From: Sulfurospirillum tamanense
GTDB taxonomy: Bacteria; Campylobacterota; Campylobacteria; Campylobacterales; Campylobacteraceae
NCBI RefSeq assembly: GCF_016937535.1
Contig: NZ_JAFHKK010000011.1
Location: 1 to 64,000 of the forward strand
DNA length: 64,000 bases
Reading direction: 5' to 3'
The notes beneath the pieces were generated by a model. The model was given only the letters and a program-made list of their open reading frames with translations, did not search any database and was not told the origin of the DNA. Positions 1-64,000 of this stretch are shown piece by piece (position 1 is the stretch's first letter; each line of letters starts with the position of its first letter). The translations under genes and the position numbers were made by a program.

Positions 1-81
1 AGCATGTAGGCTTTGGGAAGAAGTTAAAAACCCTGCGAGGGCAAGGATAAGGTGCAAAAAAACCTTAGGCAATGGGGTCAT
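1..81 (-). CDS. Exported or membrane protein, N-terminus only (partial)
   Basis: Reading leftward from an ATG at 81 there are 27 open codons up to the window edge. They encode a basic start and a hydrophobic stretch (LHLILALAGFL) followed by SSQSLHA, which looks like a signal peptide with a possible cleavage site near the edge. AAGGA lies five bases upstream of the ATG. The rest of the protein is outside the window, so no function can be given. It follows ribB with 55 bases between and may belong to the same transcript. Confidence 0.5.
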   Translation of the reverse strand, partial: MTPLPKVFLHLILALAGFLTSSQSLHA

Positions 82-136
82 GGAATTCCTTGGGGTGAAA
101 AACTTACCCCCTGCAAAAAAGAAGGGGGCATGCAAT

Positions 137-1210
137 TTAGCAAACAAGGGTTTTAAAAGGTTCGGTATGCTTAATAATTTCCAATCCAAACCCACCAATC
201 CCCACAAACTCTTTTGCACCACTCGTGCTCAAAAGTTCTATTTTTGAAATGCCCATTTTTTTCACAATCTGTGCCCCAATACCGTATTCTCGCATTTGAC
301 GCATGTTTTGAGCGCCACCTTCCATAAACACGACAACACCGCCGTATTTTTGTACATACGCAACACTCCGCAAAAGATTTACGCGCCTTTCATCGTTTTC
401 TAGCAATGCTATATCGGAGGCTATGGTGTGAAATTTCACAGCCATATACTCCTTTGGCTCACCAAAAGCATAGACCGTGTGGTGATTGTCAAAATGGTCC
501 AAAAAATCCACCTTTCGCGCCAAAGAACCCATGAACTCTACCTGCGATTCGCACACACGGCGGATGAGCGACTCGTGCATCATGCGGTACTCCACAAGAT
601 CAGAAATATAGACAATATTTAGCCCGTACCTATCGCAAAAAATATCCAAATCCGGGCGCCTTGCCATGTTGCCATCTTCTTTCATGATTTCACAAATCAC
701 CGCGGATTCTCTGAGCCCTGCCAGGGCACACAAATCAACTGATCCTTCGGTATGTCCTATCCGCGCCAAGACACCGCCCTCTTTAGCAATGAGCGGAAAA
801 ATGTGCCCAGGACGCACCAGTTCCGTGGGTTTTGAATGCGCATCTGCAAGGATTTTTATGGTCATGTCCCGCTCAAACGCAGAGATGCCCGTCGCCGCAC
901 TTTTGGCATCTACAGAGATGGTAAAGGCGGTCTCATAGGAAGAATCGTTTTCTTTGACCATAGGAACAAGTGCTAGCCTTTTGGCGATGGCTTTGGAGAC
1001 AGACACACAGATGAGCCCTTTGGCGTGGCTCGCCATAAAGTTGACTTTTTCAGGGGTTGAAAGCTGGGCAGCATAGACCAAATCGCCTTCGTTTTCCCGG
1101 TCTTCATCGTCCATCATCACAACCATCTTGCCTTGCTTGATGTCTTCGATGGCTTGGTTGACGCGCTTAAGCGCTTGGAGTGATTTTTGATCGTTCAAAA
1201 TAGCATTCAT
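137..1210 (-). CDS. ribB: 3,4-dihydroxy-2-butanone-4-phosphate synthase with degenerate GTP cyclohydrolase II half
   Basis: Makes 3,4-dihydroxy-2-butanone 4-phosphate from ribulose 5-phosphate for riboflavin synthesis. The N-terminal 200 residues are a full RibB domain with the acidic metal/substrate loop DDEDRENEGD (34-43) and the GHTEGSVDL motif (152-160). The C-terminal part (about 206-357) has the RibA fold pattern but none of the zinc cysteines and no EGRNIGL motif, so it should be inactive as a cyclohydrolase. RibBA proteins with such a dead second half are usual in Campylobacterota. The complete RibA needed for the other branch is encoded just upstream (1225-1788), separated by 14 bases. 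Confidence 0.93.
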   Translation of the reverse strand: MNAILNDQKSLQALKRVNQAIEDIKQGKMVVMMDDEDRENEGDLVYAAQLSTPEKVNFMASHAKGLICVSVSKAIAKRLALVPMVKENDSSYETAFTISVDAKSAATGISAFERDMTIKILADAHSKPTELVRPGHIFPLIAKEGGVLARIGHTEGSVDLCALAGLRESAVICEIMKEDGNMARRPDLDIFCDRYGLNIVYISDLVEYRMMHESLIRRVCESQVEFMGSLARKVDFLDHFDNHHTVYAFGEPKEYMAVKFHTIASDIALLENDERRVNLLRSVAYVQKYGGVVVFMEGGAQNMRQMREYGIGAQIVKKMGISKIELLSTSGAKEFVGIGGFGLEIIKHTEPFKTLVC

Positions 1211-1224
1211 TGGATGGTTCTCCT

Positions 1225-1788
1225 TTAGAGCATGTGCCCCATTTTTTCTTTTTTGGTAGTAAGGTAGTGTGTGTTGTGGTTATTGGAGGGCATGATAATG
1301 GGCCACCGCTCCACAATAGTAATACCTTTGAGGGTGTTTATTTTCTTGGGATTATTGGTTAAAAGTTTGATTTTATCGATGCCAAAATGGCCCAAAATGA
1401 TTTCTGCCATTTCATAAGTGCGTTCATCATTTAAAAAGCCAAGTTGGTGGTTAGCCTCGATGGTGTCAAACCCTTGGTCTTGGAGTGCGTAGGCGTTGAC
1501 TTTATTAAAAAGGCCAATGTTGCGCCCTTCTTGGCGCAAGTAAATGACCATGCCACCGCGCTTTCCAATGACACCAAGGGCGTATTCGAGTTGGTCTTTG
1601 CAGTCGCACTTAAGAGACCCTAGTGCATCTCCCGTGAGGCATTCGCTGTGAATGCGCACCAAAGGAATTTCTCCAAAAGGCTCTTTGAAAATCGCCAAAT
1701 GCTCTTTGTCACCCTCTTTGAACGCTTGAATCTGAAACGTCCCAAAACGCGAAGGGAGGTTGGCAACGTGGGAATGGGTTGATTTCAT
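1225..1788 (-). CDS. ribA: GTP cyclohydrolase II
   Basis: Opens GTP to 2,5-diamino-6-ribosylamino-4(3H)-pyrimidinone 5'-phosphate plus formate and pyrophosphate, the first step on the purine branch of riboflavin synthesis. At 187 residues it is a stand-alone RibA. The zinc cysteines are in the expected spacing (C50, C61, C63, with TGDALGSLKCDC between) and the catalytic LRQEGRNIGL segment is at 85-94. Its start overlaps the end of the upstream response-regulator gene by four bases (ATGA), and ribB follows 14 bases on, so the three are probably co-transcribed. This active copy explains why the RibA-like half of the neighbouring RibB can be dead. Confidence 0.95.
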   Translation of the reverse strand: MKSTHSHVANLPSRFGTFQIQAFKEGDKEHLAIFKEPFGEIPLVRIHSECLTGDALGSLKCDCKDQLEYALGVIGKRGGMVIYLRQEGRNIGLFNKVNAYALQDQGFDTIEANHQLGFLNDERTYEMAEIILGHFGIDKIKLLTNNPKKINTLKGITIVERWPIIMPSNNHNTHYLTTKKEKMGHML

Positions 1789-2462
1789 GGGTTTGCCTTA
1801 AATGTAGAAAGATGGGTGATTTGATACCCTTCGCCTCGCACCGTTCTGATAAGATCGATGGGGAGCTTTGCTCGAAGTTGTTTCACTAACGCTCGGATGC
1901 TCTCAGGGCTTACAATTTCATCGTGGTAAACAAGTGAAACTATTTCATCGCATGAGATGATGTTTGGCGACTTCACAAAAAGGTATTTGAGCAGTGTTGC
2001 CTCTTTCTTGCCAAGAGAAACAACTTCATCATGATAATAAAACATCCATTTTTTGCAATCAAAATAGACACTCGGGGAGAGAAAAAAGCGCTCATCATTC
2101 CAGATGTTACAAAGTTTATAAATCTTCCATGCAATTTCTTGCATGTAAAAATCTTTGACAATAAAATCGTCATAGCCCAAATAATAGAGCGTTTTTAATG
2201 TATCAGGATCATAATCCTTTTCTAAAATGAGCAAAATAGGCACTTTTCCCCCATTTGAGTGAATGAAATTCATCATATAGGGATTAGTAGGCTCTTTGAG
2301 ATTTAAAATAAACAAGGCATAAGTGTCTAGTGCAAAAGTTTCTCGCAAAATTTGCTCTTCGGTTTCTACACACTTAAATTCTAATTTTTGGCGGTACCCG
2401 TTCATCCGGTCAATAATCGCCCGCCAAAGAGTAGTATCAGGCTCTTGAAGAAAAATATTCAT
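1785..2462 (-). CDS. Atypical OmpR-family response regulator without phospho-acceptor Asp
   Basis: A 225-residue protein with a receiver-like N-terminal domain (about 1-120) and a C-terminal winged helix of the OmpR/PhoB type (about 130-220, ending IRTVRGEGYQI, the typical wing). The receiver is degenerate: the acidic pocket is QEPD in place of a DD pair, and the strand that should carry the phosphorylated Asp reads FILNLKEP, with Asn at that place. The switch Lys is kept (IVKD). It should therefore act without canonical phosphorylation. No histidine kinase is adjacent. It lies between a chemoreceptor gene (15 bases upstream) and ribA, and has a close paralogue at 5914-6576 with the same changes. 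Confidence 0.85.
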   Translation of the reverse strand: MNIFLQEPDTTLWRAIIDRMNGYRQKLEFKCVETEEQILRETFALDTYALFILNLKEPTNPYMMNFIHSNGGKVPILLILEKDYDPDTLKTLYYLGYDDFIVKDFYMQEIAWKIYKLCNIWNDERFFLSPSVYFDCKKWMFYYHDEVVSLGKKEATLLKYLFVKSPNIISCDEIVSLVYHDEIVSPESIRALVKQLRAKLPIDLIRTVRGEGYQITHLSTFKANP

Positions 2463-2477
2463 GGTTCACCTCGCCAC

Positions 2478-4364
2478 TTAGTGGACTTTAAATTGGCTCA
2501 ACTCACTGTCAAGTTTTGCCGCCATGGAAGCCAAATGCTCGCTCGCTTGAGCCACTTCTTCAATGCTTCTTGCATTGGCACTGGCAATGGTTTCTATCTC
2601 TTGAATTTTGGCTATCATCATCCCCACAGACGTGTTTACATGTAAAGCCTCTTGGACGTTGTGGTGGTTACTTTGAATGTTTTGGCGCAAAATCACTGCA
2701 TTTTCGCTCACGACACCCTCTAGGCTTGCAGAGATTTCAGAAAGAGACAGAATCTCTTTAGAGTTAGCATCCATTTGTCCAGAAGCATCGGCAATGGATT
2801 GGACGACGATGTTGATGGTCGTGTTTATCTCTCCGAGGCTTTTTTGGGTACGTTCCGCCAATTTTCGCACCTCATCAGCGACCACTGCAAACCCGCGCCC
2901 GTGGTCCCCTGCGCGCGCAGCTTCGATGGCGGCGTTGAGGGCGAGTAAATTTGTTTGGTCAGCAATGTCGGCAATGACTGTTAAAACACTTTTGATTTCC
3001 TCAGTGCTTTGGCTTGTTTTTTGAAGGCGCGAAGCAAGCTCTAACTCTTTATGGGAACTCTCTTGGAGTTTTGCATTAAGCTTGTCCATTTGAGATTGAA
3101 TTTGTTGAAAATTATCATTCACCGTGCCAAGTTGCGAGCTATTATATTGCATGGTTTCAACGGAAGTTTTCATCCCACCAAGCACCGCTTGACCTGCATT
3201 AACGCCCTCAGACACCAACGAAACTTCATCCTCAGAACGCTTTCCAACCGACAAGGAGGTAGAGGAGAGTTCTTGGGAAATGGCCGTATTTTCAGAACTG
3301 CTCTCTTTGGCACGAATGAGCAAATTTTGAATCTGTGTGATGAATTGGTTAATCGAAGTCGCAATGTCGCCTAGCTCATCTTTGCTCTTTACATGTAAAC
3401 GTTGGGTTAAATCTCCTTCACCAGAAGCAAGGTCTTGAATCATGGAACGCAAGGCTTGCAAGGGTTTAAACTGCCACCTCAACAAGGCGTACAAGGCCAA
3501 AATGCCAAGCACAAGAAAGGTTAAACTGACCCATAAGAGTTGATTCGTTTGTGCGTTTAGGTTTGCAAACGCAACATCTTGATTAATATTCACCAACACT
3601 TTCCACCCTGTTGCTTCCACAGTATCAAAGGCTAAAATCTTTTCACTTCCATCAACACTAAAAGTCACAATTCCCGATTTTTTACTGTAGATTTCATCTT
3701 CAACCCACCGTAACTCTTTTCTGACTTCACTCAGTTTTTTACCCTTAAACTCTTCGACGGGATGAAAAACATTTTTGCGACTCGCATCTGAAATAGAAGC
3801 AAAGCCGCCCTCAAATTTTGACTCGAGCACTTTTTTCTCAATATTGGCCAAAGGGACTACCAAGAATGCAATATTTTCATTTTCAATAGGAGCTGAAACC
3901 GTGATAATAGCCATGCCAGGGCGCACAGGGTTATCGTGTGGTGGCGAATACGTGGGTTTAAAACCGTTGGCTTTGGTGATTTTGTAGACAAGTTCTTGCT
4001 CCATTGTTTGGGCACTGATTTTAACCTGAGGCATCACATGTACCGCCTCTTCGCCTTTAAAATAAGCGATACTCACCGCAACACCTGCTGCGTCTTTGGC
4101 TTGCGCTAAATGTTCTCGAACACGTTTGGGTGTCTTTTCCTCTAGGGCAAGAATGCTTTTGCCAAGTGCCACAGAAATATCTTTTTTACCCACCAACCAA
4201 TCATCAATAATATGGCTAAGCGCGCCTACTTTTTCCCTAAGGGTTTCATGAACTTCGACCGTTGTAGCCTGCTTCATCATGGTGTGATTAATCGCCAAAA
4301 ACACACCAAATCCCGCAATGATACCACCCACAATGGAAACAATAATCTTTTGCTGCAACTTCAT
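2478..4364 (-). CDS. Methyl-accepting chemotaxis protein with Cache-type periplasmic sensor
   Basis: Membrane chemoreceptor of 628 residues. A first helix (about 7-27) and a second (about 278-298) bracket a periplasmic domain of about 250 residues that looks like a Cache ligand-binding domain. A HAMP segment follows ([21 protein letters not shown]), then a long coiled-coil signalling domain with the conserved hairpin tip ([18 protein letters not shown], then [15 protein letters not shown]). It would signal to CheA/CheW, which are not in the window. The ligand cannot be told from sequence. The adjoining atypical regulator 15 bases downstream may share its transcript. Two TTACATGTAA palindromes fall inside the gene (2636, 3389). 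Confidence 0.95.
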
Positions 4365-4485
4365 TCATGCCCCTTTTGTCAATTTCATTATTGTACTCTT
4401 CCCTAGTGACCAAAAAGTGACCTTGCACACAAAAGATGCAAGGTCATCGCTTTTCTAAGGCTTCTTTACATGTAACACAAACTTT

Positions 4486-5745
4486 CTAAAACCGATAGGT
4501 CACATACCACTTTGCATAGGTAAAATCATCTTTATCGACGTTATCATCGTATTTGGCATGACCTGCCCAAACACGTGTGCTAAACCCTTTTAACAGTCCC
4601 GCAAAAGCGTAATTTACATCTACGTTTACTTCGGTTGCTTTGCCTAGTTTAGTGCCAGAATTTGCTTTGCCTTCATCGCTTTGCTTGAAGTGTCCTATTT
4701 TTACCGCACTACGCAAAGCAGGAATACCAAAGTTGTAGGAAGCTTGCAATGAGACAGCGTCTATCCCAGCAAAAATAGCATTATTGACAAGCATGGATGT
4801 ATCAAGCACCGCATCAGGCACGTGTCCGAGTGTGCTTGGAAAATCCGCATCATCATCCACGGAGGTATAAGCCGCTTTAAGGCCCACTTCACCGATGTTT
4901 GTCATGGCTCTAGCCCCATAAAAAGAGGCATCTTTTTTGCCTGCTGCGTCAAACTCAGCACCACCCCACAACACACCAAGCGTCACAGGATGTTCGGTAG
5001 GAAGTTTGTAATCTGCGCGCGCGTAGTACTGGTCAAAACCGCCCACGGCCACAAGCGCTGGTGCATCGCCGTTAAAGGATTTTTCATTGGTGGTGAGGTA
5101 TTGGCCCTCAAAGGTCACATCTTTGATGCTCGTGTTTTTAACAAACACACTGTAAAGAGGTTTTTCATAGTGCACGTCTTCTTGTACAATGCCGCCGTTG
5201 GAATCACTTCCATAACGTTTGTTCCACTCTTTAATGTACACCAATTTTAAAACCGTGTCGGGAATCTCATTAACTGTAAGCACCGCTCCTGTGAAGTAAT
5301 CCTCCAAAGGCCAAGCGGAACTGCTCATTAGCAATGGCAGCTTAATGCCTTGACGGCCCACAATCACGTTTGAATTTAAGAAAGAGTATTGCAAATAAAG
5401 ATTATGCAGGTGGGATGCACTGACGGAATTGCGCGAGTCATCTTCTGTGGTGTTTTTCTTGTGAATCTTTAAATCATGGCCCGATTGAAACCCAAGACCC
5501 AATTTAAACCCGTAAAAATCATCAGTAAGGTATTTTAACTCAACCGCAACAGAGCCAACATTAGAATTATTAGCAGGGTCTTGTGGGTTTAAAGCCGCCG
5601 CATCCGAATCAGTACCGTTGGCATAAACAAACTTAAACGCACCGCTCACTTTTCCATTTTTAAACGCATCTTCCAAAGATTCACCCGCATGCGCCATGGT
5701 GCCCATAGCCACGAGCGCTGCTAAGGATAAATGTATCGCTTTCAT
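4486..5745 (-). CDS. Outer membrane porin, OprD/MOMP-like
   Basis: A 419-residue protein with a clear signal peptide (MKAIHLSLAALVAMGTMAHA, cleavage near residue 20) and alternating beta-strand sequence throughout, ending in YVTYRF with a C-terminal Phe as expected for a BAM-inserted barrel. The segment VIVGRQGIKLPLLMSSSAWP fits the OprD/Campylobacter major-outer-membrane-protein family. It should form a general or substrate-selective pore for small hydrophilic solutes. It stands alone: 121 bases separate it from the chemoreceptor upstream and 168 from the next regulator, each gap with one TTACATGTAA palindrome (4466, 5765). GGGG stands before the ATG. Confidence 0.87.
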   Translation of the reverse strand: MKAIHLSLAALVAMGTMAHAGESLEDAFKNGKVSGAFKFVYANGTDSDAAALNPQDPANNSNVGSVAVELKYLTDDFYGFKLGLGFQSGHDLKIHKKNTTEDDSRNSVSASHLHNLYLQYSFLNSNVIVGRQGIKLPLLMSSSAWPLEDYFTGAVLTVNEIPDTVLKLVYIKEWNKRYGSDSNGGIVQEDVHYEKPLYSVFVKNTSIKDVTFEGQYLTTNEKSFNGDAPALVAVGGFDQYYARADYKLPTEHPVTLGVLWGGAEFDAAGKKDASFYGARAMTNIGEVGLKAAYTSVDDDADFPSTLGHVPDAVLDTSMLVNNAIFAGIDAVSLQASYNFGIPALRSAVKIGHFKQSDEGKANSGTKLGKATEVNVDVNYAFAGLLKGFSTRVWAGHAKYDDNVDKDDFTYAKWYVTYRF

Positions 5746-5913
5746 AATTTCCCCTTTGTATTGCTTACATGTAAACCCCCAAAACCCTTAGGCTTTGGGG
5801 ATGTGACATTTTTGGCCCTCTTTTACAAGAGAGCGCCTTTGCCGATAGCCCATTGAACAAAACACTCATGTGAGTCTTACCAACAGCGCAAGGAAGTTTT
5901 GAGATGTAAAAGG

Positions 5914-6576
5914 TTATTCGCCCCGTTTTACAACCCGATACCCCTCCCCTTTGACGGTTTCGATAAAACTCAAAGGAATCTTTGCCCTCAGTTGTCGCAC
6001 CAGTGAACGTATGCAATCTTCATTAACACTCTCACCGCGGTAGATGTAATAGGTAATATCTTGAAACGAAACCACACAAGGTGATTTGACCAACAAAAAC
6101 TTCAACAACAATGCCTCTTTTTTACCCAGCGCTATCTCTTCTTCTCTGTAAATAAACTGTAAATTTTTGCAATCAAAATAGATATCTTGCGAGAAAAAAA
6201 ACTTATCGTCATTCCAAATATCACACAATTTATAAATCCTAAACATAATCTCTTCAGGAAAAAACGGTTTAAAAATAATGTCATTATAGGAGTGGTAATA
6301 AAGTGTTTTGAGTTTTGGCGGGTCAAACGTGGGTTCCAAGATAAGCATAATGGGGGCATCGCCCCCATTATTGCGCACAAAGTGCATCAAAGAAGGGTCT
6401 AAAGGATTGGCAAGATTCAAAATAAACAATGCATACTCACAAAAACTCTCAGCATGGCTTAAAAGTGCCTCTTCGTGCTGGAACTTGTGAACATTGATTC
6501 TTAACCGATACTGGTTTAAACAGGTCTCAATTCGATTTTGCAATGCTTTATCTGGCTCGAGAAGGAAAATTTTCAT
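5914..6576 (-). CDS. Atypical OmpR-family response regulator, paralogue of the one at 1785-2462
   Basis: A 220-residue protein with the same plan as its paralogue: degenerate receiver then OmpR-type winged helix (C-terminal IETVKGEGYRVV). The acidic pocket is LEPD and the phospho-site strand reads FILNLANP with Asn in place of Asp, while the switch Lys-Pro is kept (IIFKPF). It is the last gene of the flavocytochrome operon, with its GGAG site three bases after the NapC-like gene ends, so it is probably made together with the respiratory enzyme and may control it or the porin that follows. No sensor kinase is linked. Phosphorylation-independent control, for example by protein or ligand binding, is an inference. 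Confidence 0.85.
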   Translation of the reverse strand: MKIFLLEPDKALQNRIETCLNQYRLRINVHKFQHEEALLSHAESFCEYALFILNLANPLDPSLMHFVRNNGGDAPIMLILEPTFDPPKLKTLYYHSYNDIIFKPFFPEEIMFRIYKLCDIWNDDKFFFSQDIYFDCKNLQFIYREEEIALGKKEALLLKFLLVKSPCVVSFQDITYYIYRGESVNEDCIRSLVRQLRAKIPLSFIETVKGEGYRVVKRGE

Positions 6577-6579
6577 TTC

Positions 6580-7200
6580 TTACTCTCCTTTTTTAAATGC
6601 CTCTATCAACCCTTTTTCTACCGCCTCTTTTTCTGCGTCAAACTTCCCTTCGTAGTATTCGTACTCAGGTTTATAATAATTCAGTACTGTGCGAAGTCCC
6701 ATGTGCCCAACCTCTACATGGCACGAAGCGCATCCGATTTGCTTATCCGTTCCAAGTAAGGCATCGTAATGGGTATGCATCTGTTGGCCCTTTGGGCTAA
6801 TGAATGCGTTGGTTTTGTAATTACTGTGGCAAGAAATACACCCATCATCGTAAACAAACTTGTCGCGATTCTTACGATTGGCATGCCAATCAATAGCATC
6901 CACATCTCCAAAGAAGTGAATCGCCCCCTCAACCACACCGTTTTTTGCCTTAGTGTAAATGTAGTTAAAAACATTGTCATGTGGCATGTGGCAGCTCACA
7001 CAACTTGCCTTAAACCCACTTTCACCTTGTCCACCGTGCGGATCTGTATGATAGGCCGAAACCATCGGTGCCATTTCGTGACAAACAATACAAAACTTAT
7101 CATCACTCGTGCGATGAAGCCCTTCGTACGTTACCCACGAACCAAAAAGTCCTAAAAACACGCCGATTGCTCCTGCGGCTATGAGTATGCGTTTTTTCAT
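6580..7200 (-). CDS. fccC: NapC/NrfH-type membrane tetraheme c cytochrome (quinol dehydrogenase)
   Basis: Takes electrons from (methyl)menaquinol in the cytoplasmic membrane and passes them to the periplasm. I start it at the ATG at 7200 (MKKRILIAAGAIG), which overlaps the preceding stop as ATGA and has GAGG nearby; a longer start at 7218 is less likely. One N-terminal membrane anchor (about 4-24) is followed by four heme sites: CIVCH, CVSCH, CISCH and CASCH. The 206-residue length fits NrfH/NapC relatives. Directly downstream of the periplasmic tetraheme cytochrome and flavin subunit, it matches the plan of Wolinella FccABC. The symbol is by that analogy. Confidence 0.9.
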   Translation of the reverse strand: MKKRILIAAGAIGVFLGLFGSWVTYEGLHRTSDDKFCIVCHEMAPMVSAYHTDPHGGQGESGFKASCVSCHMPHDNVFNYIYTKAKNGVVEGAIHFFGDVDAIDWHANRKNRDKFVYDDGCISCHSNYKTNAFISPKGQQMHTHYDALLGTDKQIGCASCHVEVGHMGLRTVLNYYKPEYEYYEGKFDAEKEAVEKGLIEAFKKGE

Positions 7201-7631
7201 GGTGTTGGCCTCATCCATAAGTCGATATCATGCTCGTGGCACTCGGTACACATGTTCGTAGAGGGTTTGTGCTCATTATGACACTCATCACAATACAAGG
7301 TTGGCCCATCGTGAATAGAGTTGTGTGGGTTTACATGTAACTTGTCCATGAACGCCAACCGCTCTGCCATGTGCTCTTTGCTTTGATGACAGGATAAACA
7401 TCCTTCATCACCTATATACGTAAACTCCTTGGGGTCATCTCCTTGTCCCACATGGCAAAACGTACACTCGAAAGAGAGTTTTGCATGATGGGATTTAAGA
7501 GGAAATTCTTCTTTAAGCTCAGGCGTAATCACTATGGGCTTAAGAGGTGAGTCCGACTCACCTCCTATTAGCGACATTACGCCAAGCACAAGAAAAACCC
7601 CAGCAATTGCTAATGTTTTTCCACCACTCAT
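7197..7631 (-). CDS. fccB: Periplasmic tetraheme cytochrome c, heme subunit of the flavocytochrome
   Basis: A 144-residue protein (start ATG 7631, five codons into a hydrophobic leader, TLAIAGVFLVLGVMSLIGG) with four CxxCH sites: CTFCH, CLSCH, CDECH and CTECH, plus extra His (KSHHAKLSFECTFCH) suited to bis-His ligation. This is the small tetraheme domain that in Shewanella Fcc3 is fused to the flavin domain; here it is a separate polypeptide. It should carry electrons from the NapC-like cytochrome to the flavin subunit. It begins two bases after the flavin-subunit stop. The leader may be an uncleaved anchor or a signal peptide. Confidence 0.88.
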   Translation of the reverse strand: MSGGKTLAIAGVFLVLGVMSLIGGESDSPLKPIVITPELKEEFPLKSHHAKLSFECTFCHVGQGDDPKEFTYIGDEGCLSCHQSKEHMAERLAFMDKLHVNPHNSIHDGPTLYCDECHNEHKPSTNMCTECHEHDIDLWMRPTP

Positions 7632-7633
7632 GG

Positions 7634-9187
7634 CTAAATATTTTCTCCTGCAATCATCCCGAAGGTTAGACAATCTGTCACCGCACAACTTCCTAGGCGA
7701 CTCGCACCGTGGGTTCCTCCTGTCACTTCACCTGCAGCAAAAAGACCCGGGATGGGTTTGTTTGTCAGGGCTGAAATAACCTGTGCTTTGGTATTGATTT
7801 TTACACCACCCATTGTGTGGTGAGGCTTTGGTGCCGTACGTGTACTGTAAAACGGCCCTTTCATATCAATACACTCACCGTTAAACGAAGCAACCGGTTT
7901 ACCAAACTCATCCACTCCTTTTTTAACGCCCTCATTAAATTTCGCTACGCTCTCTTTTAATGCTGCTACTGGGATTTTGCGGTCAGCTGCTAGCTCATCA
8001 AGGGTGTTGTATTTTTTCATCACGCCTGTTGCTAAACCTTTTTCAACCAAAGGAAGAATTTGCTTATCAAAGGTGTTGTATGTTCCAAGTGCTACAGGAA
8101 ACGCTTCTGGCGCTTCTTTGAGGATTTTGTATTGTGCGTCTGCGCGGGTTTTGCGGTCAGCCAACTCATTCATGAAACGCTTTCCATTACGCACGTCTAC
8201 AACAATACCGTACTTAAACAACCCTTGTTGATTAAGTTGTGGTCCTACACCAAACCCTCGCTCATCTGGACTTGCCCAAGGGCCCTCTTGAATCCAATCT
8301 ACCTGCACAGGAAACGCACCGATTTGAAAAGCTTTTAACATCGCACCAGCAGTCGCTCCTGCATGGTTTGTGGTGTCTGAATTATCGGGGATTTGTGGGT
8401 TTTGAAGCTTGCGGTATATACGGTCAGCACTAAAACCACCCGAAGCTAACACGACGCCTTTTTTGGCTTTGTACACTTTCTTCTCGCCTGTAGTGTTTTC
8501 AAGGTCATCGCTAAATAACTTGGAATCAAAACGGTAATTTGTTCGTGCCATAATGCCGACAACCCGACCTCCAGCATCCAAAACAAAATCATCAAACTTA
8601 GTACGACGGTAGATTTTACATCTAGGGAGTTTTTCCACAAATTCCGTCATGGGTTTGATAATGCCAGCGCCCGTCATGTCGCTTGTTACAAGAGTTCTTG
8701 GAACAGAGTGGCCACCAAACCAAGAGGGCTTGTCGCCTAGCTTATACTCAGCACCACATTCGCGTGAAAACTCAAACGCATCAATGGCACGCGCTGCAAT
8801 GACTTCCAAAAGTTCCACATGGTTAATGCCAAGGCCCGCTTTAAGGCTATCTGCGATAAAGCGTTCCGCTGAATCTTCGATGCCGTGTTTTTTTTGATCA
8901 GGGTTATTTGGAACCGCAAACGCGCCCCCATTAATGGCAGAGTTGCCACCAATGCGTCCCATTTTCTCTACAATCAACACCGTGTTGCCGCGTTGTGCTG
9001 CCTTGGCAGCTGCTGCGAGCCCTGCAAACCCTGTGCCAATGACGATAACGTCATATTCTTCGTCAAACTTGACGTCTTTTTCAAGCGGCGCTGCGGCAAA
9101 AGCATTGCTCGCACCAAACACTGCCAAACCTGCACCAAGGGCACCAAACTTAAGGGCGTCTCTTCTTGAAAGGGCTTCTTTCTTCAT
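7634..9187 (-). CDS. fccA: Tat-exported flavin subunit of a fumarate-reductase-family flavocytochrome c
   Basis: A 517-residue FAD enzyme with a twin-arginine signal (SRRDALK, 7-13, hydrophobic stretch, cleavage after AFAAA). FAD-binding GTGFAG is at 51-56. Of the catalytic residues known from Shewanella Fcc3, the proton-relay Arg (NELADR, 340-345), the HHTMGG His (456-461) and the GASRLG Arg (494-499) are kept. The usual QxHPT segment is QEGPW (300-304), so one carboxylate-binding His is missing. The family reduces activated double bonds (fumarate, methacrylate, urocanate and others); the substrate here is probably not plain fumarate. It heads an operon with the tetraheme and NapC-like cytochromes. 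Confidence 0.88.
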   Translation of the reverse strand: MKKEALSRRDALKFGALGAGLAVFGASNAFAAAPLEKDVKFDEEYDVIVIGTGFAGLAAAAKAAQRGNTVLIVEKMGRIGGNSAINGGAFAVPNNPDQKKHGIEDSAERFIADSLKAGLGINHVELLEVIAARAIDAFEFSRECGAEYKLGDKPSWFGGHSVPRTLVTSDMTGAGIIKPMTEFVEKLPRCKIYRRTKFDDFVLDAGGRVVGIMARTNYRFDSKLFSDDLENTTGEKKVYKAKKGVVLASGGFSADRIYRKLQNPQIPDNSDTTNHAGATAGAMLKAFQIGAFPVQVDWIQEGPWASPDERGFGVGPQLNQQGLFKYGIVVDVRNGKRFMNELADRKTRADAQYKILKEAPEAFPVALGTYNTFDKQILPLVEKGLATGVMKKYNTLDELAADRKIPVAALKESVAKFNEGVKKGVDEFGKPVASFNGECIDMKGPFYSTRTAPKPHHTMGGVKINTKAQVISALTNKPIPGLFAAGEVTGGTHGASRLGSCAVTDCLTFGMIAGENI

Positions 9188-9472
9188 CTGTAACTCCTTT
9201 TGTGTGTTCGTGTTTTGTTCATTGACAATTCTAACGCCACACTGTGAGATTTAACGTGAGATTTTGAAAGTTTATTGAATTGATAAACTACATTATCTTT
9301 TTTATTAAATTATCAGTTTAAATAGTTAAGTACCAAAAAAATGCACTTAACTATGCTTTTATCTTTCTGCATTTTTTAAAAAACTAATTTTCTTGCAAAC
9401 TTTTTTTCTTTTTCACCTAAAATTTTCACTTACATAAATGTAATAATTATTTTAAGTTTAATAAAAGAATAT
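9188..9472. promoter_or_regulatory. AT-rich leader and promoter region of the flavocytochrome operon
   Basis: No gene is visible here. The first 60 bases upstream of the 9187 ATG (minus strand) closely match the leader of the second flavin gene (11064-11120), including the GGAGTTACAG ribosome-binding stretch and GTCAATGAACAAAAC-like sequence farther out. The remaining part is very AT-rich, as expected of a promoter region. I cannot fix a transcription start. Confidence 0.45.
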
Positions 9473-9503
9473 GCCGTTTGCAGTGATTATTCCTGCAAAC
9501 GGC
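9473..9503 (-). terminator. Intrinsic terminator of the second flavin-subunit gene
   Basis: A perfect 11-base stem (GCCGTTTGCAG with CTGCAAACGGC) around a nine-base loop lies nine bases after the stop of the gene at 9513-11063. On the minus strand the stem is followed by a T-rich run (ATATTCTTTTATT). It should end that transcript, making the second flavin gene monocistronic and leaving fccABC to its own promoter. Confidence 0.8.
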
Positions 9504-9512
9504 CCAAAAAAA

Positions 9513-11063
9513 TTAAACGTTTTCGCCCGCAATCATGCCAAACACAAGACAGTCAGTAACAGCAACTGTACCCAAGCGGCTTGCCCCATGCGTCCCGCCC
9601 GTGACTTCTCCTGCGGCAAAAAGACCTGGGATTGGCTTGTGGGTATTGCCTGAAATCACTTCGGCTTTTGTGTTAATTTTTACGCCACCCATCGTGTGAT
9701 GAGGTTTTGGCGCAAGGCGCACACAATAATAAGGCCCTTTGGCTTCAATGCCCACACCATTAAAGGTTGCAACGGGTTTGCCAAACTCGTCTATGCCTTT
9801 TTTTACACCTTCGTTAAATTTTGCCACGCTCTCCTTCAAGGCTGCGGCAGGAATTTTATAAGCCGCTGCCACTTGGTCGAGGGTGTCAAATTTTTGCATC
9901 ACTTTGGTTTGCAAGGCTTTGTCAATTAAAGGGTAAAGTTGTTCACCAAAAGTGTTGTAAGTTCCAATGGCTACAGGATATGCTTCTGGAGATGCTCTGA
10001 GGATTTTAAACTCTGCGTCCGCACGGGTTTTACGATCAGCTAGCTCATTCATGAAACGCTTTCCGTTGCGCACGTCCACGGCGATACCGTGTTTAAACAA
10101 CCCTTGCTGGGTCATCAAAGGTGCCACACCAAAGCCACGCTCATCCGGACTTGCCCAAGGGCCAAACTGAATCCAATCCACCTGCACAGGCAGCGCGCCG
10201 ATTTGAAAAGCTTTAAGCAATGCGCCCGCAGTGGCGCCTGAATGGTTTGTGGTGTCTGCATCGTCTGTGATGCGTGGGTCTTGAAGCTTGCGATACATCT
10301 TATCAGCACCAAATCCACCTGAAGCAAGGACAACCCCTCGCTTGGCTTTGTATGCCTTTTTTTCGCCCGCAGTATTTTCAAGGTCGTCGCTTAAAAGCTT
10401 ACTATCAAACCGATAGTTTGTTCGTACCGTGACGCCCACTACGCGCCCTTCGGCATTAAGCACAAAATCATCAAATTTTGTACGGCGGTAGATTTTGCAT
10501 CCGGGAAGTTTTTCCACAAACTCCACCATAGGCTGAATGACGCCCGAACCGCTCATGTTTTCTGTTACTATAGTACGGGCAACAGAGTGGCCGCCAAACC
10601 ATGCAGGTTTAACATCTTGCCATTTGGCGCCGCATTTAATGGAAAATTCAAGCGCCTCTGTAGCACGCGCCGCAATCGTTTCCAAAAGCTCCACGTGGTT
10701 AATGCCAAGACCCGCTTTAAGACAGTCTTCAATAAAGCGCTCATTAGAATCCTCAATGCCGTGCTTTTTTTGAAGAGGCATGTTTGGCACTGCCATCCCG
10801 CCACCATTAATGACTGAGTTGCCACCAATACGTCCCATTTTCTCAACAACAAGCACCGACAAGCCTCGCTCGGCAGCCTTGGCCGCAGCTGCAAGGCCCG
10901 CAAACCCTGTACCAATGACGATAACATCATATTCTTCGTCAAATTTGACCTCTTTTTCTAAAGGGGCGGCTGCCATTGCATTGCTCGCACCAAAAACCGC
11001 CAAACCTGCGCCAAGGGCACCAAACTTGAGGGCGTCTCTTCTTGAAAGGCCTTCTTTCTTCAT
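9513..11063 (-). CDS. Second Tat-exported flavocytochrome c flavin subunit (paralogue of 7634-9187)
   Basis: A 516-residue protein very similar over its full length to the flavin subunit downstream, with the same Tat signal (SRRDALK), FAD motif (GTGFAG), NELADR, HHTMGG and GASRLG residues. It differs at the active-site segment, QFGPW instead of QEGPW, and at many surface positions. It has no heme domain and no cytochrome genes of its own before its terminator, so it may share the tetraheme and NapC-like partners with the first copy. The two genes also share leader sequence, which shows a tandem duplication that included the translation start region. Different acceptor specificity for the two copies is an inference. 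Confidence 0.87.
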   Translation of the reverse strand: MKKEGLSRRDALKFGALGAGLAVFGASNAMAAAPLEKEVKFDEEYDVIVIGTGFAGLAAAAKAAERGLSVLVVEKMGRIGGNSVINGGGMAVPNMPLQKKHGIEDSNERFIEDCLKAGLGINHVELLETIAARATEALEFSIKCGAKWQDVKPAWFGGHSVARTIVTENMSGSGVIQPMVEFVEKLPGCKIYRRTKFDDFVLNAEGRVVGVTVRTNYRFDSKLLSDDLENTAGEKKAYKAKRGVVLASGGFGADKMYRKLQDPRITDDADTTNHSGATAGALLKAFQIGALPVQVDWIQFGPWASPDERGFGVAPLMTQQGLFKHGIAVDVRNGKRFMNELADRKTRADAEFKILRASPEAYPVAIGTYNTFGEQLYPLIDKALQTKVMQKFDTLDQVAAAYKIPAAALKESVAKFNEGVKKGIDEFGKPVATFNGVGIEAKGPYYCVRLAPKPHHTMGGVKINTKAEVISGNTHKPIPGLFAAGEVTGGTHGASRLGTVAVTDCLVFGMIAGENV

Positions 11064-11351
11064 CTGTAACTCCTTTTGTGTGTGGTAGTGTTTTGTTCGT
11101 TGACAATTCTAACAACCCATCGTGATATTTAATGTGTTATTTAATTTAAAGATTACTTTATTTTGTTAAGTCAATAAAAATATTTACATGTAAAGAGAGG
11201 GGGTTTCAAAAAGATAAAAAGAGGTGCTGTGCGCTATTTTATGTGTTGGCTTGTAGCATTTTTAACCATGTGGGCGTTTTTTGTCCACAAAAACGGCACT
11301 AACAAGGGCAAGCTTGTGTACAATACAAAAAACTTTTTTTAAGGAGCGTCA

Positions 11352-12470
11352 ATGAAACGATTGAGTGTTCTTGCTACTTCGGTTGCATTAGTGTCCTCTT
11401 TGGCTATGGCCAAGGAGATTAAAATTGGTGCAGTCATGCCCATGAGCGGCCCACTGGCAGCTTACGGCCAAACTACCTATGAGGGGATTGAGCTAGCCAA
11501 CAAGCTTCAGCCAACACTCAAAAATGGTGACACTATTAAGTTGGTCTTAGTAGACAACAAAGGCGACAAGGTGGAGACCGCTACAGCAACAACGCGTCTG
11601 TTGAGCGCTGATGGCGTGGTGGGTATTTTGGGTGCATTAACCAGCACCAACACCGCTCAGGTGATTGCCGTGGCAGAAAAACGCGAAGTGCCCATCATCG
11701 CCGCAGTGGCAACCAACGACCAACTCACCGAGCGAAGAAATTTCGCCAACCGTGTGTGTTTTATGGACTCCTTTCAAGGGGCCGTGGTAGCCAACTACGC
11801 CTTTAAAGATTTGGGGCTTAAAACCGCGGCGATTGTTATTGACCAAGCACAGGTGTACTCTTTGGGACTTGCCAAAGCTTTTGAACAAGCGTTCAAAGCA
11901 GCGGGTGGCACCATTGTGAAAAAAATCACCGTCAGCTCTGGAGATAAAGATTTCCGCGCAGCCGTCTCCCAAATGAAGGGGGCTAATCCTGATTTTATGT
12001 TCTTGCCTCTTTATCACCCCGAAGCGTCTATGATTGCACGCCAATCCAAGCAAGCTGGGCTTGACATTCCTATGTTCTCAGGCGATGGCGTCTCTAATCA
12101 AACTTTCATCGACCTTGGTGGCAGCGCTGTTGAGGGCTACATGTTTACCGACTTTTTTGACTACTCTGCCCCTCCAACCCAAAAGTCTAAAGACTTCATG
12201 GCTGAATACGAAAAAGCAACGGGCAAAAAAGAGCTAGGCTCCTTTACAGCCCTTGGTGCGGATACGTACTACCTTATGGTTGATGCCATGAACCGTTGTG
12301 ATGACCCTACTAACTCCGTGTGCATCAATGAGCAAATCAAAGCCACCAAAGGCTTTGAAGGCGTCAGCGGCGTGATTAACTTAGACGAAAAAGGCAACGC
12401 AACGCGTTCTGCTGTTATCAAAGAAATTAAAGACGGCAAAGCGGTATACAAAGCGACCGTAAACCCTTAG
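11352..12470 (+). CDS. livK: Branched-chain amino acid-type ABC transporter substrate-binding protein
   Basis: A 372-residue periplasmic binding protein with a signal peptide (MKRLSVLATSVALVSSLAMA) and the Leu/Ile/Val-binding fold, seen in the opening strand IKIGAVMPMSGPLAAYGQTTYEG and in ADGVVGILGALTS. It delivers ligand to the permease encoded downstream. AAGGAG stands seven bases before the ATG. Two strong hairpins separate it from livH, which would let it be made in excess over the membrane parts. Family members bind branched-chain amino acids but also other amides and aromatic compounds, so the ligand is open; proximity to the flavocytochrome genes is suggestive at most. Confidence 0.92.
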   Translation: MKRLSVLATSVALVSSLAMAKEIKIGAVMPMSGPLAAYGQTTYEGIELANKLQPTLKNGDTIKLVLVDNKGDKVETATATTRLLSADGVVGILGALTSTNTAQVIAVAEKREVPIIAAVATNDQLTERRNFANRVCFMDSFQGAVVANYAFKDLGLKTAAIVIDQAQVYSLGLAKAFEQAFKAAGGTIVKKITVSSGDKDFRAAVSQMKGANPDFMFLPLYHPEASMIARQSKQAGLDIPMFSGDGVSNQTFIDLGGSAVEGYMFTDFFDYSAPPTQKSKDFMAEYEKATGKKELGSFTALGADTYYLMVDAMNRCDDPTNSVCINEQIKATKGFEGVSGVINLDEKGNATRSAVIKEIKDGKAVYKATVNP

Positions 12471-12486
12471 ACCCCAAACCGATCTA

Positions 12487-12562
12487 ACGCCCAAAGCGCC
12501 ATTGGCGTCTTTGGGCGTGGGTGTTTCTAAAGCTTTACATGTAAAGCCCTTTGGAAACACCC
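12487..12562 (+). terminator. Two consecutive hairpins between livK and livH (attenuator-like)
   Basis: First hairpin 12487-12518: ACGCCCAAAG pairs with CTTTGGGCGT and CGCC with GGCG inside. Second hairpin 12519-12562: GGGTGTTTC pairs with GAAACACCC around a TTACATGTAA palindrome (12535-12544). There is no long T run, so partial termination or 3'-end protection of livK mRNA is more likely than full termination. Confidence 0.6.
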
Positions 12563-12597
12563 ATAGTCGTCGTTATTTTGACTTGCTTGGAGAGTAG

Positions 12598-13494
12598 ATG
12601 GAATTCACAACGTTTATGCAACAAATGATAAACGGGTTTAGCTTGGGGAGCATGTACGCACTGGTTGCTATCGGATACACGATGGTGTACGGGGTGTTGC
12701 GGCTCATTAACTTTGCCCACGGTGATGTTTTGATGGTAGGTGCCTTTTTGGGCTTTTTTGGGATCGCAGTGCTTGAACTTCCTTTTTTTGCTGCGGTTAT
12801 TTTAGCTATCGCGGGTTCTGCCCTCTTGGGTGTCATGATTGACCGCATTGCCTACAAACCCCTGCGAGAAGCCCCACGCATTTCCCTTTTGATTACCGCT
12901 ATTGGGGTGAGCTTCTTTTTAGAAAACATCTTTAATGTTGTCTTCGGCGGCGTTCCTAGAGCCTTTCCTGTGCCTGATTTTGCCGAACAAATCATCTCTG
13001 TGTCAGGCTTAATGTTTTCTGTAGCATCCATTATGGTGCCTGTAGTTACCCTTATTTTACTTGGCATTATTTTATTGGTTTTGTTTAAGACCAAATACGG
13101 CATGGCGATTCGTGCCCTTGCCTTTGATGCCCAAACAGTAAATTTGATGGGAATTGATGCAAACCGTATTTTTGCCGTGGTTTTTGCTATTGGTTCTGCA
13201 CTCGCGGCAGTGGGGGGTGTCTTTTGGGCGCTTAACTACCCCACTGTTGAACCCATGATGGGCGTGCTTATCGGCCTAAAAGCGTTTGCCGCAGCAGTGG
13301 TGGGTGGCATCGGAAGCGTCGCGGGTGCGGTGCTTGGAGGACTTATCATCGGTTTTACCGAGGTTGTTGTGATTGCATTTTGGCCAGATTTAGGCGGTTA
13401 CAAAGATGCCTTTGCCTTTGTGTTTTTGATACTGGTTTTACTCTTTAAGCCCACAGGGATTTTAGGGTATGACTTTGAAAAAGCACGGTTTTAA
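12598..13494 (+). CDS. livH: Branched-chain amino acid ABC transporter permease LivH
   Basis: A 298-residue inner-membrane permease with about eight hydrophobic segments. The opening GFSLGSMYALVAIGYTMVYG and INFAHGDVLMVGAF are typical of LivH, and the coupling region RALAFDAQTVNLMGID faces the ATPases. It forms the channel together with LivM. The start at 12598 follows GGAGAGTAG. It is the first gene of the membrane/ATPase part of the liv operon. Confidence 0.94.
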   Translation: MEFTTFMQQMINGFSLGSMYALVAIGYTMVYGVLRLINFAHGDVLMVGAFLGFFGIAVLELPFFAAVILAIAGSALLGVMIDRIAYKPLREAPRISLLITAIGVSFFLENIFNVVFGGVPRAFPVPDFAEQIISVSGLMFSVASIMVPVVTLILLGIILLVLFKTKYGMAIRALAFDAQTVNLMGIDANRIFAVVFAIGSALAAVGGVFWALNYPTVEPMMGVLIGLKAFAAAVVGGIGSVAGAVLGGLIIGFTEVVVIAFWPDLGGYKDAFAFVFLILVLLFKPTGILGYDFEKARF

Positions 13495-13504
13495 GGAGGC
13501 GGGC

Positions 13505-14539
13505 ATGGTTTTATCTCAACGCAAAATGCTACACCTCTTCTTTTACGGGGTGGCGATCTGGTTTATCTGGTTTGCCCAAACAGCCTTGGATGAATACTCC
13601 ATACGCATCCTAAACAATATCGCTATTTTTATGATTTTAGCCGTCAGCTACAACCTCATCAATGGCGTCACGGGGCAACTTTCCCTCGAGCCCAATGGCT
13701 TTGTGGCCATTGGGGCGTATGTGGCAGCGATTATCCTCCTCGATGCAGACACGATGCTTTACCAGTACTACATCGAAGACCCCAGCCCTGTGGTACTCGC
13801 CATTCACAGCCAAAGCTTTATCCTTGCCCTTTTGGCAGGTGGCATCGTCTCTGCCTTTGTGGCATTGATGCTCTCGTTTCCTGTGTTTCGGGTACGGGGG
13901 GATTACTTAGCCATCGTGACACTGGGCTTTGGGTTTATCATCCGCATTTTAGCCATCAATAATCCTCACATCACCAACGGTTCATTGGGACTTAATGACA
14001 TCCCCGAATACTCCAACCTCTATTGGACAGGCGGTCTTGCTATTGTGGCGGTGACCGTGATTTTAAACATCATTTATTCTAAGTACGGTCGCGCTATGAA
14101 AGCCGTGCGAGACGATGAAGACACCGCCATTGCCATGGGGGTAAATACCTTCAAAATCAAAACCCTCGCCTTTTGCACTAGTGCTTTCATGGAGGGCGTG
14201 GGCGGTGGCTTGTTGGCGTGTTTACTCACCAGTATTTCGCCAGACTTGTTTACCTTCTTTCTCACGTTCCAACTGCTCATTATTATTGTTTTGGGGGGTC
14301 TTGGCAGCACTACAGGAGCGATTATTGGGTCGATTTTGGTCATCGGAGGCGCAGAATGGATGCGCTTTTTGGATGAGCCTATGGCCTTGTTTGGGTTTGA
14401 AACGCCTGCGATGCCAGGCATGCGCATGGTTATTTTTTCGGTCATTTTGATTTTGGTTATGCTCTTTGCACGCGAGGGAATCATGGGCAAAAAAGAGCTA
14501 CTTGAGCGCTTTTGGAAAAAGAAAAAGGAGGATTCATGA
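13505..14539 (+). CDS. livM: Branched-chain amino acid ABC transporter permease LivM
   Basis: Second membrane subunit of the liv transporter, 344 residues from the ATG at 13505, chosen because AAGGAGG lies five bases before it; a start at 13469 would overlap livH without a good site. Many membrane helices; the family segment NGVTGQLSLEPNGFVAIGAY and the coupling sequence GRAMKAVRDDEDTAIAMGVN are present. Its last bases overlap the livG start. Confidence 0.93.
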   Translation: MVLSQRKMLHLFFYGVAIWFIWFAQTALDEYSIRILNNIAIFMILAVSYNLINGVTGQLSLEPNGFVAIGAYVAAIILLDADTMLYQYYIEDPSPVVLAIHSQSFILALLAGGIVSAFVALMLSFPVFRVRGDYLAIVTLGFGFIIRILAINNPHITNGSLGLNDIPEYSNLYWTGGLAIVAVTVILNIIYSKYGRAMKAVRDDEDTAIAMGVNTFKIKTLAFCTSAFMEGVGGGLLACLLTSISPDLFTFFLTFQLLIIIVLGGLGSTTGAIIGSILVIGGAEWMRFLDEPMALFGFETPAMPGMRMVIFSVILILVMLFAREGIMGKKELLERFWKKKKEDS

Positions 14540-15303
14540 TACTGCAAGTCAAACATGCTACGATGCGTTTTGGTGGTGTAGTAGCAATCAATGACACCTC
14601 TTTTACGGTTAATTCCAAAGAAATTTACGGCCTCATTGGCCCCAATGGCGCGGGAAAGACCACGATGTTTAACATCATCACGGGAAACTACCTCGCCACA
14701 GAGGGGAGCATCCTTTTTCGTCAAGAAGAACTCAAAGGCATCAAGCCCCACAAAATCGTCCGCAAAGGCATTGCACGCACCTTCCAAAATATCCGTTTAT
14801 TTAAAAGCATGAGCGTGCTTGACAATGTGCTTATTGGGTTTGATTTTCAAGCACGGTACTCCTTCTTAGAAGCCATTACGCGTTTGCCCCGTTTTTTTGG
14901 CGAAGAGAAGCGCATTCGCACCAAAGCCTTTGAGATTTTACGCTACCTTGGAATTGACCATTTAGCGCACCACAACGCGACGGATTTGAGCTACGGACAA
15001 CAACGCAAGGTAGAAATTGCGCGCGCCCTTGCTACCAATCCTGAACTGCTTTTGCTAGACGAACCTGCTGCAGGAATGAATCCTGCCGAAACCAAAGAGC
15101 TAGCGGCGCTTATTTTCAAAGCCAGAGAAGATTTTGATTTGACCGTTTTGCTCATTGAGCACGATATGAAATTTGTGAATCAACTGTGCGATAAAGTGCT
15201 TGTGTTGGATTATGGCAAGACCATTTTTGAAGGCAAGCCTGCGGATGCTATTCAAAATGAAGAAGTGATTGCGGCGTATTTGGGGGATTTTAAACATGAT
15301 TAA
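14536..15303 (+). CDS. livG: Branched-chain amino acid ABC transporter ATP-binding protein LivG
   Basis: A 255-residue ABC ATPase with Walker A GPNGAGKTT, signature LSYGQQRKVEIARAL, Walker B LLLLDEPAAGMNP and the switch His in LLIEHDMKF. The start at 14536 follows AAGGAGG by four bases and overlaps the livM stop (ATGA); an upstream ATG at 14512 lies inside livM and has no site. It powers import together with LivF. Confidence 0.95.
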   Translation: MILQVKHATMRFGGVVAINDTSFTVNSKEIYGLIGPNGAGKTTMFNIITGNYLATEGSILFRQEELKGIKPHKIVRKGIARTFQNIRLFKSMSVLDNVLIGFDFQARYSFLEAITRLPRFFGEEKRIRTKAFEILRYLGIDHLAHHNATDLSYGQQRKVEIARALATNPELLLLDEPAAGMNPAETKELAALIFKAREDFDLTVLLIEHDMKFVNQLCDKVLVLDYGKTIFEGKPADAIQNEEVIAAYLGDFKHD

Positions 15304-15991
15304 AGTGAAAGATTTACATGTATACTACGGCGTCATTGAAGCGGTCAAGGGCGTCTCTTTTGAGGTGCCTGAGGGGAAGATTATCTCGCTCATTGGCTCC
15401 AACGGCGCAGGCAAAACCTCGACGCTAAACGCGCTTTTGAACCGCGTCAAGCGCAAAGGGGAAGTGATTTTTTCAGGGTTTCATACCGATAAACACAAAA
15501 CCCACACGCTTGTGCAACACGGTATCGCCCTAGTGCCCGAGGGTCGACGGGTGTTTATCAACCTTACCGTCGAAGAAAACCTCCGCATGGGTGCGTTTAA
15601 CAATGACGAAAACTACGAACACCTCAAAGAAGCGATGTTTGAACTTTTTCCACGCATCAAAGAAAAACGCCATCAAATGGGAGGCACCCTCAGTGGCGGT
15701 GAACAGCAAATGCTTGCTATCTCACGAGCCCTCATGAGTGAACCCAAGGTGTTGATGCTCGATGAACCAAGCTTAGGGTTAGCGCCCAAGGTCATCGGCG
15801 AAGTGTTTGCGACCATCGAACGCCTCAAAAAAGAGGGAATTACTATCTTACTAGTAGAGCAAAATGCCTTTGCCGCGCTAAAGATTTCTGATTATGCGTA
15901 CGTGATGGAAAACGGGCACATCGTCATGGAAGACGTGGCCGCTTCGCTTGTGGGAAATGACGAAGTCCGTAAAAAGTACCTCGGCGGGTAA
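15296..15991 (+). CDS. livF: Branched-chain amino acid ABC transporter ATP-binding protein LivF
   Basis: A 231-residue ABC ATPase, second nucleotide-binding subunit of the liv system. Walker A GSNGAGKTS, signature LSGGEQQMLAISRAL, Walker B VLMLDEPSLGLAP and VEQNAFAAL as the switch region. It starts at the ATG at 15296, eight bases inside the end of livG. A variant of the window-wide palindrome (TTACATGTAT, 15316) encodes LHV in its N-terminus. It ends the operon four bases before the convergent queD stop. Confidence 0.95.
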   Translation: MIKVKDLHVYYGVIEAVKGVSFEVPEGKIISLIGSNGAGKTSTLNALLNRVKRKGEVIFSGFHTDKHKTHTLVQHGIALVPEGRRVFINLTVEENLRMGAFNNDENYEHLKEAMFELFPRIKEKRHQMGGTLSGGEQQMLAISRALMSEPKVLMLDEPSLGLAPKVIGEVFATIERLKKEGITILLVEQNAFAALKISDYAYVMENGHIVMEDVAASLVGNDEVRKKYLGG

Positions 15992-15995
15992 ACCT

Positions 15996-16547
15996 TTACA
16001 TGTAAGGCTTGTCGCTGTACACCACGCTTCTGCTTTTGGGGGTTTCTAAAAACTCCACGTGAGAGACCTTCACGCCAAGGCGCTGCATTTTGCGCGCGAT
16101 GATTTCCATGAGCCACGTAGAGATGTTTTCACTCGTGGGGACGAAGTCCACGATGATGTAACCCTCGTACATTTCGCGCACGTGTTCGGGAGCGTCTTGA
16201 ATGCGCGCAAGGTCAGGGGTGTGGTAGCCCGCTTCGTGGGCGATGAGTTCCGATTTGTCTTGAAAGTGAGGCAACAAGGTTTCAAACAGCGGGTCGTGGA
16301 TGTCGATGATGAACTTATGGTCAAGGGTGTCGTCCAAAAACTGCTTAAACCAGTTAAGGTGGTGAAAATCCGTCACCATGCCGTCTTTGAGCACGTTACT
16401 TTGCAAATGCACAATGACCTTGCCCTGATGCCCGTGCAAATGCCGACACGCCAAGCATCCTGTGAGGGAAAACTCGCTTTCAAGCTTCTGCGACCACACA
16501 CGGTGCCCATAACAAAAATCAAATTCCTTGCTGATTTGCCATACCAT
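15996..16547 (-). CDS. queD: 6-carboxy-5,6,7,8-tetrahydropterin synthase (QueD)
   Basis: Converts dihydroneopterin triphosphate to 6-carboxytetrahydropterin in preQ0/queuosine synthesis. The 183-residue protein has the zinc His in CYGHRV (about 15) and in RHLHGH (about 35-40), and the catalytic Cys region CLACRH. It is divergent from queE, with 102 bases between, which together with queC form the preQ0 set here. The last two residues and the stop (Tyr-Met-stop) are read from the palindrome TTACATGTAA at 15996-16005, which also lies exactly between the convergent livF and queD stops. Confidence 0.9.
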   Translation of the reverse strand: MVWQISKEFDFCYGHRVWSQKLESEFSLTGCLACRHLHGHQGKVIVHLQSNVLKDGMVTDFHHLNWFKQFLDDTLDHKFIIDIHDPLFETLLPHFQDKSELIAHEAGYHTPDLARIQDAPEHVREMYEGYIIVDFVPTSENISTWLMEIIARKMQRLGVKVSHVEFLETPKSRSVVYSDKPYM

Positions 16548-16649
16548 AAAAGACCTTTTTTCAAATCCCCTATCCTAACGCAAAAGAGCTTTTGACGTGC
16601 TTTTTAGCGAAGGTGGGTTACACTTTTGCATTCCAATTGAAAGTACGTT

Positions 16650-17228
16650 ATGGTCAACATAGTCGATGTGTTTTATTCTATTCAGGGTGAAGGGGCGCAA
16701 ACGGGTGTGGCATGCGTGTTTGTGCGCTTATACGGGTGCAATCTTGCCTGTAGTTTTTGCGACGAACCGTTACACAAAGGCACCTATGAGACACTCAGTT
16801 TTGAAGAAATCCTTGCGCGCATAGCCCGCTTCCCCTCTCGCCACGTGGTCATCACAGGCGGCGAACCAAGCTTGTACGATTTAAGAGCATTTATCGGCTT
16901 TTTGCAAACGCACGGTTACCATGTGGCGGTGGAAACCAACGGATACGATTTTGCCAACCTTTCAGGTGCCAACTGGGTCACTTACAGCCCCAAAGACTGG
17001 GACGCCATTAAGCAAGAAGGGTTTGATGAGCTTAAATTCGTGGTTGCGCGCACCTCGCCTGTGAAAAAGATACTCGCCTTTCACACTCAAAAACCCGTGT
17101 TTATCCAACCTCAAAATGCCAAAGACGCGCCCGATTGGGACAATGTGGCCTTTTGTATTGACCTTGTCAAAGCCCATCCGCAGTTTCATCTTAGCGTTCA
17201 ATTGCACAAATTTTTAGGAGTTGCGTAG
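16650..17228 (+). CDS. queE: 7-carboxy-7-deazaguanine synthase (QueE), radical SAM
   Basis: Radical SAM enzyme that contracts 6-carboxytetrahydropterin to 7-carboxy-7-deazaguanine. At 192 residues it is a short QueE with the cluster motif GCNLACSFCD (Cx3Cx2C), the substrate segment YSIQGEG and the SAM-contact motif TGGEPS. It runs into queC with a one-base overlap (TAGTG). Confidence 0.93.
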   Translation: MVNIVDVFYSIQGEGAQTGVACVFVRLYGCNLACSFCDEPLHKGTYETLSFEEILARIARFPSRHVVITGGEPSLYDLRAFIGFLQTHGYHVAVETNGYDFANLSGANWVTYSPKDWDAIKQEGFDELKFVVARTSPVKKILAFHTQKPVFIQPQNAKDAPDWDNVAFCIDLVKAHPQFHLSVQLHKFLGVA

Positions 17229-17917
17229 TGAAAACATCCAAAGCTCTCGTGGTTTTTAGCGGTGGGCAAGACAGCACCACCTGCCTAGGTTGGGCGAAAA
17301 ACCGCTTTGAAAGCGTCGAAACCATCACCTTTGACTACGGGCAAAAACACCGCATAGAAATCACCCAAGCCAAAAAAATCGCAAAAGCCTTACATGTAAA
17401 CAATACCGTGCTAAGCTTGGACGCGTTTGCACAGCTTAACGACTCCGCGCTCATCGATGGCACCAAAGACATCGGCGCGCACCATGCCACGCACGCCAAC
17501 CTACCCGCTTCTTTTGTGCCCAACCGCAACGCCATTTTTTTCACCCTCGCCCACGCCTTTGCCCAAAAACAAGGGATTGAACACATCATCATCGGCGTGA
17601 GCCAAACGGACTATTCGGGCTATCCTGATTGCCGTGCACCCTTTGTAGACGCCCTTGAAAAGGCGTTAAACCTTGGCAGTGAAGCGGCCATTACCTTTCA
17701 CGCACCCCTCATGCACTTAGACAAAGCCCAAACCTTCGCCCTCGCCCAAACTGAGGGCGTTTTAACCCATGTCATCGACGACTCGCACACGTGCTACAAC
17801 GGCGACCACACCCACAAACACCCGTGGGGCTACGGCTGTGACACGTGTCCTGCGTGCGTGTTGCGCAAAATGGGGTGGGAGGAGTTCAAAAGGGAAGAAA
17901 ATGTCAGAAACAGTTAA
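17228..17917 (+). CDS. queC: 7-cyano-7-deazaguanine synthase (QueC)
   Basis: ATP-dependent conversion of 7-carboxy-7-deazaguanine to preQ0. PP-loop SGGQDSTT is at about 11-18, and the zinc cysteines are near the C-terminus (SHTCYNGD, then CDTCPACVLR). The start is GTG at 17228, overlapping the queE stop by one base. 229 residues, normal length. It may feed queuosine for tRNA; the later genes of that pathway are not in the window. Confidence 0.94.
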   Translation: MKTSKALVVFSGGQDSTTCLGWAKNRFESVETITFDYGQKHRIEITQAKKIAKALHVNNTVLSLDAFAQLNDSALIDGTKDIGAHHATHANLPASFVPNRNAIFFTLAHAFAQKQGIEHIIIGVSQTDYSGYPDCRAPFVDALEKALNLGSEAAITFHAPLMHLDKAQTFALAQTEGVLTHVIDDSHTCYNGDHTHKHPWGYGCDTCPACVLRKMGWEEFKREENVRNS

Positions 17918-18365
17918 GGAAAATATAGCCCAAACAGTGCTTTTGTTTATAAAAAATAATCTTGCCTTATTGTCTGCGTTTGTCTTTCTATGCTTCTCAC
18001 TATTTGACCTGTACGTTTTCAAAGAAACCTTCCACATGAACGGGGCTGTCTTTTTCAACAGGGTTTTGCCGAATGCTTTTGGCTCTTTTAGTCAGTTTTG
18101 GCCTTATATATTCCTGCCAATTATTACAGTGATTTTTGTTTTTGGCATCTTATATGCTTGGCAATTTTTTTCTTTGGATACTGTCTTCAAATATGTCAAA
18201 AGTCTTATTTCGGACAGCAAAAAATTAGACACAAAATATAAAAAACCTACAGTGTTTCTTATCTACTTCTTCTCTATTTTTGCCGATATTTTGCTACTTT
18301 TTATATTGAGCAAATTTAACATACAACAGCCATCTTTATTTTTTTTCTTCTTTGCATCTCTCTAA
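17901..18365 (+). CDS. Membrane protein of unknown function, first half of a split gene
   Basis: 154 residues from the ATG at 17901 (GGGAAG before it), starting inside the end of queC. Three or four hydrophobic segments (ALLSAFVFLCFSLFDLYVF, YIFLPIITVIFVFGILYAW and others). The frame ends just after a run of eight T (18339-18346). The other frame is open from 18320 and continues in the next gene with more hydrophobic sequence, so adding one T would join both into one protein of about 390 residues. The stretch 17.9-19.1 kb is clearly more AT-rich than its neighbours, a hint of transfer. I recognise no family. Confidence 0.6.
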   Translation: MSETVKENIAQTVLLFIKNNLALLSAFVFLCFSLFDLYVFKETFHMNGAVFFNRVLPNAFGSFSQFWPYIFLPIITVIFVFGILYAWQFFSLDTVFKYVKSLISDSKKLDTKYKKPTVFLIYFFSIFADILLLFILSKFNIQQPSLFFFFFASL

Positions 18366-18385
18366 TTATAAATAATCTTTTTACC

Positions 18386-19084
18386 ATGGCTATTGTCTCC
18401 TATTATGTGCTCATTGGAAAATCGAGTGGTTTGGTTATTGTTTATTCCCTCTGCTATCTTTTTATTAAATTCGTTGTTTCATTCGTTCCATTTTTTTATG
18501 AATTTAATTTTGCGGGACCCCTGATTACATTTAATGCACTTGCTTTCATTTTCTTTTTTCTTCTTAGAGTGTTATCGTTTAATGATATAAATATATTTAA
18601 GATAAATACAAGCAAGGAAGTGAAAAAAAGTTTCTCAGATTTTATAACAAAACTAATAGCTTTGGTTCTGATAATTCCATTTGGATTTGGACTTTTTTTA
18701 TATACAACAAACAACCTGCACACAACTCCTTATCGAAGCAAAAATTTTTGGTCTAATTTTGAAAACAAAAACACAACTCTTCCGTTGGCGAATTTCTCCA
18801 TTCTTTTTAGTCCTGCAAAAATAGAAAGAATGAGCGAAGAAAATAAATACAACTTTGACCTAGTGCAACAAAAAAGAATTACTGAAAAATACAAAAATGT
18901 CTTTGGAGAAGAAAATAATTTTTTTGATCAAAACTTAACCCACTTTTCCATCCCTCACGGAGAAAAAGCACTTATTTTTCTTTTTGATGGCGAGCATGTT
19001 GTCTCTGTTTATGCACACGTTGACGAGCTAGCAAATGAGGTAAAAAAGATTTATGATGTGGGGTATGTAGAAATAAAACCTTAA
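18386..19084 (+). CDS. Membrane protein of unknown function, second half of a split gene
   Basis: 232 residues from the ATG at 18386, for which there is no clear ribosome-binding site, consistent with its being the downstream part of a frame-interrupted gene (see 17901-18365). It has four hydrophobic segments in the first 120 residues, then a soluble C-terminal domain of about 100 residues (from TTPYRSKNFWSN) ending VGYVEIKP. It may be phase-variable through the T tract, truly interrupted, or split by a sequencing error in the run; the data here cannot decide. Confidence 0.55.
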   Translation: MAIVSYYVLIGKSSGLVIVYSLCYLFIKFVVSFVPFFYEFNFAGPLITFNALAFIFFFLLRVLSFNDINIFKINTSKEVKKSFSDFITKLIALVLIIPFGFGLFLYTTNNLHTTPYRSKNFWSNFENKNTTLPLANFSILFSPAKIERMSEENKYNFDLVQQKRITEKYKNVFGEENNFFDQNLTHFSIPHGEKALIFLFDGEHVVSVYAHVDELANEVKKIYDVGYVEIKP

Positions 19085-19118
19085 AAAAACACACCTACAA
19101 AGCCTTACATGTAAGGCT

Positions 19119-19391
19119 TTACTTCACATACGTCTTTAAGAGCGTGATGAGTTTTATAATTTCTTCATCCCTTTGAGCAGGGCTGACGTGGTTGCCTAGA
19201 TGCTCTTTGATGTGCCCTTCGATGACTTGGTTCATGAGTGCGTTCATGGCTCCGCGCGTGGCGCTGATTTGTTGGAGGACTTTGAAGCACTCTTTTTCTC
19301 CCTCTAGCGCCTTTTCGATAGCGCCAAGCTGGCCTTTTATCTTGCGGACACGCACGAGTAATTTCTCTTTATCGGCAATCGTGTGGGACAT
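19119..19391 (-). CDS. dmeR: Metal-sensing repressor of the CsoR/RcnR family (DmeR-like)
   Basis: A 90-residue all-helical DUF156 protein, from the ATG at 19391 with GGAG five bases before it (the longer 19412 start has none). Cys in KECFKVLQQI and His in VIEGHIKEHL take the positions of the metal ligands in RcnR/FrmR-type repressors. It is divergent from a CDF exporter with a His-rich loop, and the G-tract operator between them is of the RcnR/DmeR type, so it most likely represses the exporter until nickel or cobalt binds. Confidence 0.85.
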   Translation of the reverse strand: MSHTIADKEKLLVRVRKIKGQLGAIEKALEGEKECFKVLQQISATRGAMNALMNQVIEGHIKEHLGNHVSPAQRDEEIIKLITLLKTYVK

Positions 19392-19416
19392 GAAAGCTCC
19401 TTTTAGTTTCATCTAA

Positions 19417-19434
19417 ACTATACTGGGGTATAGT
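19417..19434. promoter_or_regulatory. G-tract operator for the CsoR/RcnR-family repressor
   Basis: ACTATACTGGGGTATAGT: inverted repeat ACTATA/TATAGT around CTGGGG, between the divergent dmeR-like and dmeF-like genes. RcnR and DmeR operators have the same plan of A/T-rich inverted arms around a G tract. It is the only such site in the 71-base gap. Confidence 0.75.
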
Positions 19435-19462
19435 ACCAAAAAAACTTTAAAAAGAAGCCTTC

Positions 19463-20386
19463 ATGAACACACGTGCCACCCTTCAAACCTCCACTCACTC
19501 GCACCAGTTTGACACCGCTAATCCCATCGCCAAGAAAAATGTCCTCTACGCCACACTCCTGACCTTTGTGACGATGCTCGTGGAGATTTTTGGCGGCCTT
19601 TACTACAACTCCATGGCCTTGCTCGCCGATGGCTGGCACATGAGTTCGCACGTTTTAGCCCTTGGCATGGCCTACCTCGCCTACGTCATGGCGACTAGAT
19701 ACGCCAATGATGTTCGCTTTAACTTTGGTACCTTTAAGATAGAAGTCTTGGGCGGTTACACCAGTGCGGTGTTGCTCGTAGTGGTGGCGTTTTTCATGGC
19801 GTTTCACTCCATAGAGCGCATCTTCAACCCCCAAACCATCGCGTACAAAGAGGCGATTATGATTGCTATCATCGGCCTTGTGGTCAACCTCATTTGCGCG
19901 TGGTTGCTCAAAGATGACCACCATCATCACGACCATGACCACGGACACGACCACCATCATGGGCACCAGCACGATGTGAACCTCAAAGCCGCCTACATCC
20001 ACGTGCTTGCTGACGCGCTCACCTCGGTTTTGGCCATCATCGCCCTCATTGGCGGAATGCTTTGGGGCGCGGATTGGCTAGACCCTGTGATGGGCATTGT
20101 GGGCTCCGTGCTTGTCTTTATTTGGGCGATGGGCCTTATCAAACAATCAGGAAAGGTTTTACTCGATGCCAACATGAACGACCCCGTGGTCGAGGAAATC
20201 ATCGAAGTTATCGATGACCTAGAAGAAAATGTCACCTTAGAAGACTTGCATGTATGGCGGGTGGGCAAAGGCAAATACGGTTGTTTGCTTTCCCTTACAT
20301 GTAAAACCCCCCTGAGCCTAGACCACGTCAAACACGCCTTGTCTATCCACGAGGAGCTCGTACATATTTCGGTAGAAATCAGGTAA
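19463..20386 (+). CDS. dmeF: Cation diffusion facilitator, Co/Ni exporter of the DmeF type
   Basis: A 307-residue inner-membrane proton-coupled exporter with six helices. The transport-site motif LLADGWHMSSHVLAL in helix 2 and VLADALTSVLA in helix 5 contribute the Asp/His ligands. Between helices 4 and 5 there is a loop with runs of His and Asp (about 152-172), typical of metal-binding CDF loops. The C-terminal ferredoxin-like domain is complete. DmeF assignment rests on the paired DmeR-like repressor and operator; zinc or iron cannot be excluded as cargo. Confidence 0.88.
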   Translation: MNTRATLQTSTHSHQFDTANPIAKKNVLYATLLTFVTMLVEIFGGLYYNSMALLADGWHMSSHVLALGMAYLAYVMATRYANDVRFNFGTFKIEVLGGYTSAVLLVVVAFFMAFHSIERIFNPQTIAYKEAIMIAIIGLVVNLICAWLLKDDHHHHDHDHGHDHHHGHQHDVNLKAAYIHVLADALTSVLAIIALIGGMLWGADWLDPVMGIVGSVLVFIWAMGLIKQSGKVLLDANMNDPVVEEIIEVIDDLEENVTLEDLHVWRVGKGKYGCLLSLTCKTPLSLDHVKHALSIHEELVHISVEIR

Positions 20387-20445
20387 AAAAGAGGAGTTTT
20401 TGCCTTACATGTAACGAAAAATCCTTTACATGTAAGGCGTAAAAC

Positions 20446-20886
20446 TTAGAAGCTAATGTTCTTAAACGCAGGGTCTAGCAAACCTTTGGCGACCATTGGG
20501 GGCTTAGCAACACTCACGCCTTCCACCAACGCCGAAGCGTCTTTGCCTGCTGTGGGTAAAAACAGTGGACACACCTCCACCGAAGCACCCGCCTTAATAA
20601 GCCCTCCAAGGGCACCTTTTGGGTTCACGACGCTACCATCAGGTCGCTTTACCGAACCTGCCTCAAACTCTTTTAGCGCAAGGTTTCCAGCGGGGCCACA
20701 CAGGGTAATATTGACCGCTTTGCCGTGGTCTTTGATGGTGCTGGTTGAGAGCACCATGCCCATCATTTGGGTCTGAGCATCCGCTGAGACGATGAGCACA
20801 TTAAGGCCCTTAATCTCTTGAGCATTTACCATCGCAGGCACCATCAACGCACCCGCAAGGGCCATAGATAACATTGTTTTTTTCAT
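20446..20886 (-). CDS. Periplasmic DsrE-like protein
   Basis: 146 residues from the ATG at 20886 (GGAGGT seven bases before it). Signal peptide MKKTMLSMALAGALMVPAMVNA, then a domain opening LNVLIVSADAQTQMMGMVLS and containing NITLCGPAGNLAL and VEVCPLFLPTAG, similar to DsrE/DsrF-type small sulfur-related proteins. Two Cys (one near the middle, one in EVCPLF) could be functional. Exported DsrE-like proteins of this kind are uncharacterised as far as I know. It converges on dmeF with two TTACATGTAA palindromes between (20405, 20426). Confidence 0.65.
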   Translation of the reverse strand: MKKTMLSMALAGALMVPAMVNAQEIKGLNVLIVSADAQTQMMGMVLSTSTIKDHGKAVNITLCGPAGNLALKEFEAGSVKRPDGSVVNPKGALGGLIKAGASVEVCPLFLPTAGKDASALVEGVSVAKPPMVAKGLLDPAFKNISF

Positions 20887-21037
20887 ACACACACCTCCAC
20901 ACAGTTGAGATGGGGAATTATAGCTGTAAATCTTAAACAGACACGCAAATGTAATAAAAACTTTTCCCACAACTCCCCACCTTCCATCAAACAAGAGGGG
21001 GCATAATAGCGTTTTTATCCTCCCCCTAAGGCCAAAA

Positions 21038-21238
21038 ATGCGAAAATTTTTGCCTACTTTTCACAAAATCCCCAACAACGCCACGACCATAGACCTTAGA
21101 AATCTCGCCGAACAAAACCTTGTAGAGGAGGAGGAGTTAGGCATTTTCGCGCAAGCCCAAAGCGTTCTTAACTGGCACATTTCCCATCAACACTGTGCTT
21201 GTTGTGGGGCCAAAACCCACGCGGTCTTTGTGGGGTGA
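21038..21238 (+). pseudogene. nudC: Remnant of NADH pyrophosphatase (NudC), N-terminal part and half zinc ribbon
   Basis: A 66-residue frame ends abruptly in a stop. The segment FAQAQSVLNWHISHQHCACCGAKT matches the linker and first CxxC of the NudC zinc ribbon (normally followed by a second CxxC and the Nudix box). No Nudix domain is found in any frame of the 184 bases before the next gene. I read it as the 5' remnant of a lost nudC. It could also be a small zinc-binding protein, but the single CxxC argues against that. Confidence 0.6.
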
Positions 21239-21422
21239 AGGAGTGGTTGCCACTGCCCCTTTTAGTTGTGTTGATAGTAGCGAGAAATTACCCTTTTGCA
21301 ACAAAGTACTTTTAAGCGCTTATTTAAAGCAAAATCTATAGACTATCTGCATTGACAAATGAGAGACGCACCATGCAACTCTTAAAAACTTCAAACACGC
21401 CCTCACGAAAGGAAATATCCCG

Positions 21423-22253
21423 ATGAAACCCCTTTTAAACATACTACTACTTGCCTCTTTAAGCGTAGTCTCTTCCAATGCTTTTGACTTAAACAGTTTC
21501 TTAAAAAAAGGAACCACCCTCCTTGAATCTTCAAATAATCCCGATAGCACAGCCTCGCTCTCCGCGCTAAGTTCCCATGAAGTTTCCCAAGGATTAAAAG
21601 AGGCTTTGCGCAAAGGCATAGAGGCATCCATCGCCCAACTTGGCACAACTGATGGCTTTTATGGTGACCAACTGGTAAAAATCTTGATGCCCCAAAGCAT
21701 GCAAAATGCAGCAGATTTGGTCAAAAAAGCCGGTGGCGCGCGGTATGTGGATGATTTTGTTTTGGCGATGAACAGGGCGGCTGAAGAATCCGTGAGCACC
21801 ATCGCCCCTCTTTTTGCAAATGCCCTCTCAAGTATGAGCGTAGAAGACGCCAAGGGCATCCTCACAAGCGGTGACAACGCCGCCACTACCTACTTTAAAA
21901 ACAAAACAAACGCAGACATAGTGATTGCCGTAGCGCCCATCATCCAAACCAACATGGAAAAAAACAGCGTCTATACGTATTACACCAATGTAAAAGAGTA
22001 CTACGACAACCTCAGCCAAAGCGCGCTGGCCACTAGCGTAAAAAACTCTAATTTAATGGCCATCGCCTCTTCGGTGAGCGGGGTTACCTTGGGTAATGGA
22101 GCGCTTTTAAGTAAGGAAGAGTTGGACGCGTATATGAGCACAAAAACCGCTGAGGGGCTCTTTGCCATCATTGCCAAAGAAGAAGAGAAGATCAGAAACA
22201 GCATTAGCGCCAGAAGCACCCCTTTGCTAAAAAAAGTCTTTGGGGCGCTCTAG
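21423..22253 (+). CDS. DUF4197 family exported protein
   Basis: 276 residues with signal peptide (MKPLLNILLLASLSVVSSNAF) and a long helical domain typical of DUF4197, with landmarks LKEALRKGIEASIAQLG and GGARYVDDFVLAMNRAAEESV. No catalytic motif is visible and the function of the family is unknown. It is monocistronic, ending before a TTACATGTAA palindrome (22268) shared with the convergent gene. Confidence 0.8.
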   Translation: MKPLLNILLLASLSVVSSNAFDLNSFLKKGTTLLESSNNPDSTASLSALSSHEVSQGLKEALRKGIEASIAQLGTTDGFYGDQLVKILMPQSMQNAADLVKKAGGARYVDDFVLAMNRAAEESVSTIAPLFANALSSMSVEDAKGILTSGDNAATTYFKNKTNADIVIAVAPIIQTNMEKNSVYTYYTNVKEYYDNLSQSALATSVKNSNLMAIASSVSGVTLGNGALLSKEELDAYMSTKTAEGLFAIIAKEEEKIRNSISARSTPLLKKVFGAL

Positions 22254-22280
22254 AGGCGGTAAAGTCTTTACATGTAAGGC

Positions 22281-22484
22281 TTATTTTTTAGAAATATCAC
22301 ACTTTTTGGTGATGATACAAAGAGGACAAAAGTTTAACAACCCTGCAATCAAAGGGATAACCCCAAGAAAAAACCAAGGCGCATAAGAGGCTTTGCCCAG
22401 CAAGAAAATCCCCACAACAATCAAAACAGAGCCCAACACAATGCGGAACTTTTGGCAAAATGATCTGATTTTATTAAAATTCAT
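22281..22484 (-). CDS. Small DUF2892-type inner-membrane protein
   Basis: 67 residues, two hydrophobic helices (FRIVLGSVLIVVGIFLLG and PWFFLGVIPLIAGLLNF) separated by a short loop, then FCPLCIITKKCD. The pattern matches DUF2892, the membrane part often found with rhodanese YgaP. The CPLC and KKC cysteines at the cytosolic end could bind metal or take part in thiol chemistry. No operon partner. Confidence 0.75.
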   Translation of the reverse strand: MNFNKIRSFCQKFRIVLGSVLIVVGIFLLGKASYAPWFFLGVIPLIAGLLNFCPLCIITKKCDISKK

Positions 22485-22692
22485 CGGCTACCCCTTGGAG
22501 TGATTTTTGAAACTATACTCTCCTTGACAAAAAATACCGTAAAAAGTAAAAAGTATGATGATTTTATTTGGTTATTTTAAGGTTTTATACGTCATGTCTT
22601 AAAATTTGGTTGCTTTAGAAGAAAGAGGTAAGATAGGAGTTTTTAATTCCCCAAAGGGCCTTACATGTAAAGCCCTCAAGAACGCACGATTT

Positions 22693-23718
22693 TTACTCCA
22701 ACCACCCACCACCTAGCACTCTGTCTTCTTCGTACACCACAAGGGCTTGGCCTGCGGCTACGCCGTAGACGGGCTCTTGAAGCTGGGCGATGATTTCTTC
22801 GCCAAGAAGGCGCACATGAGCGCGCACTTTGGGACTGCGGTAGCGGACTTTGATACCGTATTCACCTTCCTTAAAATCTACAGGCAGGGAGAGGTTTTTA
22901 GCCCGCACAAAGGTGGTTTGCAACTCCTCTTTTTTGCCCACCACGACGGTGTTGGTTTTAGGGTCGGTGCGCAACACATAGTGGGGTTCGTGTGCGCCGT
23001 CGATGCGAAAACCACGGCGTTTGCCCACGGTGTAGTGCATGTAGCCTTGATGCGTACCCACAGTGTTGCCTTCTTGGTCGGTCACGGTGCCGGGCTCATC
23101 TGCCTTTACATGTAAACGCAAAATCTCCATGTAATCATTGGCGATAAAACAGACATCTTGGGACTCTTTGTACGTTTGCAACGACCCAAGCCACGGCAAT
23201 TTTTCCAAAGCGATGGGCTTAAGCTCTTCTTTGATAAGCCCTCCAAGAGGGAAAATCACACGCTCAATCGCCTCTTGGGAAATGCCAAAAAGAAAATAAC
23301 TCTGGTCTTTACTCTCATCCACTGCCTCAGCGATGCGCCCGTTTTTCACCTGCGCATAATGCCCCGTGGCAATCTTCTCACACCCCATTTCTAGGGCTTT
23401 TCTAAGGGCCAAGCCAAACTTCATGTGCGGGTTACATAAAGCACAAGGATTAGGCGTAAGCCCTGCTTCGTACGAAGCCACGAAGGCGTCGTACACGACC
23501 TTTTTAAACTCCGCTTTGGCGTCGATGACATGGGTTTTGATGTCCAAAAACTCCCCAACTTTTTCCACATTGGCGATGTTAATGGCGTGCTTACTCTCAT
23601 CTTCGTGCAGTTTTAGGTACACGCCCTCCACTTCATAACCTGCTTCTTTTAATAAATACGCCGTATAGCTTGAGTCGATGCCCCCGCTAAGAAGCGCGGC
23701 GACTTTGGTTTTTTTCAT
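22693..23718 (-). CDS. mnmA: tRNA 2-thiouridine synthetase MnmA
   Basis: Adenylates and thiolates U34 of tRNA Lys, Glu and Gln. 341 residues with PP-loop LLSGGIDSS, the two catalytic Cys (NPCALCN and SQDVCFI) and the central and C-terminal barrel domains ([10 protein letters not shown]). Its start overlaps the metY stop by four bases, placing it last in the sulfur operon, where sulfur supply and tRNA thiolation are joined. The palindrome at 22661 lies 23 bases after its stop. Confidence 0.95.
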
Positions 23719-24914
23719 AATATCTCCGTAAAATCTGTTTCCAAATCCTCAGGGTCTTCAAGGCCGATGGAGAGGCGGATTAGCCCCTCGCCGACACCCC
23801 ACGCGCTCTTTTGGTCGTGGGAAAACTCCGCATAGATGGTATGATATGGCGCAATGGCCAACGATTTATTATCCTGAATGTTCGTGCCGCGTTTAAAAAT
23901 CTTAAAGCTATCCATAAGGGCATACGCGGCTTCTTTACTGCCCATATCAAGGCTCAAAAGCGCTCCACCTTGACTAAAAGTCTTGGTCGCAAGGTCACAA
24001 TAAGGCGAGCTTTCAAGCAAAGGATAGTGCACCTTTAACCCCTTTTTTTCAAGGGTTTGCGCTAACCTCAGCGCACTCTCGCAACTGCGCTTCACGCGCA
24101 AGTCTAAGGTCTCAAGCCCAAGGGCCAACAAGTACGCACTTTGGGGTGAGAGACACGCACCAAGGTTGCGGTAAGTCTCTTTGCGTAGCTTGGCGATGAA
24201 CGCATTGGGGCCAAATTTGGCGTAAAAATTCGCTAGATTAGGGGCCTTCGCCCAATCAAAAGTACCGTATTCAAGCACCAAACCCCCAAGCACATGCCCG
24301 CCACCGCTGATAAACTTGGTGGCCGAAACCACTTCCACATCCACCCCGTGCGCCTTCGCGTCAAAGATGTTCCAAGGCGTCATAGTGGTGTCCACCACGA
24401 GGGGGATATTGTGAGCCTTCAACACGGGGTTAAGTGCTTCAAAATCCACAATGCTAAGCTGTGGGTTACTCAAAGCTTCGCAAAAAAAGAGCCGCGTATT
24501 CGCGTCGATGTGCGCTTCCACCTCGCTTGCATGTTCCACGTAACGCACCTCAATGCCCATGTCTTCAAAGAGCGTATTAAAGAGCGAAATGGTATTGCCA
24601 AAAAGGTGATTAGTGGCGATAAAATTATCGCCCGTTTTCAACAATCCCAACAGCACATTGGAAATCGCTCCCATGCCCGAAGCCGTCGCCACTACCCCAA
24701 AGGCCCCGCTAAGCCCGCGCACCCTTGCCTCAAACTCTTGGGTCGTAGGGTTTGTGGAGCGCGTGTAGGCGTGGTTGGCGGATTGCCCTTTAAACACCGC
24801 TTCAAGGGCCGCGGCATCTTTGGCTTCAAAGGCCGCACTTTGGTAAATCGGAAAGCGCATCGCGCCGTGGGCATCATGAGCACCCAAACGTAGGGCCTTG
24901 GTGGCAAATTTCAT
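23715..24914 (-). CDS. metY: O-acetylhomoserine sulfhydrylase-type PLP enzyme (MetY)
   Basis: Makes homocysteine from O-acetylhomoserine and a sulfur donor. 399 residues of the Cys/Met-metabolism PLP family, with PLP-Lys motif [21 protein letters not shown] near the N-terminus and [15 protein letters not shown] at the end. In this operon it follows genes for a thiocarboxylate sulfur carrier, so the donor is likely the carrier thiocarboxylate as described for Wolinella succinogenes rather than free sulfide. It is separated from cysG by a structured repeat. Confidence 0.9.
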
Positions 24915-24940
24915 CGGTTAAATTCCTTGCTTTAAAGTTT

Positions 24941-25075
24941 CTGATGGCCCCTTAAGGTTGTGAGCGGATTTTCAAGTCCACAAAAGCACTCAGGAAGAGT
25001 GCTGGCCGAGAACCCTCGGAGGTTTGCCAAGGATGGCAAACCGAGAATGAGCGAATGACCTTAAGGGGTCATCAG
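24941..25075 (+). repeat. Structured repeat copy 1 (multi-hairpin, RNA-like)
   Basis: An 18-base outer stem (CTGATGGCCCCTTAAGGT at 24941-24958 with 25058-25075, one G-U pair) encloses a conserved inner part. Inside, ATTTTC pairs with GAGAAT and surrounds three hairpins: 24985-25003 (stem AGCACTC/GAGTGCT, loop AGGAA), 25006-25019 (CCGAG/CTCGG) and 25021-25042 (GGTTTGCC/GGCAAACC, loop AAGGAT). The second copy (32456-32585) keeps all stems with different bases in the outer stem and in hairpin 1. Orientation here is plus, antisense to the operon. It supplies the last codons of cysG. Confidence 0.8.
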
Positions 25076-26333
25076 TCATGCGATACGCATCGCCCACGCT
25101 TTCTCCCAAAATCAACACAGCAGGACGGGGTGCCAAAGCGCTCATTTTATCTAAATCTTCCACACAACCGGCTATGACGCACTCGCCTTCACGGTCAATG
25201 TTTGAGACAAAAAGAGCGGGCAACACAGGGGAAATCCCCGCGCGCAACAGCGAAGCCTTAATCTGGCTTGCAAAACTTTGCGCCATGAGCACCACGACCG
25301 TGTGGGCAGGTTTGTTTAAAATCTCCACCCAATCATCGTTAAACCGACTCTCCCGCAAGTGCGCCGAGACGATAGTCATGCCCGTTGACACGCGGCGCAG
25401 GGTCGGCACTACGCCAGCAGCATTACACGCAGCAAGTGCCGAACTCACGCCGTTGATGACCTCATAGGCGATGCCCTCTTCCGCCAAGACGGCCTTTTCT
25501 TCGTGCAGTCGCCCAAAGATAAACGGGTCGCCCCCTTTAAGCCGTCCCACACACAGCCCTTCTTTGGCGTACGCTACGAGCATGGCGTTGATCTCCTCTT
25601 GGGTTTTGGTGTGAAAGCCTTTTTGTTTGCTCACGTCCACCTTCTTACATGCAAGGGGCAATAACGCCTCAATTTCAGGCGAAACCAACGCGTCGATGAG
25701 TGCCACATCCAAGAGCCCAAAAGCCCTCAACGCGCCCACCGTGAGGTTGTCCACGCTTCCTGGCCCGCATCCTATCAAAAACACCTTGCCCACGCCGCTT
25801 TTGGCGATGGCACGCAAGGTTTGAGGCGGGGCATTTTCCACGCTTCGCGCGTGTTTGAGGCGTTCTAACAGCGGGTCAAGGGTACGGGGCAACAAACGCT
25901 CCACCTTGTCGCGCACCTCTTGGGCAAGGGAAGGTGACGCGCCTGTGCTACTCACCGCCACTTGCAACGCGCCCCGCACGCACAGCGCACTAAAGTAAAA
26001 ATCACACAGCGGCGGCACGTCCACGACGTTGAGTAAAAACCCGTGGGCTTGCTTCAATGCGACCAATTCCTTAGCCACTTCAGGGTTGCCCGTCGCGTCG
26101 ATTACCACTTCAAAACCCTTTACATGTAAAGGGTCAAAAGGCATCACAACCACGGGTTTGTCGGCAAAAAAAGCGTCGCAAATCTCTTGGGCCATGACTT
26201 CGTACGCAAAGCCCACCTTGTCCATGGCTCGCGCTTTTTGGGCGGCGATTTTCCCCGCCCCGATAAGCAAGGTTTTCTTAGGCGTGAGCGCGACGCTTAG
26301 GCACGCTAAGCTTTGATGATGCGTACGCGCCAT
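24990..26333 (-). CDS. cysG: Siroheme synthase: precorrin-2 dehydrogenase and uroporphyrinogen-III methyltransferase
   Basis: 447 residues. Residues about 1-150 are a Met8/CysG-type NAD-dependent dehydrogenase/ferrochelatase (TLLIGAGKIAAQKARAM); about 170-420 are the SAM-dependent methyltransferase with LIGCGPGSVDNLT, GRLKGGDPFIFGR and GVVPTLRR. Together they make the siroheme needed by the reductase upstream, whose end it overlaps by 28 bases. The normal end is near ILGESVGDAY; a tail of about 28 residues (from YRMTDDPLRS on) is read from the structured repeat and is probably not functional. Confidence 0.92.
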   Translation of the reverse strand: MARTHHQSLACLSVALTPKKTLLIGAGKIAAQKARAMDKVGFAYEVMAQEICDAFFADKPVVVMPFDPLHVKGFEVVIDATGNPEVAKELVALKQAHGFLLNVVDVPPLCDFYFSALCVRGALQVAVSSTGASPSLAQEVRDKVERLLPRTLDPLLERLKHARSVENAPPQTLRAIAKSGVGKVFLIGCGPGSVDNLTVGALRAFGLLDVALIDALVSPEIEALLPLACKKVDVSKQKGFHTKTQEEINAMLVAYAKEGLCVGRLKGGDPFIFGRLHEEKAVLAEEGIAYEVINGVSSALAACNAAGVVPTLRRVSTGMTIVSAHLRESRFNDDWVEILNKPAHTVVVLMAQSFASQIKASLLRAGISPVLPALFVSNIDREGECVIAGCVEDLDKMSALAPRPAVLILGESVGDAYRMTDDPLRSFAHSRFAILGKPPRVLGQHSS

Positions 26334-28585
26334 GCCTCACCTTCTTTACCCAAGATTTCCACCTTGTGGCCTTCGCTTTGGACAGAACGGGGCACATTGT
26401 CGATGGGCGCGCCATCGTCTAGTAAGATTTCCAACACCTCTCCTTTTTGCATTTTAGAAAGGTCATTTTTGGTTTTGACAAAGTTCATGGGGCACGCCAC
26501 GCCTCGGTAATCTTTCTCCAACACAGCGCTAAAAGCCGCTTTGGGTGCTTCGGCTACATTAGGTGCTTGGGCTGTTTTTGCCCCCGCAAAATGAAATGTG
26601 TGATCCATGCGTTCGTAGAGTTTGAGCACTTCTTCGGCCAGTTCCACCGCGCGTTCATCCGCTTCGCCCTCTAGCAAAGTGCCAAAATAGGCGTTTAACA
26701 AGGTCGTCTCTATAAAGTGTTTTTTAAAAAGTTCCAAGGCGCGCACTTCGTCTCTAGCGTCTTCCCCGCGCGTCACGAGCAACATGCGCGCACTCAAAAA
26801 GCGGATGTTTTTGTAATCAGTACTGCCCTCTTTAAGTGCCGTTTGCAAGGCTTTTTTATCCGACTCAATCAAGTCGTACATTCCCGCACTACACTCACCC
26901 GTGCCTCGTCCTTTGAGAGAAAAGAGTTCTTCACAGTTGTAATCGAAGTAGGGATTTTTGTCTTTTTTAAAAGAAGGCACTTCTTGAAACTGCTCTAGAA
27001 TGGTTTCGAGTATTTTTGCGCCACCTGCTTGGGTCACCCACGCATGAAAACTCGCGTGTTGCTTCACGTGTTTGCGCCACTCTTCTAGCACAGCTTCCAC
27101 AAACGCAGGCACAAAAAAGGCCGCGACACTGCCGCACTTGATGGCAAACGCACTGCCAAGTCCTGTGATGCTTCCACCCGCGACCACGTTGTAGGCAGGG
27201 TACGAGTAGCCTTCGTTGCGCGCCACTTTTCCAAAAAACCCAAGGTCTGCCACAAGGTGTTTACCACAGCTATTGGGGCACCCTGAGAGGTGGATTTTAA
27301 ACCCATCAAGCTCACCATAACGTTCTTGCACTCCCGCAAGTCTTTCATGGATAGCTTCTACCGCGCCTCTGGGTCTAGCGATGCCAAGCTGGCACGTCGC
27401 CGCGCCCGTACACGCCACCATGTCCCCAAAAAGGGTGGGCAGTTTGGAATCAGGAGAGAGCAAGGTGATAACCTCGTGCAGGTTTAGCAATTGTTCGGGG
27501 GTGAGGTTGCGCACGTAGAGGTTTTGGTCGCTGTTAAAACGCACCACATCTTCACCTATTGCTTCGAGGGCATCGGCAAATTTGAGCGCATGTTCAAAGT
27601 GAATGTCTCCCAAATAAATAGGCACTTTACAGCCAAAAAGTCCTGCTTGTTTTTGGGAAAAGACATAGCGATTCCACCACGCTTCATGGGAAGCTGGAGG
27701 CGTAAATGGGATGAGTTTTTCAGGCACAGAAGGCGAAGAAACGAGGTCGATTTCCCACCCTCCCTTAGCTTTGACGTTGGCTAATTCTTCTTCCACATGG
27801 GCACGGAAGGACTCTTCGCCCAACTCTTCAATCAAAAAGCGCAAGCGTGCGGCGTGTTTGTTTTTGCGGTTGCCATGGCGGTCAAACACTTGCTTGATGG
27901 CTTGGGTGTAGAGGTGGATTTCCTTTTCAGGGATGAACTCCGCAAACAAACTCCCAAGGCGAGATTTGGCTCCCATGCCACCCGCCACATAGAGCGCAAA
28001 CCCGCACTGTCCGTCTTTGACTTTGGCGATGAAGCCCACGTCACTGATGGTCGCGTGCGCGCGGTCAGCCTCAGAACTGCTAAAGGCGATTTTGTACTTT
28101 CGGGGCAAGTTGTACGAGTCCGTGGAAGCGAGGATTTTTTCGCTCAGGGCCTTTACATGTAAAGAAAGGTCAAAGGCTTCATCCTGCGCGATGCCCGCCA
28201 ACGGGTCAGCGGTGATGTTGCGCACCGTGTTTCCCCCGCCGCCACGTCCGGTGAGCCCCACTTCGTGCAAGGCACTCATGATGTCGATGATGGAGGTGAT
28301 GTTCACATTGTGCAACTGCACGCCGCCGCGCGTGGTGATGTGCAAGTGCTCGTGGGCGTATTCTTTGGCAAGGAGGGCCACTTGGCGCAACTGCGCGGGG
28401 GTGATTTTCCCGCCAGGAAGCTTGATGCGCACCATGTACGTGTCTGCCTCGCGCTGTTCGTACACGCCAAAAGGCACGCGCATGGTTTTAAAGGCTAGCG
28501 CGTCCAAATCACCGCGCAAATAGGCGGCATGTTGTTCTTTAAATCTCGCAAAATCCTCATGGATTTGGTGTGGAAAATGGCTCAT
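26306..28585 (-). CDS. Siroheme sulfite/nitrite reductase fused to a TusA-like sulfur-transfer domain
   Basis: 759 residues. The first 550 are a NirA/CysI-type reductase with the 4Fe-4S/siroheme ligands in CTGAATCQLG (Cx5C) and SGCPNSCGKH (Cx3C). A helical linker of about 130 residues follows. The last 70 are a TusA-like domain (YRGVACPMNFVKTK) whose Cys could take up the sulfur product; the usual CPxP is CPMN. Context (cysDNH, cysG, sulfur carrier genes) points to assimilatory sulfite reduction with direct hand-over of sulfide. The fusion is unusual. The start overlaps the stop of the JAMM gene by four bases. Confidence 0.88.
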   Translation of the reverse strand: MSHFPHQIHEDFARFKEQHAAYLRGDLDALAFKTMRVPFGVYEQREADTYMVRIKLPGGKITPAQLRQVALLAKEYAHEHLHITTRGGVQLHNVNITSIIDIMSALHEVGLTGRGGGGNTVRNITADPLAGIAQDEAFDLSLHVKALSEKILASTDSYNLPRKYKIAFSSSEADRAHATISDVGFIAKVKDGQCGFALYVAGGMGAKSRLGSLFAEFIPEKEIHLYTQAIKQVFDRHGNRKNKHAARLRFLIEELGEESFRAHVEEELANVKAKGGWEIDLVSSPSVPEKLIPFTPPASHEAWWNRYVFSQKQAGLFGCKVPIYLGDIHFEHALKFADALEAIGEDVVRFNSDQNLYVRNLTPEQLLNLHEVITLLSPDSKLPTLFGDMVACTGAATCQLGIARPRGAVEAIHERLAGVQERYGELDGFKIHLSGCPNSCGKHLVADLGFFGKVARNEGYSYPAYNVVAGGSITGLGSAFAIKCGSVAAFFVPAFVEAVLEEWRKHVKQHASFHAWVTQAGGAKILETILEQFQEVPSFKKDKNPYFDYNCEELFSLKGRGTGECSAGMYDLIESDKKALQTALKEGSTDYKNIRFLSARMLLVTRGEDARDEVRALELFKKHFIETTLLNAYFGTLLEGEADERAVELAEEVLKLYERMDHTFHFAGAKTAQAPNVAEAPKAAFSAVLEKDYRGVACPMNFVKTKNDLSKMQKGEVLEILLDDGAPIDNVPRSVQSEGHKVEILGKEGEAWRVRIIKA

Positions 28586-28980
28586 GGTACTACCTTTATC
28601 GTTTCGGGAGTAACCTCCCCTTTGACGATGCGAAAGGATTTCACATCGGGTTTTTCCCCCGCAAGGGAGACAATGACATAACTCACATTCGGGTCATAGG
28701 CAAGTTTAATGTCCTCTTGTGAGGGACGCGCAGGCGTGTTTGGGTGGGAATGGTACACACCCATAAGCGTTAACCCCTCAGCCTTCACGCGGTTGTACGC
28801 ATTAAATTGTTCTTGAGGGTCGAAGGTGTAATGCTCAGGGCTGGCGTCCACATTGGTCATGGGAAGCGCGTACACCACTTCGCCCGTTTTTCCTACCAAA
28901 TACCCGCACGCTTCGTTGGGCAAATCCCGCTGGGCGTGGGTTTGGATGGCTTCAAAGGCCGCTTTAGGGAAAATAATCAT
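28582..28980 (-). CDS. hcyD: JAMM/Mov34 metalloprotease maturing the sulfur carrier (HcyD-like)
   Basis: 132 residues from the ATG at 28980, which overlaps the E1-like gene stop. A zinc JAMM motif is complete: Glu in LPNEACGYL, then YHSHPNTPARPSQED. Family members such as Mec remove residues from the C-terminus of ubiquitin-like sulfur carriers. The carrier encoded two genes upstream ends in Gly-Gly-Gly-Ala, so removal of the last Ala to expose the diglycine is the likely reaction, as reported for the Wolinella system. Gene symbol is by that analogy. Confidence 0.88.
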   Translation of the reverse strand: MIIFPKAAFEAIQTHAQRDLPNEACGYLVGKTGEVVYALPMTNVDASPEHYTFDPQEQFNAYNRVKAEGLTLMGVYHSHPNTPARPSQEDIKLAYDPNVSYVIVSLAGEKPDVKSFRIVKGEVTPETIKVVP

Positions 28981-29783
28981 CGCTTCATCTCGCAGACCAC
29001 GGCTTCGTAGTCGCGCACATGGGTGATGCCCGTCCCGCCGCACACGCGGCACGCGGGGTTTTTGGCAAGGTTAATGGTGCGAAACTGCATGGTTTTCGCA
29101 TCAAAACTGAGCAACTTGTTGTGCAACAATTCGCCCACGCCTGTGATGTATTTGAGCGCTTCGGTGGCTTGAATGGTGCCTAACATCCCCGCTACGGCGC
29201 CCAAAATCCCCGCACTCGAACACGTGGGCACGGCGTTTGCAGGTGGAGGGGCGTCAAACACACACGCATAGCACGCACTTTCATGGGGCGCGATGGTCAT
29301 GGTCTGACCCCCAAAGCGCAAAATCCCCCCGTGAGAGTAGGGTTTTTTAGCCAATACACACGCGTCGTTGATGAGAAATTTGGCGGAAAAATTATCCGTC
29401 CCATCGATGATAAAATCGTATTTGCTCACCAGCTCCACGATGTTTGATGCATCCACCATCCTCTGGTACGTTTCTACATGTACATGGGGATTAATGGCCT
29501 CGATTTTACGCTTTGCTGAAAGGACTTTAGGGGTGCCAATCTCCGCAGTGGTGTGGATGACTTGGCGTTGCAAGTTGCTTAAATCCACCACATCTCCATC
29601 TACAAGACCGATGCGCCCAACCCCCGCAGCCGCCAAATACAGGGCAATAGGCGAACCAAGACCACCCGCACCGATGATGAGCACGCTTGCGTCCATAATC
29701 TTCTCTTGCCCTTCGATGCCCACATCTTGAAGCAAGATATGCCGCGAATACCGCTCTAGTTCCTCATCACTAAACGCTCTCAT
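28977..29783 (-). CDS. hcyF: E1-like adenylyltransferase for the sulfur carrier (ThiF/MoeB family, HcyF-like)
   Basis: 268 residues with ATP-binding GAGGLGSP, RHILLQDVGIEGQ at the N-terminus and two zinc CxxC pairs (CYACVF and CRVCGG). It adenylates the carrier's C-terminal Gly so that sulfide can replace AMP and form the thiocarboxylate. A Cys in PTCSSAG may be the active thiol. Overlaps both neighbours by four bases, which ties it to the small carrier (HcyS) and the protease. It could in principle serve thiamine or molybdopterin synthesis, but the neighbours favour methionine. Confidence 0.9.
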   Translation of the reverse strand: MRAFSDEELERYSRHILLQDVGIEGQEKIMDASVLIIGAGGLGSPIALYLAAAGVGRIGLVDGDVVDLSNLQRQVIHTTAEIGTPKVLSAKRKIEAINPHVHVETYQRMVDASNIVELVSKYDFIIDGTDNFSAKFLINDACVLAKKPYSHGGILRFGGQTMTIAPHESACYACVFDAPPPANAVPTCSSAGILGAVAGMLGTIQATEALKYITGVGELLHNKLLSFDAKTMQFRTINLAKNPACRVCGGTGITHVRDYEAVVCEMKR

Positions 29784-29986
29784 GCGCCCCCTCCCATGAA
29801 GTATAAAAAGTGAATGGTATCATTTTCTTGTATCAAGGTGGAAGCGTAGGCATCTTGACGAATAAATACGCCATTAATCTGCACAGAAACCGTCTCAGGC
29901 ATCTCCACGTTTTCCACCTTTAAAAGCTCAACAAGGGTTAACCCCTCGGGAACCGTTTTTGTTTCTTCATTGATAATCACGTTCAT
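29780..29986 (-). CDS. hcyS: Ubiquitin-like sulfur carrier protein ending GGGA (HcyS-like)
   Basis: 68 residues from the ATG at 29986 (AGGATAACG before it). ThiS/MoaD beta-grasp features: NVIINEETKTVPEGLTL, VSVQINGVFIR and the C-terminal FLYFMGGGA. ThiS-type proteins must end in Gly-Gly; the extra Ala calls for a trimming protease, and a JAMM protease gene lies two genes on. The thiocarboxylate form would deliver sulfur to MetY. 122 bases with several hairpins separate it from cysN. Confidence 0.9.
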   Translation of the reverse strand: MNVIINEETKTVPEGLTLVELLKVENVEMPETVSVQINGVFIRQDAYASTLIQENDTIHFLYFMGGGA

Positions 29987-30047
29987 CGTTATCCTTTTCA
30001 TGTTTTTTAATACGCTTTTGAAGTAAAGCTCCAAAAGCTACGCTAAC

Positions 30048-30109
30048 GCTGAGTTCTCTTCAGCAGAGGGCTCGCGCACCCTTGGTGCTTTGCCTTCTTA
30101 CAAGAAGGC
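30048..30109. other. Hairpin-rich spacer between cysN and hcyS
   Basis: Three stem-loops stand in a row: 30048-30064 (GCTGA/TCAGC), 30076-30088 (GCACC/GGTGC, loop CTT) and 30092-30109 (GCCTTCTT/AAGAAGGC, loop AC), the last directly after the cysN stop on the minus strand. A weaker pairing of ACGCTTTTG with CAAAAGCTACGC lies at 30012-30043. No T run follows. It could trim or stabilise the mRNA between the sulfate-activation and carrier genes. It is not a copy of the repeat at 24941 or 32456. Confidence 0.55.
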
Positions 30110-31524
30110 TATATCGTAAAGTCTTCACGCACGCTCACGTCTTTGGCTTCCCAGTGGGGGAAATGTTTGCGCACAAAAAGGTTTAAATCTTTTTCAAACT
30201 CACTCACCGCATGGGCTTGTTTGGCCTCTTTGGCTTTGCCCACAATCATCCCCACACCCACCGTTTTATTGGTGTAACGCTCGATGAGAATGAACCGTCC
30301 CGTGTTGCGGTTGGCTTCATAAGTGTCGCACAACACACTGGAGGAGAGCACCACTTTTGCCTTGCCGATGTCATTGAGTCCCAAAGTTTGGGCGGGGTGT
30401 TCTTCTTGGGTGTTGACGTCTTTGCGAAAGAGCACCTCTTCCACAAACCCATCCACCGTTTTAGCGTTCATCTTAAGCGCATAGGGCATCCCAAGGCGCA
30501 AGGGCGCGTCGCTCATCCACACCAAAGTCGCTTCAAATGCCGCACACACATCTGGCACGTCGTGGGCATGCACAAACACATCGCCCCGACTCACATCGAT
30601 TTCATCTTCTAGTGTCAACGTCACCGCCATGGGCGCATTGGCACTCTCTTGCTCCCCATCATAGGTCACGATAGAAGCGATTTTAGAGGTTTGGTTTGAG
30701 GGCAACACGCGCACGGAGTCTCCCACGCGCACTGTGCCACTGGCTACCGAACCGCTAAAGCCCCGAAAGTTCAAATGGGGGCGATTCACCCACTGCACAG
30801 GAAAACGAAACGGCGCTTCGGCTTCTTGTGCTTCGGGGACGGTTTCCAGGGTTTCAAGCAAGCTCTCTCCCTCGTACCATGGCATGGCAGGGCTTTTGGA
30901 GGCCACATTGTCCCCCTCAAGGGCACTTAAGGGGATGAACACCACATCTTTGATGCCAATCTCTCCCGCAAAGTGCAAATACTCCGCTTTAATGCGCTCA
31001 AATACCTCTTGCGCGTACCCCACCAAGTCCATCTTATTGATAGCCACGATGGTGTGGGTGATGCCAAGTAAGCGCGTGATGTAGGAGTGGCGCCGCGTTT
31101 GGGTTTGGATGCCGTGCCGCGCGTCGATGAGGATAATCGCCGCGTCGGCGGTGCTAGCACCCGTGGCCATGTTGCGCGTGTATTGCTCATGACCAGGCGT
31201 ATCGGCGATGATAAATTTGCGCTTATCGGTCGTAAAGTAACGGTATGCCACGTCGATGGTAATGCCCTGTTCGCGCTCGCTTTGAAGCCCATCCACAAGA
31301 AGCGCCAAATCCACCCGCTCGCCTGTGGTGCCCACTTTTTTACTCTCTTTAGTGATGGCCTCTAACTGGTCTTCAAAAATCATCTTCGTATCGTGCAACA
31401 ACCGCCCAATGAGCGTGCTTTTGCCATCATCCACGCTCCCGCAGGTGATGAAACGCAACATCGCCTTGTTCTCGTGGGTTTTTAAGTACCCCAAAATATC
31501 GCTCTGTATCTGTGGTGTGTGCAT
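30109..31524 (-). CDS. cysN: Sulfate adenylyltransferase large (GTPase) subunit
   Basis: 471 residues. GTPase domain with P-loop GSVDDGKST, switch DTPGHEQYTRNM and NKMD; then two beta-barrel domains (VRVGDSVRVLPS). With CysD it makes APS from sulfate and ATP using GTP hydrolysis. There is no APS kinase (CysC) domain at the C-terminus, which fits the APS-reductase type of CysH encoded upstream. It lies one base after the cysD stop. Confidence 0.95.
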   Translation of the reverse strand: MHTPQIQSDILGYLKTHENKAMLRFITCGSVDDGKSTLIGRLLHDTKMIFEDQLEAITKESKKVGTTGERVDLALLVDGLQSEREQGITIDVAYRYFTTDKRKFIIADTPGHEQYTRNMATGASTADAAIILIDARHGIQTQTRRHSYITRLLGITHTIVAINKMDLVGYAQEVFERIKAEYLHFAGEIGIKDVVFIPLSALEGDNVASKSPAMPWYEGESLLETLETVPEAQEAEAPFRFPVQWVNRPHLNFRGFSGSVASGTVRVGDSVRVLPSNQTSKIASIVTYDGEQESANAPMAVTLTLEDEIDVSRGDVFVHAHDVPDVCAAFEATLVWMSDAPLRLGMPYALKMNAKTVDGFVEEVLFRKDVNTQEEHPAQTLGLNDIGKAKVVLSSSVLCDTYEANRNTGRFILIERYTNKTVGVGMIVGKAKEAKQAHAVSEFEKDLNLFVRKHFPHWEAKDVSVREDFTI

Positions 31525-31525
31525 C

Positions 31526-32434
31526 TTAAAAATACCCCTCTTGTTTCTTTTTTTCCATCGACCCCGACTGATCTGCGTCGATGAGCCTGCCTTGGCGTTC
31601 GCTGGTTTTAGTCAGCAGCATCTCTTGGATGATGTCTGGCAAAGTGTCTGCCGTTGAACTTACTGCGCCCGTGAGTGGGTAACACCCAAGGGTGCGAAAC
31701 CGCACGCTCTCATACCGTACCAATTCGCCCTCACGCAAAGGCACGCGGTCGTCATCCACCATGATTTTCATGCCATCACGCTCGATGATGGGCCGTTTTT
31801 TCGCAAAATACAAAGGCACGATGGGGATATTTTCCAGAAAAATATATTGCCAAATATCAAGCTCCGTCCAGTTAGAAAGAGGGAAAATCCGCATGCTTTC
31901 CCCTTGGTTGACCCGCGCGTTGTAGAGGTTCCACAATTCAGGGCGTTGATTTTTAGGGTCCCAACGGTGAAAGGCGTCCCGAAAGGAAAAAATGCGCTCT
32001 TTGGCACGGCTTTTTTCTTCATCGCGGCGCGCCCCACCAAAGACCGCGTCAAATTTGTACTGGTTTAACGCTTGTTTGAGTCCTTCGGTTTTCATGATGT
32101 CTGTGTGGATTTTGCTCCCGTGACTAAAGGGCCCAACCCCTTGGCGTACACCCTCTTGGTTGACGTGTACCAACAGTTCCAATCCAAGCTCTTTGATGCG
32201 CGTATCCCGAAAGGAAATCATCTCTTTAAACTTCCATGTGGTGTCTACATGTAAGAGTGGAAAAGGCGGTTTTGAAGGGTAAAAGGCCTTTAGCGCCAAG
32301 TGCAACATCACCGAACTGTCTTTGCCAATGCTATACAACATGGCGGGATTATCAAACTCCCCCACCACTTCGCGCATGATGTGAATAGACTCGGCTTCGA
32401 GTTTTTTCAGGTGACTTAACCGATGTTTTTCCAT
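31526..32434 (-). CDS. cysD: Sulfate adenylyltransferase small subunit
   Basis: 302 residues from the ATG at 32434 (GGGA before it); a start at 32461 lies in the repeat region and has no site. PP-loop-type [11 protein letters not shown], then [11 protein letters not shown] and the [19 protein letters not shown] segment are typical of CysD. It acts with CysN to activate sulfate. Copy 2 of the structured repeat occupies the gap to cysH. Confidence 0.95.
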
Positions 32435-32455
32435 ACGTTCCCTTTTCAATGTGAA

Positions 32456-32585
32456 TACCAAGTGGTGGCACCCATTCGCTCATTCTCGGTTTGCCGTCCT
32501 GGCAAACCTCCGAGGGTTCTCAGACAGCGTTCTCCTGAACGCTTTGTGTCCTCGAAAATCCGCTCATGAGCACCACCACTTGGTA
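32456..32585 (-). repeat. Structured repeat copy 2 (multi-hairpin, RNA-like)
   Basis: Same element as at 24941-25075 but in the opposite orientation, here sense to the operon. The outer stem is 13 bases (TACCAAGTGGTGG at 32456-32468 with 32573-32585), unrelated in sequence to that of copy 1 but also paired. On the minus strand the inner part again has GAGCGGATTTTC, hairpin 1 (AGCGTTC/GAACGCT, loop AGGA), hairpin 2 (CTGAG/CTCGG with a G-U pair), hairpin 3 (GGTTTGCC/GGCAAACC, loop AGGAC) and GAGAATGAGCGAATG. It fills the whole gap between cysH and cysD. Confidence 0.8.
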
Positions 32586-32586
32586 C

Positions 32587-33288
32587 CTATTTTGCGTGTA
32601 ATCCACACTCTTTATGTTCAGGATTTTCCCACCACCATCTGCCACTACGCACGTCTTCGCCCTCCTTAACCGCACGGGTACAAGGCGCACATCCGATGCT
32701 TGGGTACCCTTTGGCGTGCAAGGCGTTCACTGGCACGTTGTGGGTGCGCACGTATTCCCACACTTCTTCTTCGCTCCACTCGATGAGCGGATTGAGCTTC
32801 ACAAGGCCATTGGCCTCGTCCCATTCGATGCATTCCATCTTCTCCCTTGTGACCGACTGGGCGCGGCGAAGGCCCGTCATCCACACCTCAAGCCCCGCAA
32901 GGGCGCGTTTTAGCGGTTCGATTTTACGCACATAGCAACAGGCCTTACGCTCTTTAATGGACGCGTAAAAGCTAAACATCCCTTTTTCACTCACCAAAGG
33001 CTCTACCAACTCGGCTTTGGGAAAAAACACTTCTAGGGGTTTGCCATAATAGGTGCGTGTTTTTTCCAAAAGCGCGTAGGTTTCAGCGGGAAGTCGGCCT
33101 GTGTCGAGGGTGAAAATGCGTGGATTGGGATGGGTCTTGTACAACAAATCACTCAACACCTGGTCTTCCACGCCCAAAGAAGAGGCAAAAGCAATCTTTA
33201 CATGTAAGGTATTTAAAAAGTAGTCCAACACCTCTTGGGTGGTTTTTCCTTGGGTTGCCTCGCGCCAAATGACGATTTTATCTTTCAT
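32587..33288 (-). CDS. cysH: Assimilatory APS reductase (CysH family, 4Fe-4S type)
   Basis: 233 residues. Reduces adenosine 5'-phosphosulfate to sulfite. Two Cys pairs (KACCYVRK and SIGCAPCTR) mark the iron-sulfur APS reductases as opposed to PAPS reductases, and ECGLH near the C-terminus carries the catalytic Cys. SSLGVEDQVLSDL is the PP-loop-like region. It begins the enzymatic part of the operon after a small membrane-protein gene. One TTACATGTAA (33198) encodes part of HVKIA. Confidence 0.94.
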   Translation of the reverse strand: MKDKIVIWREATQGKTTQEVLDYFLNTLHVKIAFASSLGVEDQVLSDLLYKTHPNPRIFTLDTGRLPAETYALLEKTRTYYGKPLEVFFPKAELVEPLVSEKGMFSFYASIKERKACCYVRKIEPLKRALAGLEVWMTGLRRAQSVTREKMECIEWDEANGLVKLNPLIEWSEEEVWEYVRTHNVPVNALHAKGYPSIGCAPCTRAVKEGEDVRSGRWWWENPEHKECGLHAK

Positions 33289-33297
33289 GGTTTTCCT

Positions 33298-33522
33298 TTA
33301 GATGTGGTATTCGGCTTCGGGCTTGGCCTTGCCAAAACTGATGCGATTCCACACCCGCTCATGGCCGTAGTACAAAAAGGTTTTGGTTACTAATTCAAAA
33401 ACCCCGATAGACACCGCTGCTGTCGCACTTCCTGTAACAAGCCAACTGATAAGAATGGTATCTAGCGTGCCTGTGGCGCGCCATGAGATGGCTTTGGCGA
33501 TACTACGTTTGTGCTGCTCCAT
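33298..33522 (-). CDS. DUF2061 small membrane protein
   Basis: 74 residues with one or two membrane segments (LDTILISWLVTGSATAAVSIGVFELVTKTFLYYGHERVW), the DUF2061 pattern. The ending HERVWNRISFG is conserved in such proteins. DUF2061 genes are often next to sulfate assimilation genes; it lies nine bases before cysH and is the first gene of the operon. Role unknown; help in sulfate entry is a guess from position only. Confidence 0.8.
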   Translation of the reverse strand: MEQHKRSIAKAISWRATGTLDTILISWLVTGSATAAVSIGVFELVTKTFLYYGHERVWNRISFGKAKPEAEYHI

Positions 33523-33669
33523 GAAAGTCCTTGGGATAATTTGGCGAAATAATACCTCAGCTTTGCTTTTTTGTCAAGTTTTCTTATTGATTTAGTCAAG
33601 TATAAACTCTCTTGACTTACATGTAAGGCTTTTTTCGGTACCCTTAGGGCTTCAAAACAGGAGAAACCC

Positions 33670-34239
33670 ATGCCCACTCGCGAGGAAGCATTTGCCTTAC
33701 TTTCTGCTTACAATGGGGACGCGCTTGTCACCCACGGTTTGGCTGTTGAAGCGGCTATGCGCCACTTTGCTACACTGTTTGGCGAAGACCCCGAGTACTG
33801 GGGAATGGTAGGATTGTTGCATGACTTGGATTATGAGCAATTTCCCGAGCAGCACTGCTACAAAACCCAAGAAATCTTGCGAGAAAAGGGGTATGAGGAG
33901 GCGTTTATTCGCGCTGTCATGTCCCACGGTTGGGGCCTTTGCACCGACGTTGAGCCGTTAAGCAAACTGGAAAAAACCCTTTACGGGGTAGATGAGCTTA
34001 CAGGCCTTGTCATTGCCTGTGCCCTTGTGCGTCCCTCCCGCTCGTTGCAAGATTTGGAAGTCAAATCTGTAAAGAAAAAGTTCAAACAAGCCTCTTTTGC
34101 CGCAGGGGCCAACCGTGAGGTTATCCAAAAAGGTGCGGCCATGCTTGACATGGAACTTGATATGCTGATTCACGAAGTGATTGTGGCCTTACGGCCGATT
34201 GAGGCACGTTTGGGCCTTGGTCAACCATCTTACATGTAA
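33670..34239 (+). CDS. HD-domain phosphohydrolase family protein
   Basis: 189 residues with an HD fold: His in VTHGLAVEAAM, the HD pair in VGLLHDLDYEQFPEQH, and His/Asp farther on (VMSHGWGLCTD and VDELTGL). Such proteins are metal-dependent phosphohydrolases, often on nucleotides; the substrate is not evident. The last codons and stop (Tyr-Met-stop) are read from the palindrome at 34230-34239. Ten bases later a GTG starts the acyl-CoA synthetase gene, so the two are probably one transcript. Confidence 0.82.
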   Translation: MPTREEAFALLSAYNGDALVTHGLAVEAAMRHFATLFGEDPEYWGMVGLLHDLDYEQFPEQHCYKTQEILREKGYEEAFIRAVMSHGWGLCTDVEPLSKLEKTLYGVDELTGLVIACALVRPSRSLQDLEVKSVKKKFKQASFAAGANREVIQKGAAMLDMELDMLIHEVIVALRPIEARLGLGQPSYM

Positions 34240-34249
34240 AGGAAATCTT

Positions 34250-36133
34250 GTGCCCTTTGGTCCTACGCTTTTTCATATGTTTACCCGAAGCTACCTCGCT
34301 TATAAAACCCAAGCGGCTTTTATCTACCGCGCTGGTGAAACCGAATACACCGTAACCTACGAAAAACTTTTTGAAGATGCCCTGCTACTTGCCCGCGCCT
34401 TTAAGGCCAAAAAAATCACCAAAGGCACCAAGGTGATGTTTGTGTGCGACAACCGCTACGAGTGGATTGTCACCGACTTGGCATTGTTGTCCCTAGGGGC
34501 CATCAGCATCCCAAGAGGTTCCGATACGCCAGCCCTTGAGCTTGACTTCATCCTCAAGCATTCTGAAGCAGAGTTTTTGATTGTCGAAACCCAAAAGCTA
34601 TACGAGCGCTACGAGGGAGTGCTAAAAAACCAAAAAGCCATTTTTATCGTTGAAGCCGCCAAAGTACATACTTTATTTGATTCCCTCTACTCTTACAACG
34701 ATCTCCTCAAAGACCGCACCATCAGCGATGAAGAAATCCAAGCCTTTATCGACCAAAAAGAGCACCTTGACGCTCCAGATATTTTTACCCTCATCTACAC
34801 CTCGGGCACCACAGGCACACCAAAAGGCGTTATCTTAACCCACCAAAACATTATGCACAATGTCACCCATATGGCCCCCATGATTGGTCTCATGGAGGGA
34901 GAAACGTGGCTCTCTATCTTGCCTTCTTGGCACATCTTTGAACGCTCAGCCGAGTACTTATCTCTTGCCTATGGCTGCACAACTATCTACTCCACCATCA
35001 AAACCTTTGCCAGTGACCTCGAACACTACCGCCCCACCCTTGTGGCCACCGTACCGCGCCTTTGGGAATCCATGTACAGTAAAATCAACCAAGCCCTAGA
35101 GAAAAAAGACCCGAAAAAAGCCAAGATTTTCAACAAACTTGTACGCATTAGCGCAGCATACAACTACCATGACCGCTTGCGCAAAAACCAACTTCCCCGT
35201 TTTTATCCTTTGTCTAAAATAGAGAAATTTTTCCTTACATGTAAAGCCTCATTAGCCTGTTTTTTCCTCTCCCCGCTCAACGCATTTGCTAAAAAAAAGC
35301 TCACCTTGGTACAAGAAAAATTTGGCGGACGCTTGCGTCTTGCCATTAGTGGCGGGGGAAGTTTGCCTGAGTATTTGGACGAGTGGATTGACGCTCTTGG
35401 TATTCGCATCGTTAACGCCTATGGTATGACCGAATGCGCCCCCGCCATCGCAGGGCGCGGGGTATTATGCGACGTGTTTGGCACCATTGGCTACGCGGTA
35501 CCTGGCACGACACTGCGCATTGTTAACAAATCAGGTGGTGACGTGCCCATCGGCGAAGTGGGAGAAATCTGGGTCAAAGGCCCCCAAGTCACGCCAGGGT
35601 ATTACAAAGCTCACGAAGAAAACGCCAAAACCTTCTCGGGAGATGGATTTTTAAAAACAGGGGATTTGGGCAAATTTACCCTCGGACACGAACTACTCAT
35701 CACAGGGCGCTCCAAAGAAATCATCGTCCTAGCCAACGGCGAAAACGTAGATCCAAGCCGTATCGAATCCACCCTTTCCATGCTTCCTTTTGTGACTGAC
35801 GCTATCCTTGTAGGGCATGACAAAAAAGGGCTAGGACTTCTTATTGTGCCAGATTTTGATAAGCTTAAAGATTATGTGCTAGAACAGTATGGCGAGGTGG
35901 TACACAGTGTCGAACACTTACTAGAAAACAAACCGCTCACCCAAAAAATCAAATCTAAGATGAACGAACTCTTGCACCCGCAAAAAGGGTTTAAACCCTT
36001 TGAGAAACTGCAAAACATCCATTTTTTAAGCGAAGAATTCAAACCTGGCGAGGAGTTAACCAATACCTTCAAGAAAAAACGCCACGTCATCGAAAAAAAA
36101 TACAAAGAACTCATCGATAAACTTCTGCACTAA
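34250..36133 (+). CDS. AMP-forming long-chain acyl-CoA synthetase (FadD-like)
   Basis: 627 residues from the GTG at 34250, preferred because AAAGGAAA lies just before it and the frame upstream overlaps the HD gene. AMP-binding motif YTSGTTGTPKGVILTH, then NAYGMTECAPAIAG and the LKTGDLGKF / TGRSKEIIVLANGENVDPSRIE motifs of long-chain acyl-CoA ligases. It activates fatty acids to acyl-AMP and acyl-CoA for lipid synthesis or beta-oxidation. No other fatty-acid gene is nearby. Confidence 0.9.
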   Translation: MPFGPTLFHMFTRSYLAYKTQAAFIYRAGETEYTVTYEKLFEDALLLARAFKAKKITKGTKVMFVCDNRYEWIVTDLALLSLGAISIPRGSDTPALELDFILKHSEAEFLIVETQKLYERYEGVLKNQKAIFIVEAAKVHTLFDSLYSYNDLLKDRTISDEEIQAFIDQKEHLDAPDIFTLIYTSGTTGTPKGVILTHQNIMHNVTHMAPMIGLMEGETWLSILPSWHIFERSAEYLSLAYGCTTIYSTIKTFASDLEHYRPTLVATVPRLWESMYSKINQALEKKDPKKAKIFNKLVRISAAYNYHDRLRKNQLPRFYPLSKIEKFFLTCKASLACFFLSPLNAFAKKKLTLVQEKFGGRLRLAISGGGSLPEYLDEWIDALGIRIVNAYGMTECAPAIAGRGVLCDVFGTIGYAVPGTTLRIVNKSGGDVPIGEVGEIWVKGPQVTPGYYKAHEENAKTFSGDGFLKTGDLGKFTLGHELLITGRSKEIIVLANGENVDPSRIESTLSMLPFVTDAILVGHDKKGLGLLIVPDFDKLKDYVLEQYGEVVHSVEHLLENKPLTQKIKSKMNELLHPQKGFKPFEKLQNIHFLSEEFKPGEELTNTFKKKRHVIEKKYKELIDKLLH

Positions 36134-36177
36134 AACCTTACTTGCGCCAAGCCTGTGCGTCTTTGATGCTTTTTACA

Positions 36178-38112
36178 TTAGAGTTTTTCAAAGGGCAAAG
36201 GCTTCGCAAGATAATACCCCTGCACATAATCCACTCCCATGCCCTCTAAAATATCGTAAATCTCTTTGGAGTAGACAAATTCTGCACACGTTTTAATGCC
36301 GAGTGCCTTAGCGAAAGAGAGGATGGTCTCGACAGTTACTCGTGCGTTTTTATTGGTATCAATAGAACGAATGAGTGAAGCATCAATTTTAAGCACGTCT
36401 ACATGTAAATTCAAAATATGCTCAAAGCTCGAATACCCCGACCCGAAATCATCAATAGCAATGCTACAGCCTTTGGCCTTAACCTGACGCACAAACTCCA
36501 AAACATCTTTGTAGTTTTCAATTCCTTCGCTCTCCAAGATTTCAAAGGTAATGCGCGCTGGCTCGGGAAACTGATCGATTTTTTCAAGAATAAAAGCGAC
36601 CGTCTTGGGATTTAAAATATCCATAATGGAAACATTCACCGAAAAAACAGCATCACAAGGGCGCATCGCTTCAAAACTTTTAGTAATGATGATGCGTGTG
36701 AGTTGGTTATAAAGCCTGCTTTTTTTGGCCACATGTAAAAAAGAATTTGGCGCCACTTCACTACCGTCTTCACCAATAAGACGCATCAAAACCTCATAGC
36801 GTTTTGCACTTTTGTTCTCCAAAGAGACAATGGCTTGGTAGTAAGGCACAATGCGATCATCACGAATAGCGCGCTTAAGCCTTCGAGAGGATTCGATATT
36901 TTTTTCATACTCTTCCTTAATCTCCATAGAAGATTCATACAAAAGGTACGAAATACGTTCTTTTTTTGCCTTTTTAAGAGCCATGTCTGCATGGGCCAAA
37001 AGTGTTTCATCGCCAATTGCCGCACCGATGGTCGCCATAATGTCTATGTCGTGATCTTCGTCCGTAATGAGAATAAACTGACGCAATTCTTCCAAAAGTG
37101 CGTGGATTTTTTTCTCCAAAACGCGTGGAACAATCTGCGGAAACATAATCGCGTACTCATCCGCATGAAGCTTGTATGCGTGGGCGCGGTGGTGCTTAGC
37201 AAATGTAAGCACAAGCTGCCCCAAAGAAACCAATACCTCATCCCCAATTTCTTGACCATAAAAATCATTGATTTGTTTAAAATCATCAATGTTAATGAGC
37301 GCCAGCGCACTTCCTTCTTTGGTACTTAAATCTTGCATAAGCTGATTGCGGTTGGGTAAATTTGTCAGCGCATCATGAAAGATTTGATAATGCATCTCTT
37401 CACTTTTTTGACTTAACATTTCAAGGTGTTCTTTGAGCTCCTTTTCCAGCGTGACACGGTAATGCTCATCGCGCACATAACCTTTTCTGACAAAATAAGC
37501 CAACAGTATATAAATCATAATTCCAAGGACACCGTACGCCACCATTGAAGAAAAATAATCACCCTGTAAAGCAGTAATCAGTCTAGTGTTTTTCCCCTCA
37601 ATCCCAACAACCCCCACCAAAGCACCTTCCTCATAGGTACGCTCGCCTTTGTGACACGAAACACACAAAGCAGAAGCAAAAAAAGGTGTAGCATAGTAGT
37701 ACTCATGGCCAGATAAGGGTAAAAAATAGTGCGCCTCATCGGGGTGAGCCACAAAGTACTCAAAAGCCCTCGCGTCCATCACTTGCTCATCCAGAGCTTT
37801 TTTTAGAGGAACATACACGCGCGCTTCTTTACGTGCACCATCAAGGGTTTGAAACTTCTGCGCTATTAATTCTGTTGCCTTATGGGGAAACAAGGGTGCG
37901 GTGGTTGTGTTGATTGAAATGTTGTGGTCTAGGAAAAGGCTTTGGTAAGTTTCACGAAAAGCAACAATAGCATTGGCAAGTGTTTTGGATTCTTCAAGGG
38001 CAACCATCTGGTACGCGCTTTTGATTTGCACATAGTCTTTGTATCCCTTGAAGGAGAGCAATCCTACAAGGACAAAAAAAAGAATAAGCAACACCTTATG
38101 GTATGTCTTCAA
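36178..38112 (-). CDS. Heme-c sensor with degenerate GGDEF and intact EAL domain
   Basis: 644 residues: N-terminal helix (6-20), a periplasmic DUF3365-like domain with one heme-c site (CVSCH, 150-154), a second helix (about 190-208), GGDEF-type domain (about 240-390) and EAL domain (about 415-640). The GGDEF signature is HADEY (316-320), so cyclase activity is unlikely. The EAL domain keeps its metal and catalytic residues (EVLMR 440-444, NVS, ILESEGIE, DDFGSGYSS, LKID, ending YVQGYYLAKPL). It should break down c-di-GMP in response to a heme signal such as redox state or a gas. Confidence 0.9.
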   Translation of the reverse strand: MKTYHKVLLILFFVLVGLLSFKGYKDYVQIKSAYQMVALEESKTLANAIVAFRETYQSLFLDHNISINTTTAPLFPHKATELIAQKFQTLDGARKEARVYVPLKKALDEQVMDARAFEYFVAHPDEAHYFLPLSGHEYYYATPFFASALCVSCHKGERTYEEGALVGVVGIEGKNTRLITALQGDYFSSMVAYGVLGIMIYILLAYFVRKGYVRDEHYRVTLEKELKEHLEMLSQKSEEMHYQIFHDALTNLPNRNQLMQDLSTKEGSALALINIDDFKQINDFYGQEIGDEVLVSLGQLVLTFAKHHRAHAYKLHADEYAIMFPQIVPRVLEKKIHALLEELRQFILITDEDHDIDIMATIGAAIGDETLLAHADMALKKAKKERISYLLYESSMEIKEEYEKNIESSRRLKRAIRDDRIVPYYQAIVSLENKSAKRYEVLMRLIGEDGSEVAPNSFLHVAKKSRLYNQLTRIIITKSFEAMRPCDAVFSVNVSIMDILNPKTVAFILEKIDQFPEPARITFEILESEGIENYKDVLEFVRQVKAKGCSIAIDDFGSGYSSFEHILNLHVDVLKIDASLIRSIDTNKNARVTVETILSFAKALGIKTCAEFVYSKEIYDILEGMGVDYVQGYYLAKPLPFEKL

Positions 38113-38527
38113 TCAAGCTCCTAATCAAGTGGGTAATTCTAGTGTGTTAATACTTAAATATCGACAAAAATTACACATTACGCTGCCTTGAAGCACTCTT
38201 GAACACGCTTTCAAAAATTTCAAAATCCCTGCCTCGAAAGCCTCCAAAGCTATTTATTGATTGATTAATTTTTAATCAATTAGCTTCTTTTTTTCTTTCA
38301 ACCAATACATCCAAGAAGGCTCCACAAAGCAAACAGAGGTGCCTCACCCGTGGGTTTGTCTCCAATATCTTGTTTTTTAGATGTTTTGATGGAGGTATTT
38401 TTTTCATTGTAAGGGATTGCCTCGCTAACAAGTTTACCCCATTGTGCCTATATTTTAATCAATCAAGTGTCTATTAAAAATCAATTTCCTTGTTATACTG
38501 CTCTCAACATTTCAAAAAGGAGAGCAA
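38113..38527. other. 415-base intergenic region before amtB
   Basis: Holds no gene that I can support in any frame. A palindrome-like stretch at 38256-38282 (TTGATTGATTAA... TTAATCAATTAG) and many A/T runs are visible. It should contain the promoters of both amtB and the divergent sensor gene. I see no convincing sigma-54 (GG-N10-GC) site and no NtrC site. GGAG stands directly before amtB. Confidence 0.4.
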
Positions 38528-39742
38528 ATGGAAAACTTTGCTGATGTAAAATACGTTCTTGATGGCTTCTTGTTTGTCATCATGGGTGCCCTGGTCATGT
38601 GGATGGCTGCGGGCTTTGCGATGCTGGAGGCGGGACTTACACGGTCTAAAAACACCGCCACCATTCTGACCAAAAATATCACGCTTTATGCATTAGCAGG
38701 TATCACCTACTACTTTATTGGGTACAACTTGATGTACGGTGATGGCAACGCACTTTCTGGAAGCATTGGCCCTGTTGTGGCTGAAAGTGGTGGCGACTAT
38801 CCCACCATGGCAGATTTTTTCTTCCAAATGGTCTTTGTTGCAACAGCCGCTTCTGTAGTCTCAGGCACCATTGCTGAGCGCATGAAATTGTGGCCGTTTA
38901 TCATTTTTGTTTTTGTTCTTACCTCCTTTATTTACCCACTTCAAGGGCACTGGACATGGGGCGGTTCTGAACTTGGTGGTTTACTTGAAGGGTTCTCTGA
39001 CTTTGCAGGATCTACGATTGTCCACAGCGTGGGCGGATGGGCAGCATTAGCTGGGGTTTTACTTCTTGGTGCACGCAAGGGAAAGTACAGCAAAGACGGA
39101 AGCATCAAGGCCATTCCAGGCTCCAACCTTCCTTTAGCAACCCTAGGTACATTCATTCTCTGGTTAGGATGGTTTGGTTTCAACGGCGGCTCACAACTTG
39201 CCCTTGGTAGTAAAGATGACATCGATGGTATCGCTTCGGTCATTGCCAGCACTAACATGGCTGCAGCTGCTGGTGCGATTACGGCGATGATTTTAACCCA
39301 ACTCATCTACAAGCGCGTAGACTTAACCATGGTGCTCAATGGTGCCCTTGGCGGTTTGGTTGCCGTCACAGCAGGGCCGGATTTAGGCATGAATGTTGCC
39401 TTTATTGATGGCATCGTCGGTGGTATCTTGGTAGTGCTTGCCGTGCCTTTCTTCGACAAACTACGCATTGATGATCCTGTGGGTGCACTTAGTGTTCACT
39501 TGGTGTGTGGCATCTGGGGAACCCTAGCAGTAGGCATCTTTAACCCTGATGTTTCCATCCTTGCACAAATTAAAGGGATTGTTGTGATTGGCCTATTTGT
39601 CTTTATCGCTTCCTTTATTGTATGGTATATTCTCAAAATTACCATGGGTATTCGCGTCAGCGAAGAGGTAGAATACGAGGGGCTTGATGTACACGAATGT
39701 GGCCTAGAAGCATACCCAGAATTCAACAAGATTAACCGATAA
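38528..39742 (+). CDS. amtB: Ammonium transporter AmtB
   Basis: 404 residues with eleven predicted helices and the Amt signature in DFAGSTIVHSVGGWAALAG (pore His) and the second His in SVHLVCGIWGTLAVG. It moves ammonium/ammonia across the inner membrane. glnK follows nine bases later, the classic pair in which GlnK closes the channel under nitrogen excess. The N-terminus has no cleavable signal. A GGAG is five bases before the ATG. Confidence 0.96.
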   Translation: MENFADVKYVLDGFLFVIMGALVMWMAAGFAMLEAGLTRSKNTATILTKNITLYALAGITYYFIGYNLMYGDGNALSGSIGPVVAESGGDYPTMADFFFQMVFVATAASVVSGTIAERMKLWPFIIFVFVLTSFIYPLQGHWTWGGSELGGLLEGFSDFAGSTIVHSVGGWAALAGVLLLGARKGKYSKDGSIKAIPGSNLPLATLGTFILWLGWFGFNGGSQLALGSKDDIDGIASVIASTNMAAAAGAITAMILTQLIYKRVDLTMVLNGALGGLVAVTAGPDLGMNVAFIDGIVGGILVVLAVPFFDKLRIDDPVGALSVHLVCGIWGTLAVGIFNPDVSILAQIKGIVVIGLFVFIASFIVWYILKITMGIRVSEEVEYEGLDVHECGLEAYPEFNKINR

Positions 39743-40090
<348 letters not shown>

Positions 40091-40103
40091 TCCACGCGCT
40101 CTA

Positions 40104-40137
40104 GCAGTGGTTTTTGCAAACATGCAAAAACCACTGC
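40104..40137 (+). terminator. Hairpin after glnK
   Basis: A perfect 15-base stem (GCAGTGGTTTTTGCA with TGCAAAAACCACTGC) and loop AACA lies 13 bases after the glnK stop. It has no T run directly after it, so it may end transcription with help or protect the 3' end. Confidence 0.65.
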
Positions 40138-40284
40138 CCTAAACGTAACCATTTTACACATCCTCTTCTCTTTTTTTCTCCTTTACATGTAAGGGGTAAA
40201 AACATCCCAAAAATCTCCCATCCCACTGTTAAAATCATTTCTAGCGCGACACAGTTACCTTGATTTTATCACAGCGGAGGATAC

Positions 40285-41649
40285 ATGCCACAGGAAAAAA
40301 CCCAAGAAATGCAACTAAAACTCATCGCCATGGGGCTTGTGATTGGACTTATTGGATATGGGATTGGGCTTTTGGTTTTTAATGACATTCAAGCAAGGCT
40401 CATTGGCCTCATTGCCTTTTTGGTAACAATGTGGACCAACGAAGGACTGCCCATTGGGGTTGTTTCTCTTTTGCCCATTATTCTTTTTCCCTCATTGGAT
40501 ATTATTAGTATTAATGCAACGGCTCCTAATTACTCCAATCCTATCATTTACCTCTTTTTGGGTGGTTTTATTTTGGCAGTTGCGACGGAAAAAATCCACT
40601 TACACGAATTCATCTCCTCTAAAATTCTCAATGTCTTCCCCTCTACTCCACGGGGCATTATCTTCTCTCTTGCTACCACAGCGGCAGTGCTGAGCTCTTT
40701 TTTATCCAACACTACCACAGCGTTGTTGCTCATTCCTATTGCCTCTTTTCTTACCTCAGATACCCAACTCAAAATCCGCTTCATTCTTGCCATCGCTTAT
40801 GGGGCAAGCATTGGAGGAATAGTCACACCTATTGGCACGCCGCCCAATATGATTTTGCTAGGATTCATGCAAAAAGAGGCGATGGAGCTCATTCCTTTTG
40901 TAAAATGGATTATGTTAACCATTCCACTGGCTTCCATGATGCTTGTTGTTTCGTGCTTTGTACTGACGTTTGGGCTTAAATTTAGCCAAAATATACGTGA
41001 AATTGACACCACCAAAGTGATCTCAAGCGACCAAAAACGCCTCTTGTGGATACTGGGGGGTTTGGTGCTTCTTTTGTTAGTAAATTCACCCATCAAGCCT
41101 TACTACAACGGCCTTGGTATCCATGAGAGCGTCATTTTACTCGGCTTTGGATTGGTGATGTTTTTTCCGAAAATTGGGTTTTTAAAATGGGAAGATACTA
41201 AAAAAGTCCCTTATGAAATTATGTTTTTATTTGGGGCGGGCTTTTCCATTGCGCGAGCATTTTCTGACACGGGACTTGCTTCGTCAATTGCTAGTTATTT
41301 GATGGCTATTTCTGATTTTTCACCACTATTGCTCATTCTTTGCGTGGCAGCGCTTATCACTTTTACTACGGAAATTACAAGCAATACCGCGCTCATCTCC
41401 ATCGCTTTACCCATTATCTTTGCTCTTGGAAAAATGGCAGATATTCAGATTGAACTTTTGATGATGGTTGCAACCATTTGTGCAAGCTATGCGTTTATGT
41501 TGCCCATTGCCACGCCGCCTAACGCTGTTGCCATGAGTACAGGCGTGGTAAATACCTTTACAATGATGCGTTTTGGCCTTGTGCTTAATCTTTTGGCCAT
41601 TGGACTAACGACGTTTATTGCACTGAGCTACTGGCAATATTTCCTCTAA
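40285..41649 (+). CDS. SLC13/DASS-family sodium-coupled anion transporter
   Basis: 454 residues, about eleven membrane segments. Two sodium/substrate motifs of the DASS family are seen (FLSNTTTALLL and TEITSNTALIS) together with GASIGGIVTPIGTPPNMILL and LPIATPPNAVAMSTGVV. Substrates in the family are dicarboxylates, citrate and sulfate. A supply of C4-dicarboxylates would suit the flavocytochrome genes, but that is not shown by context. GGAGG lies seven bases before the ATG. The last 35 bases overlap the convergent gene's end. Confidence 0.88.
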   Translation: MPQEKTQEMQLKLIAMGLVIGLIGYGIGLLVFNDIQARLIGLIAFLVTMWTNEGLPIGVVSLLPIILFPSLDIISINATAPNYSNPIIYLFLGGFILAVATEKIHLHEFISSKILNVFPSTPRGIIFSLATTAAVLSSFLSNTTTALLLIPIASFLTSDTQLKIRFILAIAYGASIGGIVTPIGTPPNMILLGFMQKEAMELIPFVKWIMLTIPLASMMLVVSCFVLTFGLKFSQNIREIDTTKVISSDQKRLLWILGGLVLLLLVNSPIKPYYNGLGIHESVILLGFGLVMFFPKIGFLKWEDTKKVPYEIMFLFGAGFSIARAFSDTGLASSIASYLMAISDFSPLLLILCVAALITFTTEITSNTALISIALPIIFALGKMADIQIELLMMVATICASYAFMLPIATPPNAVAMSTGVVNTFTMMRFGLVLNLLAIGLTTFIALSYWQYFL

Positions 41650-42307
41650 AGGCTTGAGTGAGGTTAAAACACAATTCACTTATCATAAAAAGCTCCCACA
41701 AGGGGATGATTTCTAAAAACTCCATCCCCTCATCAAGAGCCTCAAAATTAATGATACATGTAAAGCCATACCCCTCATAAGGCGGAGAAATTTCAGGCAA
41801 ATCCTGTGCATAGACAAAAGTAAACACCACATGAGGATTGCGCCCCATGCGCCGAATACGTTTTAGTGTCCCTTCGTAGTCTTTTGCGTTTAAGGCGATT
41901 TCAGCGTGAATGTTGTGGGAGAGAACATTGCGCACAAAAGAGAGAAGGTCGAAAAAATCCTCATACCGCTCACCCAAACGTACGTGCAAAAAATCAGAAA
42001 AAGAGGAGTTAAGGCGCAAGGCCTCTACGGTTGCCATACAGATACCTCGAAACGCATTAAACGCCACAAAATAATCAAACAAACTCACCTCATCGCTGTT
42101 GTCTTTAGCGTCTTCTAACACTGCTTTGGTGAATTTTGGGTGAAAATGGTACGTGTGTAAGGTATCACACACCAATGAAACATCAAGTAACGACTCGTCA
42201 AACTCGGCTGTTTTGGCAAGCTTTCCAAAGAATTGTCCAGCATGCAAAAAGTAAAAATTCTGTTCCACCAAAAGCAATGCATCTTCAAGCAGTTGCGTTG
42301 TTTTCAT
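41615..42307 (-). CDS. Helical protein with a HEPN-like RNVLSH motif, operon with a molybdopterin enzyme
   Basis: 230 residues from the ATG at 42307, overlapping the upstream stop as ATGA. Mostly helical. The segment FVRNVLSHNIH (R126 to H131) fits the R-x4-H motif of HEPN domains, which occur in RNases and in non-catalytic binding proteins. No other known domain. Its tight link with the molybdopterin oxidoreductase would also fit a maturation chaperone, which such enzymes often need, though the sequence does not look like TorD. Function unassigned. Confidence 0.6.
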   Translation of the reverse strand: MKTTQLLEDALLLVEQNFYFLHAGQFFGKLAKTAEFDESLLDVSLVCDTLHTYHFHPKFTKAVLEDAKDNSDEVSLFDYFVAFNAFRGICMATVEALRLNSSFSDFLHVRLGERYEDFFDLLSFVRNVLSHNIHAEIALNAKDYEGTLKRIRRMGRNPHVVFTFVYAQDLPEISPPYEGYGFTCIINFEALDEGMEFLEIIPLWELFMISELCFNLTQAFRGNIASSSVQ

Positions 42308-44037
42308 GCGCGCTCCCAAGTAACATGCATCTCTTGATACGCTGCGCTGTGTCCCTCTTCGGTCTCAAAAGAAGGCGTAAGGGCATTGGCGTTGTTGGCT
42401 CCAGAATGGAGCAAGAAGGTATCTTTTCGGAGCCTTATGTCGTTTACTACCTCATAAACACAGCTTCCATAAGGACTGTTAAGACGAATTTCATCTCCAT
42501 CTTTTAGACCCAAAGAAGGCGGTACATGTAACGCATGATGAGGCAAAAACTGGGAGTTGAGCGAACGCTCCCACTTGGCAAATATCAGCCACATTCCCTC
42601 CGCTTCCAAGGTATCATCAAAAGTTTCTAAAAAGCAAAATTTTCCACTGGACGTATAAAACGTTTTTTCATAGGGCCACGTTTCATAAAGACGATTTTGC
42701 CATCTTCCTTTTTTTTCCACGGCACCTGAAACTAAAAAATCTTCAATGTAGCTATGCTCACTTTTAGGAGCCTCATAGCCAAAAGCCTCCATCAGTGCGG
42801 TGCAAAATTCATGCTCACTTAAGGCATTTTGGTTTTCAGTCAACTTTGGCATGCGGCCCAAAAAATGGTGACCATAGCTTGCTTTGAGATCTTCTTTTTC
42901 TAAAAAACTTTTTACAGGCAACACAATGTCTGCTAGCACAGAAGTAGCATTTTCATGGAGGCCCAAGTAGATGACTTTTTTTACTTTCCCCAAACCCGTA
43001 CGCACTACAGAAGAAGTCGGCATTTGACTAATGGGGTTCGCTCCTTGAATAACAACCACCTCATAGGCAGAAAAATCCACATTTACCAGTGATGCTTCTT
43101 TGGAAGGCACATCAAACGGATTGGTAAAACCCACGCCACTTTGACTCAAATACCCCACGCCACTTCCCCACGTTCCTAGCCACCCCATCATGGCAGCAAA
43201 AGAATCAATAGCGCGTAAAACTGTGTGCGCATGGGCGTAGCGTTGCACACCCGTCCCCACCAAAAAAGCAACTTTTTTGCCCTTCATGAGTGTTAGCATG
43301 TGCGCCACTTCTTCAAGCGAAAGCCCACAGCGCTGGGCCAACACCCTAATAGGTGTCCACAAAAAGAGCTCTTTAAACTCCTCAAACCCTTCTGTACGCG
43401 CCTCAATAAACGCCACATCTTCAAGCATTTCCATGTAGGCAATGCGCGCTAAAAGCAGTGCCAAGTACACATCCCCGCGCGGACGAATAGCCAGATGCAA
43501 CTGCGCGCTTGGCATGATAACCACAGGGTCGATGACGATGAGCGTTTTGCCTTGAAGTGCAGGAAGCATGTGCGTGTTGGTTACGGTGGGATTTCTCCCC
43601 CATAAAACAACCACATCAGCCTCCTTTACATGTAAAGGAGAAAGCGTCAGGTTAAGTCCTCGCCCCTCCTCTACACCAAAACCACCTCCCTCATCACACA
43701 AACTTCCTTTGGCAATGACTGCACCATGCTTTGCAAAAAAGAGCTTGGTGACCCCTTGCATCAGACCGAGATTGCCACTTCCTTTGTAAAAAAGAATTTT
43801 ATGAGGAGGGGTTTCTTTGAGGCTTGCGATGGCCGCTTCAAGTGCTGTGTGCAAAGGGACTTCAGTCCCCTCCACACGTGCTTTTTCAAGGCGTGGGTGC
43901 TTAAACCAGTGGTTTAAATGGGGGCACAAATACCCTTGTGTAATAGGATGGGCTTTTTCTCCCCGCAGTTTTTTTCCAGCCTCATACTCAACACTACATC
44001 CATCAAAACAATCCAAAGGGCATGTGGTGTATTCCAC
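42304..44037 (-). CDS. Molybdopterin oxidoreductase family protein
   Basis: 577 residues, cytoplasmic (no Tat signal). N-terminal 4Fe-4S Cys set C6, C10, C14 and C38 (TCPLDCFDGC, GYLCPH). Then the Mo-bis-MGD fold: GSGNLGLMQG, VVVLWGRNPTVTNTHM, VVIQGANPISQMPTS and the C-terminal dinucleotide-binding domain (LHVPPSLGLKDGDEIRL). The region where Cys, SeCys or Ser would bind Mo reads KGSLCDEGGGFG. Shorter than formate dehydrogenase or nitrate reductase. It starts with GTG right after the stop of the upstream gene. Substrate unknown. Confidence 0.82.
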   Translation of the reverse strand: MEYTTCPLDCFDGCSVEYEAGKKLRGEKAHPITQGYLCPHLNHWFKHPRLEKARVEGTEVPLHTALEAAIASLKETPPHKILFYKGSGNLGLMQGVTKLFFAKHGAVIAKGSLCDEGGGFGVEEGRGLNLTLSPLHVKEADVVVLWGRNPTVTNTHMLPALQGKTLIVIDPVVIMPSAQLHLAIRPRGDVYLALLLARIAYMEMLEDVAFIEARTEGFEEFKELFLWTPIRVLAQRCGLSLEEVAHMLTLMKGKKVAFLVGTGVQRYAHAHTVLRAIDSFAAMMGWLGTWGSGVGYLSQSGVGFTNPFDVPSKEASLVNVDFSAYEVVVIQGANPISQMPTSSVVRTGLGKVKKVIYLGLHENATSVLADIVLPVKSFLEKEDLKASYGHHFLGRMPKLTENQNALSEHEFCTALMEAFGYEAPKSEHSYIEDFLVSGAVEKKGRWQNRLYETWPYEKTFYTSSGKFCFLETFDDTLEAEGMWLIFAKWERSLNSQFLPHHALHVPPSLGLKDGDEIRLNSPYGSCVYEVVNDIRLRKDTFLLHSGANNANALTPSFETEEGHSAAYQEMHVTWERA

Positions 44038-44829
44038 CTACTTAAACTCCACTTTCACAAGGCGTGAAAACACCTCGGGCGCGGGGATGATGATTTGCGC
44101 CTTATAAGAAGAGATATTTTGTGCGTCCGCCACAGGCCAAAGCTTATCCAGTTTTATTGACGTTGGCGCGTCGTCCAAATAGATGGTTTTTGTAGCGACA
44201 CTTTGGGCATCGTTGGCGCTAAGAAAGAGAGTGAGTTTTCCCTGACGCACATCATGGGCTTCAACAAGTGTTGTTCCCACGCTCACATAGTCGCGCTCGT
44301 TTACATGTAAAGCATACACCAACAAACCCTCCAACTCAATGCGTTTTTTGCGAATAGTGTCTTCTAGGCTTTCGATTTTAAACAACAAATCTGCAATCTG
44401 GCTTTCTAGATTATGCAAGGTTGAGCGGGTAGAAATAGCTTGGTTATTGGCCGTCATTAGGGCAATGTATTCGGCTTCTTTGGCTATTTGAGCTTTGGTT
44501 TTCAAATCCTTAATCCGCGCGTATTGGTCTTCTTTAACCGCTGCAATGGCTTCGAGGTTTGCCAAACTTGCTTTTGTGGCCTCTTGCATTCCTTTTAGTG
44601 CTGCAAGTTTTTGAGCAGAACTAGTCAGTTCAATTTTATCGAGCGTATCATCAAGCTGCACAACAACCAAACCCGAAGCCACCTCCCCTTCGTACTCCCT
44701 TGCTACGGCATGTACTGTTCCACTTGTGTTTGCTTTAATGGTATACACTTCAACAGGCTCTACCTTGGCATAGTAGACCGAAGCACACAACTGCAAAGCA
44801 ATAAGCCCTGAAATAATAAAAAATTTCAC
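44038..44829 (-). CDS. HlyD-like periplasmic coiled-coil protein
   Basis: 263 residues from the GTG at 44829 (GGAG six bases before). One N-terminal membrane segment or signal (FFIISGLIALQLCASVYYA), a lipoyl-like first half (VEVYTIKANTSGTVHAVAREYEGEVASG), a long coiled coil (about 75-165) and the returning half (VYALHVNERDYVSVGTTLVE). This is the plan of membrane fusion proteins, but there is no transporter gene beside it; the next gene is the molybdopterin oxidoreductase. Its partner is unknown. Confidence 0.7.
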   Translation of the reverse strand: MKFFIISGLIALQLCASVYYAKVEPVEVYTIKANTSGTVHAVAREYEGEVASGLVVVQLDDTLDKIELTSSAQKLAALKGMQEATKASLANLEAIAAVKEDQYARIKDLKTKAQIAKEAEYIALMTANNQAISTRSTLHNLESQIADLLFKIESLEDTIRKKRIELEGLLVYALHVNERDYVSVGTTLVEAHDVRQGKLTLFLSANDAQSVATKTIYLDDAPTSIKLDKLWPVADAQNISSYKAQIIIPAPEVFSRLVKVEFK

Positions 44830-44985
44830 ACTATTCTCCTTTGGAGGCATTTATAAAATGATGGCATTATAGCTAAGCAATGTTAATGCCACGCTATTTA
44901 AAGCCTTTTTTTGAACACACCGCCACAAAAAAAACCAAAGGAAGGCTTGGTTAAAATGTTCCCACTATTTCAAGGGGGCCTTTTA

Positions 44986-46422
44986 ATGCATTTAAAATAC
45001 AAAGTGGTGAGTCTTATCTGTTTATTATTGATTTCCGTTTCCCTAGGCTCCTCTTTGCTCAATTATTACTACTCTCTTCAAGCGAGTGACACACAGCTCA
45101 AAGAACGCTCTTTGCCCCTTTCTATTGACAATATTTACACCGAAATTCAAAAACACTTCATTGAGCCCACCCTTGTCTCTTCCATGATGGCACACGATAC
45201 TTTTGTGAAAGAGTGGCTAAGAGATGGCGAGAAAGAGCCTGAAAAAATTTACCAATACCTTGCCACTTTCAAAGAAAAATACGGGATGTTTACAACTTTT
45301 CTCGTCTCTGATTTTACTAACAATTACTACCACCCCACAGGCACCATAGATGTTGTTTCACCCCACAAGACAGAAAACGCTTGGTATTATGCCTTTAAGA
45401 ATATCGCCGAAGAGTACGAGATGAATCTTGACTTCAATACGCACCTTGATCAAGATTTAATCATGTTTATTAATTATAAAATCCTTGATGATACAGGCAA
45501 TTTTATGGGCGCTACAGGCATTGGCATCAATATCTCTTATGTGCATCACATGTTAAAACACTTTCGTGAAACGTATAAATTTAATGTTTTTTTTGCCAAC
45601 ACTTCGGGGGAGATTTTACTTATAGAAGAAGGCATAAAGAACGATAATTTTTTAATGGACATTAAAAGCCTCTCCACCCTTGTTCCTCAAATTCTCAAAA
45701 GCGAATCTTTGCAATTTGAGTACCAAACAGGCAACAACCACTTTGTTGTTAACTCAAAATACATCCCAGAACTCAATCTCTTTTTATTTGTAGAAGCTAA
45801 CACTTCAGACTTTACCCAAGAGCTTAAGAAAAACTTTTTAGGAAACTTATTTCTTTCTCTTTTAGTGACTAGCATCGTAGCTGCTATTATTATTTTTACC
45901 ATCAACACCTACCAAAAACAGCTTGAATCCCTTGCGGCCGAAGACCCCCTCACAGGGCTCTACAATCGTCGCACCTTTGATAATCACTTTCGCACGCTCT
46001 CCGCCCTTCACCGCCGCACAAAAGCGCCTTTAAGCGCTATTTTATTTGATATTGACAACTTTAAACATATTAACGACACATTAGGACATCTCACTGGAGA
46101 CTCCGTCCTTGAACATGTCGCATTGTGCGCCAAGGCAACGGTTAGGGGTTCTGACATCCTCGCGCGCTGGGGAGGAGAAGAGTTTGCCTTACTCTTTCCT
46201 AACACTACCCAACATGATGCCTTTGAGATTGGTGAAAAACTTCGTCAAGCCATTGGCACCAATGCGGCTATCAATGCTCTTATTAAAGGTCCCTTAAGCA
46301 TCAGTGTCGGTGTTGGCACTTTTCATGAAAACGACACCCTAAAATCTTTGTTTCATCGGGTTGACGAAGCCATGCTTCGTGCCAAAAAAAATGGGAAAAA
46401 CCAAACAGTGCTTGCCCTTTAA
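44986..46422 (+). CDS. Membrane diguanylate cyclase with periplasmic Cache-like sensor
   Basis: About 478 residues if started at the ATG at 44986 (GGGGG before it); an in-frame ATG at 44956 with GGAAGG is possible. Two membrane segments (LKYKVVSLICLLLISVSLG and LGNLFLSLLVTSIVAAIIIFT) flank a periplasmic domain of about 280 residues. GGDEF domain: YNRRTFDNHF, DIDNFKHINDTLGHLTGD and RWGGEEFALLFP are intact, and RGSD five residues before the signature is an inhibitory site. It should make c-di-GMP under an external signal. Confidence 0.9.
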   Translation: MHLKYKVVSLICLLLISVSLGSSLLNYYYSLQASDTQLKERSLPLSIDNIYTEIQKHFIEPTLVSSMMAHDTFVKEWLRDGEKEPEKIYQYLATFKEKYGMFTTFLVSDFTNNYYHPTGTIDVVSPHKTENAWYYAFKNIAEEYEMNLDFNTHLDQDLIMFINYKILDDTGNFMGATGIGINISYVHHMLKHFRETYKFNVFFANTSGEILLIEEGIKNDNFLMDIKSLSTLVPQILKSESLQFEYQTGNNHFVVNSKYIPELNLFLFVEANTSDFTQELKKNFLGNLFLSLLVTSIVAAIIIFTINTYQKQLESLAAEDPLTGLYNRRTFDNHFRTLSALHRRTKAPLSAILFDIDNFKHINDTLGHLTGDSVLEHVALCAKATVRGSDILARWGGEEFALLFPNTTQHDAFEIGEKLRQAIGTNAAINALIKGPLSISVGVGTFHENDTLKSLFHRVDEAMLRAKKNGKNQTVLAL

Positions 46423-46590
46423 ACCCTCTTTTTTTGGCGTATCTTAATCTTTACATTTTGCCTTACATGTAAAGGTTATTTTCGCCATAATTCCTTACAG
46501 CTTAATAAAAAATTAAATTTATAATCACTCAAATTTTTTATGTAATTTCAGTTATTTTCATCTCTTCTTAAGCTCTTTTTCTTTATAGTT

Positions 46591-46605
46591 CGAGAATGAT
46601 TATCA
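46591..46605. promoter_or_regulatory. Fur box before feoAB
   Basis: CGAGAATGATTATCA, matching the 7-1-7 consensus TGATAAT-n-ATTATCA at 12 of 14 places, 27 bases before the feoA start. Iron-loaded Fur would block feoAB. Confidence 0.75.
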
Positions 46606-46631
46606 AAAGCGATACGAAAAAAGAGGTTAAC

Positions 46632-46856
46632 ATGTGTTTAGATGAACTTGCCAGCGGCACCCTTTGTAGAATCATCAAAGTACACGCCCACGATGCACTT
46701 AAGTACAAACTCCTTGACATGGGATTTGTCTCAGGCGCTCAAGTGAGCGTGGTGCGTGAAGCCCCCCTGTATGACCCCATGGAGTTAAAAATCCACAACT
46801 ACCTCCTCTCTTTACGAAAAAGCGAAGCGAAGCTGGTAGAGGTGGAACTCGTATGA
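46632..46856 (+). CDS. feoA: Ferrous iron transport protein FeoA
   Basis: 74 residues of SH3-like fold, from the ATG at 46632 (GAGG before it; the earlier ATG at 46596 lies in the Fur box). LDMGFVSGAQVSVVREAPLYDP is the typical core. It supports FeoB, whose start overlaps its stop by four bases. Confidence 0.93.
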   Translation: MCLDELASGTLCRIIKVHAHDALKYKLLDMGFVSGAQVSVVREAPLYDPMELKIHNYLLSLRKSEAKLVEVELV

Positions 46857-49312
46857 TTAAAGTTGCCCTCGCAGGTCAGCCAAATTGCGGCAAATCAACC
46901 ATTTTTAACCTCATCAGCGGACTCAAACAACACATTGCCAACTACCCCGGTGTCACGGTTGAAAAAAAATCTGGCACTTTTTCGCACCAAGGCGAAACCA
47001 TTGAGGTGGTGGACCTTCCAGGAACCTACTCCTTTAGTTCTTATTCCCTTGAAGAGCGCGTAGCCAAAGAGTTTATCCTCAACGAAGAGCCTGATATTAT
47101 CGTCAATGTTGTGGACGCTTCTAACATTAAGCGCAATCTTTATCTTACGTTTCAACTCTTAGAAATTGGCAAGCCCGTCGTGGTGGTGCTAAACATGATG
47201 GACGTGGCAGCAAGGCGTGGCATGGACATTGACGTTCAAAAAATAGCACGCATGCTTTCATGCCCCGTGGTTCCCGCAAGTGGCGCAAGAGGCGAAGGCA
47301 AAGAAGCCATCGTTGAAGCTATCATGCAGGCTAAAACCACCCCTTACAATGAATTTAAAATCAACTACGAAGAGCTTGAACCCCTCATTAAGGAAACGCA
47401 AGCACTCATCACCACAGACTCCCCGCAGGCATCGCGCCGTTGGCTCGCCATCAAAGCCCTTGAGGGTGACGGTGTTATTTTGGAAAAATTACCTAAAGCC
47501 ACCCTTGCCATTCGCGAAAAATGCTTAGACTTTCACCGCCAATATGACAAAGACGTGGAGAGCTTTTTGGCCACCATGCGTTACGATTCGGCTGATGTCA
47601 TCTATCACCAAAGTGTCGTCGAGAAACAACAAGGCAAAAAAACGGCTACAGACATTGCCGATGGGCTTATTCTCAACCGTTGGCTCTCATTTCCCATCTT
47701 GTTTCTCATCATCTTCTTAATCTACCAATCTTCCATCGTCTACGGCTACAAGCTCACCGACTACACGTGGCCCCTGTTAGCCGCTTTCAAAAACTTCATC
47801 ATCGGCATTTCTCCTGAGGCTGATTTTACCCAAGTGCCCATGATTACGGATTTTGCCATCTGGATGGTCAACAGCGCCAACGCCCTGTTAAACTACATCC
47901 CCATTTTTCTCATCCTTTTTGCGCTCATTGCTATTTTGGAGGATGTGGGCTACATGCCGCGCATGGCTTTTATCTTAGACCGTATTTTTAAAAAATTTGG
48001 CCTCCATGGGCAATCCACCCTTCCGCTTGTGCTAGGTGGCGCCTTTGTAGGTGGGTGTGCGGTTCCTGGCATTATGGCGACCAAAGGCATTGCGGATGAG
48101 CGGGCGCGCATGGCGACGATTTTATCTGTACCTTACATGAACTGCCTTGCAAAAGTCCCTTTTTATACCCTTCTGTTAGGGGCATTTTTTGAAGCACAAA
48201 TGGCACTCATGATGTTTTTCATCTCCACCGCCACCCTTTTTATTGCTCTCATTGTGGCTAAAATTTTAACCGCAACAGTTTTAAAAACGCGCGAAACCTC
48301 TCCTTTTGTGATGGAGCTTCCCCCTTACCACCTCCCTACCTTTAAAGGGGTTATCTTTCGCGCTTTTGAACGGGTGTGGATGTACATCAAAAAAGTAGGC
48401 ACCATTGTCTTGGCTGTTGCGATTGTTTTGTTTGCCATGCTAGAACTTCCTGGCCTTAGCGATGAGCAAAAAGTAGCATACGAAGCACGAAGCGACGCAC
48501 TTCTTACTTCTTTTTATGCCCAAGCGGCCAAAACCTCATACGGTGAACAATTAAGCACTCGCGAAAGTGTATCAGGACTTTTGAACACCTATGATGATTA
48601 CCGCGCCAGACGCATGTCGGCAAGCCCTGCGCAGGCGGGTAACATCGACGCGGATTTTGAGGCAAAAGCACCTTTTTACATGACCTTTATTAAGCCACCA
48701 GCCGACGACGCTGAGGCAAAAACCATCAATCGCCAATTACGAAACCTTTCCCGTGATCGCCGTGGCATCTTGCAAGAGATGAAAAATGACAAAGTAGAAA
48801 GCTCATTACTGGGATTCATCGGACGTTCTTTAGAACCTGTCACCCAATTTGCAGGTTTTGACTGGAAAATCAATGTGGCTTTTTTGAGCTCCTTTGCTGC
48901 GCGTGAATCCGCTGTAGCAACACTGGGAAGTATCTATGAAAACAACGCGGCTGACAACTTAAGAGCAGAAGAAGCCATGGCACAAAACAGTGGCTATACG
49001 CCTTTGCATGCTGCGGCCATTATTATTTTCATGCTTTTAACGCCACCTTGCATTGCGACTATGATTGTCGTAAAGCTCCAAACCGGGAGCTACAAATGGA
49101 TGCTTTTTGCTATCTTTTTTCCCATTACCTTGGGATTTTTGGCCGCATCGCTCATCTTTACCCTTGGGACTGGCTTTGGATGGAGCGGTGTTGAAGCCTT
49201 TGCGCTCTTTTATGGCACCGTCATTGCCTTGGCTCTTTTCATGGGGAGCTTACCGCAAAAACGCATCAACTGGAGCGGTGGTTTTACAAAAAGTATTTTA
49301 AATAAATCTTAA
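46853..49312 (+). CDS. feoB: Ferrous iron transporter FeoB
   Basis: 819 residues. G domain with GQPNCGKST (8-16), DLPGTYSF and NMMD; helical spacer; then the membrane part with two Gate motifs (GGAFVGGCAVPGIMATK and the matching later segment SSFAARESAVATLGS). It imports Fe(II). A stretch of about 130 residues between two late helices (about 540-670) is longer than usual. It is followed by four exported or membrane proteins that may serve the same route. Confidence 0.95.
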   Translation: MIKVALAGQPNCGKSTIFNLISGLKQHIANYPGVTVEKKSGTFSHQGETIEVVDLPGTYSFSSYSLEERVAKEFILNEEPDIIVNVVDASNIKRNLYLTFQLLEIGKPVVVVLNMMDVAARRGMDIDVQKIARMLSCPVVPASGARGEGKEAIVEAIMQAKTTPYNEFKINYEELEPLIKETQALITTDSPQASRRWLAIKALEGDGVILEKLPKATLAIREKCLDFHRQYDKDVESFLATMRYDSADVIYHQSVVEKQQGKKTATDIADGLILNRWLSFPILFLIIFLIYQSSIVYGYKLTDYTWPLLAAFKNFIIGISPEADFTQVPMITDFAIWMVNSANALLNYIPIFLILFALIAILEDVGYMPRMAFILDRIFKKFGLHGQSTLPLVLGGAFVGGCAVPGIMATKGIADERARMATILSVPYMNCLAKVPFYTLLLGAFFEAQMALMMFFISTATLFIALIVAKILTATVLKTRETSPFVMELPPYHLPTFKGVIFRAFERVWMYIKKVGTIVLAVAIVLFAMLELPGLSDEQKVAYEARSDALLTSFYAQAAKTSYGEQLSTRESVSGLLNTYDDYRARRMSASPAQAGNIDADFEAKAPFYMTFIKPPADDAEAKTINRQLRNLSRDRRGILQEMKNDKVESSLLGFIGRSLEPVTQFAGFDWKINVAFLSSFAARESAVATLGSIYENNAADNLRAEEAMAQNSGYTPLHAAAIIIFMLLTPPCIATMIVVKLQTGSYKWMLFAIFFPITLGFLAASLIFTLGTGFGWSGVEAFALFYGTVIALALFMGSLPQKRINWSGGFTKSILNKS

Positions 49313-49326
49313 CAAAAGGAGAGAAA

Positions 49327-49626
49327 ATGAAGAAAATTGTTTTGGCTAGCTTGCTTGCAGCAAGTTCACTGTTTGCGCATTCGGCGCTCATGAGTTGTTT
49401 TGATAACGGAGATGGCACTATCACGTGCGAAGGTGGCTTTAGTGATGGCAGTAGCGCCAGTGGTGTTGGTTTTTTTGTCAAACAAGGAAACAGCACGGTT
49501 GAGAGTGGAAAAATGGACCAGCACAGCGAGTTCACTTTCAAAAAACCAGCAGGCGAGTATCAGGCAGTTTTTGATGCAGGCGAAGGTCATCAGGTAGTCA
49601 TTCAAGGCAAAGATATCGTCCAGTAG
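49327..49626 (+). CDS. Small exported protein of the feo locus, function unknown
   Basis: 99 residues; signal peptide MKKIVLASLLAASSLFAHS, mature part of about 80 residues rich in Gly and Ser with two Cys (LMSCFDNGDGTITCEGGFSDG) and a beta-like C-terminal half. GGAG lies before the ATG, 14 bases after feoB. It resembles no family I can name. Position suggests periplasmic handling of Fe(II). Confidence 0.75.
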   Translation: MKKIVLASLLAASSLFAHSALMSCFDNGDGTITCEGGFSDGSSASGVGFFVKQGNSTVESGKMDQHSEFTFKKPAGEYQAVFDAGEGHQVVIQGKDIVQ

Positions 49627-49717
49627 TGCCATTAGTGCTCTTGTTGTTTGATTTTACAAGAGGCCTATTGTTTTTCATTGAGAAAGATTATTATTACATT
49701 TACATTAAGGAGTTTGC

Positions 49718-50512
49718 ATGAGTCAGAAGTTTTTAGGTTCCATGGTTGCAGCGGGAGTTTTAGCTACAGGCGCAATGGCGCATTTTCAAATGCTTTACAC
49801 ACCAGAAAGCGCCCTTGAAAAGCCCACAAATATCGAACTACGCCACGTGTTCAACCATCCATTTGCAGATGAGCACACCATGGACATCGCAGGCATTGAA
49901 TCTTTTGTTGTCATCAATAAAGAGCAAGAAAAAAACCTTCTTGACACCCTTAAACCTATCGAATTTAAAGGCAATGCCAACAGCGGTAAAGCGTACGCTT
50001 CTACATACCAAGCTAGACGCATGGGCGACCACGTATTTATCATCACCCCAGCGCCTTATTATGAAAAAAATGAAGATGCCTACATCCAACAAATCACCAA
50101 AACCGTCGTCAACGTTGCAGGTGCACCAAGTGACTGGGATGCTACCTTTAACCTCAAAGCGGAAATCGTGCCTTTAACAAAACCCTATGCTATTTGGGCA
50201 GGCGGAACCTTTACGGGCATCGTCATGAGCGAGGGGAAACCTGTGCCTTTTGCAGAAATCGAAGTAGAGTACCTCAACCATGACGTAGACTTAACAACAA
50301 ACTCCATGGGCAAACCCCATGTAGAAGCACCCCAAGATGCCTTTGTCACCATGGGTATCAAAGCCAACAAAGACGGTGAGTTTACCTTCGGGATTCCCAA
50401 AGCGGGATGGTGGGGATTTGCAGCCCTAGGTGTTGGTCCAGATGATGAATACAAAGGCAAAGAACTTAGCCAAGACGCCGTTATTTGGGTTCAAGCAAAA
50501 GAGATGAAATAG
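49718..50512 (+). CDS. DUF4198 periplasmic protein
   Basis: 264 residues with a signal peptide ending in AMAH. DUF4198 pattern: HFQMLYTPESAL, RHVFNHPFADEHTMDIAG, and the C-terminal beta domain EVEYLNHDVDL... GIKANKDGEFTFGIPKAGWWGFAAL. Members are found beside nickel, cobalt or iron transporters and are thought to handle metal in the periplasm; His are frequent in the N-terminal third. One base before the porin start, so same transcript. Confidence 0.82.
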   Translation: MSQKFLGSMVAAGVLATGAMAHFQMLYTPESALEKPTNIELRHVFNHPFADEHTMDIAGIESFVVINKEQEKNLLDTLKPIEFKGNANSGKAYASTYQARRMGDHVFIITPAPYYEKNEDAYIQQITKTVVNVAGAPSDWDATFNLKAEIVPLTKPYAIWAGGTFTGIVMSEGKPVPFAEIEVEYLNHDVDLTTNSMGKPHVEAPQDAFVTMGIKANKDGEFTFGIPKAGWWGFAALGVGPDDEYKGKELSQDAVIWVQAKEMK

Positions 50513-51589
50513 ATGCTTAAAAAACTCAGTTTAGCCGCCATAGCGGTGTTGGCAACAAGCACACTGTACGCAGACTCTTTTGATATCGAAGATGCCCTTA
50601 AAAGTGGAAGTTTTGGCGGAGATTTTACCCTTTATGGGGAAAGTATTGACGCCAAACCTGATTCGGGTTTTTCCATGGGTTCTTTGGGACTTCATTATGA
50701 AAGTGCACGCTACCGTGGTTTTGGTTTTGCGGCTGGTTTTCGCGCTAACAACGACTTGAGCGAAAAAGAAAATGGGGATTACAGCGATGGAGACGAGCCT
50801 AAATCGCTGCTTCACACGGCCAACATCTCTTACACCAATGAAGCGTTTACGGTGATTGGCGGTCGTCAAGAGCTAGACCTTGAATGGGCAGGAGACTACC
50901 ACGAGGCTTTAGTGGGTGTGTTTACAGGTCTTCCTAACACCACCATTACCCTTGCGCACACTATTCGTCTTGCGGTAGCCGATACCGACGCGCCGTTGGA
51001 AAAATTTGAAAAATTCAACGGAAGCGATGGCGCACAAGTGCTAGATGTTGCCTACGAAGGTGTAGAAAACACAGTGCTTAACGCTTACTACTACAACGCC
51101 AATGACCTTGCAAGCTGGTATGGCGCAAAAGCGGTGTGGGATTCAGAGTTGTTTGGCCTTACCGCCCACGGTGCTTTTAGTAACGAAGACGCTATGAAAG
51201 ATGGAAACATTCTTCACGCTGAAGTGCGCGGTACTTTTAGTGACCTAGGATTATCTGCAGGCTACATTACTACAGATAAAGACGCAGGAGCTGGTAGCAT
51301 GGACAGCATTGGAGACAACATTAACCCTCTTGAAGAAGGCGATAAAGTCTATGGTGCTGATGCAAAAACCGTTTATGTAGGCGCTACGTATGAAATAGGG
51401 GCACTTAGCCTTGGCGCACTATACGGACACACAAAATACGGAAGTGATAAAGAAAAAGAGTTTAACTTTATGGCGGAGTACGCCTTTAGTGATGCCTTTA
51501 GTTTGGGTGGGTTGATTGTTGATGTCAACGCGCAGGATAGTGATGATGACTATACTAAATTTTCGCTCAATGCTGTTTACGCATTTTAA
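50513..51589 (+). CDS. Outer membrane porin of the feo operon
   Basis: 358 residues; signal peptide MLKKLSLAAIAVLATSTLYA, repeated beta strands, ending LNAVYAF with C-terminal Phe. Similar to Opr-type porins of Campylobacterota. Being directly after the DUF4198 gene it may let ferrous iron or a complex pass the outer membrane. Unlike TonB receptors it has no plug. Many Asp/Glu in the predicted loops could attract cations. Confidence 0.82.
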   Translation: MLKKLSLAAIAVLATSTLYADSFDIEDALKSGSFGGDFTLYGESIDAKPDSGFSMGSLGLHYESARYRGFGFAAGFRANNDLSEKENGDYSDGDEPKSLLHTANISYTNEAFTVIGGRQELDLEWAGDYHEALVGVFTGLPNTTITLAHTIRLAVADTDAPLEKFEKFNGSDGAQVLDVAYEGVENTVLNAYYYNANDLASWYGAKAVWDSELFGLTAHGAFSNEDAMKDGNILHAEVRGTFSDLGLSAGYITTDKDAGAGSMDSIGDNINPLEEGDKVYGADAKTVYVGATYEIGALSLGALYGHTKYGSDKEKEFNFMAEYAFSDAFSLGGLIVDVNAQDSDDDYTKFSLNAVYAF

Positions 51590-51632
51590 TGCTTACATGT
51601 AAGGGCTTTTGCCCTTACATGATTGGAGTTTT

Positions 51633-52370
51633 ATGAGTCATATCCATCCTTTTCCTTCTTCTGTTTTTACCGCTTCCATGGCAAAAGAAGTCTTGATTTT
51701 AGGGAGTTATGGGGTGGAATACCAGCCCATAGTGCATTTAAAAAGCGGTACGGTTTTAGGTTATGAGGCGCTGTCTCGTTTTATGTATCAAGGAAAGGTG
51801 ATTCCACCTAACGTGTTCTTTGATGCCCTGCACGAAGACCGCGCCTTATTTTGCAAAGCAGAAGCGACGCTCAAAGGGTTTCAGTTTACCCATCGCCCCA
51901 GTGAGGGGACGTTGTACGTTAACATCGACCCGCATATTTTAGAGGACAAACACGCCTCCAAAGCGGTGCTTGCGTGCCTTAACCAACAACGTGATTTCGT
52001 GGTGGAGTTGGTTGAAAATTCATACACCACCTTACATGCCAAGGAAATCTTTGATGTTTTTTTGAGTCAAAACTACACCCTAGCGGTGGATGATTTTCTT
52101 CAAGAAAACAGCATGCTTTCGCTGTATTTACTCAAAGCTTGCCACGTTCTCAAACTTGACCGTGGCATCATCCAAGAGTTGCGTCACGATGATGTTTTCT
52201 CAAACGTCATCCAAGGGCTCATCGCCTTTGCCCACGCCAAAGGCAAAACGGTCATCTTCGAAGGGGTTGAAACTGAAGAAGATTTGCGTTTTGCCGAAAC
52301 CCTTGAATGTGACAGTGTTCAAGGGTTTTTATTTCGACCCTTGTTTATCACACACTTTAATACCTACTAA
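51633..52370 (+). CDS. Stand-alone EAL-domain c-di-GMP phosphodiesterase
   Basis: 245 residues from the ATG at 51633 (GGAG before it). One EAL domain with YEALSRF, NIDP, VELVENS, LKLD, FEGVET and QGFLFRP. The DDFG motif reads DDFLQENS, a change next to a metal-binding Asp pair that might lower activity. Two palindrome sites (51593 exact, 51615 partial) lie between the porin and this gene. It is followed at ten bases by the Cys-rich peptide gene, so it could be co-transcribed with iron genes. Confidence 0.82.
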   Translation: MSHIHPFPSSVFTASMAKEVLILGSYGVEYQPIVHLKSGTVLGYEALSRFMYQGKVIPPNVFFDALHEDRALFCKAEATLKGFQFTHRPSEGTLYVNIDPHILEDKHASKAVLACLNQQRDFVVELVENSYTTLHAKEIFDVFLSQNYTLAVDDFLQENSMLSLYLLKACHVLKLDRGIIQELRHDDVFSNVIQGLIAFAHAKGKTVIFEGVETEEDLRFAETLECDSVQGFLFRPLFITHFNTY

Positions 52371-52379
52371 GGAGATTTT

Positions 52380-52511
52380 ATGGAAACCGTTATTCTAGTG
52401 CTCATCGCTCTTGGAGCTGGAGCGTACATTTACTATTCACTGTTTAAGAAAAAAGGGTGCAATTGTAGCGGTGGCGGTTCGTGCGCGAGTAAAAAACCAA
52501 AGCAACCATGA
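52380..52511 (+). CDS. FeoB-associated Cys-rich membrane peptide
   Basis: 43 residues with a start at 52380 (GGAG before it) and a stop that overlaps the next ATG (ATGA). One membrane helix (METVILVLIALGAGAYIYYS), then KKKGCNCSGGGSCASKKP with three Cys. This matches the small FeoB-associated Cys-rich proteins found in many feo loci. It could bind Fe(II) at the membrane surface. Although seven genes away from feoAB start, it lies in the same run of plus-strand iron genes. Confidence 0.75.
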   Translation: METVILVLIALGAGAYIYYSLFKKKGCNCSGGGSCASKKPKQP

Positions 52512-53344
52512 GCCCCATTATCGAGATTCGCAATCTTTGCCACAAGTATGGCAAAAAAGAGATTTACCGCAACCTCAACCTCGCCATAGAAGCGGGCTCT
52601 GTTTTTGGTATTTTAGGGAAAAACGGTGTGGGAAAATCGACCCTTATCAACATTCTTATGGGCTACACCCTTCCAAGCCAAGGCGAATGCACGATTTTTG
52701 GGGAGCCTACCCATGCCCTCTCCCCTGCCTCAAAGCGCAAGATTGCCTTGTTGCACGAAGGGTTCGTGGCTTATGATTTTTTCACCATAGGACAAGTCGA
52801 AGCCTTCTTTCGCGCCTTTTACCCCGCATGGAAACGCGACTATTTTTATGACCTTGTGCGCCTTGCGGGACTTGAAGATTCGCAACGCCTTTCCACCCTC
52901 TCTTTTGGGCAAAAATCCCAAGTTGTACTGGGCGCCTTGTTTGCTCAAGATGCACAGCTGCTCATCTTGGATGATTATTCCATGGGGTTGGATTTGGGCT
53001 ACCGACGGCTCTTTATTGATTACCTTAAAGACCACGTCAGTAGCACGCAAAAAACGGTCCTCATAACCTCTCATGTGATGGGGGAATTAGTAGGGCTTAT
53101 TGATGAGATGCTTATCGTCCAAAAAGGAGGCCATATCTACCGCAACACCATGGAAGCCTTTTTGGAAAGCTTTCATTGCTACGCCTTTGAAGAAACCGAT
53201 GCCATTGATTCCATCACCGCCCATCGCATCGAAACCCACGGCACAACGCGTAAACTTTTTACCTTTGATACCGTAGAACACCTCCCCAAAATCCCATGCG
53301 ATTTTGAAGAAAAATTTTTAGGTTTTATAGGAAAATACGAATGA
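52508..53344 (+). CDS. ABC transporter ATP-binding protein
   Basis: 278 residues. Walker A LGKNGVGKST, signature LSFGQKSQVVLGA, Walker B LLILDDYSMGLD (Asp in place of the catalytic Glu position reads DD), and SHVMGEL as switch. The C-terminal 70 residues form an accessory domain. It pairs with the next gene's membrane protein as an ABC-2-type system. No substrate is evident; the iron context is suggestive. Confidence 0.87.
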   Translation: MSPIIEIRNLCHKYGKKEIYRNLNLAIEAGSVFGILGKNGVGKSTLINILMGYTLPSQGECTIFGEPTHALSPASKRKIALLHEGFVAYDFFTIGQVEAFFRAFYPAWKRDYFYDLVRLAGLEDSQRLSTLSFGQKSQVVLGALFAQDAQLLILDDYSMGLDLGYRRLFIDYLKDHVSSTQKTVLITSHVMGELVGLIDEMLIVQKGGHIYRNTMEAFLESFHCYAFEETDAIDSITAHRIETHGTTRKLFTFDTVEHLPKIPCDFEEKFLGFIGKYE

Positions 53345-54972
53345 TGCGCGCTATTTTCACCAAAGAGTGGACCAAACTCAAACCCTTGGTGCCCCTGTGC
53401 CTCATCCTTCTTCTTGCGAGTGCTTTTGCGCTGTGGCATCATGTGCGCTATTTGTTTATCAGCGTTGAACCCGAATCCATGGCATGGTACCGTTTTTCTT
53501 TTTTAGGAGAAAAACCCTACTCCTCTTTCTTGTGGCTCTATTTTCTTGTTGGCGTCTTAGTGGCGGTGGTGCAGTTTTTACCCGAACGCCTTCAGGGTCG
53601 CATGAAACTTCTTGCCCACCTGCCCTTGCGTCCTTTCTCTCTTTTGGCCCTACACCTTAGCATGGGTGTGGCCTTTTTGGGGGTTTTTGCATTGCTTCTT
53701 AGCGGCGTTTTATACGCCCTAATAGGGCATTATTACCCCGCACCCGTGGGAATTGTTGCCCTAAAAGATAGTTTTTTTTACGCGCTAGGGAGCATCCTTG
53801 CCTACAGTGGTCTAAGCGCAGCTATCCTTGAAAAATCCTCCAAACGTGCCCTTTTAAAACTCACCCTCACCCTTGCGATTGGTTGGATTTATGCCCAACC
53901 CCCCTTTGGTTGGGAGAATTTAGGCTGGATTGGCGTAGGGCTTTTCTTGATGGTTCTTGCAGGTGAGAGCTTTTTGCGCATCAAAGACATACCCTTGCGC
54001 TCTCCTGCCTTTTTCGCCTTAGCATTTTTGGCCCTTGGGTTTGCAGGCGTTAAAGGTGTAGGATTTTTCCTAAACCATTACACCACACCACTAACCCATT
54101 ATTATCTTTTTTATTCGCCCATTGCCAAAACCTTTGTTTACCAACGCAACTTTGGCGGCCACCAGTTTGAATACGGCACCAAAGAAGGCGAAACCTTTGA
54201 CCGCCTTACCTATGAAGGACTACTGCCTTTTGTCTATTGGCGCAATTTTGAAATTCAGGGCAAGCTTCCTTTGGAGATAGATGGCACCGTGTTTGAAGCG
54301 GAAGAGATTAAAGAGAGTCGTCTTAGTTTTGCCTACACACCCAGTGCGCTAAAACCCAAAGAGGTAGCCCTACTGCCCCTCATAAACCCCAAGGCCAAGA
54401 CGAGCATGATTCCCTTTCCTGAAGAGGTTTTACACGTCAAAAAAGATGCCATTGTCGCCTATGGCGAACACGCACGTGTAGACACCAAGCTTACCCAAGA
54501 GATTGCCACGCTTGCGGCAGATGCAGGAGTTCGCTTTCCATTGCGCCATGTTTGGGGCAAACACACCAACCTAAAACCCCATGATTTTGGAATGTTTTTA
54601 GCGGACAGCCAAGGGGCACTCTTTAACCTCAAACGCTACGATAACCGCACAACGCTTGAAGCTATTCAAACACCCCCAGGTCTTGAACTTTTTTACATGT
54701 ATCCTAGCGAAAACCGCGCCAATCATCTAGCCGGATACGCCATTGATGCTATGGGAAAGATGCATGTTCTCCTGCGAGAAAACTGGGAATTTATCCCCCT
54801 TGTTTTGCCAAATTTTGATTACACCTCTATGCAGTTTCAACTCATCCAAGACCCGCTGCACTACCTCGTGCGTTATGACAACGGTACAGAGTATTATGCG
54901 GTGCTTTTTTCTAAGGATTTCACCCTTTTAGATACTACCTCTTTTTCATCTGCCAACAAAGGCTCTTTATGA
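53341..54972 (+). CDS. ABC-2-type membrane protein with large periplasmic domain
   Basis: 543 residues; about six membrane segments in the first 240 residues (FLWLYFLVGVLVAVVQFL, LSMGVAFLGVFALLLSGVLY and others) with AHLPLRPFSLLALHL as likely contact with the ATPase. The last 300 residues are a soluble, beta-rich domain with no named family. It overlaps both neighbours by four bases. Such ABC-2 exporters often move peptides, lipids or cofactors; the cargo here is unknown. Confidence 0.78.
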   Translation: MMRAIFTKEWTKLKPLVPLCLILLLASAFALWHHVRYLFISVEPESMAWYRFSFLGEKPYSSFLWLYFLVGVLVAVVQFLPERLQGRMKLLAHLPLRPFSLLALHLSMGVAFLGVFALLLSGVLYALIGHYYPAPVGIVALKDSFFYALGSILAYSGLSAAILEKSSKRALLKLTLTLAIGWIYAQPPFGWENLGWIGVGLFLMVLAGESFLRIKDIPLRSPAFFALAFLALGFAGVKGVGFFLNHYTTPLTHYYLFYSPIAKTFVYQRNFGGHQFEYGTKEGETFDRLTYEGLLPFVYWRNFEIQGKLPLEIDGTVFEAEEIKESRLSFAYTPSALKPKEVALLPLINPKAKTSMIPFPEEVLHVKKDAIVAYGEHARVDTKLTQEIATLAADAGVRFPLRHVWGKHTNLKPHDFGMFLADSQGALFNLKRYDNRTTLEAIQTPPGLELFYMYPSENRANHLAGYAIDAMGKMHVLLRENWEFIPLVLPNFDYTSMQFQLIQDPLHYLVRYDNGTEYYAVLFSKDFTLLDTTSFSSANKGSL

Positions 54973-55424
54973 ATCCAACCACACCCAAGCATAAAAAAAC
55001 CTTTGACGCCTTTTACCAGCGTTTTCTTGCCATGACCAAAGACCAAGGCCATTATGAATCTGCGCACCGAGAAGCCATTTTGAAGGTGCTTTTTTTTAGC
55101 ACCTCCCACCTAAGCGCAGAAGAGATTGCGCTACAAGTACGCAAGGAGTCGAAAATTTCCCTCCCCACAGTGTACAACACCCTCTCCTTTTTAGAAGAAC
55201 TTGGCATGATTCATGTGTTTATTTTGCCTCCCTACACCCTCAAAACTTACCGGTTGATGCTAGAGTACCACGACCAGCTTGTGTGCATTAAATGCGGAAA
55301 AATCGTTCCTTTTTACGATAAAGAACTCGAAGCGCGCGAGCGGCTTATCCTCCAAGACCACGCCTTTACCGGCATCAACCAAACCATTATTTTGTACGGT
55401 GTTTGCAGTTCCTGTAAAATCTAA
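54969..55424 (+). CDS. Fur-family metal-responsive regulator
   Basis: 151 residues. Winged helix with LSAEEIALQVRKESKISLPTVYNTLSFLEELG and a C-terminal dimer domain with YHDQLVCIKCGKIVPF and YGVCSSC, the two CxxC of a structural zinc site. It is Fur or PerR type; the exact metal is not clear. It lies at the end of the ABC operon and just before the fez-like cluster, so it may control either. Fur-like sites are seen upstream of several genes here. Confidence 0.9.
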   Translation: MNPTTPKHKKTFDAFYQRFLAMTKDQGHYESAHREAILKVLFFSTSHLSAEEIALQVRKESKISLPTVYNTLSFLEELGMIHVFILPPYTLKTYRLMLEYHDQLVCIKCGKIVPFYDKELEARERLILQDHAFTGINQTIILYGVCSSCKI

Positions 55425-55466
55425 TGAAACCAAGTATCGAAATAACCTGCTGAAAATTGGGTGTTT

Positions 55467-55481
55467 TGATAACAACAATCA
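55467..55481. promoter_or_regulatory. Weak Fur-like site before the fez-like cluster
   Basis: TGATAACAACAATCA agrees with the 7-1-7 Fur consensus at 11 of 14 places and lies 68 bases before the first gene of the cluster. AT content is high here, so it may be chance. Confidence 0.4.
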
Positions 55482-55548
55482 GTAAACTTTAAGTTTTTTT
55501 TAAATCCAAGAAGACTAGGATTGTACTATTACATGTAAGGAAGTACCG

Positions 55549-55869
55549 TTGGAAATTCGCACAGAAGAGATTGTCAGATTGCTTTCATATTTTTCACTGA
55601 TCCACCACGTCAAGGGCCGCATTCGCCTTCGCGTAAATCCAAAAATCAAAGAACATGGCAAGGGATGGAAGATTGAAGACATTGAGCAGTTGGCCCAAAA
55701 AATCACGGGCATCACGCGCGTCAAGATTAATAAAATTGTTGCCTCCATCACCATTGAATACGATGCAAACATTCTCCCCATGCATTTATGGGAAGATTTA
55801 ACCCAAGGAACCAACACCCAAGAAGTAACCCAGCGCATCAACGCCGCGTACAAGGAGATTCAACAGTGA
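55549..55869 (+). CDS. HMA-like protein at the head of the fez-like cluster
   Basis: 106 residues from a TTG at 55549 (AAGGAA before it, overlapping the end of a TTACATGTAA palindrome). It has the heavy-metal-associated-like fold: HHVKGRIRLRVNPKIKEHG, then ITGITRVKINKIVASITIEYD. The HxxxGRIRLR motif recurs at the N-terminus of the ATPase encoded downstream (HAAPGRVRFQHPG). No CxxC metal motif. Ferrosome loci carry a protein with an HMA-type domain (FezC); this is a candidate by analogy. Confidence 0.7.
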   Translation: MEIRTEEIVRLLSYFSLIHHVKGRIRLRVNPKIKEHGKGWKIEDIEQLAQKITGITRVKINKIVASITIEYDANILPMHLWEDLTQGTNTQEVTQRINAAYKEIQQ

Positions 55870-56534
55870 AAAAAGCCAAAAAATCTTTTCTTAAATACGT
55901 AGACCCCGCCCTTAAACTCTCTCCCTTCCATCAAGCCTTGCACATCGCCTTACGCGATGCATATTATGGTTTTGCCTTGCACAAAAAGGCCGTTGAGGCC
56001 TTTGGGTTTGTGGCTCCTTTTGCAACAGTGCTTGAGGCAAAACAGCAGCACATCACCGAGCTTACCTCTTTGCTTGTTCGCTATGAAATTCCTCTGCCAA
56101 AAAATGAGGAATCAGCATGCATCATGCCACCTATGGGACTTTTGGAAGCTTATGAGCTTGGGGTTGCTTTTGAGATTGAAACCATTCAGCGCATCACCCA
56201 TCTTCTTCCTTATGTCGCCACTTACCCTGACGCGCAAGAGATGTTTTTTCGCCTTCAAGCAGCGTCTTACAACACTTTTTTGCCCACCTTTCGCTCCCAC
56301 GTCGCACAGCAAACATCTACCCCCGCAACCCAAGGGCTCTCACAAGAAGAGATGATGGCTAAGGTTGAAGAGTGGCGTGGCATGGCGCAAAGAATCGCAG
56401 CAGGCGACACTAACGCACTAGGAGAAATGTTTCAAGGCATGAATATCTCTTTGATGGGAGGAATGCTCTTAGGAGGGGTTGCGGCCTCTCTTTTGAGCCA
56501 AATGAACACCCCTGAAGAACCCGAGTCGCTCTAG
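55866..56534 (+). CDS. Ferritin-like helical protein
   Basis: 222 residues from the GTG at 55866 (GGAG before it). Helical bundle with ALHIALRDAYYGFALHKKAVEAFG, then VLEAKQQHITELTSLLVRYEIPLP, similar to the DUF2202 ferritin-like proteins in which Glu and His bind a di-iron site. The C-terminus turns hydrophobic (LMGGMLLGGVAASLLSQM), unlike ferritins, and could anchor or target it to a membrane. It lies four bases into the HMA gene's end. Iron binding is inferred. Confidence 0.68.
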   Translation: MKKAKKSFLKYVDPALKLSPFHQALHIALRDAYYGFALHKKAVEAFGFVAPFATVLEAKQQHITELTSLLVRYEIPLPKNEESACIMPPMGLLEAYELGVAFEIETIQRITHLLPYVATYPDAQEMFFRLQAASYNTFLPTFRSHVAQQTSTPATQGLSQEEMMAKVEEWRGMAQRIAAGDTNALGEMFQGMNISLMGGMLLGGVAASLLSQMNTPEEPESL

Positions 56535-56585
56535 CAGGCCCACCCTTGCACCTTTGGTGCACACACTTACCACAAAGGAAAACCC

Positions 56586-56810
56586 ATGGCACTACCATTT
56601 TTAGCAGGCATCGCCCTTGGAGGCTTGGTCGTTGTTGCCTACAATAATAAATCGGCCCTCAAAGCAAAACTCACAAAAGGCGCGCAAAAAGCCAAAGAGA
56701 TGGCACAATGCGGTATCGAAAAAGCCAAAGAAGTCGCACAGGAGACGCAAACATCTCTTTGCGAAAAAGAAGCTTGTTCACAAGAAACCGCCCCAAAGGA
56801 AAACACATGA
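56586..56810 (+). CDS. One-helix membrane protein with amphipathic tail (fez-like cluster)
   Basis: 74 residues. N-terminal hydrophobic segment LPFLAGIALGGLVVVAYN with small-residue spacing (AGIALGG), then a basic, Ala/Lys-rich amphipathic helix (SALKAKLTKGAQKAKEMAQ) and an acidic tail with two Cys. Small proteins with such an N-terminal small-xxx-small helix are described for ferrosome loci. AAAGGAAA precedes the ATG. No other family. Confidence 0.68.
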   Translation: MALPFLAGIALGGLVVVAYNNKSALKAKLTKGAQKAKEMAQCGIEKAKEVAQETQTSLCEKEACSQETAPKENT

Positions 56811-57139
56811 TTGATACAGGCGCCCCAAGAAATGTTCTTGGTCACGTTGTGAGTGGCACCCTTGCTTCTGCAGCCATTGCAGGCGGAATGCAATACAACC
56901 AAGTACAAAAAGGCACTCTTGGCAAAAAGGAGGCTATTCATGCCACGCTTAAGCTCTCTTTGCAAGGCGGCGTTGCCACAGGTGCAGCCATTGCAGCAAC
57001 CAACCATCTGGGCAAAAGTAATTTTTTTGGCGCACTTAGCGCACTTAGCCTTGGCATAGCCGGCGTGTATGCCATTGAAAAAATCAGCGAACAACTGCAA
57101 GAAAAAGACTCTTGCGAATCCCTAGAAGCACAACAATAA
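56807..57139 (+). CDS. Small hydrophobic protein (fez-like cluster)
   Basis: 110 residues from the ATG at 56807, overlapping the previous stop. Gly/Ala-rich hydrophobic stretches (VVSGTLASAAIAGGM, GGVATGAAIAATNHLG and FGALSALSLGIAGVYAI) suggest two or three short membrane helices with GxxxG-like packing. The end is polar with one Cys. Could be a structural protein of a vesicle or compartment membrane. No family recognised. Confidence 0.68.
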   Translation: MIDTGAPRNVLGHVVSGTLASAAIAGGMQYNQVQKGTLGKKEAIHATLKLSLQGGVATGAAIAATNHLGKSNFFGALSALSLGIAGVYAIEKISEQLQEKDSCESLEAQQ

Positions 57140-57150
57140 AAGGAAAATTT

Positions 57151-57393
57151 ATGGAAAACCCTTACATCAAAACACCCCCAGTCGTCTCAGAAACCTTGGG
57201 CAATTTCAACACCAATGATTTTCTCAAAGGTGCTCTCATTGGAGCAGTAGCCACCTATTTGCTCACTAATGAAAATGCCCAAAAGGCTATCTTTAAAACC
57301 ATTGCCAAAGGCACTCAATTGTTTCAAACAGGCATGGAGGAGATGAAAGAGCGCATGGAAGACGCCAAGGCAGAAATGGAAGCGCAAAGATAA
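57151..57393 (+). CDS. One-helix protein with coiled-coil tail (fez-like cluster)
   Basis: 80 residues from the ATG at 57151 (AAAAGGAAAA before it). One hydrophobic helix (NDFLKGALIGAVATYLLTN, with GALIGA), then a charged helix (MEEMKERMEDAKAEMEAQR). Same small-residue pattern as its neighbours, as if the three small genes make a family of helix-packing proteins. Two bases separate its stop from the ATPase gene. Confidence 0.68.
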   Translation: MENPYIKTPPVVSETLGNFNTNDFLKGALIGAVATYLLTNENAQKAIFKTIAKGTQLFQTGMEEMKERMEDAKAEMEAQR

Positions 57394-57395
57394 CC

Positions 57396-59513
57396 ATGTC
57401 TTGGCGCATCAGACTGCTACATGCAGCACCAGGCCGAGTGAGATTTCAGCACCCCGGAGTAGGCGAACAAACAGACATCAAACGTCTTGAAAAAGCGCTC
57501 ATGACCTTTGAAGGTGTGAGTTTTGTGCGCATTAATCCAAAGTCCCATTCTGTTGTTTTTATGTATGAAAACACGTCTGTAGCTGCCTTAAGAAAAGCCT
57601 TACATGTAACAGATGTAGATGCTTTCGTCCAACAGCCCTCGCCCATACATTGTGCCATTGGAGCCCACAACGAAACCCCTAGCGTAAAAGGGCTCGTTCG
57701 GGCAAGCACCGCCCTTGTGGCAGAACGGTTTGTGAGAAACGATCGGCTTAAATTTTTTATCACCGGGGTTGCCACCTCTCCATTGCTCCTCCCAGGAACA
57801 AAAACCCTCCTCACCCAAGGGCTTAGTTCTAAAGTCCTAGAAGCCATGGCTGTGGCTGTTTCTTTGGCACGCAAAGATTACCTTGCCGCCAACAGCACCA
57901 ACACCATGCTTGAACTGGGCGAATACATCGAAGAGAGCACCGTACACAAAAGTGATGATCTCATCAAAGAATTGGCCAAGCCAAACATCGAAGAGACGTG
58001 GATTGAGGTGGAAAAAAACGGCAAAAAAAGTCAAAAACTTGTCAAAACCGCCTCGCTCAAAATTGGAGACATTGTTATCGCAAGTGCGGGTGAAACCATC
58101 TGTGTCGACGGGCATGTCATCTACGGAGAGGCTTCTATCAACCAAGCCTCCATGACCGGCGAAGCCCAACCTGTGAAAAAAAGCCGTGGTGATCGGGTCA
58201 TCTCTGGCACTGTCATTGAAGAGGGAAAAGTCAAAATTTGGGCCGAACAAGTAGGAGAAGACACCGCTACTGCGCGCATCAAAGAGTACATTGCTCATTC
58301 GCTCAATGAAAAATCAGCCATCGGCTTGCGCGCCTCACGCCTCGCGGATAAGCTCGTGCCCATCACCTTGGGGCTTGCGGGACTCTCTTATGCTATTAGT
58401 AGAGATTTTCAATCCGTTGCTTCGGTGCTTCAAGCGGATTATTCGTGTGCCCTTAAGCTTGCTACGCCCGTTGCTTTTAAAACCTCCATCGCCCAAGCAG
58501 GAAAAGACGGCGTGCTCATCAAAGGCGCCAAACCCATCGAAGCACTCGCTCAAGTAGACACCTTTGTCTTTGACAAAACAGGCACCCTTACGTACGGTGA
58601 ACTGGAAGTCGTGCACATTGAATCCTTTGATGAAGCATGGAGTGAAGATGCCATTTTGAACCTCACCGCAAGTGCGGAAGAGCACTATTTTCACCCCGTA
58701 GCAGAAGCCATTGTGCGTGCGGCCAAGGAGCGGGGGTTTGTGCACATGCACCACGAAGAGGTTGATTTTATCATCGCCCACGGGGTAAAAACCATTGTCA
58801 ACGATAAAGAAGTTGTCATCGGGAGCCGCCACTTTTTAGAAGACGATGAAAAGATTCCTTTCAAGCAGTACCAGAAAAAAATCGACTCCTTTCTTAAGCG
58901 TGGAAACTCCGTGCTTTATGTGGGGTATGATGGCAAGCTCTTAGGCGCTATCGGGATGGTTGACACCCTGCGCCACAATGCCAAGGCTGCCTTAGCGCGC
59001 CTTAAAACATTGGGTGTTAAAGAACTTGTCATACTCACCGGAGACATCCAAACCAAGGCCGACGTGCTTGCTAAAGAGCTGGGTATTGACCGTGTGTACG
59101 CTAACATGCTTCCCACCCAAAAAGCTTCTATCATCAAAGCCCTGCAAGGCGAAGGAAAAAAAGTGGCTTTTGTGGGGGATGGCATCAACGATGCGCCCGC
59201 GCTCATGAGTGCCAACGTGGGCATTAGCATGCAAAAAGGGGCAGACATCGCCAAGGCAACAGCAGACATTGGATTGCTAAAAGATGACATTGGAGCTGTG
59301 TGCGAGATTAAAGAACTTGCCAACCAAACCATGGAACGCATTCATAATAATTTCTCAGCCACTGTAGGCATTAATAGCATGATTTTACTAGGAGCGACCG
59401 CAGGGGTGTTAAGCCCTATTGCAACAGCGATATTGCACAATGGTACGACGATTGGATTGTTGCTAAATTCCATAAAAGGGCTCAAACCCCACCAAAAGAA
59501 AGCTAAGATTTAG
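57396..59513 (+). CDS. P1B-type heavy-metal ATPase with SCALK motif (FezB-like)
   Basis: 705 residues. N-terminal HMA-like motif HAAPGRVRFQHPG; actuator TGEAQ (about 254); phosphorylation site DKTGTLT (about 391); GDGINDAP (about 594). In the helix where P1B pumps carry CPC, SPC or TPC it has DYSCALKLATP (about 347-357), so it belongs to none of the well-known copper, zinc or cobalt groups. Ferrosome FezB proteins are P1B-6 pumps and this cluster (HMA protein, helix proteins, ferritin-like protein, Feo and Fur neighbours) fits. It would move iron into a compartment or out of the cell. Confidence 0.85.
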   Translation: MSWRIRLLHAAPGRVRFQHPGVGEQTDIKRLEKALMTFEGVSFVRINPKSHSVVFMYENTSVAALRKALHVTDVDAFVQQPSPIHCAIGAHNETPSVKGLVRASTALVAERFVRNDRLKFFITGVATSPLLLPGTKTLLTQGLSSKVLEAMAVAVSLARKDYLAANSTNTMLELGEYIEESTVHKSDDLIKELAKPNIEETWIEVEKNGKKSQKLVKTASLKIGDIVIASAGETICVDGHVIYGEASINQASMTGEAQPVKKSRGDRVISGTVIEEGKVKIWAEQVGEDTATARIKEYIAHSLNEKSAIGLRASRLADKLVPITLGLAGLSYAISRDFQSVASVLQADYSCALKLATPVAFKTSIAQAGKDGVLIKGAKPIEALAQVDTFVFDKTGTLTYGELEVVHIESFDEAWSEDAILNLTASAEEHYFHPVAEAIVRAAKERGFVHMHHEEVDFIIAHGVKTIVNDKEVVIGSRHFLEDDEKIPFKQYQKKIDSFLKRGNSVLYVGYDGKLLGAIGMVDTLRHNAKAALARLKTLGVKELVILTGDIQTKADVLAKELGIDRVYANMLPTQKASIIKALQGEGKKVAFVGDGINDAPALMSANVGISMQKGADIAKATADIGLLKDDIGAVCEIKELANQTMERIHNNFSATVGINSMILLGATAGVLSPIATAILHNGTTIGLLLNSIKGLKPHQKKAKI

Positions 59514-59532
59514 AGTTCCTTTGCTATGATTG

Positions 59533-59547
59533 TGATATTTATTATCA
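59533..59547. promoter_or_regulatory. Fur box before the gene at 59562
   Basis: TGATATTTATTATCA, 13 of 14 matches to TGATAAT-n-ATTATCA, 14 bases before the ATG at 59562. Suggests that the last two genes of the cluster have their own iron-repressed promoter. Confidence 0.75.
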
Positions 59548-59561
59548 CTTAAGGAGCTGGA

Positions 59562-59687
59562 ATGGGACTCTTTTTTCCTCTTGCCACAGGTATTGCCACA
59601 GCAATCACCTTGGTATTAACGTACGAGACAGGCAAACATGCAAAACGAAAACTTGAGCGCAAAAAAGGGAAACTTTCCCACCACTGA
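59562..59687 (+). CDS. 41-residue membrane peptide (fez-like cluster)
   Basis: ATG at 59562 with AAGGAG five bases before it. One hydrophobic helix (MGLFFPLATGIATAITLVLTY) and a basic tail (KHAKRKLERKKGKLSHH). The helix has Thr/Gly/Ala spacing like the other small proteins here. Its end overlaps the next start by 50 bases. It is directly under a good Fur box. Too small for a family assignment. Confidence 0.6.
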   Translation: MGLFFPLATGIATAITLVLTYETGKHAKRKLERKKGKLSHH

Positions 59688-60213
59688 TCTTGACACTAAA
59701 AAAGAAGTGGCCAAAATCGGCATGGCGACTTCTTTGGCTATTGTGACAGCCACTTCTGTTTACATGAAAAACAGGCTAATGAAAAACCTGCACATTGGCG
59801 CGGGATTTGCCCTTATTGGTTTTTCAGTATGGCATCATATGCTTTACCAGCCAAGCAAAGCCGTCAAATCTCCGCTTCCTCCACGCCCAAAACCAAAAAC
59901 CCTTGCCTTGGGGCATGTCTACACGGAAGTCATTCTCAAAGAAAAAGCCAGTAAGCGTGATGTACGGCTTTTGAAAGAAACTTTGGGAAATTTATGCAAA
60001 GAGAGCGGGACGCAAGCAGTGCATTTGCTCGTTGACACCCAGCTTATCAAAGAGCTTGAGATTTGGCAAGGGTTTGTGACGCTCTTAAAAGAAGACGAGC
60101 GTATCGCCAAAATCGCCATCTTTGGCGACGAGACCCTGCCTTCTGGAGAGCTTTTAGCCAAAAACGTGCGCTATTTTCACACCTATCTTGAAGCCAAAGC
60201 GTGGGCTTCTTAG
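59638..60213 (+). CDS. Two-helix membrane protein with STAS-like C-terminal domain
   Basis: 191 residues. Two hydrophobic segments (KIGMATSLAIVTATSVYM and LHIGAGFALIGFSVWHHMLY), a Pro-rich linker, then about 95 residues that resemble a SpoIIAA/STAS-type fold (AVHLLVDTQLIKEL, IAIFGDETLPSGELLAKNVRYFHTYLEAKAW). Such domains bind lipids or nucleotides or recruit proteins. It lies one base before the convergent mntP stop. Likely part of the iron cluster, role unknown. Confidence 0.72.
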   Translation: MQNENLSAKKGNFPTTDLDTKKEVAKIGMATSLAIVTATSVYMKNRLMKNLHIGAGFALIGFSVWHHMLYQPSKAVKSPLPPRPKPKTLALGHVYTEVILKEKASKRDVRLLKETLGNLCKESGTQAVHLLVDTQLIKELEIWQGFVTLLKEDERIAKIAIFGDETLPSGELLAKNVRYFHTYLEAKAWAS

Positions 60214-60214
60214 C

Positions 60215-60772
60215 CTACGCTTCAAAAAAGAGGTGCTCCAAAAGAATCTTAAGTCCAATAAGCACCAGCACAAGGCCTCCAAAAAACTCAGCCCTACTCT
60301 CAAGCCACACCCCGCTTTTTTGCCCAACACGCACACCCGCATAAGAAAATACAGAAGTCACAACCCCGATAAGCAAAACGCTCACCCCCACTGACAAATC
60401 AAACAAATTCAGTGTAAAGCCTGCTGCCATCGCATCAATACTCGTAGCAATCGCAAGGGTAAAAAGAATCTTGTGGGAAAGGGTGCAGATTTCTTCAGTA
60501 GTGTCTTCTTGGCGAGATTCCATCATCATTTTTGCCCCAATACCCCCCAAAAGCACAAAAGCAATCCAGTGGTCAAATGAAGCGATAAATTCACCCGCAC
60601 CAACGCCCGCAAAATACCCAACCAGTGGCATGAGGCCTTGAAAAAAACCAAACAACACCGCCACTTTTATCCCCAAAAAAGGAATGCTAGGATATTTTTT
60701 GGCACCCAAGCCGATAGATACGGCAAAAGCGTCCATACTTAAAGCAACTGCCAAAATAAATACCTCTAGCAT
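60215..60772 (-). CDS. mntP: Manganese efflux pump MntP
   Basis: 185 residues with six membrane helices. Two related Asp motifs, ALSMDAFAVSIGLG and IATSIDAMAAGFTL, mark MntP (YebN) of the LysE superfamily. It exports Mn(II), which protects iron enzymes when iron is low. Two small genes lie directly upstream on the same strand under a Fur-like site. Confidence 0.93.
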   Translation of the reverse strand: MLEVFILAVALSMDAFAVSIGLGAKKYPSIPFLGIKVAVLFGFFQGLMPLVGYFAGVGAGEFIASFDHWIAFVLLGGIGAKMMMESRQEDTTEEICTLSHKILFTLAIATSIDAMAAGFTLNLFDLSVGVSVLLIGVVTSVFSYAGVRVGQKSGVWLESRAEFFGGLVLVLIGLKILLEHLFFEA

Positions 60773-60778
60773 GGGTTT

Positions 60779-60973
60779 TTACCCCAAAAGTTGGATTTGA
60801 AAATTGCGCTCAAAACGGTAAGGCACGCGGTGGTTATCCAGCGCATGCTGTATGGCCAAAAATTCATCAATGTTTGTCTCCTGAGCGTGCTTTAGATTAA
60901 TGATTTTTTGTTGGGCTTTGTCGTAACGGTAGGTTGAAAACTGGCCTATGAGGCGCACAAGCGTTTGACTCAC
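60779..60973 (-). CDS. Small soluble protein of unknown function
   Basis: 64 residues from the GTG at 60973, which has AGGAGG five bases before it. Sequence MSQTLVRLIGQFSTYRYDK... YRFERNFQIQLLG has no Cys or membrane segment and no family that I recognise. Six bases separate it from mntP. Confidence 0.65.
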   Translation of the reverse strand: MSQTLVRLIGQFSTYRYDKAQQKIINLKHAQETNIDEFLAIQHALDNHRVPYRFERNFQIQLLG

Positions 60974-60982
60974 ATTATCCTC

Positions 60983-61153
60983 CTATTTTCCCTCCAAAAG
61001 AGCGCATATTACCGTAGATGCCTCCTTGGAGTCAATGTTTTTATACCGCATTTTCATAATTTTTAATATTGAGCATGCCGATTTATGATGCTTTTGAAAC
61101 TGGTGCTTTTTAATAACGTTATCCACCACACACCGCAGTTCATTTTGTGACAT
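60983..61153 (-). CDS. Possible 56-residue protein before the mntP operon
   Basis: ATG at 61153 with AAGGGG five bases before it, stop at 60983, nine bases before the next GTG. Encodes MSQNELRCVVDNVIKKHQFQ and a Lys/His-rich middle, ending ICALLEGK, with three Cys and four His that could bind metal. A Fur-like site lies 20 bases upstream. On the plus strand the same DNA has an open frame without a start codon (61154-61318), so this call is moderate. Confidence 0.45.
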   Translation of the reverse strand: MSQNELRCVVDNVIKKHQFQKHHKSACSILKIMKMRYKNIDSKEASTVICALLEGK

Positions 61154-61173
61154 TTTAACCCCTTATTTGATTT

Positions 61174-61190
61174 TGATAATGGTTATTATA
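61174..61190. promoter_or_regulatory. Fur-like site before the small genes and mntP
   Basis: TGATAATGGTTATTATA: the first half matches the Fur consensus fully, the second half 5 of 7. It is 21 bases upstream of the ATG at 61153 on the minus strand. Confidence 0.55.
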
Positions 61191-61338
61191 TAGATAAAGA
61201 GATTAAGGATGCCTTAGAAAACAACAGGGATTTATCCTCTTTGCCAAAAAGCCATTTTAAGGCGCCTAGACGGGTTATTGTACGAAGCAAAAACATCGGG
61301 GAGAAACAAAAAAAGTAGTGAGCAGATAACGCGTTAAA

Positions 61339-61372
61339 TTTCCTTACATGTAAAGCTTTACATGTAAGGAAA
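61339..61372. terminator. 34-base perfect palindrome made of two TTACATGTAA units
   Basis: Two TTACATGTAA units (61344, 61358) flank AAGC/GCTT so that the whole 61339-61372 is a perfect palindrome ending TTTCC/GGAAA. It is 12 bases after the flavodoxin stop and would form a long hairpin on either strand; on the minus strand it is followed by TTAACGCG rather than a T run. Likely 3' boundary of the flavodoxin transcript. Confidence 0.6.
61344..61353. repeat. TTACATGTAA palindrome family (32 exact copies; this is one member)
   Basis: Exact copies start at 2636, 3389, 4466, 5765, 7331, 11184, 12535, 15996, 17390, 19105, 20295, 20405, 20426, 22268, 22661, 23106, 26120, 28153, 33198, 33617, 34230, 35235, 40183, 43626, 44301, 46463, 51593, 55529, 57600, 61344, 61358 and 63554. 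Flanks favour CC(T) before and (A)GG after. Thirteen are inside genes, two form stop codons, seventeen are intergenic. At least nine one- or two-base variants exist (for example 15316, 29473, 32249, 36397, 41752, 42521, 54690, 63590). Core ACATGT outside these contexts is rare. Confidence 0.95.
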
Positions 61373-61383
61373 ACAAAGGGGTA

Positions 61384-61878
61384 TTACAACTGTGCTTTTA
61401 AGCGCTCAACCCAAGTATCGATACGCTCATCAGTGAGCTCGTCTTGGTTGTCTTCATCGATAGCCAAGCCCACAAAAGCGCCATTTTTAACCGCCTCAGA
61501 GGCTTCAAAATCGTACCCCTTCACAGGCCAATCTCCGCCAATCATCACCGCACCTTTATCAGTACACACTTCGTGCAAAATCCCCATACCGTTGCAAAAC
61601 TCGTGACCATAACCCTCTTGGTCACCTAGTCCAAAAAGTGCTACACGTTTTCCGACAAGCTCTAAAGTGTCCGTATTAAAGGATTCCCAGTCGTCTTGCA
61701 ACTCACCATCATACCACGTGGATGTCCCAAAAATAAACGTATCGAACGTGTTGAGTGTTGCCGCATCGGCACTTCCAATGTCAAACACCCTAGCGTCCAT
61801 TCCCAGTGTCGCTTGAATCTTTTTTGCAACACCTTCTGTGTTGCCGCCACTACTGCCGTAGACAATCGCTATTGCCAT
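61384..61878 (-). CDS. fldA: Flavodoxin
   Basis: 164 residues. FMN phosphate loop YGSSGGNTEGVA at 7-18 (one residue different from the usual T/S-x-T-G-x-T), FGTSTWYDGELQDDW and GLGDQEGYGHEFCNGMG are the two isoalloxazine loops. Start at 61878 is chosen (GGAG five bases before); the long frame upstream overlaps the previous gene. It carries electrons in place of ferredoxin and, under the Fur-box promoter upstream, would be raised in iron shortage; in related bacteria it is also the acceptor of pyruvate oxidoreductase. Confidence 0.94.
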   Translation of the reverse strand: MAIAIVYGSSGGNTEGVAKKIQATLGMDARVFDIGSADAATLNTFDTFIFGTSTWYDGELQDDWESFNTDTLELVGKRVALFGLGDQEGYGHEFCNGMGILHEVCTDKGAVMIGGDWPVKGYDFEASEAVKNGAFVGLAIDEDNQDELTDERIDTWVERLKAQL

Positions 61879-62621
61879 CATTGCTCCTTTACTGAATGTG
61901 AAATTATATAAGGCACCAACTTCACACGCGCGCATTGCTCGTGGGGTTGACGCACTTGAATGTGACGGGTAAAAAGCGCATTGCGTGGAAAAACAAGGTA
62001 CACCGCGCGCGTTCCATTTTGTGCAAGGCGCTTCCACGCCCTAGAGATTTCCTCTTCGACGCCTTTGGGGTTGTTTTTGTCCACGCGCTTCACACACGGC
62101 ACAACACTAAGCACCCTTTCTCCCGCTTCTTCGATGATGATTTCATCGCACTCGATGTAGACGTTTTTATCAGGATTGCGCTTGCAGATTTTTTCATACA
62201 CAAACTGCAAAAACAGCCCGCTCGCATCGAACATCATCCCTGGGTTTTCTTTGGCAAAAAGACGATAAATCCGCTTTGCTGGCTCAAAAGAAGGCAACGT
62301 TGCCATATTGCAAGCAATGGCATGGGCAGCGTGCATGTCGCCACTCAAAAAAGCATGAATAAGCGCACTACTGCGAGGACAGAAAACCAAACGCGAAGAA
62401 ACAGGAGAAAGCGGCTTTGGAATACTTTGCCTGATCGCATCAAAAAAATGTTCCGCCAAAGGCTGATGGCACCCTTTTAATAAAACCCGCTCATCTGGTT
62501 CAGCACACAAATTGTACTGGGTCAGAAAAAGCATCCGACGCTGTGGTCTTGGCAGGTGACGAAACATAGGAGGTGTGCGCTCAATCCATTCGCCATTTTG
62601 AAACTCAAACCCAACCAACAT
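61878..62621 (-). CDS. Fur-box-controlled protein of unknown function, operon with flavodoxin
   Basis: 247 residues, no signal or membrane segment. Landmarks: RHLPRPQRRMLFLTQYNLC, VFCPRSSALIHAFLSGDMHAAH, FEPAKRIYRLFAKENPGMMF and IIIEEAGERVLSVVPCVKRVDK. Several Cys. I recognise no family. Its stop overlaps the flavodoxin start region, and a perfect Fur box lies 66 bases upstream, so both are probably iron-starvation genes. AGGTAGG stands before the ATG. Confidence 0.7.
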   Translation of the reverse strand: MLVGFEFQNGEWIERTPPMFRHLPRPQRRMLFLTQYNLCAEPDERVLLKGCHQPLAEHFFDAIRQSIPKPLSPVSSRLVFCPRSSALIHAFLSGDMHAAHAIACNMATLPSFEPAKRIYRLFAKENPGMMFDASGLFLQFVYEKICKRNPDKNVYIECDEIIIEEAGERVLSVVPCVKRVDKNNPKGVEEEISRAWKRLAQNGTRAVYLVFPRNALFTRHIQVRQPHEQCARVKLVPYIISHSVKEQ

Positions 62622-62639
62622 ATGCCTACCTTTTTGTTT

Positions 62640-62660
62640 TGATAATCAGTATTATAATCA
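62640..62660. promoter_or_regulatory. Fur-like site adjacent to the start of the gene at 62621
   Basis: TGATAATCAGTATTATAATCA has TGATAAT at one end and ATAATCA at the other with overlapping half-sites. It lies 18 bases before the ATG and could be a second, downstream Fur operator to the perfect one at 62688. Confidence 0.6.
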
Positions 62661-62687
62661 TGAAATCTTAAAGGGGAGCTTAACACA

Positions 62688-62702
62688 TGATAATTATTAT
62701 CA
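62688..62702. promoter_or_regulatory. Perfect 7-1-7 Fur box
   Basis: TGATAATTATTATCA, exact inverted repeat TGATAAT-T-ATTATCA. It controls the minus-strand operon starting at 62621 (unknown protein and flavodoxin). The gap up to the channel gene stop (62744) holds no gene. Confidence 0.85.
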
Positions 62703-62743
62703 ACAATAAACATAAGAAGAGGCGGTACGAGGCCGCCAAAATA

Positions 62744-63544
62744 TTAGGTGTTTTTTTCGCGAAGCAGTTGTTTGAGCTCTTTGACTTCTACGAGTAATTC
62801 TTTGAGGGTTTCATGGTCCGCATGACGCTCCTCATCGGCCTGTGCATTTTGAAGTTTTTGCATTTCACCGATGATGACTGCCACAAAAAGGTTAAAAAAG
62901 ACAAAAGCTGCGATGATGATAAAACTCACATAATAGACCCACGACCACGGGTACACTTCCATGGTTTCGTACATCACATCCGTCCAGTCCTCAAAAGTTA
63001 GGATGCGAAAAAGTGTGAGCATAGAGATGAGAAAATCCTCCCAAAGACCAGAGGGCATGTCCATAAATAAAAAGCTACCAATGATGGCGTAGATATAAAA
63101 GATGATAAACATCAAAATGACGATGTCAACAATGGAGGGAATGGCTTTAATGAGCATGTCAAGAATGGCCTTAAGCTCAGGGCGCGCGGTGAAGAGCCGC
63201 AAAATGCGAAAGACACGCATAAGGCGTGCAATGGCGGCAAAAGAGCTGTTTTCCAAAGGAATGAGCGTCACTGCGACAATCACAAAATCAAAAACATTCC
63301 ACTTGTTTTTGAAAAAATCAGAGAACTTTTCTTCGACTGCCATCTTGATACCAAGTTCCACCACAAAATAGACCGTCACAATCCAATCAAGCACATACAA
63401 GATATTGCCATAGGGCTGGGCGGCTTCTTCGAGGGTTTTAAAACCCAAAACTGAAGCATAAAAAATAATTATGGCCGTAGTAAGATTAGAAAACCACCGC
63501 GCATCACGAACGGCCTTAAGGCGTGCTAACCAAAGTTGATTCAT
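62744..63544 (-). CDS. NaChBac-family voltage-gated cation channel with Ca-channel-like filter
   Basis: 266 residues with S1-S6. S4 has four Arg at three-residue spacing (R107, R110, R113, R116 in RLMRVFRILR). The selectivity filter is TFEDWTD (183-189); NavAb has TLESWSM and the engineered calcium-selective CavAb TLDDWSD, so the two added Asp suggest calcium selectivity. The C-terminus is a coiled coil (TLKELLVEVKELKQLLREK) for tetramer assembly. It is monocistronic; TTACATGTAA sites precede it (63554, variant 63590). Confidence 0.92.
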   Translation of the reverse strand: MNQLWLARLKAVRDARWFSNLTTAIIIFYASVLGFKTLEEAAQPYGNILYVLDWIVTVYFVVELGIKMAVEEKFSDFFKNKWNVFDFVIVAVTLIPLENSSFAAIARLMRVFRILRLFTARPELKAILDMLIKAIPSIVDIVILMFIIFYIYAIIGSFLFMDMPSGLWEDFLISMLTLFRILTFEDWTDVMYETMEVYPWSWVYYVSFIIIAAFVFFNLFVAVIIGEMQKLQNAQADEERHADHETLKELLVEVKELKQLLREKNT

Positions 63545-63777
63545 CTGCTTCCTTTACATGTAAAGGCGAAATTATACGCAAAAAAGGTAAATACATGTAA
63601 AGAAATTTGGGCACAAATAAATCAAAAAAAAGGCGACTTCTTGTTTGTGATATCCTTGTGACATTAACTTCAAAACTCTCAAAGTAATTTGGGTTATAAT
63701 AATGGACTTTATACTTTTTGCGCTCTCGCGACACAGCGTTGGCAGCCGTTGTTTCACTCCCTATCTATAAGGTTTTT

Positions 63778-64000
63778 ATGAAAAAAGTTATTGTTTTGCT
63801 TCTCTTTCTTACCAATGCTCTTTTTGCTGATGCCTTGGATTCTCTTTTACAAGAGTACCAAAGCACTACCGAAAAATCATTAAAAACCGTCAATGAAAAG
63901 CTTGGACACGTGGTGATTTATTCTCAGCAAGAACTTCGCATGATGCAATACACCAAACTCGATGACATCCTCAAGGAGCTTCCGCTCATGAGCTTGGGTA
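63778..64000 (+). CDS. Probable TonB-dependent receptor, N-terminus only (partial)
   Basis: ATG at 63778, signal peptide MKKVIVLLLFLTNALFA, then LDSLLQEYQSTTEKSLKTVNEKLGHVVIYSQQELRMMQYTKLDDILKELPLMSLG up to the edge in pieces. The pattern of an opening ISxxEL-like element, TKLDDILKELPLM, resembles the start of TonB-receptor plug domains. It lies next to the iron region. With only 74 residues the call is tentative. Confidence 0.55.
   Translation, partial: MKKVIVLLLFLTNALFADALDSLLQEYQSTTEKSLKTVNEKLGHVVIYSQQELRMMQYTKLDDILKELPLMSLG

Follow-up and report, generated by a model that had tools for sequence, protein, structure and literature searches.

Ferrosomes are tiny membrane-wrapped iron stores built by fez gene sets, and to our knowledge the first reports of their genes, covering a handful of species, date only from 2022-2023. 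The work of Grant and colleagues in 2022 reportedly included a six-gene fez operon of Shewanella putrefaciens, and the fez clusters of Desulfovibrio magneticus and Clostridioides difficile have fewer genes. In Rhodopseudomonas palustris CGA009, six fez genes give rise to ferrosomes (PMC12016538), and in C. difficile Fur acts as a repressor of FezA and FezB (PMC12574912). FezC, studied in another species, is a haem-binding cytochrome of the DUF4405-like kind (PMC10979944). P1B-6 has been described as a recognised but then unexamined ATPase subtype (PMC4932525). In the open literature we found no description of ferrosomes in Campylobacterota; Grant et al. 2022, which lies outside that scope, may list homologues.

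Here we analyzed a stretch of 64,000 nucleotides from Sulfurospirillum tamanense, referred to as the window. An earlier note, made from these letters alone, had proposed that it holds a candidate ferrosome (fez) cluster. This reading is supported, with corrections, by the SCA motif of the cluster ATPase, by the clade of that enzyme and by collinear six-gene operons elsewhere. Also in its favour are the residues special to this ATPase group, the FezC-like character of the last gene, the conservation of the single parts in 20 relatives, the excess of Fur-like boxes ahead of the HMA gene in relatives, and the feo and Fur-family genes close by. The cluster is probably a campylobacterotal variant of the fez operon, one that most likely makes ferrosomes.

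An eight-gene block conserved in Campylobacterota

All eight open reading frames of the cluster are intact and tightly packed on the + strand (55549-60213), several of them overlapping by a few bases (Table 1). The row of eight genes described in the earlier note was thus borne out in place, as were the FeoAB and Fur-family genes that it had placed nearby. Because the block is conserved in relatives, its reading frames do not arise by chance.

Table 1. Features of the cluster and its surroundings (positions within the window)
Feature	Position	Strand	Description
Fur box at feoA	46591		2 mismatches
FeoA/FeoB	46596-49312		6-9 kb upstream of the cluster
Fur-family regulator gene	54969-55424	+	directly upstream of the cluster; Pfam FUR 9e-22
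Promoter region of HMA gene	55467-55549	+	weak Fur-like TGATAACAACAATCA (55467-55481, 3 mismatches), then TTTAAGTTTT
HMA protein	55549-55869	+	106 aa; TTG start; HMA_2 domain (Pfam HMA_2 6e-9); no CxxC
Ferritin-like protein	55866-56534	+	222 aa; GTG start; GTGA overlap
74-aa protein	56586-56810	+	N-terminal Gly-rich TM helix MALPFLAGIALGGL and charged helix
110-aa protein	56807-57139	+	two-TM, MamC-like; ATGA overlap
80-aa protein	57151-57393	+	YtxH/GvpT-like; one GxxxG-type helix GALIGAVATYLLTN and amphipathic tail
P1B ATPase, FezB-type	57396-59513	+	705 aa; N-terminal HMA_2-like domain; SCA motif DYSCALKLATP at 348-358
Fur box TGATATTTATTATCA	59533-59547	+	1 mismatch; gap between fezB and 41-aa gene
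41-aa peptide	59562-59687	+	one TM
Last protein, FezC-like	59638-60213	+	191 aa; two-TM DUF4405-type domain, residues 15-75

Of the 59 further Campylobacterota relatives whose genomes were searched, 31 have an orthologue of the FezB-type ATPase (E <1e-160). We read 20 campylobacterotal loci with their surroundings, and in these most or all members were kept in order and orientation. The recurring order is hma, ferritin-like, small TM, MamC-like, YtxH-like, ATPase, (41-aa TM) and DUF4405-like; the whole gene set also occurs on an Arcobacter plasmid, CP129951. The eight-gene cluster is real and is conserved as a block far beyond chance.

Individual genes are retained to different extents. The 80-aa YtxH-like protein is encoded in all 20 campylobacterotal loci, as well as in Pseudomonadota operons, and the HMA protein in 19 of them, one contig ending within the locus. 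HMA homologues are present in every untruncated campylobacterotal relative and also in Azospirillum, Vibrio and Shewanella. The 74-aa protein is kept in 18 of 20 loci and on the Arcobacter plasmid, while the ferritin-like gene and the gene for the last protein are each found in 14 of 20. Short homologues of the 41-aa peptide occupy the matching position in 7 of 22 loci. Across the phylum, the membrane domain of the last protein occurs in 64 of 200 genomes and 14 of 48 genera. The ferritin-like and extra helix proteins had been put forward as new parts; they are recurrent and not peculiar to this genome. A complete fez-type cluster is now placed in a large share of Campylobacterota, including the Campylobacter and Arcobacter lineages and one plasmid, and iron-organelle formation is therefore testable in a well-studied group.

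Four FUR-domain proteins are encoded in the genome, and the one adjoining the cluster ranks third in score, making it a second-tier paralogue. A fur gene also lies upstream of the cluster in six relatives (L027-L030, L032 and L033). Fur-like box matches number 12 in the window, against 2.4 expected. The earlier note had Fur boxes flanking the cluster; boxes with one and two mismatches were seen at 59533 and at feoA, and the box before the HMA gene is weak. Of 19 campylobacterotal loci, 11 have TGATWAY-type Fur-like elements upstream of the HMA gene versus 3.4 expected, a count reached in none of 1000 simulated sets. These elements often sit just ahead of TTTAAGTTTT, which we considered as a special operator and rejected; we take it to be an ordinary Campylobacter -35 element, which it matches at 10 of 10 positions. 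A second candidate for a fez operator, TTACATGTAA at 55529, was rejected as a genome-wide repeat. TTACATGTAA occurs 1059 times in this genome.

The ATPase and the last gene of the cluster

At the site where CopA and ZntA have CPC, the membrane motif of the cluster ATPase reads DYSCALKLATP. Its SCA motif is presumably the defining mark of P1B-6. Two general P1B models, TIGR01525 ('heavy metal translocating') and TIGR01512 ('cadmium family'), were both passed above their cut-offs. A tree built from 68 ATPases brought the SCA enzymes from Campylobacterota and Pseudomonadota together in one clade (support 100/99), in which the cluster ATPase is joined by enzymes of Shewanella, Vibrio, Azospirillum and Aromatoleum. 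In the same tree the cluster ATPase, which has no CPC motif, grouped neither with E. coli CopA or ZntA nor with the CPC/CPH paralogues. The earlier note had counted a place of the enzyme in another P1B group against its own reading; instead, the enzyme bears the SCA signature and belongs with the ATPases of Pseudomonadota six-gene fez-like operons.

Residues that set this group apart include W202, D348, Y349, H450, H453 and N682, which are invariant in 46 FezB-type ATPases and absent from 20 other P1B ATPases. Additionally, H462 and H479 are present in 45 of the 46. Together, H450, H453, H462 and H479 make up a histidine set in the nucleotide-binding half and may act as a metal sensor.

The HMA protein had been named as FezC in the earlier note. 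We rejected this assignment, since published FezC is a DUF4405-like cytochrome (PMC10979944), and it is the last gene of the cluster that fits. PF14358 (DUF4405) was matched by 15 of 19 members of the last-protein family (best 1.7e-4); the window's copy scored 16.6 bits, under the Pfam gathering threshold of 26.7. Both His52 and His66 are invariant across the 19 sequences. On these features the last gene fits a FezC-like, DUF4405-type cytochrome. In Azospirillum and in one Shewanella genome (G313), the two-histidine module follows an HMA2 domain within one fused protein, and so FezC and its HMA part appear to have been separated in Campylobacterota. The HMA protein of the window is the counterpart of the second gene in the six-gene operons.

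The last protein had also been described as a two-helix protein with a STAS-like domain. Its DUF4405-type domain is indeed two-TM. The SpoIIAA/STAS-like tail scored below the Pfam cut-off (19.2 vs 25 bits), and AlphaFold, whose model of the last protein is of low confidence, did not confirm it. This tail was found in 1 of 60 genomes, namely this one. Thus, the tail was rejected as a general part of the cluster; it is weak and private to this genome.

Ferritin-like and MamC-like proteins

The AF2 model of the ferritin-like protein is a four-helix bundle with pLDDT of about 90 or more, apart from the Gly-rich C-terminal helix, which is poorly modelled. Foldseek searches against the PDB returned ferritins, bacterioferritins and related diiron proteins among the best matches (probability 1.0, E about 1e-2), and relatives of the protein match Rubrerythrin/DUF2202. 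Although the fold is ferritin-like, alignments of the window's copy do not give the complete di-iron ligand set of a cage-forming ferroxidase: the helix-1 Glu and the helix-4 His of the site are replaced. Several Campylobacter-type copies lack the helix-2 His. Because these ligands are missing, catalysis by the ferritin-like protein is open to doubt; it more likely serves in binding or as a scaffold than as a ferroxidase cage. The gene recurs in Aromatoleum, likewise ahead of the ATPase, and in Thiomargarita and Methylocystaceae loci it is found elsewhere near the cluster.

Small Gly-zipper membrane proteins (74, 110, 80 and 41 aa) share the operon with FezB, and their order is kept in relatives. 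TM helices of the small-xxx-small type are found in the ferritin-like tail, in the 74-, 110- and 41-aa proteins and in the last protein. Such packing had been proposed for three small proteins; it holds for those of 74 and 110 aa and is less clear for that of 80 aa.

The 110-aa protein matched the NCBIfam MamC model at 3.3e-5 and 24 bits, against a curated cut-off of 100 bits. Thirteen of 20 members of its family match the same model, the best at 3.4e-9. Since all scores fall far below the curated cut-off, we refer to the protein as MamC-like and not as MamC. In three genomes, the window's own, one with the same gene order (G044) and one of Shewanella, the fez 110-aa protein is the best MamC match genome-wide. 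We considered whether the similarity is an artefact of composition and rejected this explanation, because a reversed copy (typed by hand) gave no match, none of 14 control genomes had a MamC match and the protein is the top match in the three genomes above. Similar to MamC (Mms13) of magnetosomes, the 110-aa protein is two-TM and Gly/Ala-rich.

Proposed role and comparison with known systems

The roles proposed here in vesicle formation, pumping, redox and iron handling draw on the fez literature and on the anatomy of the cluster, whereas the data show directly the homology, the gene order and the clade of the ATPase. Judging from the Fur-like boxes, iron limitation would lead Fur or the neighbouring Fur-family regulator to derepress the operon. 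The Gly-zipper proteins (74, 110 MamC-like, 80 and 41 aa, with the ferritin-like tail) would then pack together within the cytoplasmic membrane, bend it and build the vesicle or its coat. As a member of the P1B-6 family, FezB would pump ferrous iron from the cytosol into this compartment, fed by the HMA protein and by its own HMA_2 domain. The FezC-like DUF4405 cytochrome may move electrons across the membrane and set the balance of Fe(II) and Fe(III), leading to iron deposition and later release. Lastly, the membrane-tethered ferritin-like protein could bind or hand over iron at the surface.

The same layout of a P1B pump beside small Gly-zipper TM proteins and an HMA protein would also fit an efflux platform with no organelle, in which scaffolds gather the pump into clusters at the cytoplasmic membrane, from where excess Fe(II), or some other metal, is exported to the periplasm. 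Mycobacterial PacL offers a precedent, being small TM scaffold proteins encoded beside a P1B pump, and the cluster ATPase does pass both general P1B models. However, PacL platforms serve CPC-type pumps for other metals and have neither a cytochrome nor a ferritin-like part, whereas the cluster ATPase lacks CPC and CPH motifs and groups, within the SCA clade, with the enzymes of six-gene fez-like operons. It is hard to see what the DUF4405-type cytochrome, the MamC-like protein and the ferritin-like protein would do in simple efflux, and we consider such a platform unlikely.

We give still less weight to two other explanations. One is a magnetosome-like or mineral-forming compartment, or another iron-cofactor machine, of shared ancestry with ferrosomes; the MamC-like protein would suit it, but the genome has no MamC match that reaches the curated cut-off, the cluster shows no further recognisable mam-type gene and, unlike the setting of MamC (Mms13), no magnetosome genes were recognised near the window's 110-aa gene. 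This we regard as very improbable. There is an equally slim chance that the cluster descends from ferrosome genes but now serves another function in this genome, such as that of a degenerate iron-redox membrane complex. The replaced Glu and His of the ferritin-like protein and the STAS-like tail gained by FezC in this genome alone are what such a change might leave behind, yet all frames are intact and the HMA, MamC-like, YtxH-like and FezB proteins and the FezC histidines are conserved. A ferrosome-making fez operon thus remains our preferred reading of the cluster.

A broader proposal is that a membrane part common to ferrosomes and magnetosomes goes back to a shared ancestor, the 110-aa protein being a true MamC relative in the fez clusters of Campylobacterota, Shewanella and Vibrio, and that the campylobacterial ferrosome also recruits a membrane-tethered ferritin-like protein. 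We hold this tentatively, as possible but rather doubtful. If true, one bacterial organelle would join lipid-bounded and ferritin-type iron storage. The MamC-like and ferritin-like parts are concrete candidates for how ferrosome membranes and their iron filling arise, and bear on whether ferrosomes and magnetosomes are related.

In a scan of contigs, S. putrefaciens, R. palustris, D. magneticus and C. difficile were not among the best 80 of 242 matches. Similar to the cluster in the window, the fez clusters of D. magneticus and C. difficile combine a P1B-6 ATPase with small membrane proteins. A DUF4405-like FezC (PMC10979944) is a further point of likeness. Six-gene FezB clusters of Vibrio, Shewanella and Enterobacterales (L052, L057-L112) share the HMA, MamC-like and YtxH-like proteins and a FezB with the SCA motif. 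In contrast to the cluster in the window, no ferritin-like gene or separate FezC was found in them, and they encode instead an extra His/Pro/Met-rich protein of 200-300 aa. Within the genus Shewanella, FezB was found in 11 of 117 genomes, and ten of these 11 belong to this Vibrio-like type, with at least 62% identity to the query.

The eleventh Shewanella genome (G313, locus L172) carries an operon collinear with the window's cluster: an HMA2-DUF4405 fusion, HMA, an 82-aa protein, MamC-like, YtxH-like and FezB. Its FezB is 45% identical to that of the window and sits in the window's half of the ATPase tree. Azospirillum plasmids show a likewise collinear series of HMA2, HMA, 119 aa, 114 aa, YtxH-like and FezB. 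It is plausible that the G313 operon represents that of S. putrefaciens, and we let it stand, together with Azospirillum L051 and L055, for the six-gene fez operon of R. palustris (RPA2333-2338) and S. putrefaciens, the link to the named species being inferred. The six-gene form and the window's cluster have in common the order HMA, small TM, MamC-like, YtxH-like and FezB, FezB proteins that are 45-46% identical (G313 and Azospirillum) and the two-His DUF4405 module. In the six-gene form this module is fused to an HMA2 domain as the first gene, whereas in Campylobacterota it is a separate gene and comes last. Relative to the six-gene form, the Campylobacterota cluster has the ferritin-like gene and the 41-aa gene added.

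Additional P-type ATPases and the Fusobacterium locus

Several campylobacterotal relatives encode an additional P-type ATPase with an SCPCATxLAAS motif, placed between the gene for the Fur-family regulator (fur) and the HMA gene. No SCPCATxLAAS ATPase was found between these two genes in the window. In the ATPase tree, the SCPCATxLAAS branch is separate from both CopA and ZntA of E. coli.

An ATPase with the motif DYSCGIRLST was observed in Fusobacterium vincentii (L056), where several genes of the HMA type flank it, as does one for a small Gly-rich TM protein. This locus is possibly a reduced fez-like set, and the position of its ATPase in the tree is unsure because of a long branch.

Positions of the second ATPase, Fur box and example palindromes
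Feature	Locus	Position	Context
SCPCATxLAAS P-type ATPase	L027	4106	between fur and HMA genes
SCPCATxLAAS P-type ATPase	L029	6461	between fur and HMA genes
SCPCATxLAAS P-type ATPase	L032	3410	between fur and HMA genes
SCPCATxLAAS P-type ATPase	L033	3643	between fur and HMA genes
Fur box TGATAATTATTATCA, perfect match	window	62688-62702	
TTACATGTAA	window	55529-55538	
TTACATGTAA	window	57600-57609	
TTACATGTAA	window	61344-61353	

Plasmid-borne sets and a Fur box outside the cluster

Fez-like sets also occur on plasmids. The 133-kb plasmid p133 of Arcobacter sp. DSM 115972 (L054) carries a complete campylobacterial fez-type cluster, with a HipA-type toxin gene a few kb away. On the conjugative plasmid pORIO2 of Cereibacter azotoformans (L053), a fez-like set adjoins feoA and TonB receptors, and the motif of its ATPase is DYACPVKL, a variant replacing DYSCALKL.

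Within the window, the perfect Fur box at 62688-62702 lies upstream of a minus-strand gene (61878-62621) and of the flavodoxin-like gene below it.

An iterated palindrome

The window holds 32 copies of the palindrome TTACATGTAA, compared to about 0.1 expected from composition. Long ORFs make up 86% of the window, and 17 of the 32 copies lie outside them. Across the 2.46-Mb genome we counted 1059 copies, against one for the reversed letter order. Another genome of the same genus has the palindrome at the same frequency (1084 copies); it is also common in one other genus (804 copies) and almost missing from most relatives. In being highly iterated, TTACATGTAA resembles the cyanobacterial palindrome HIP1.
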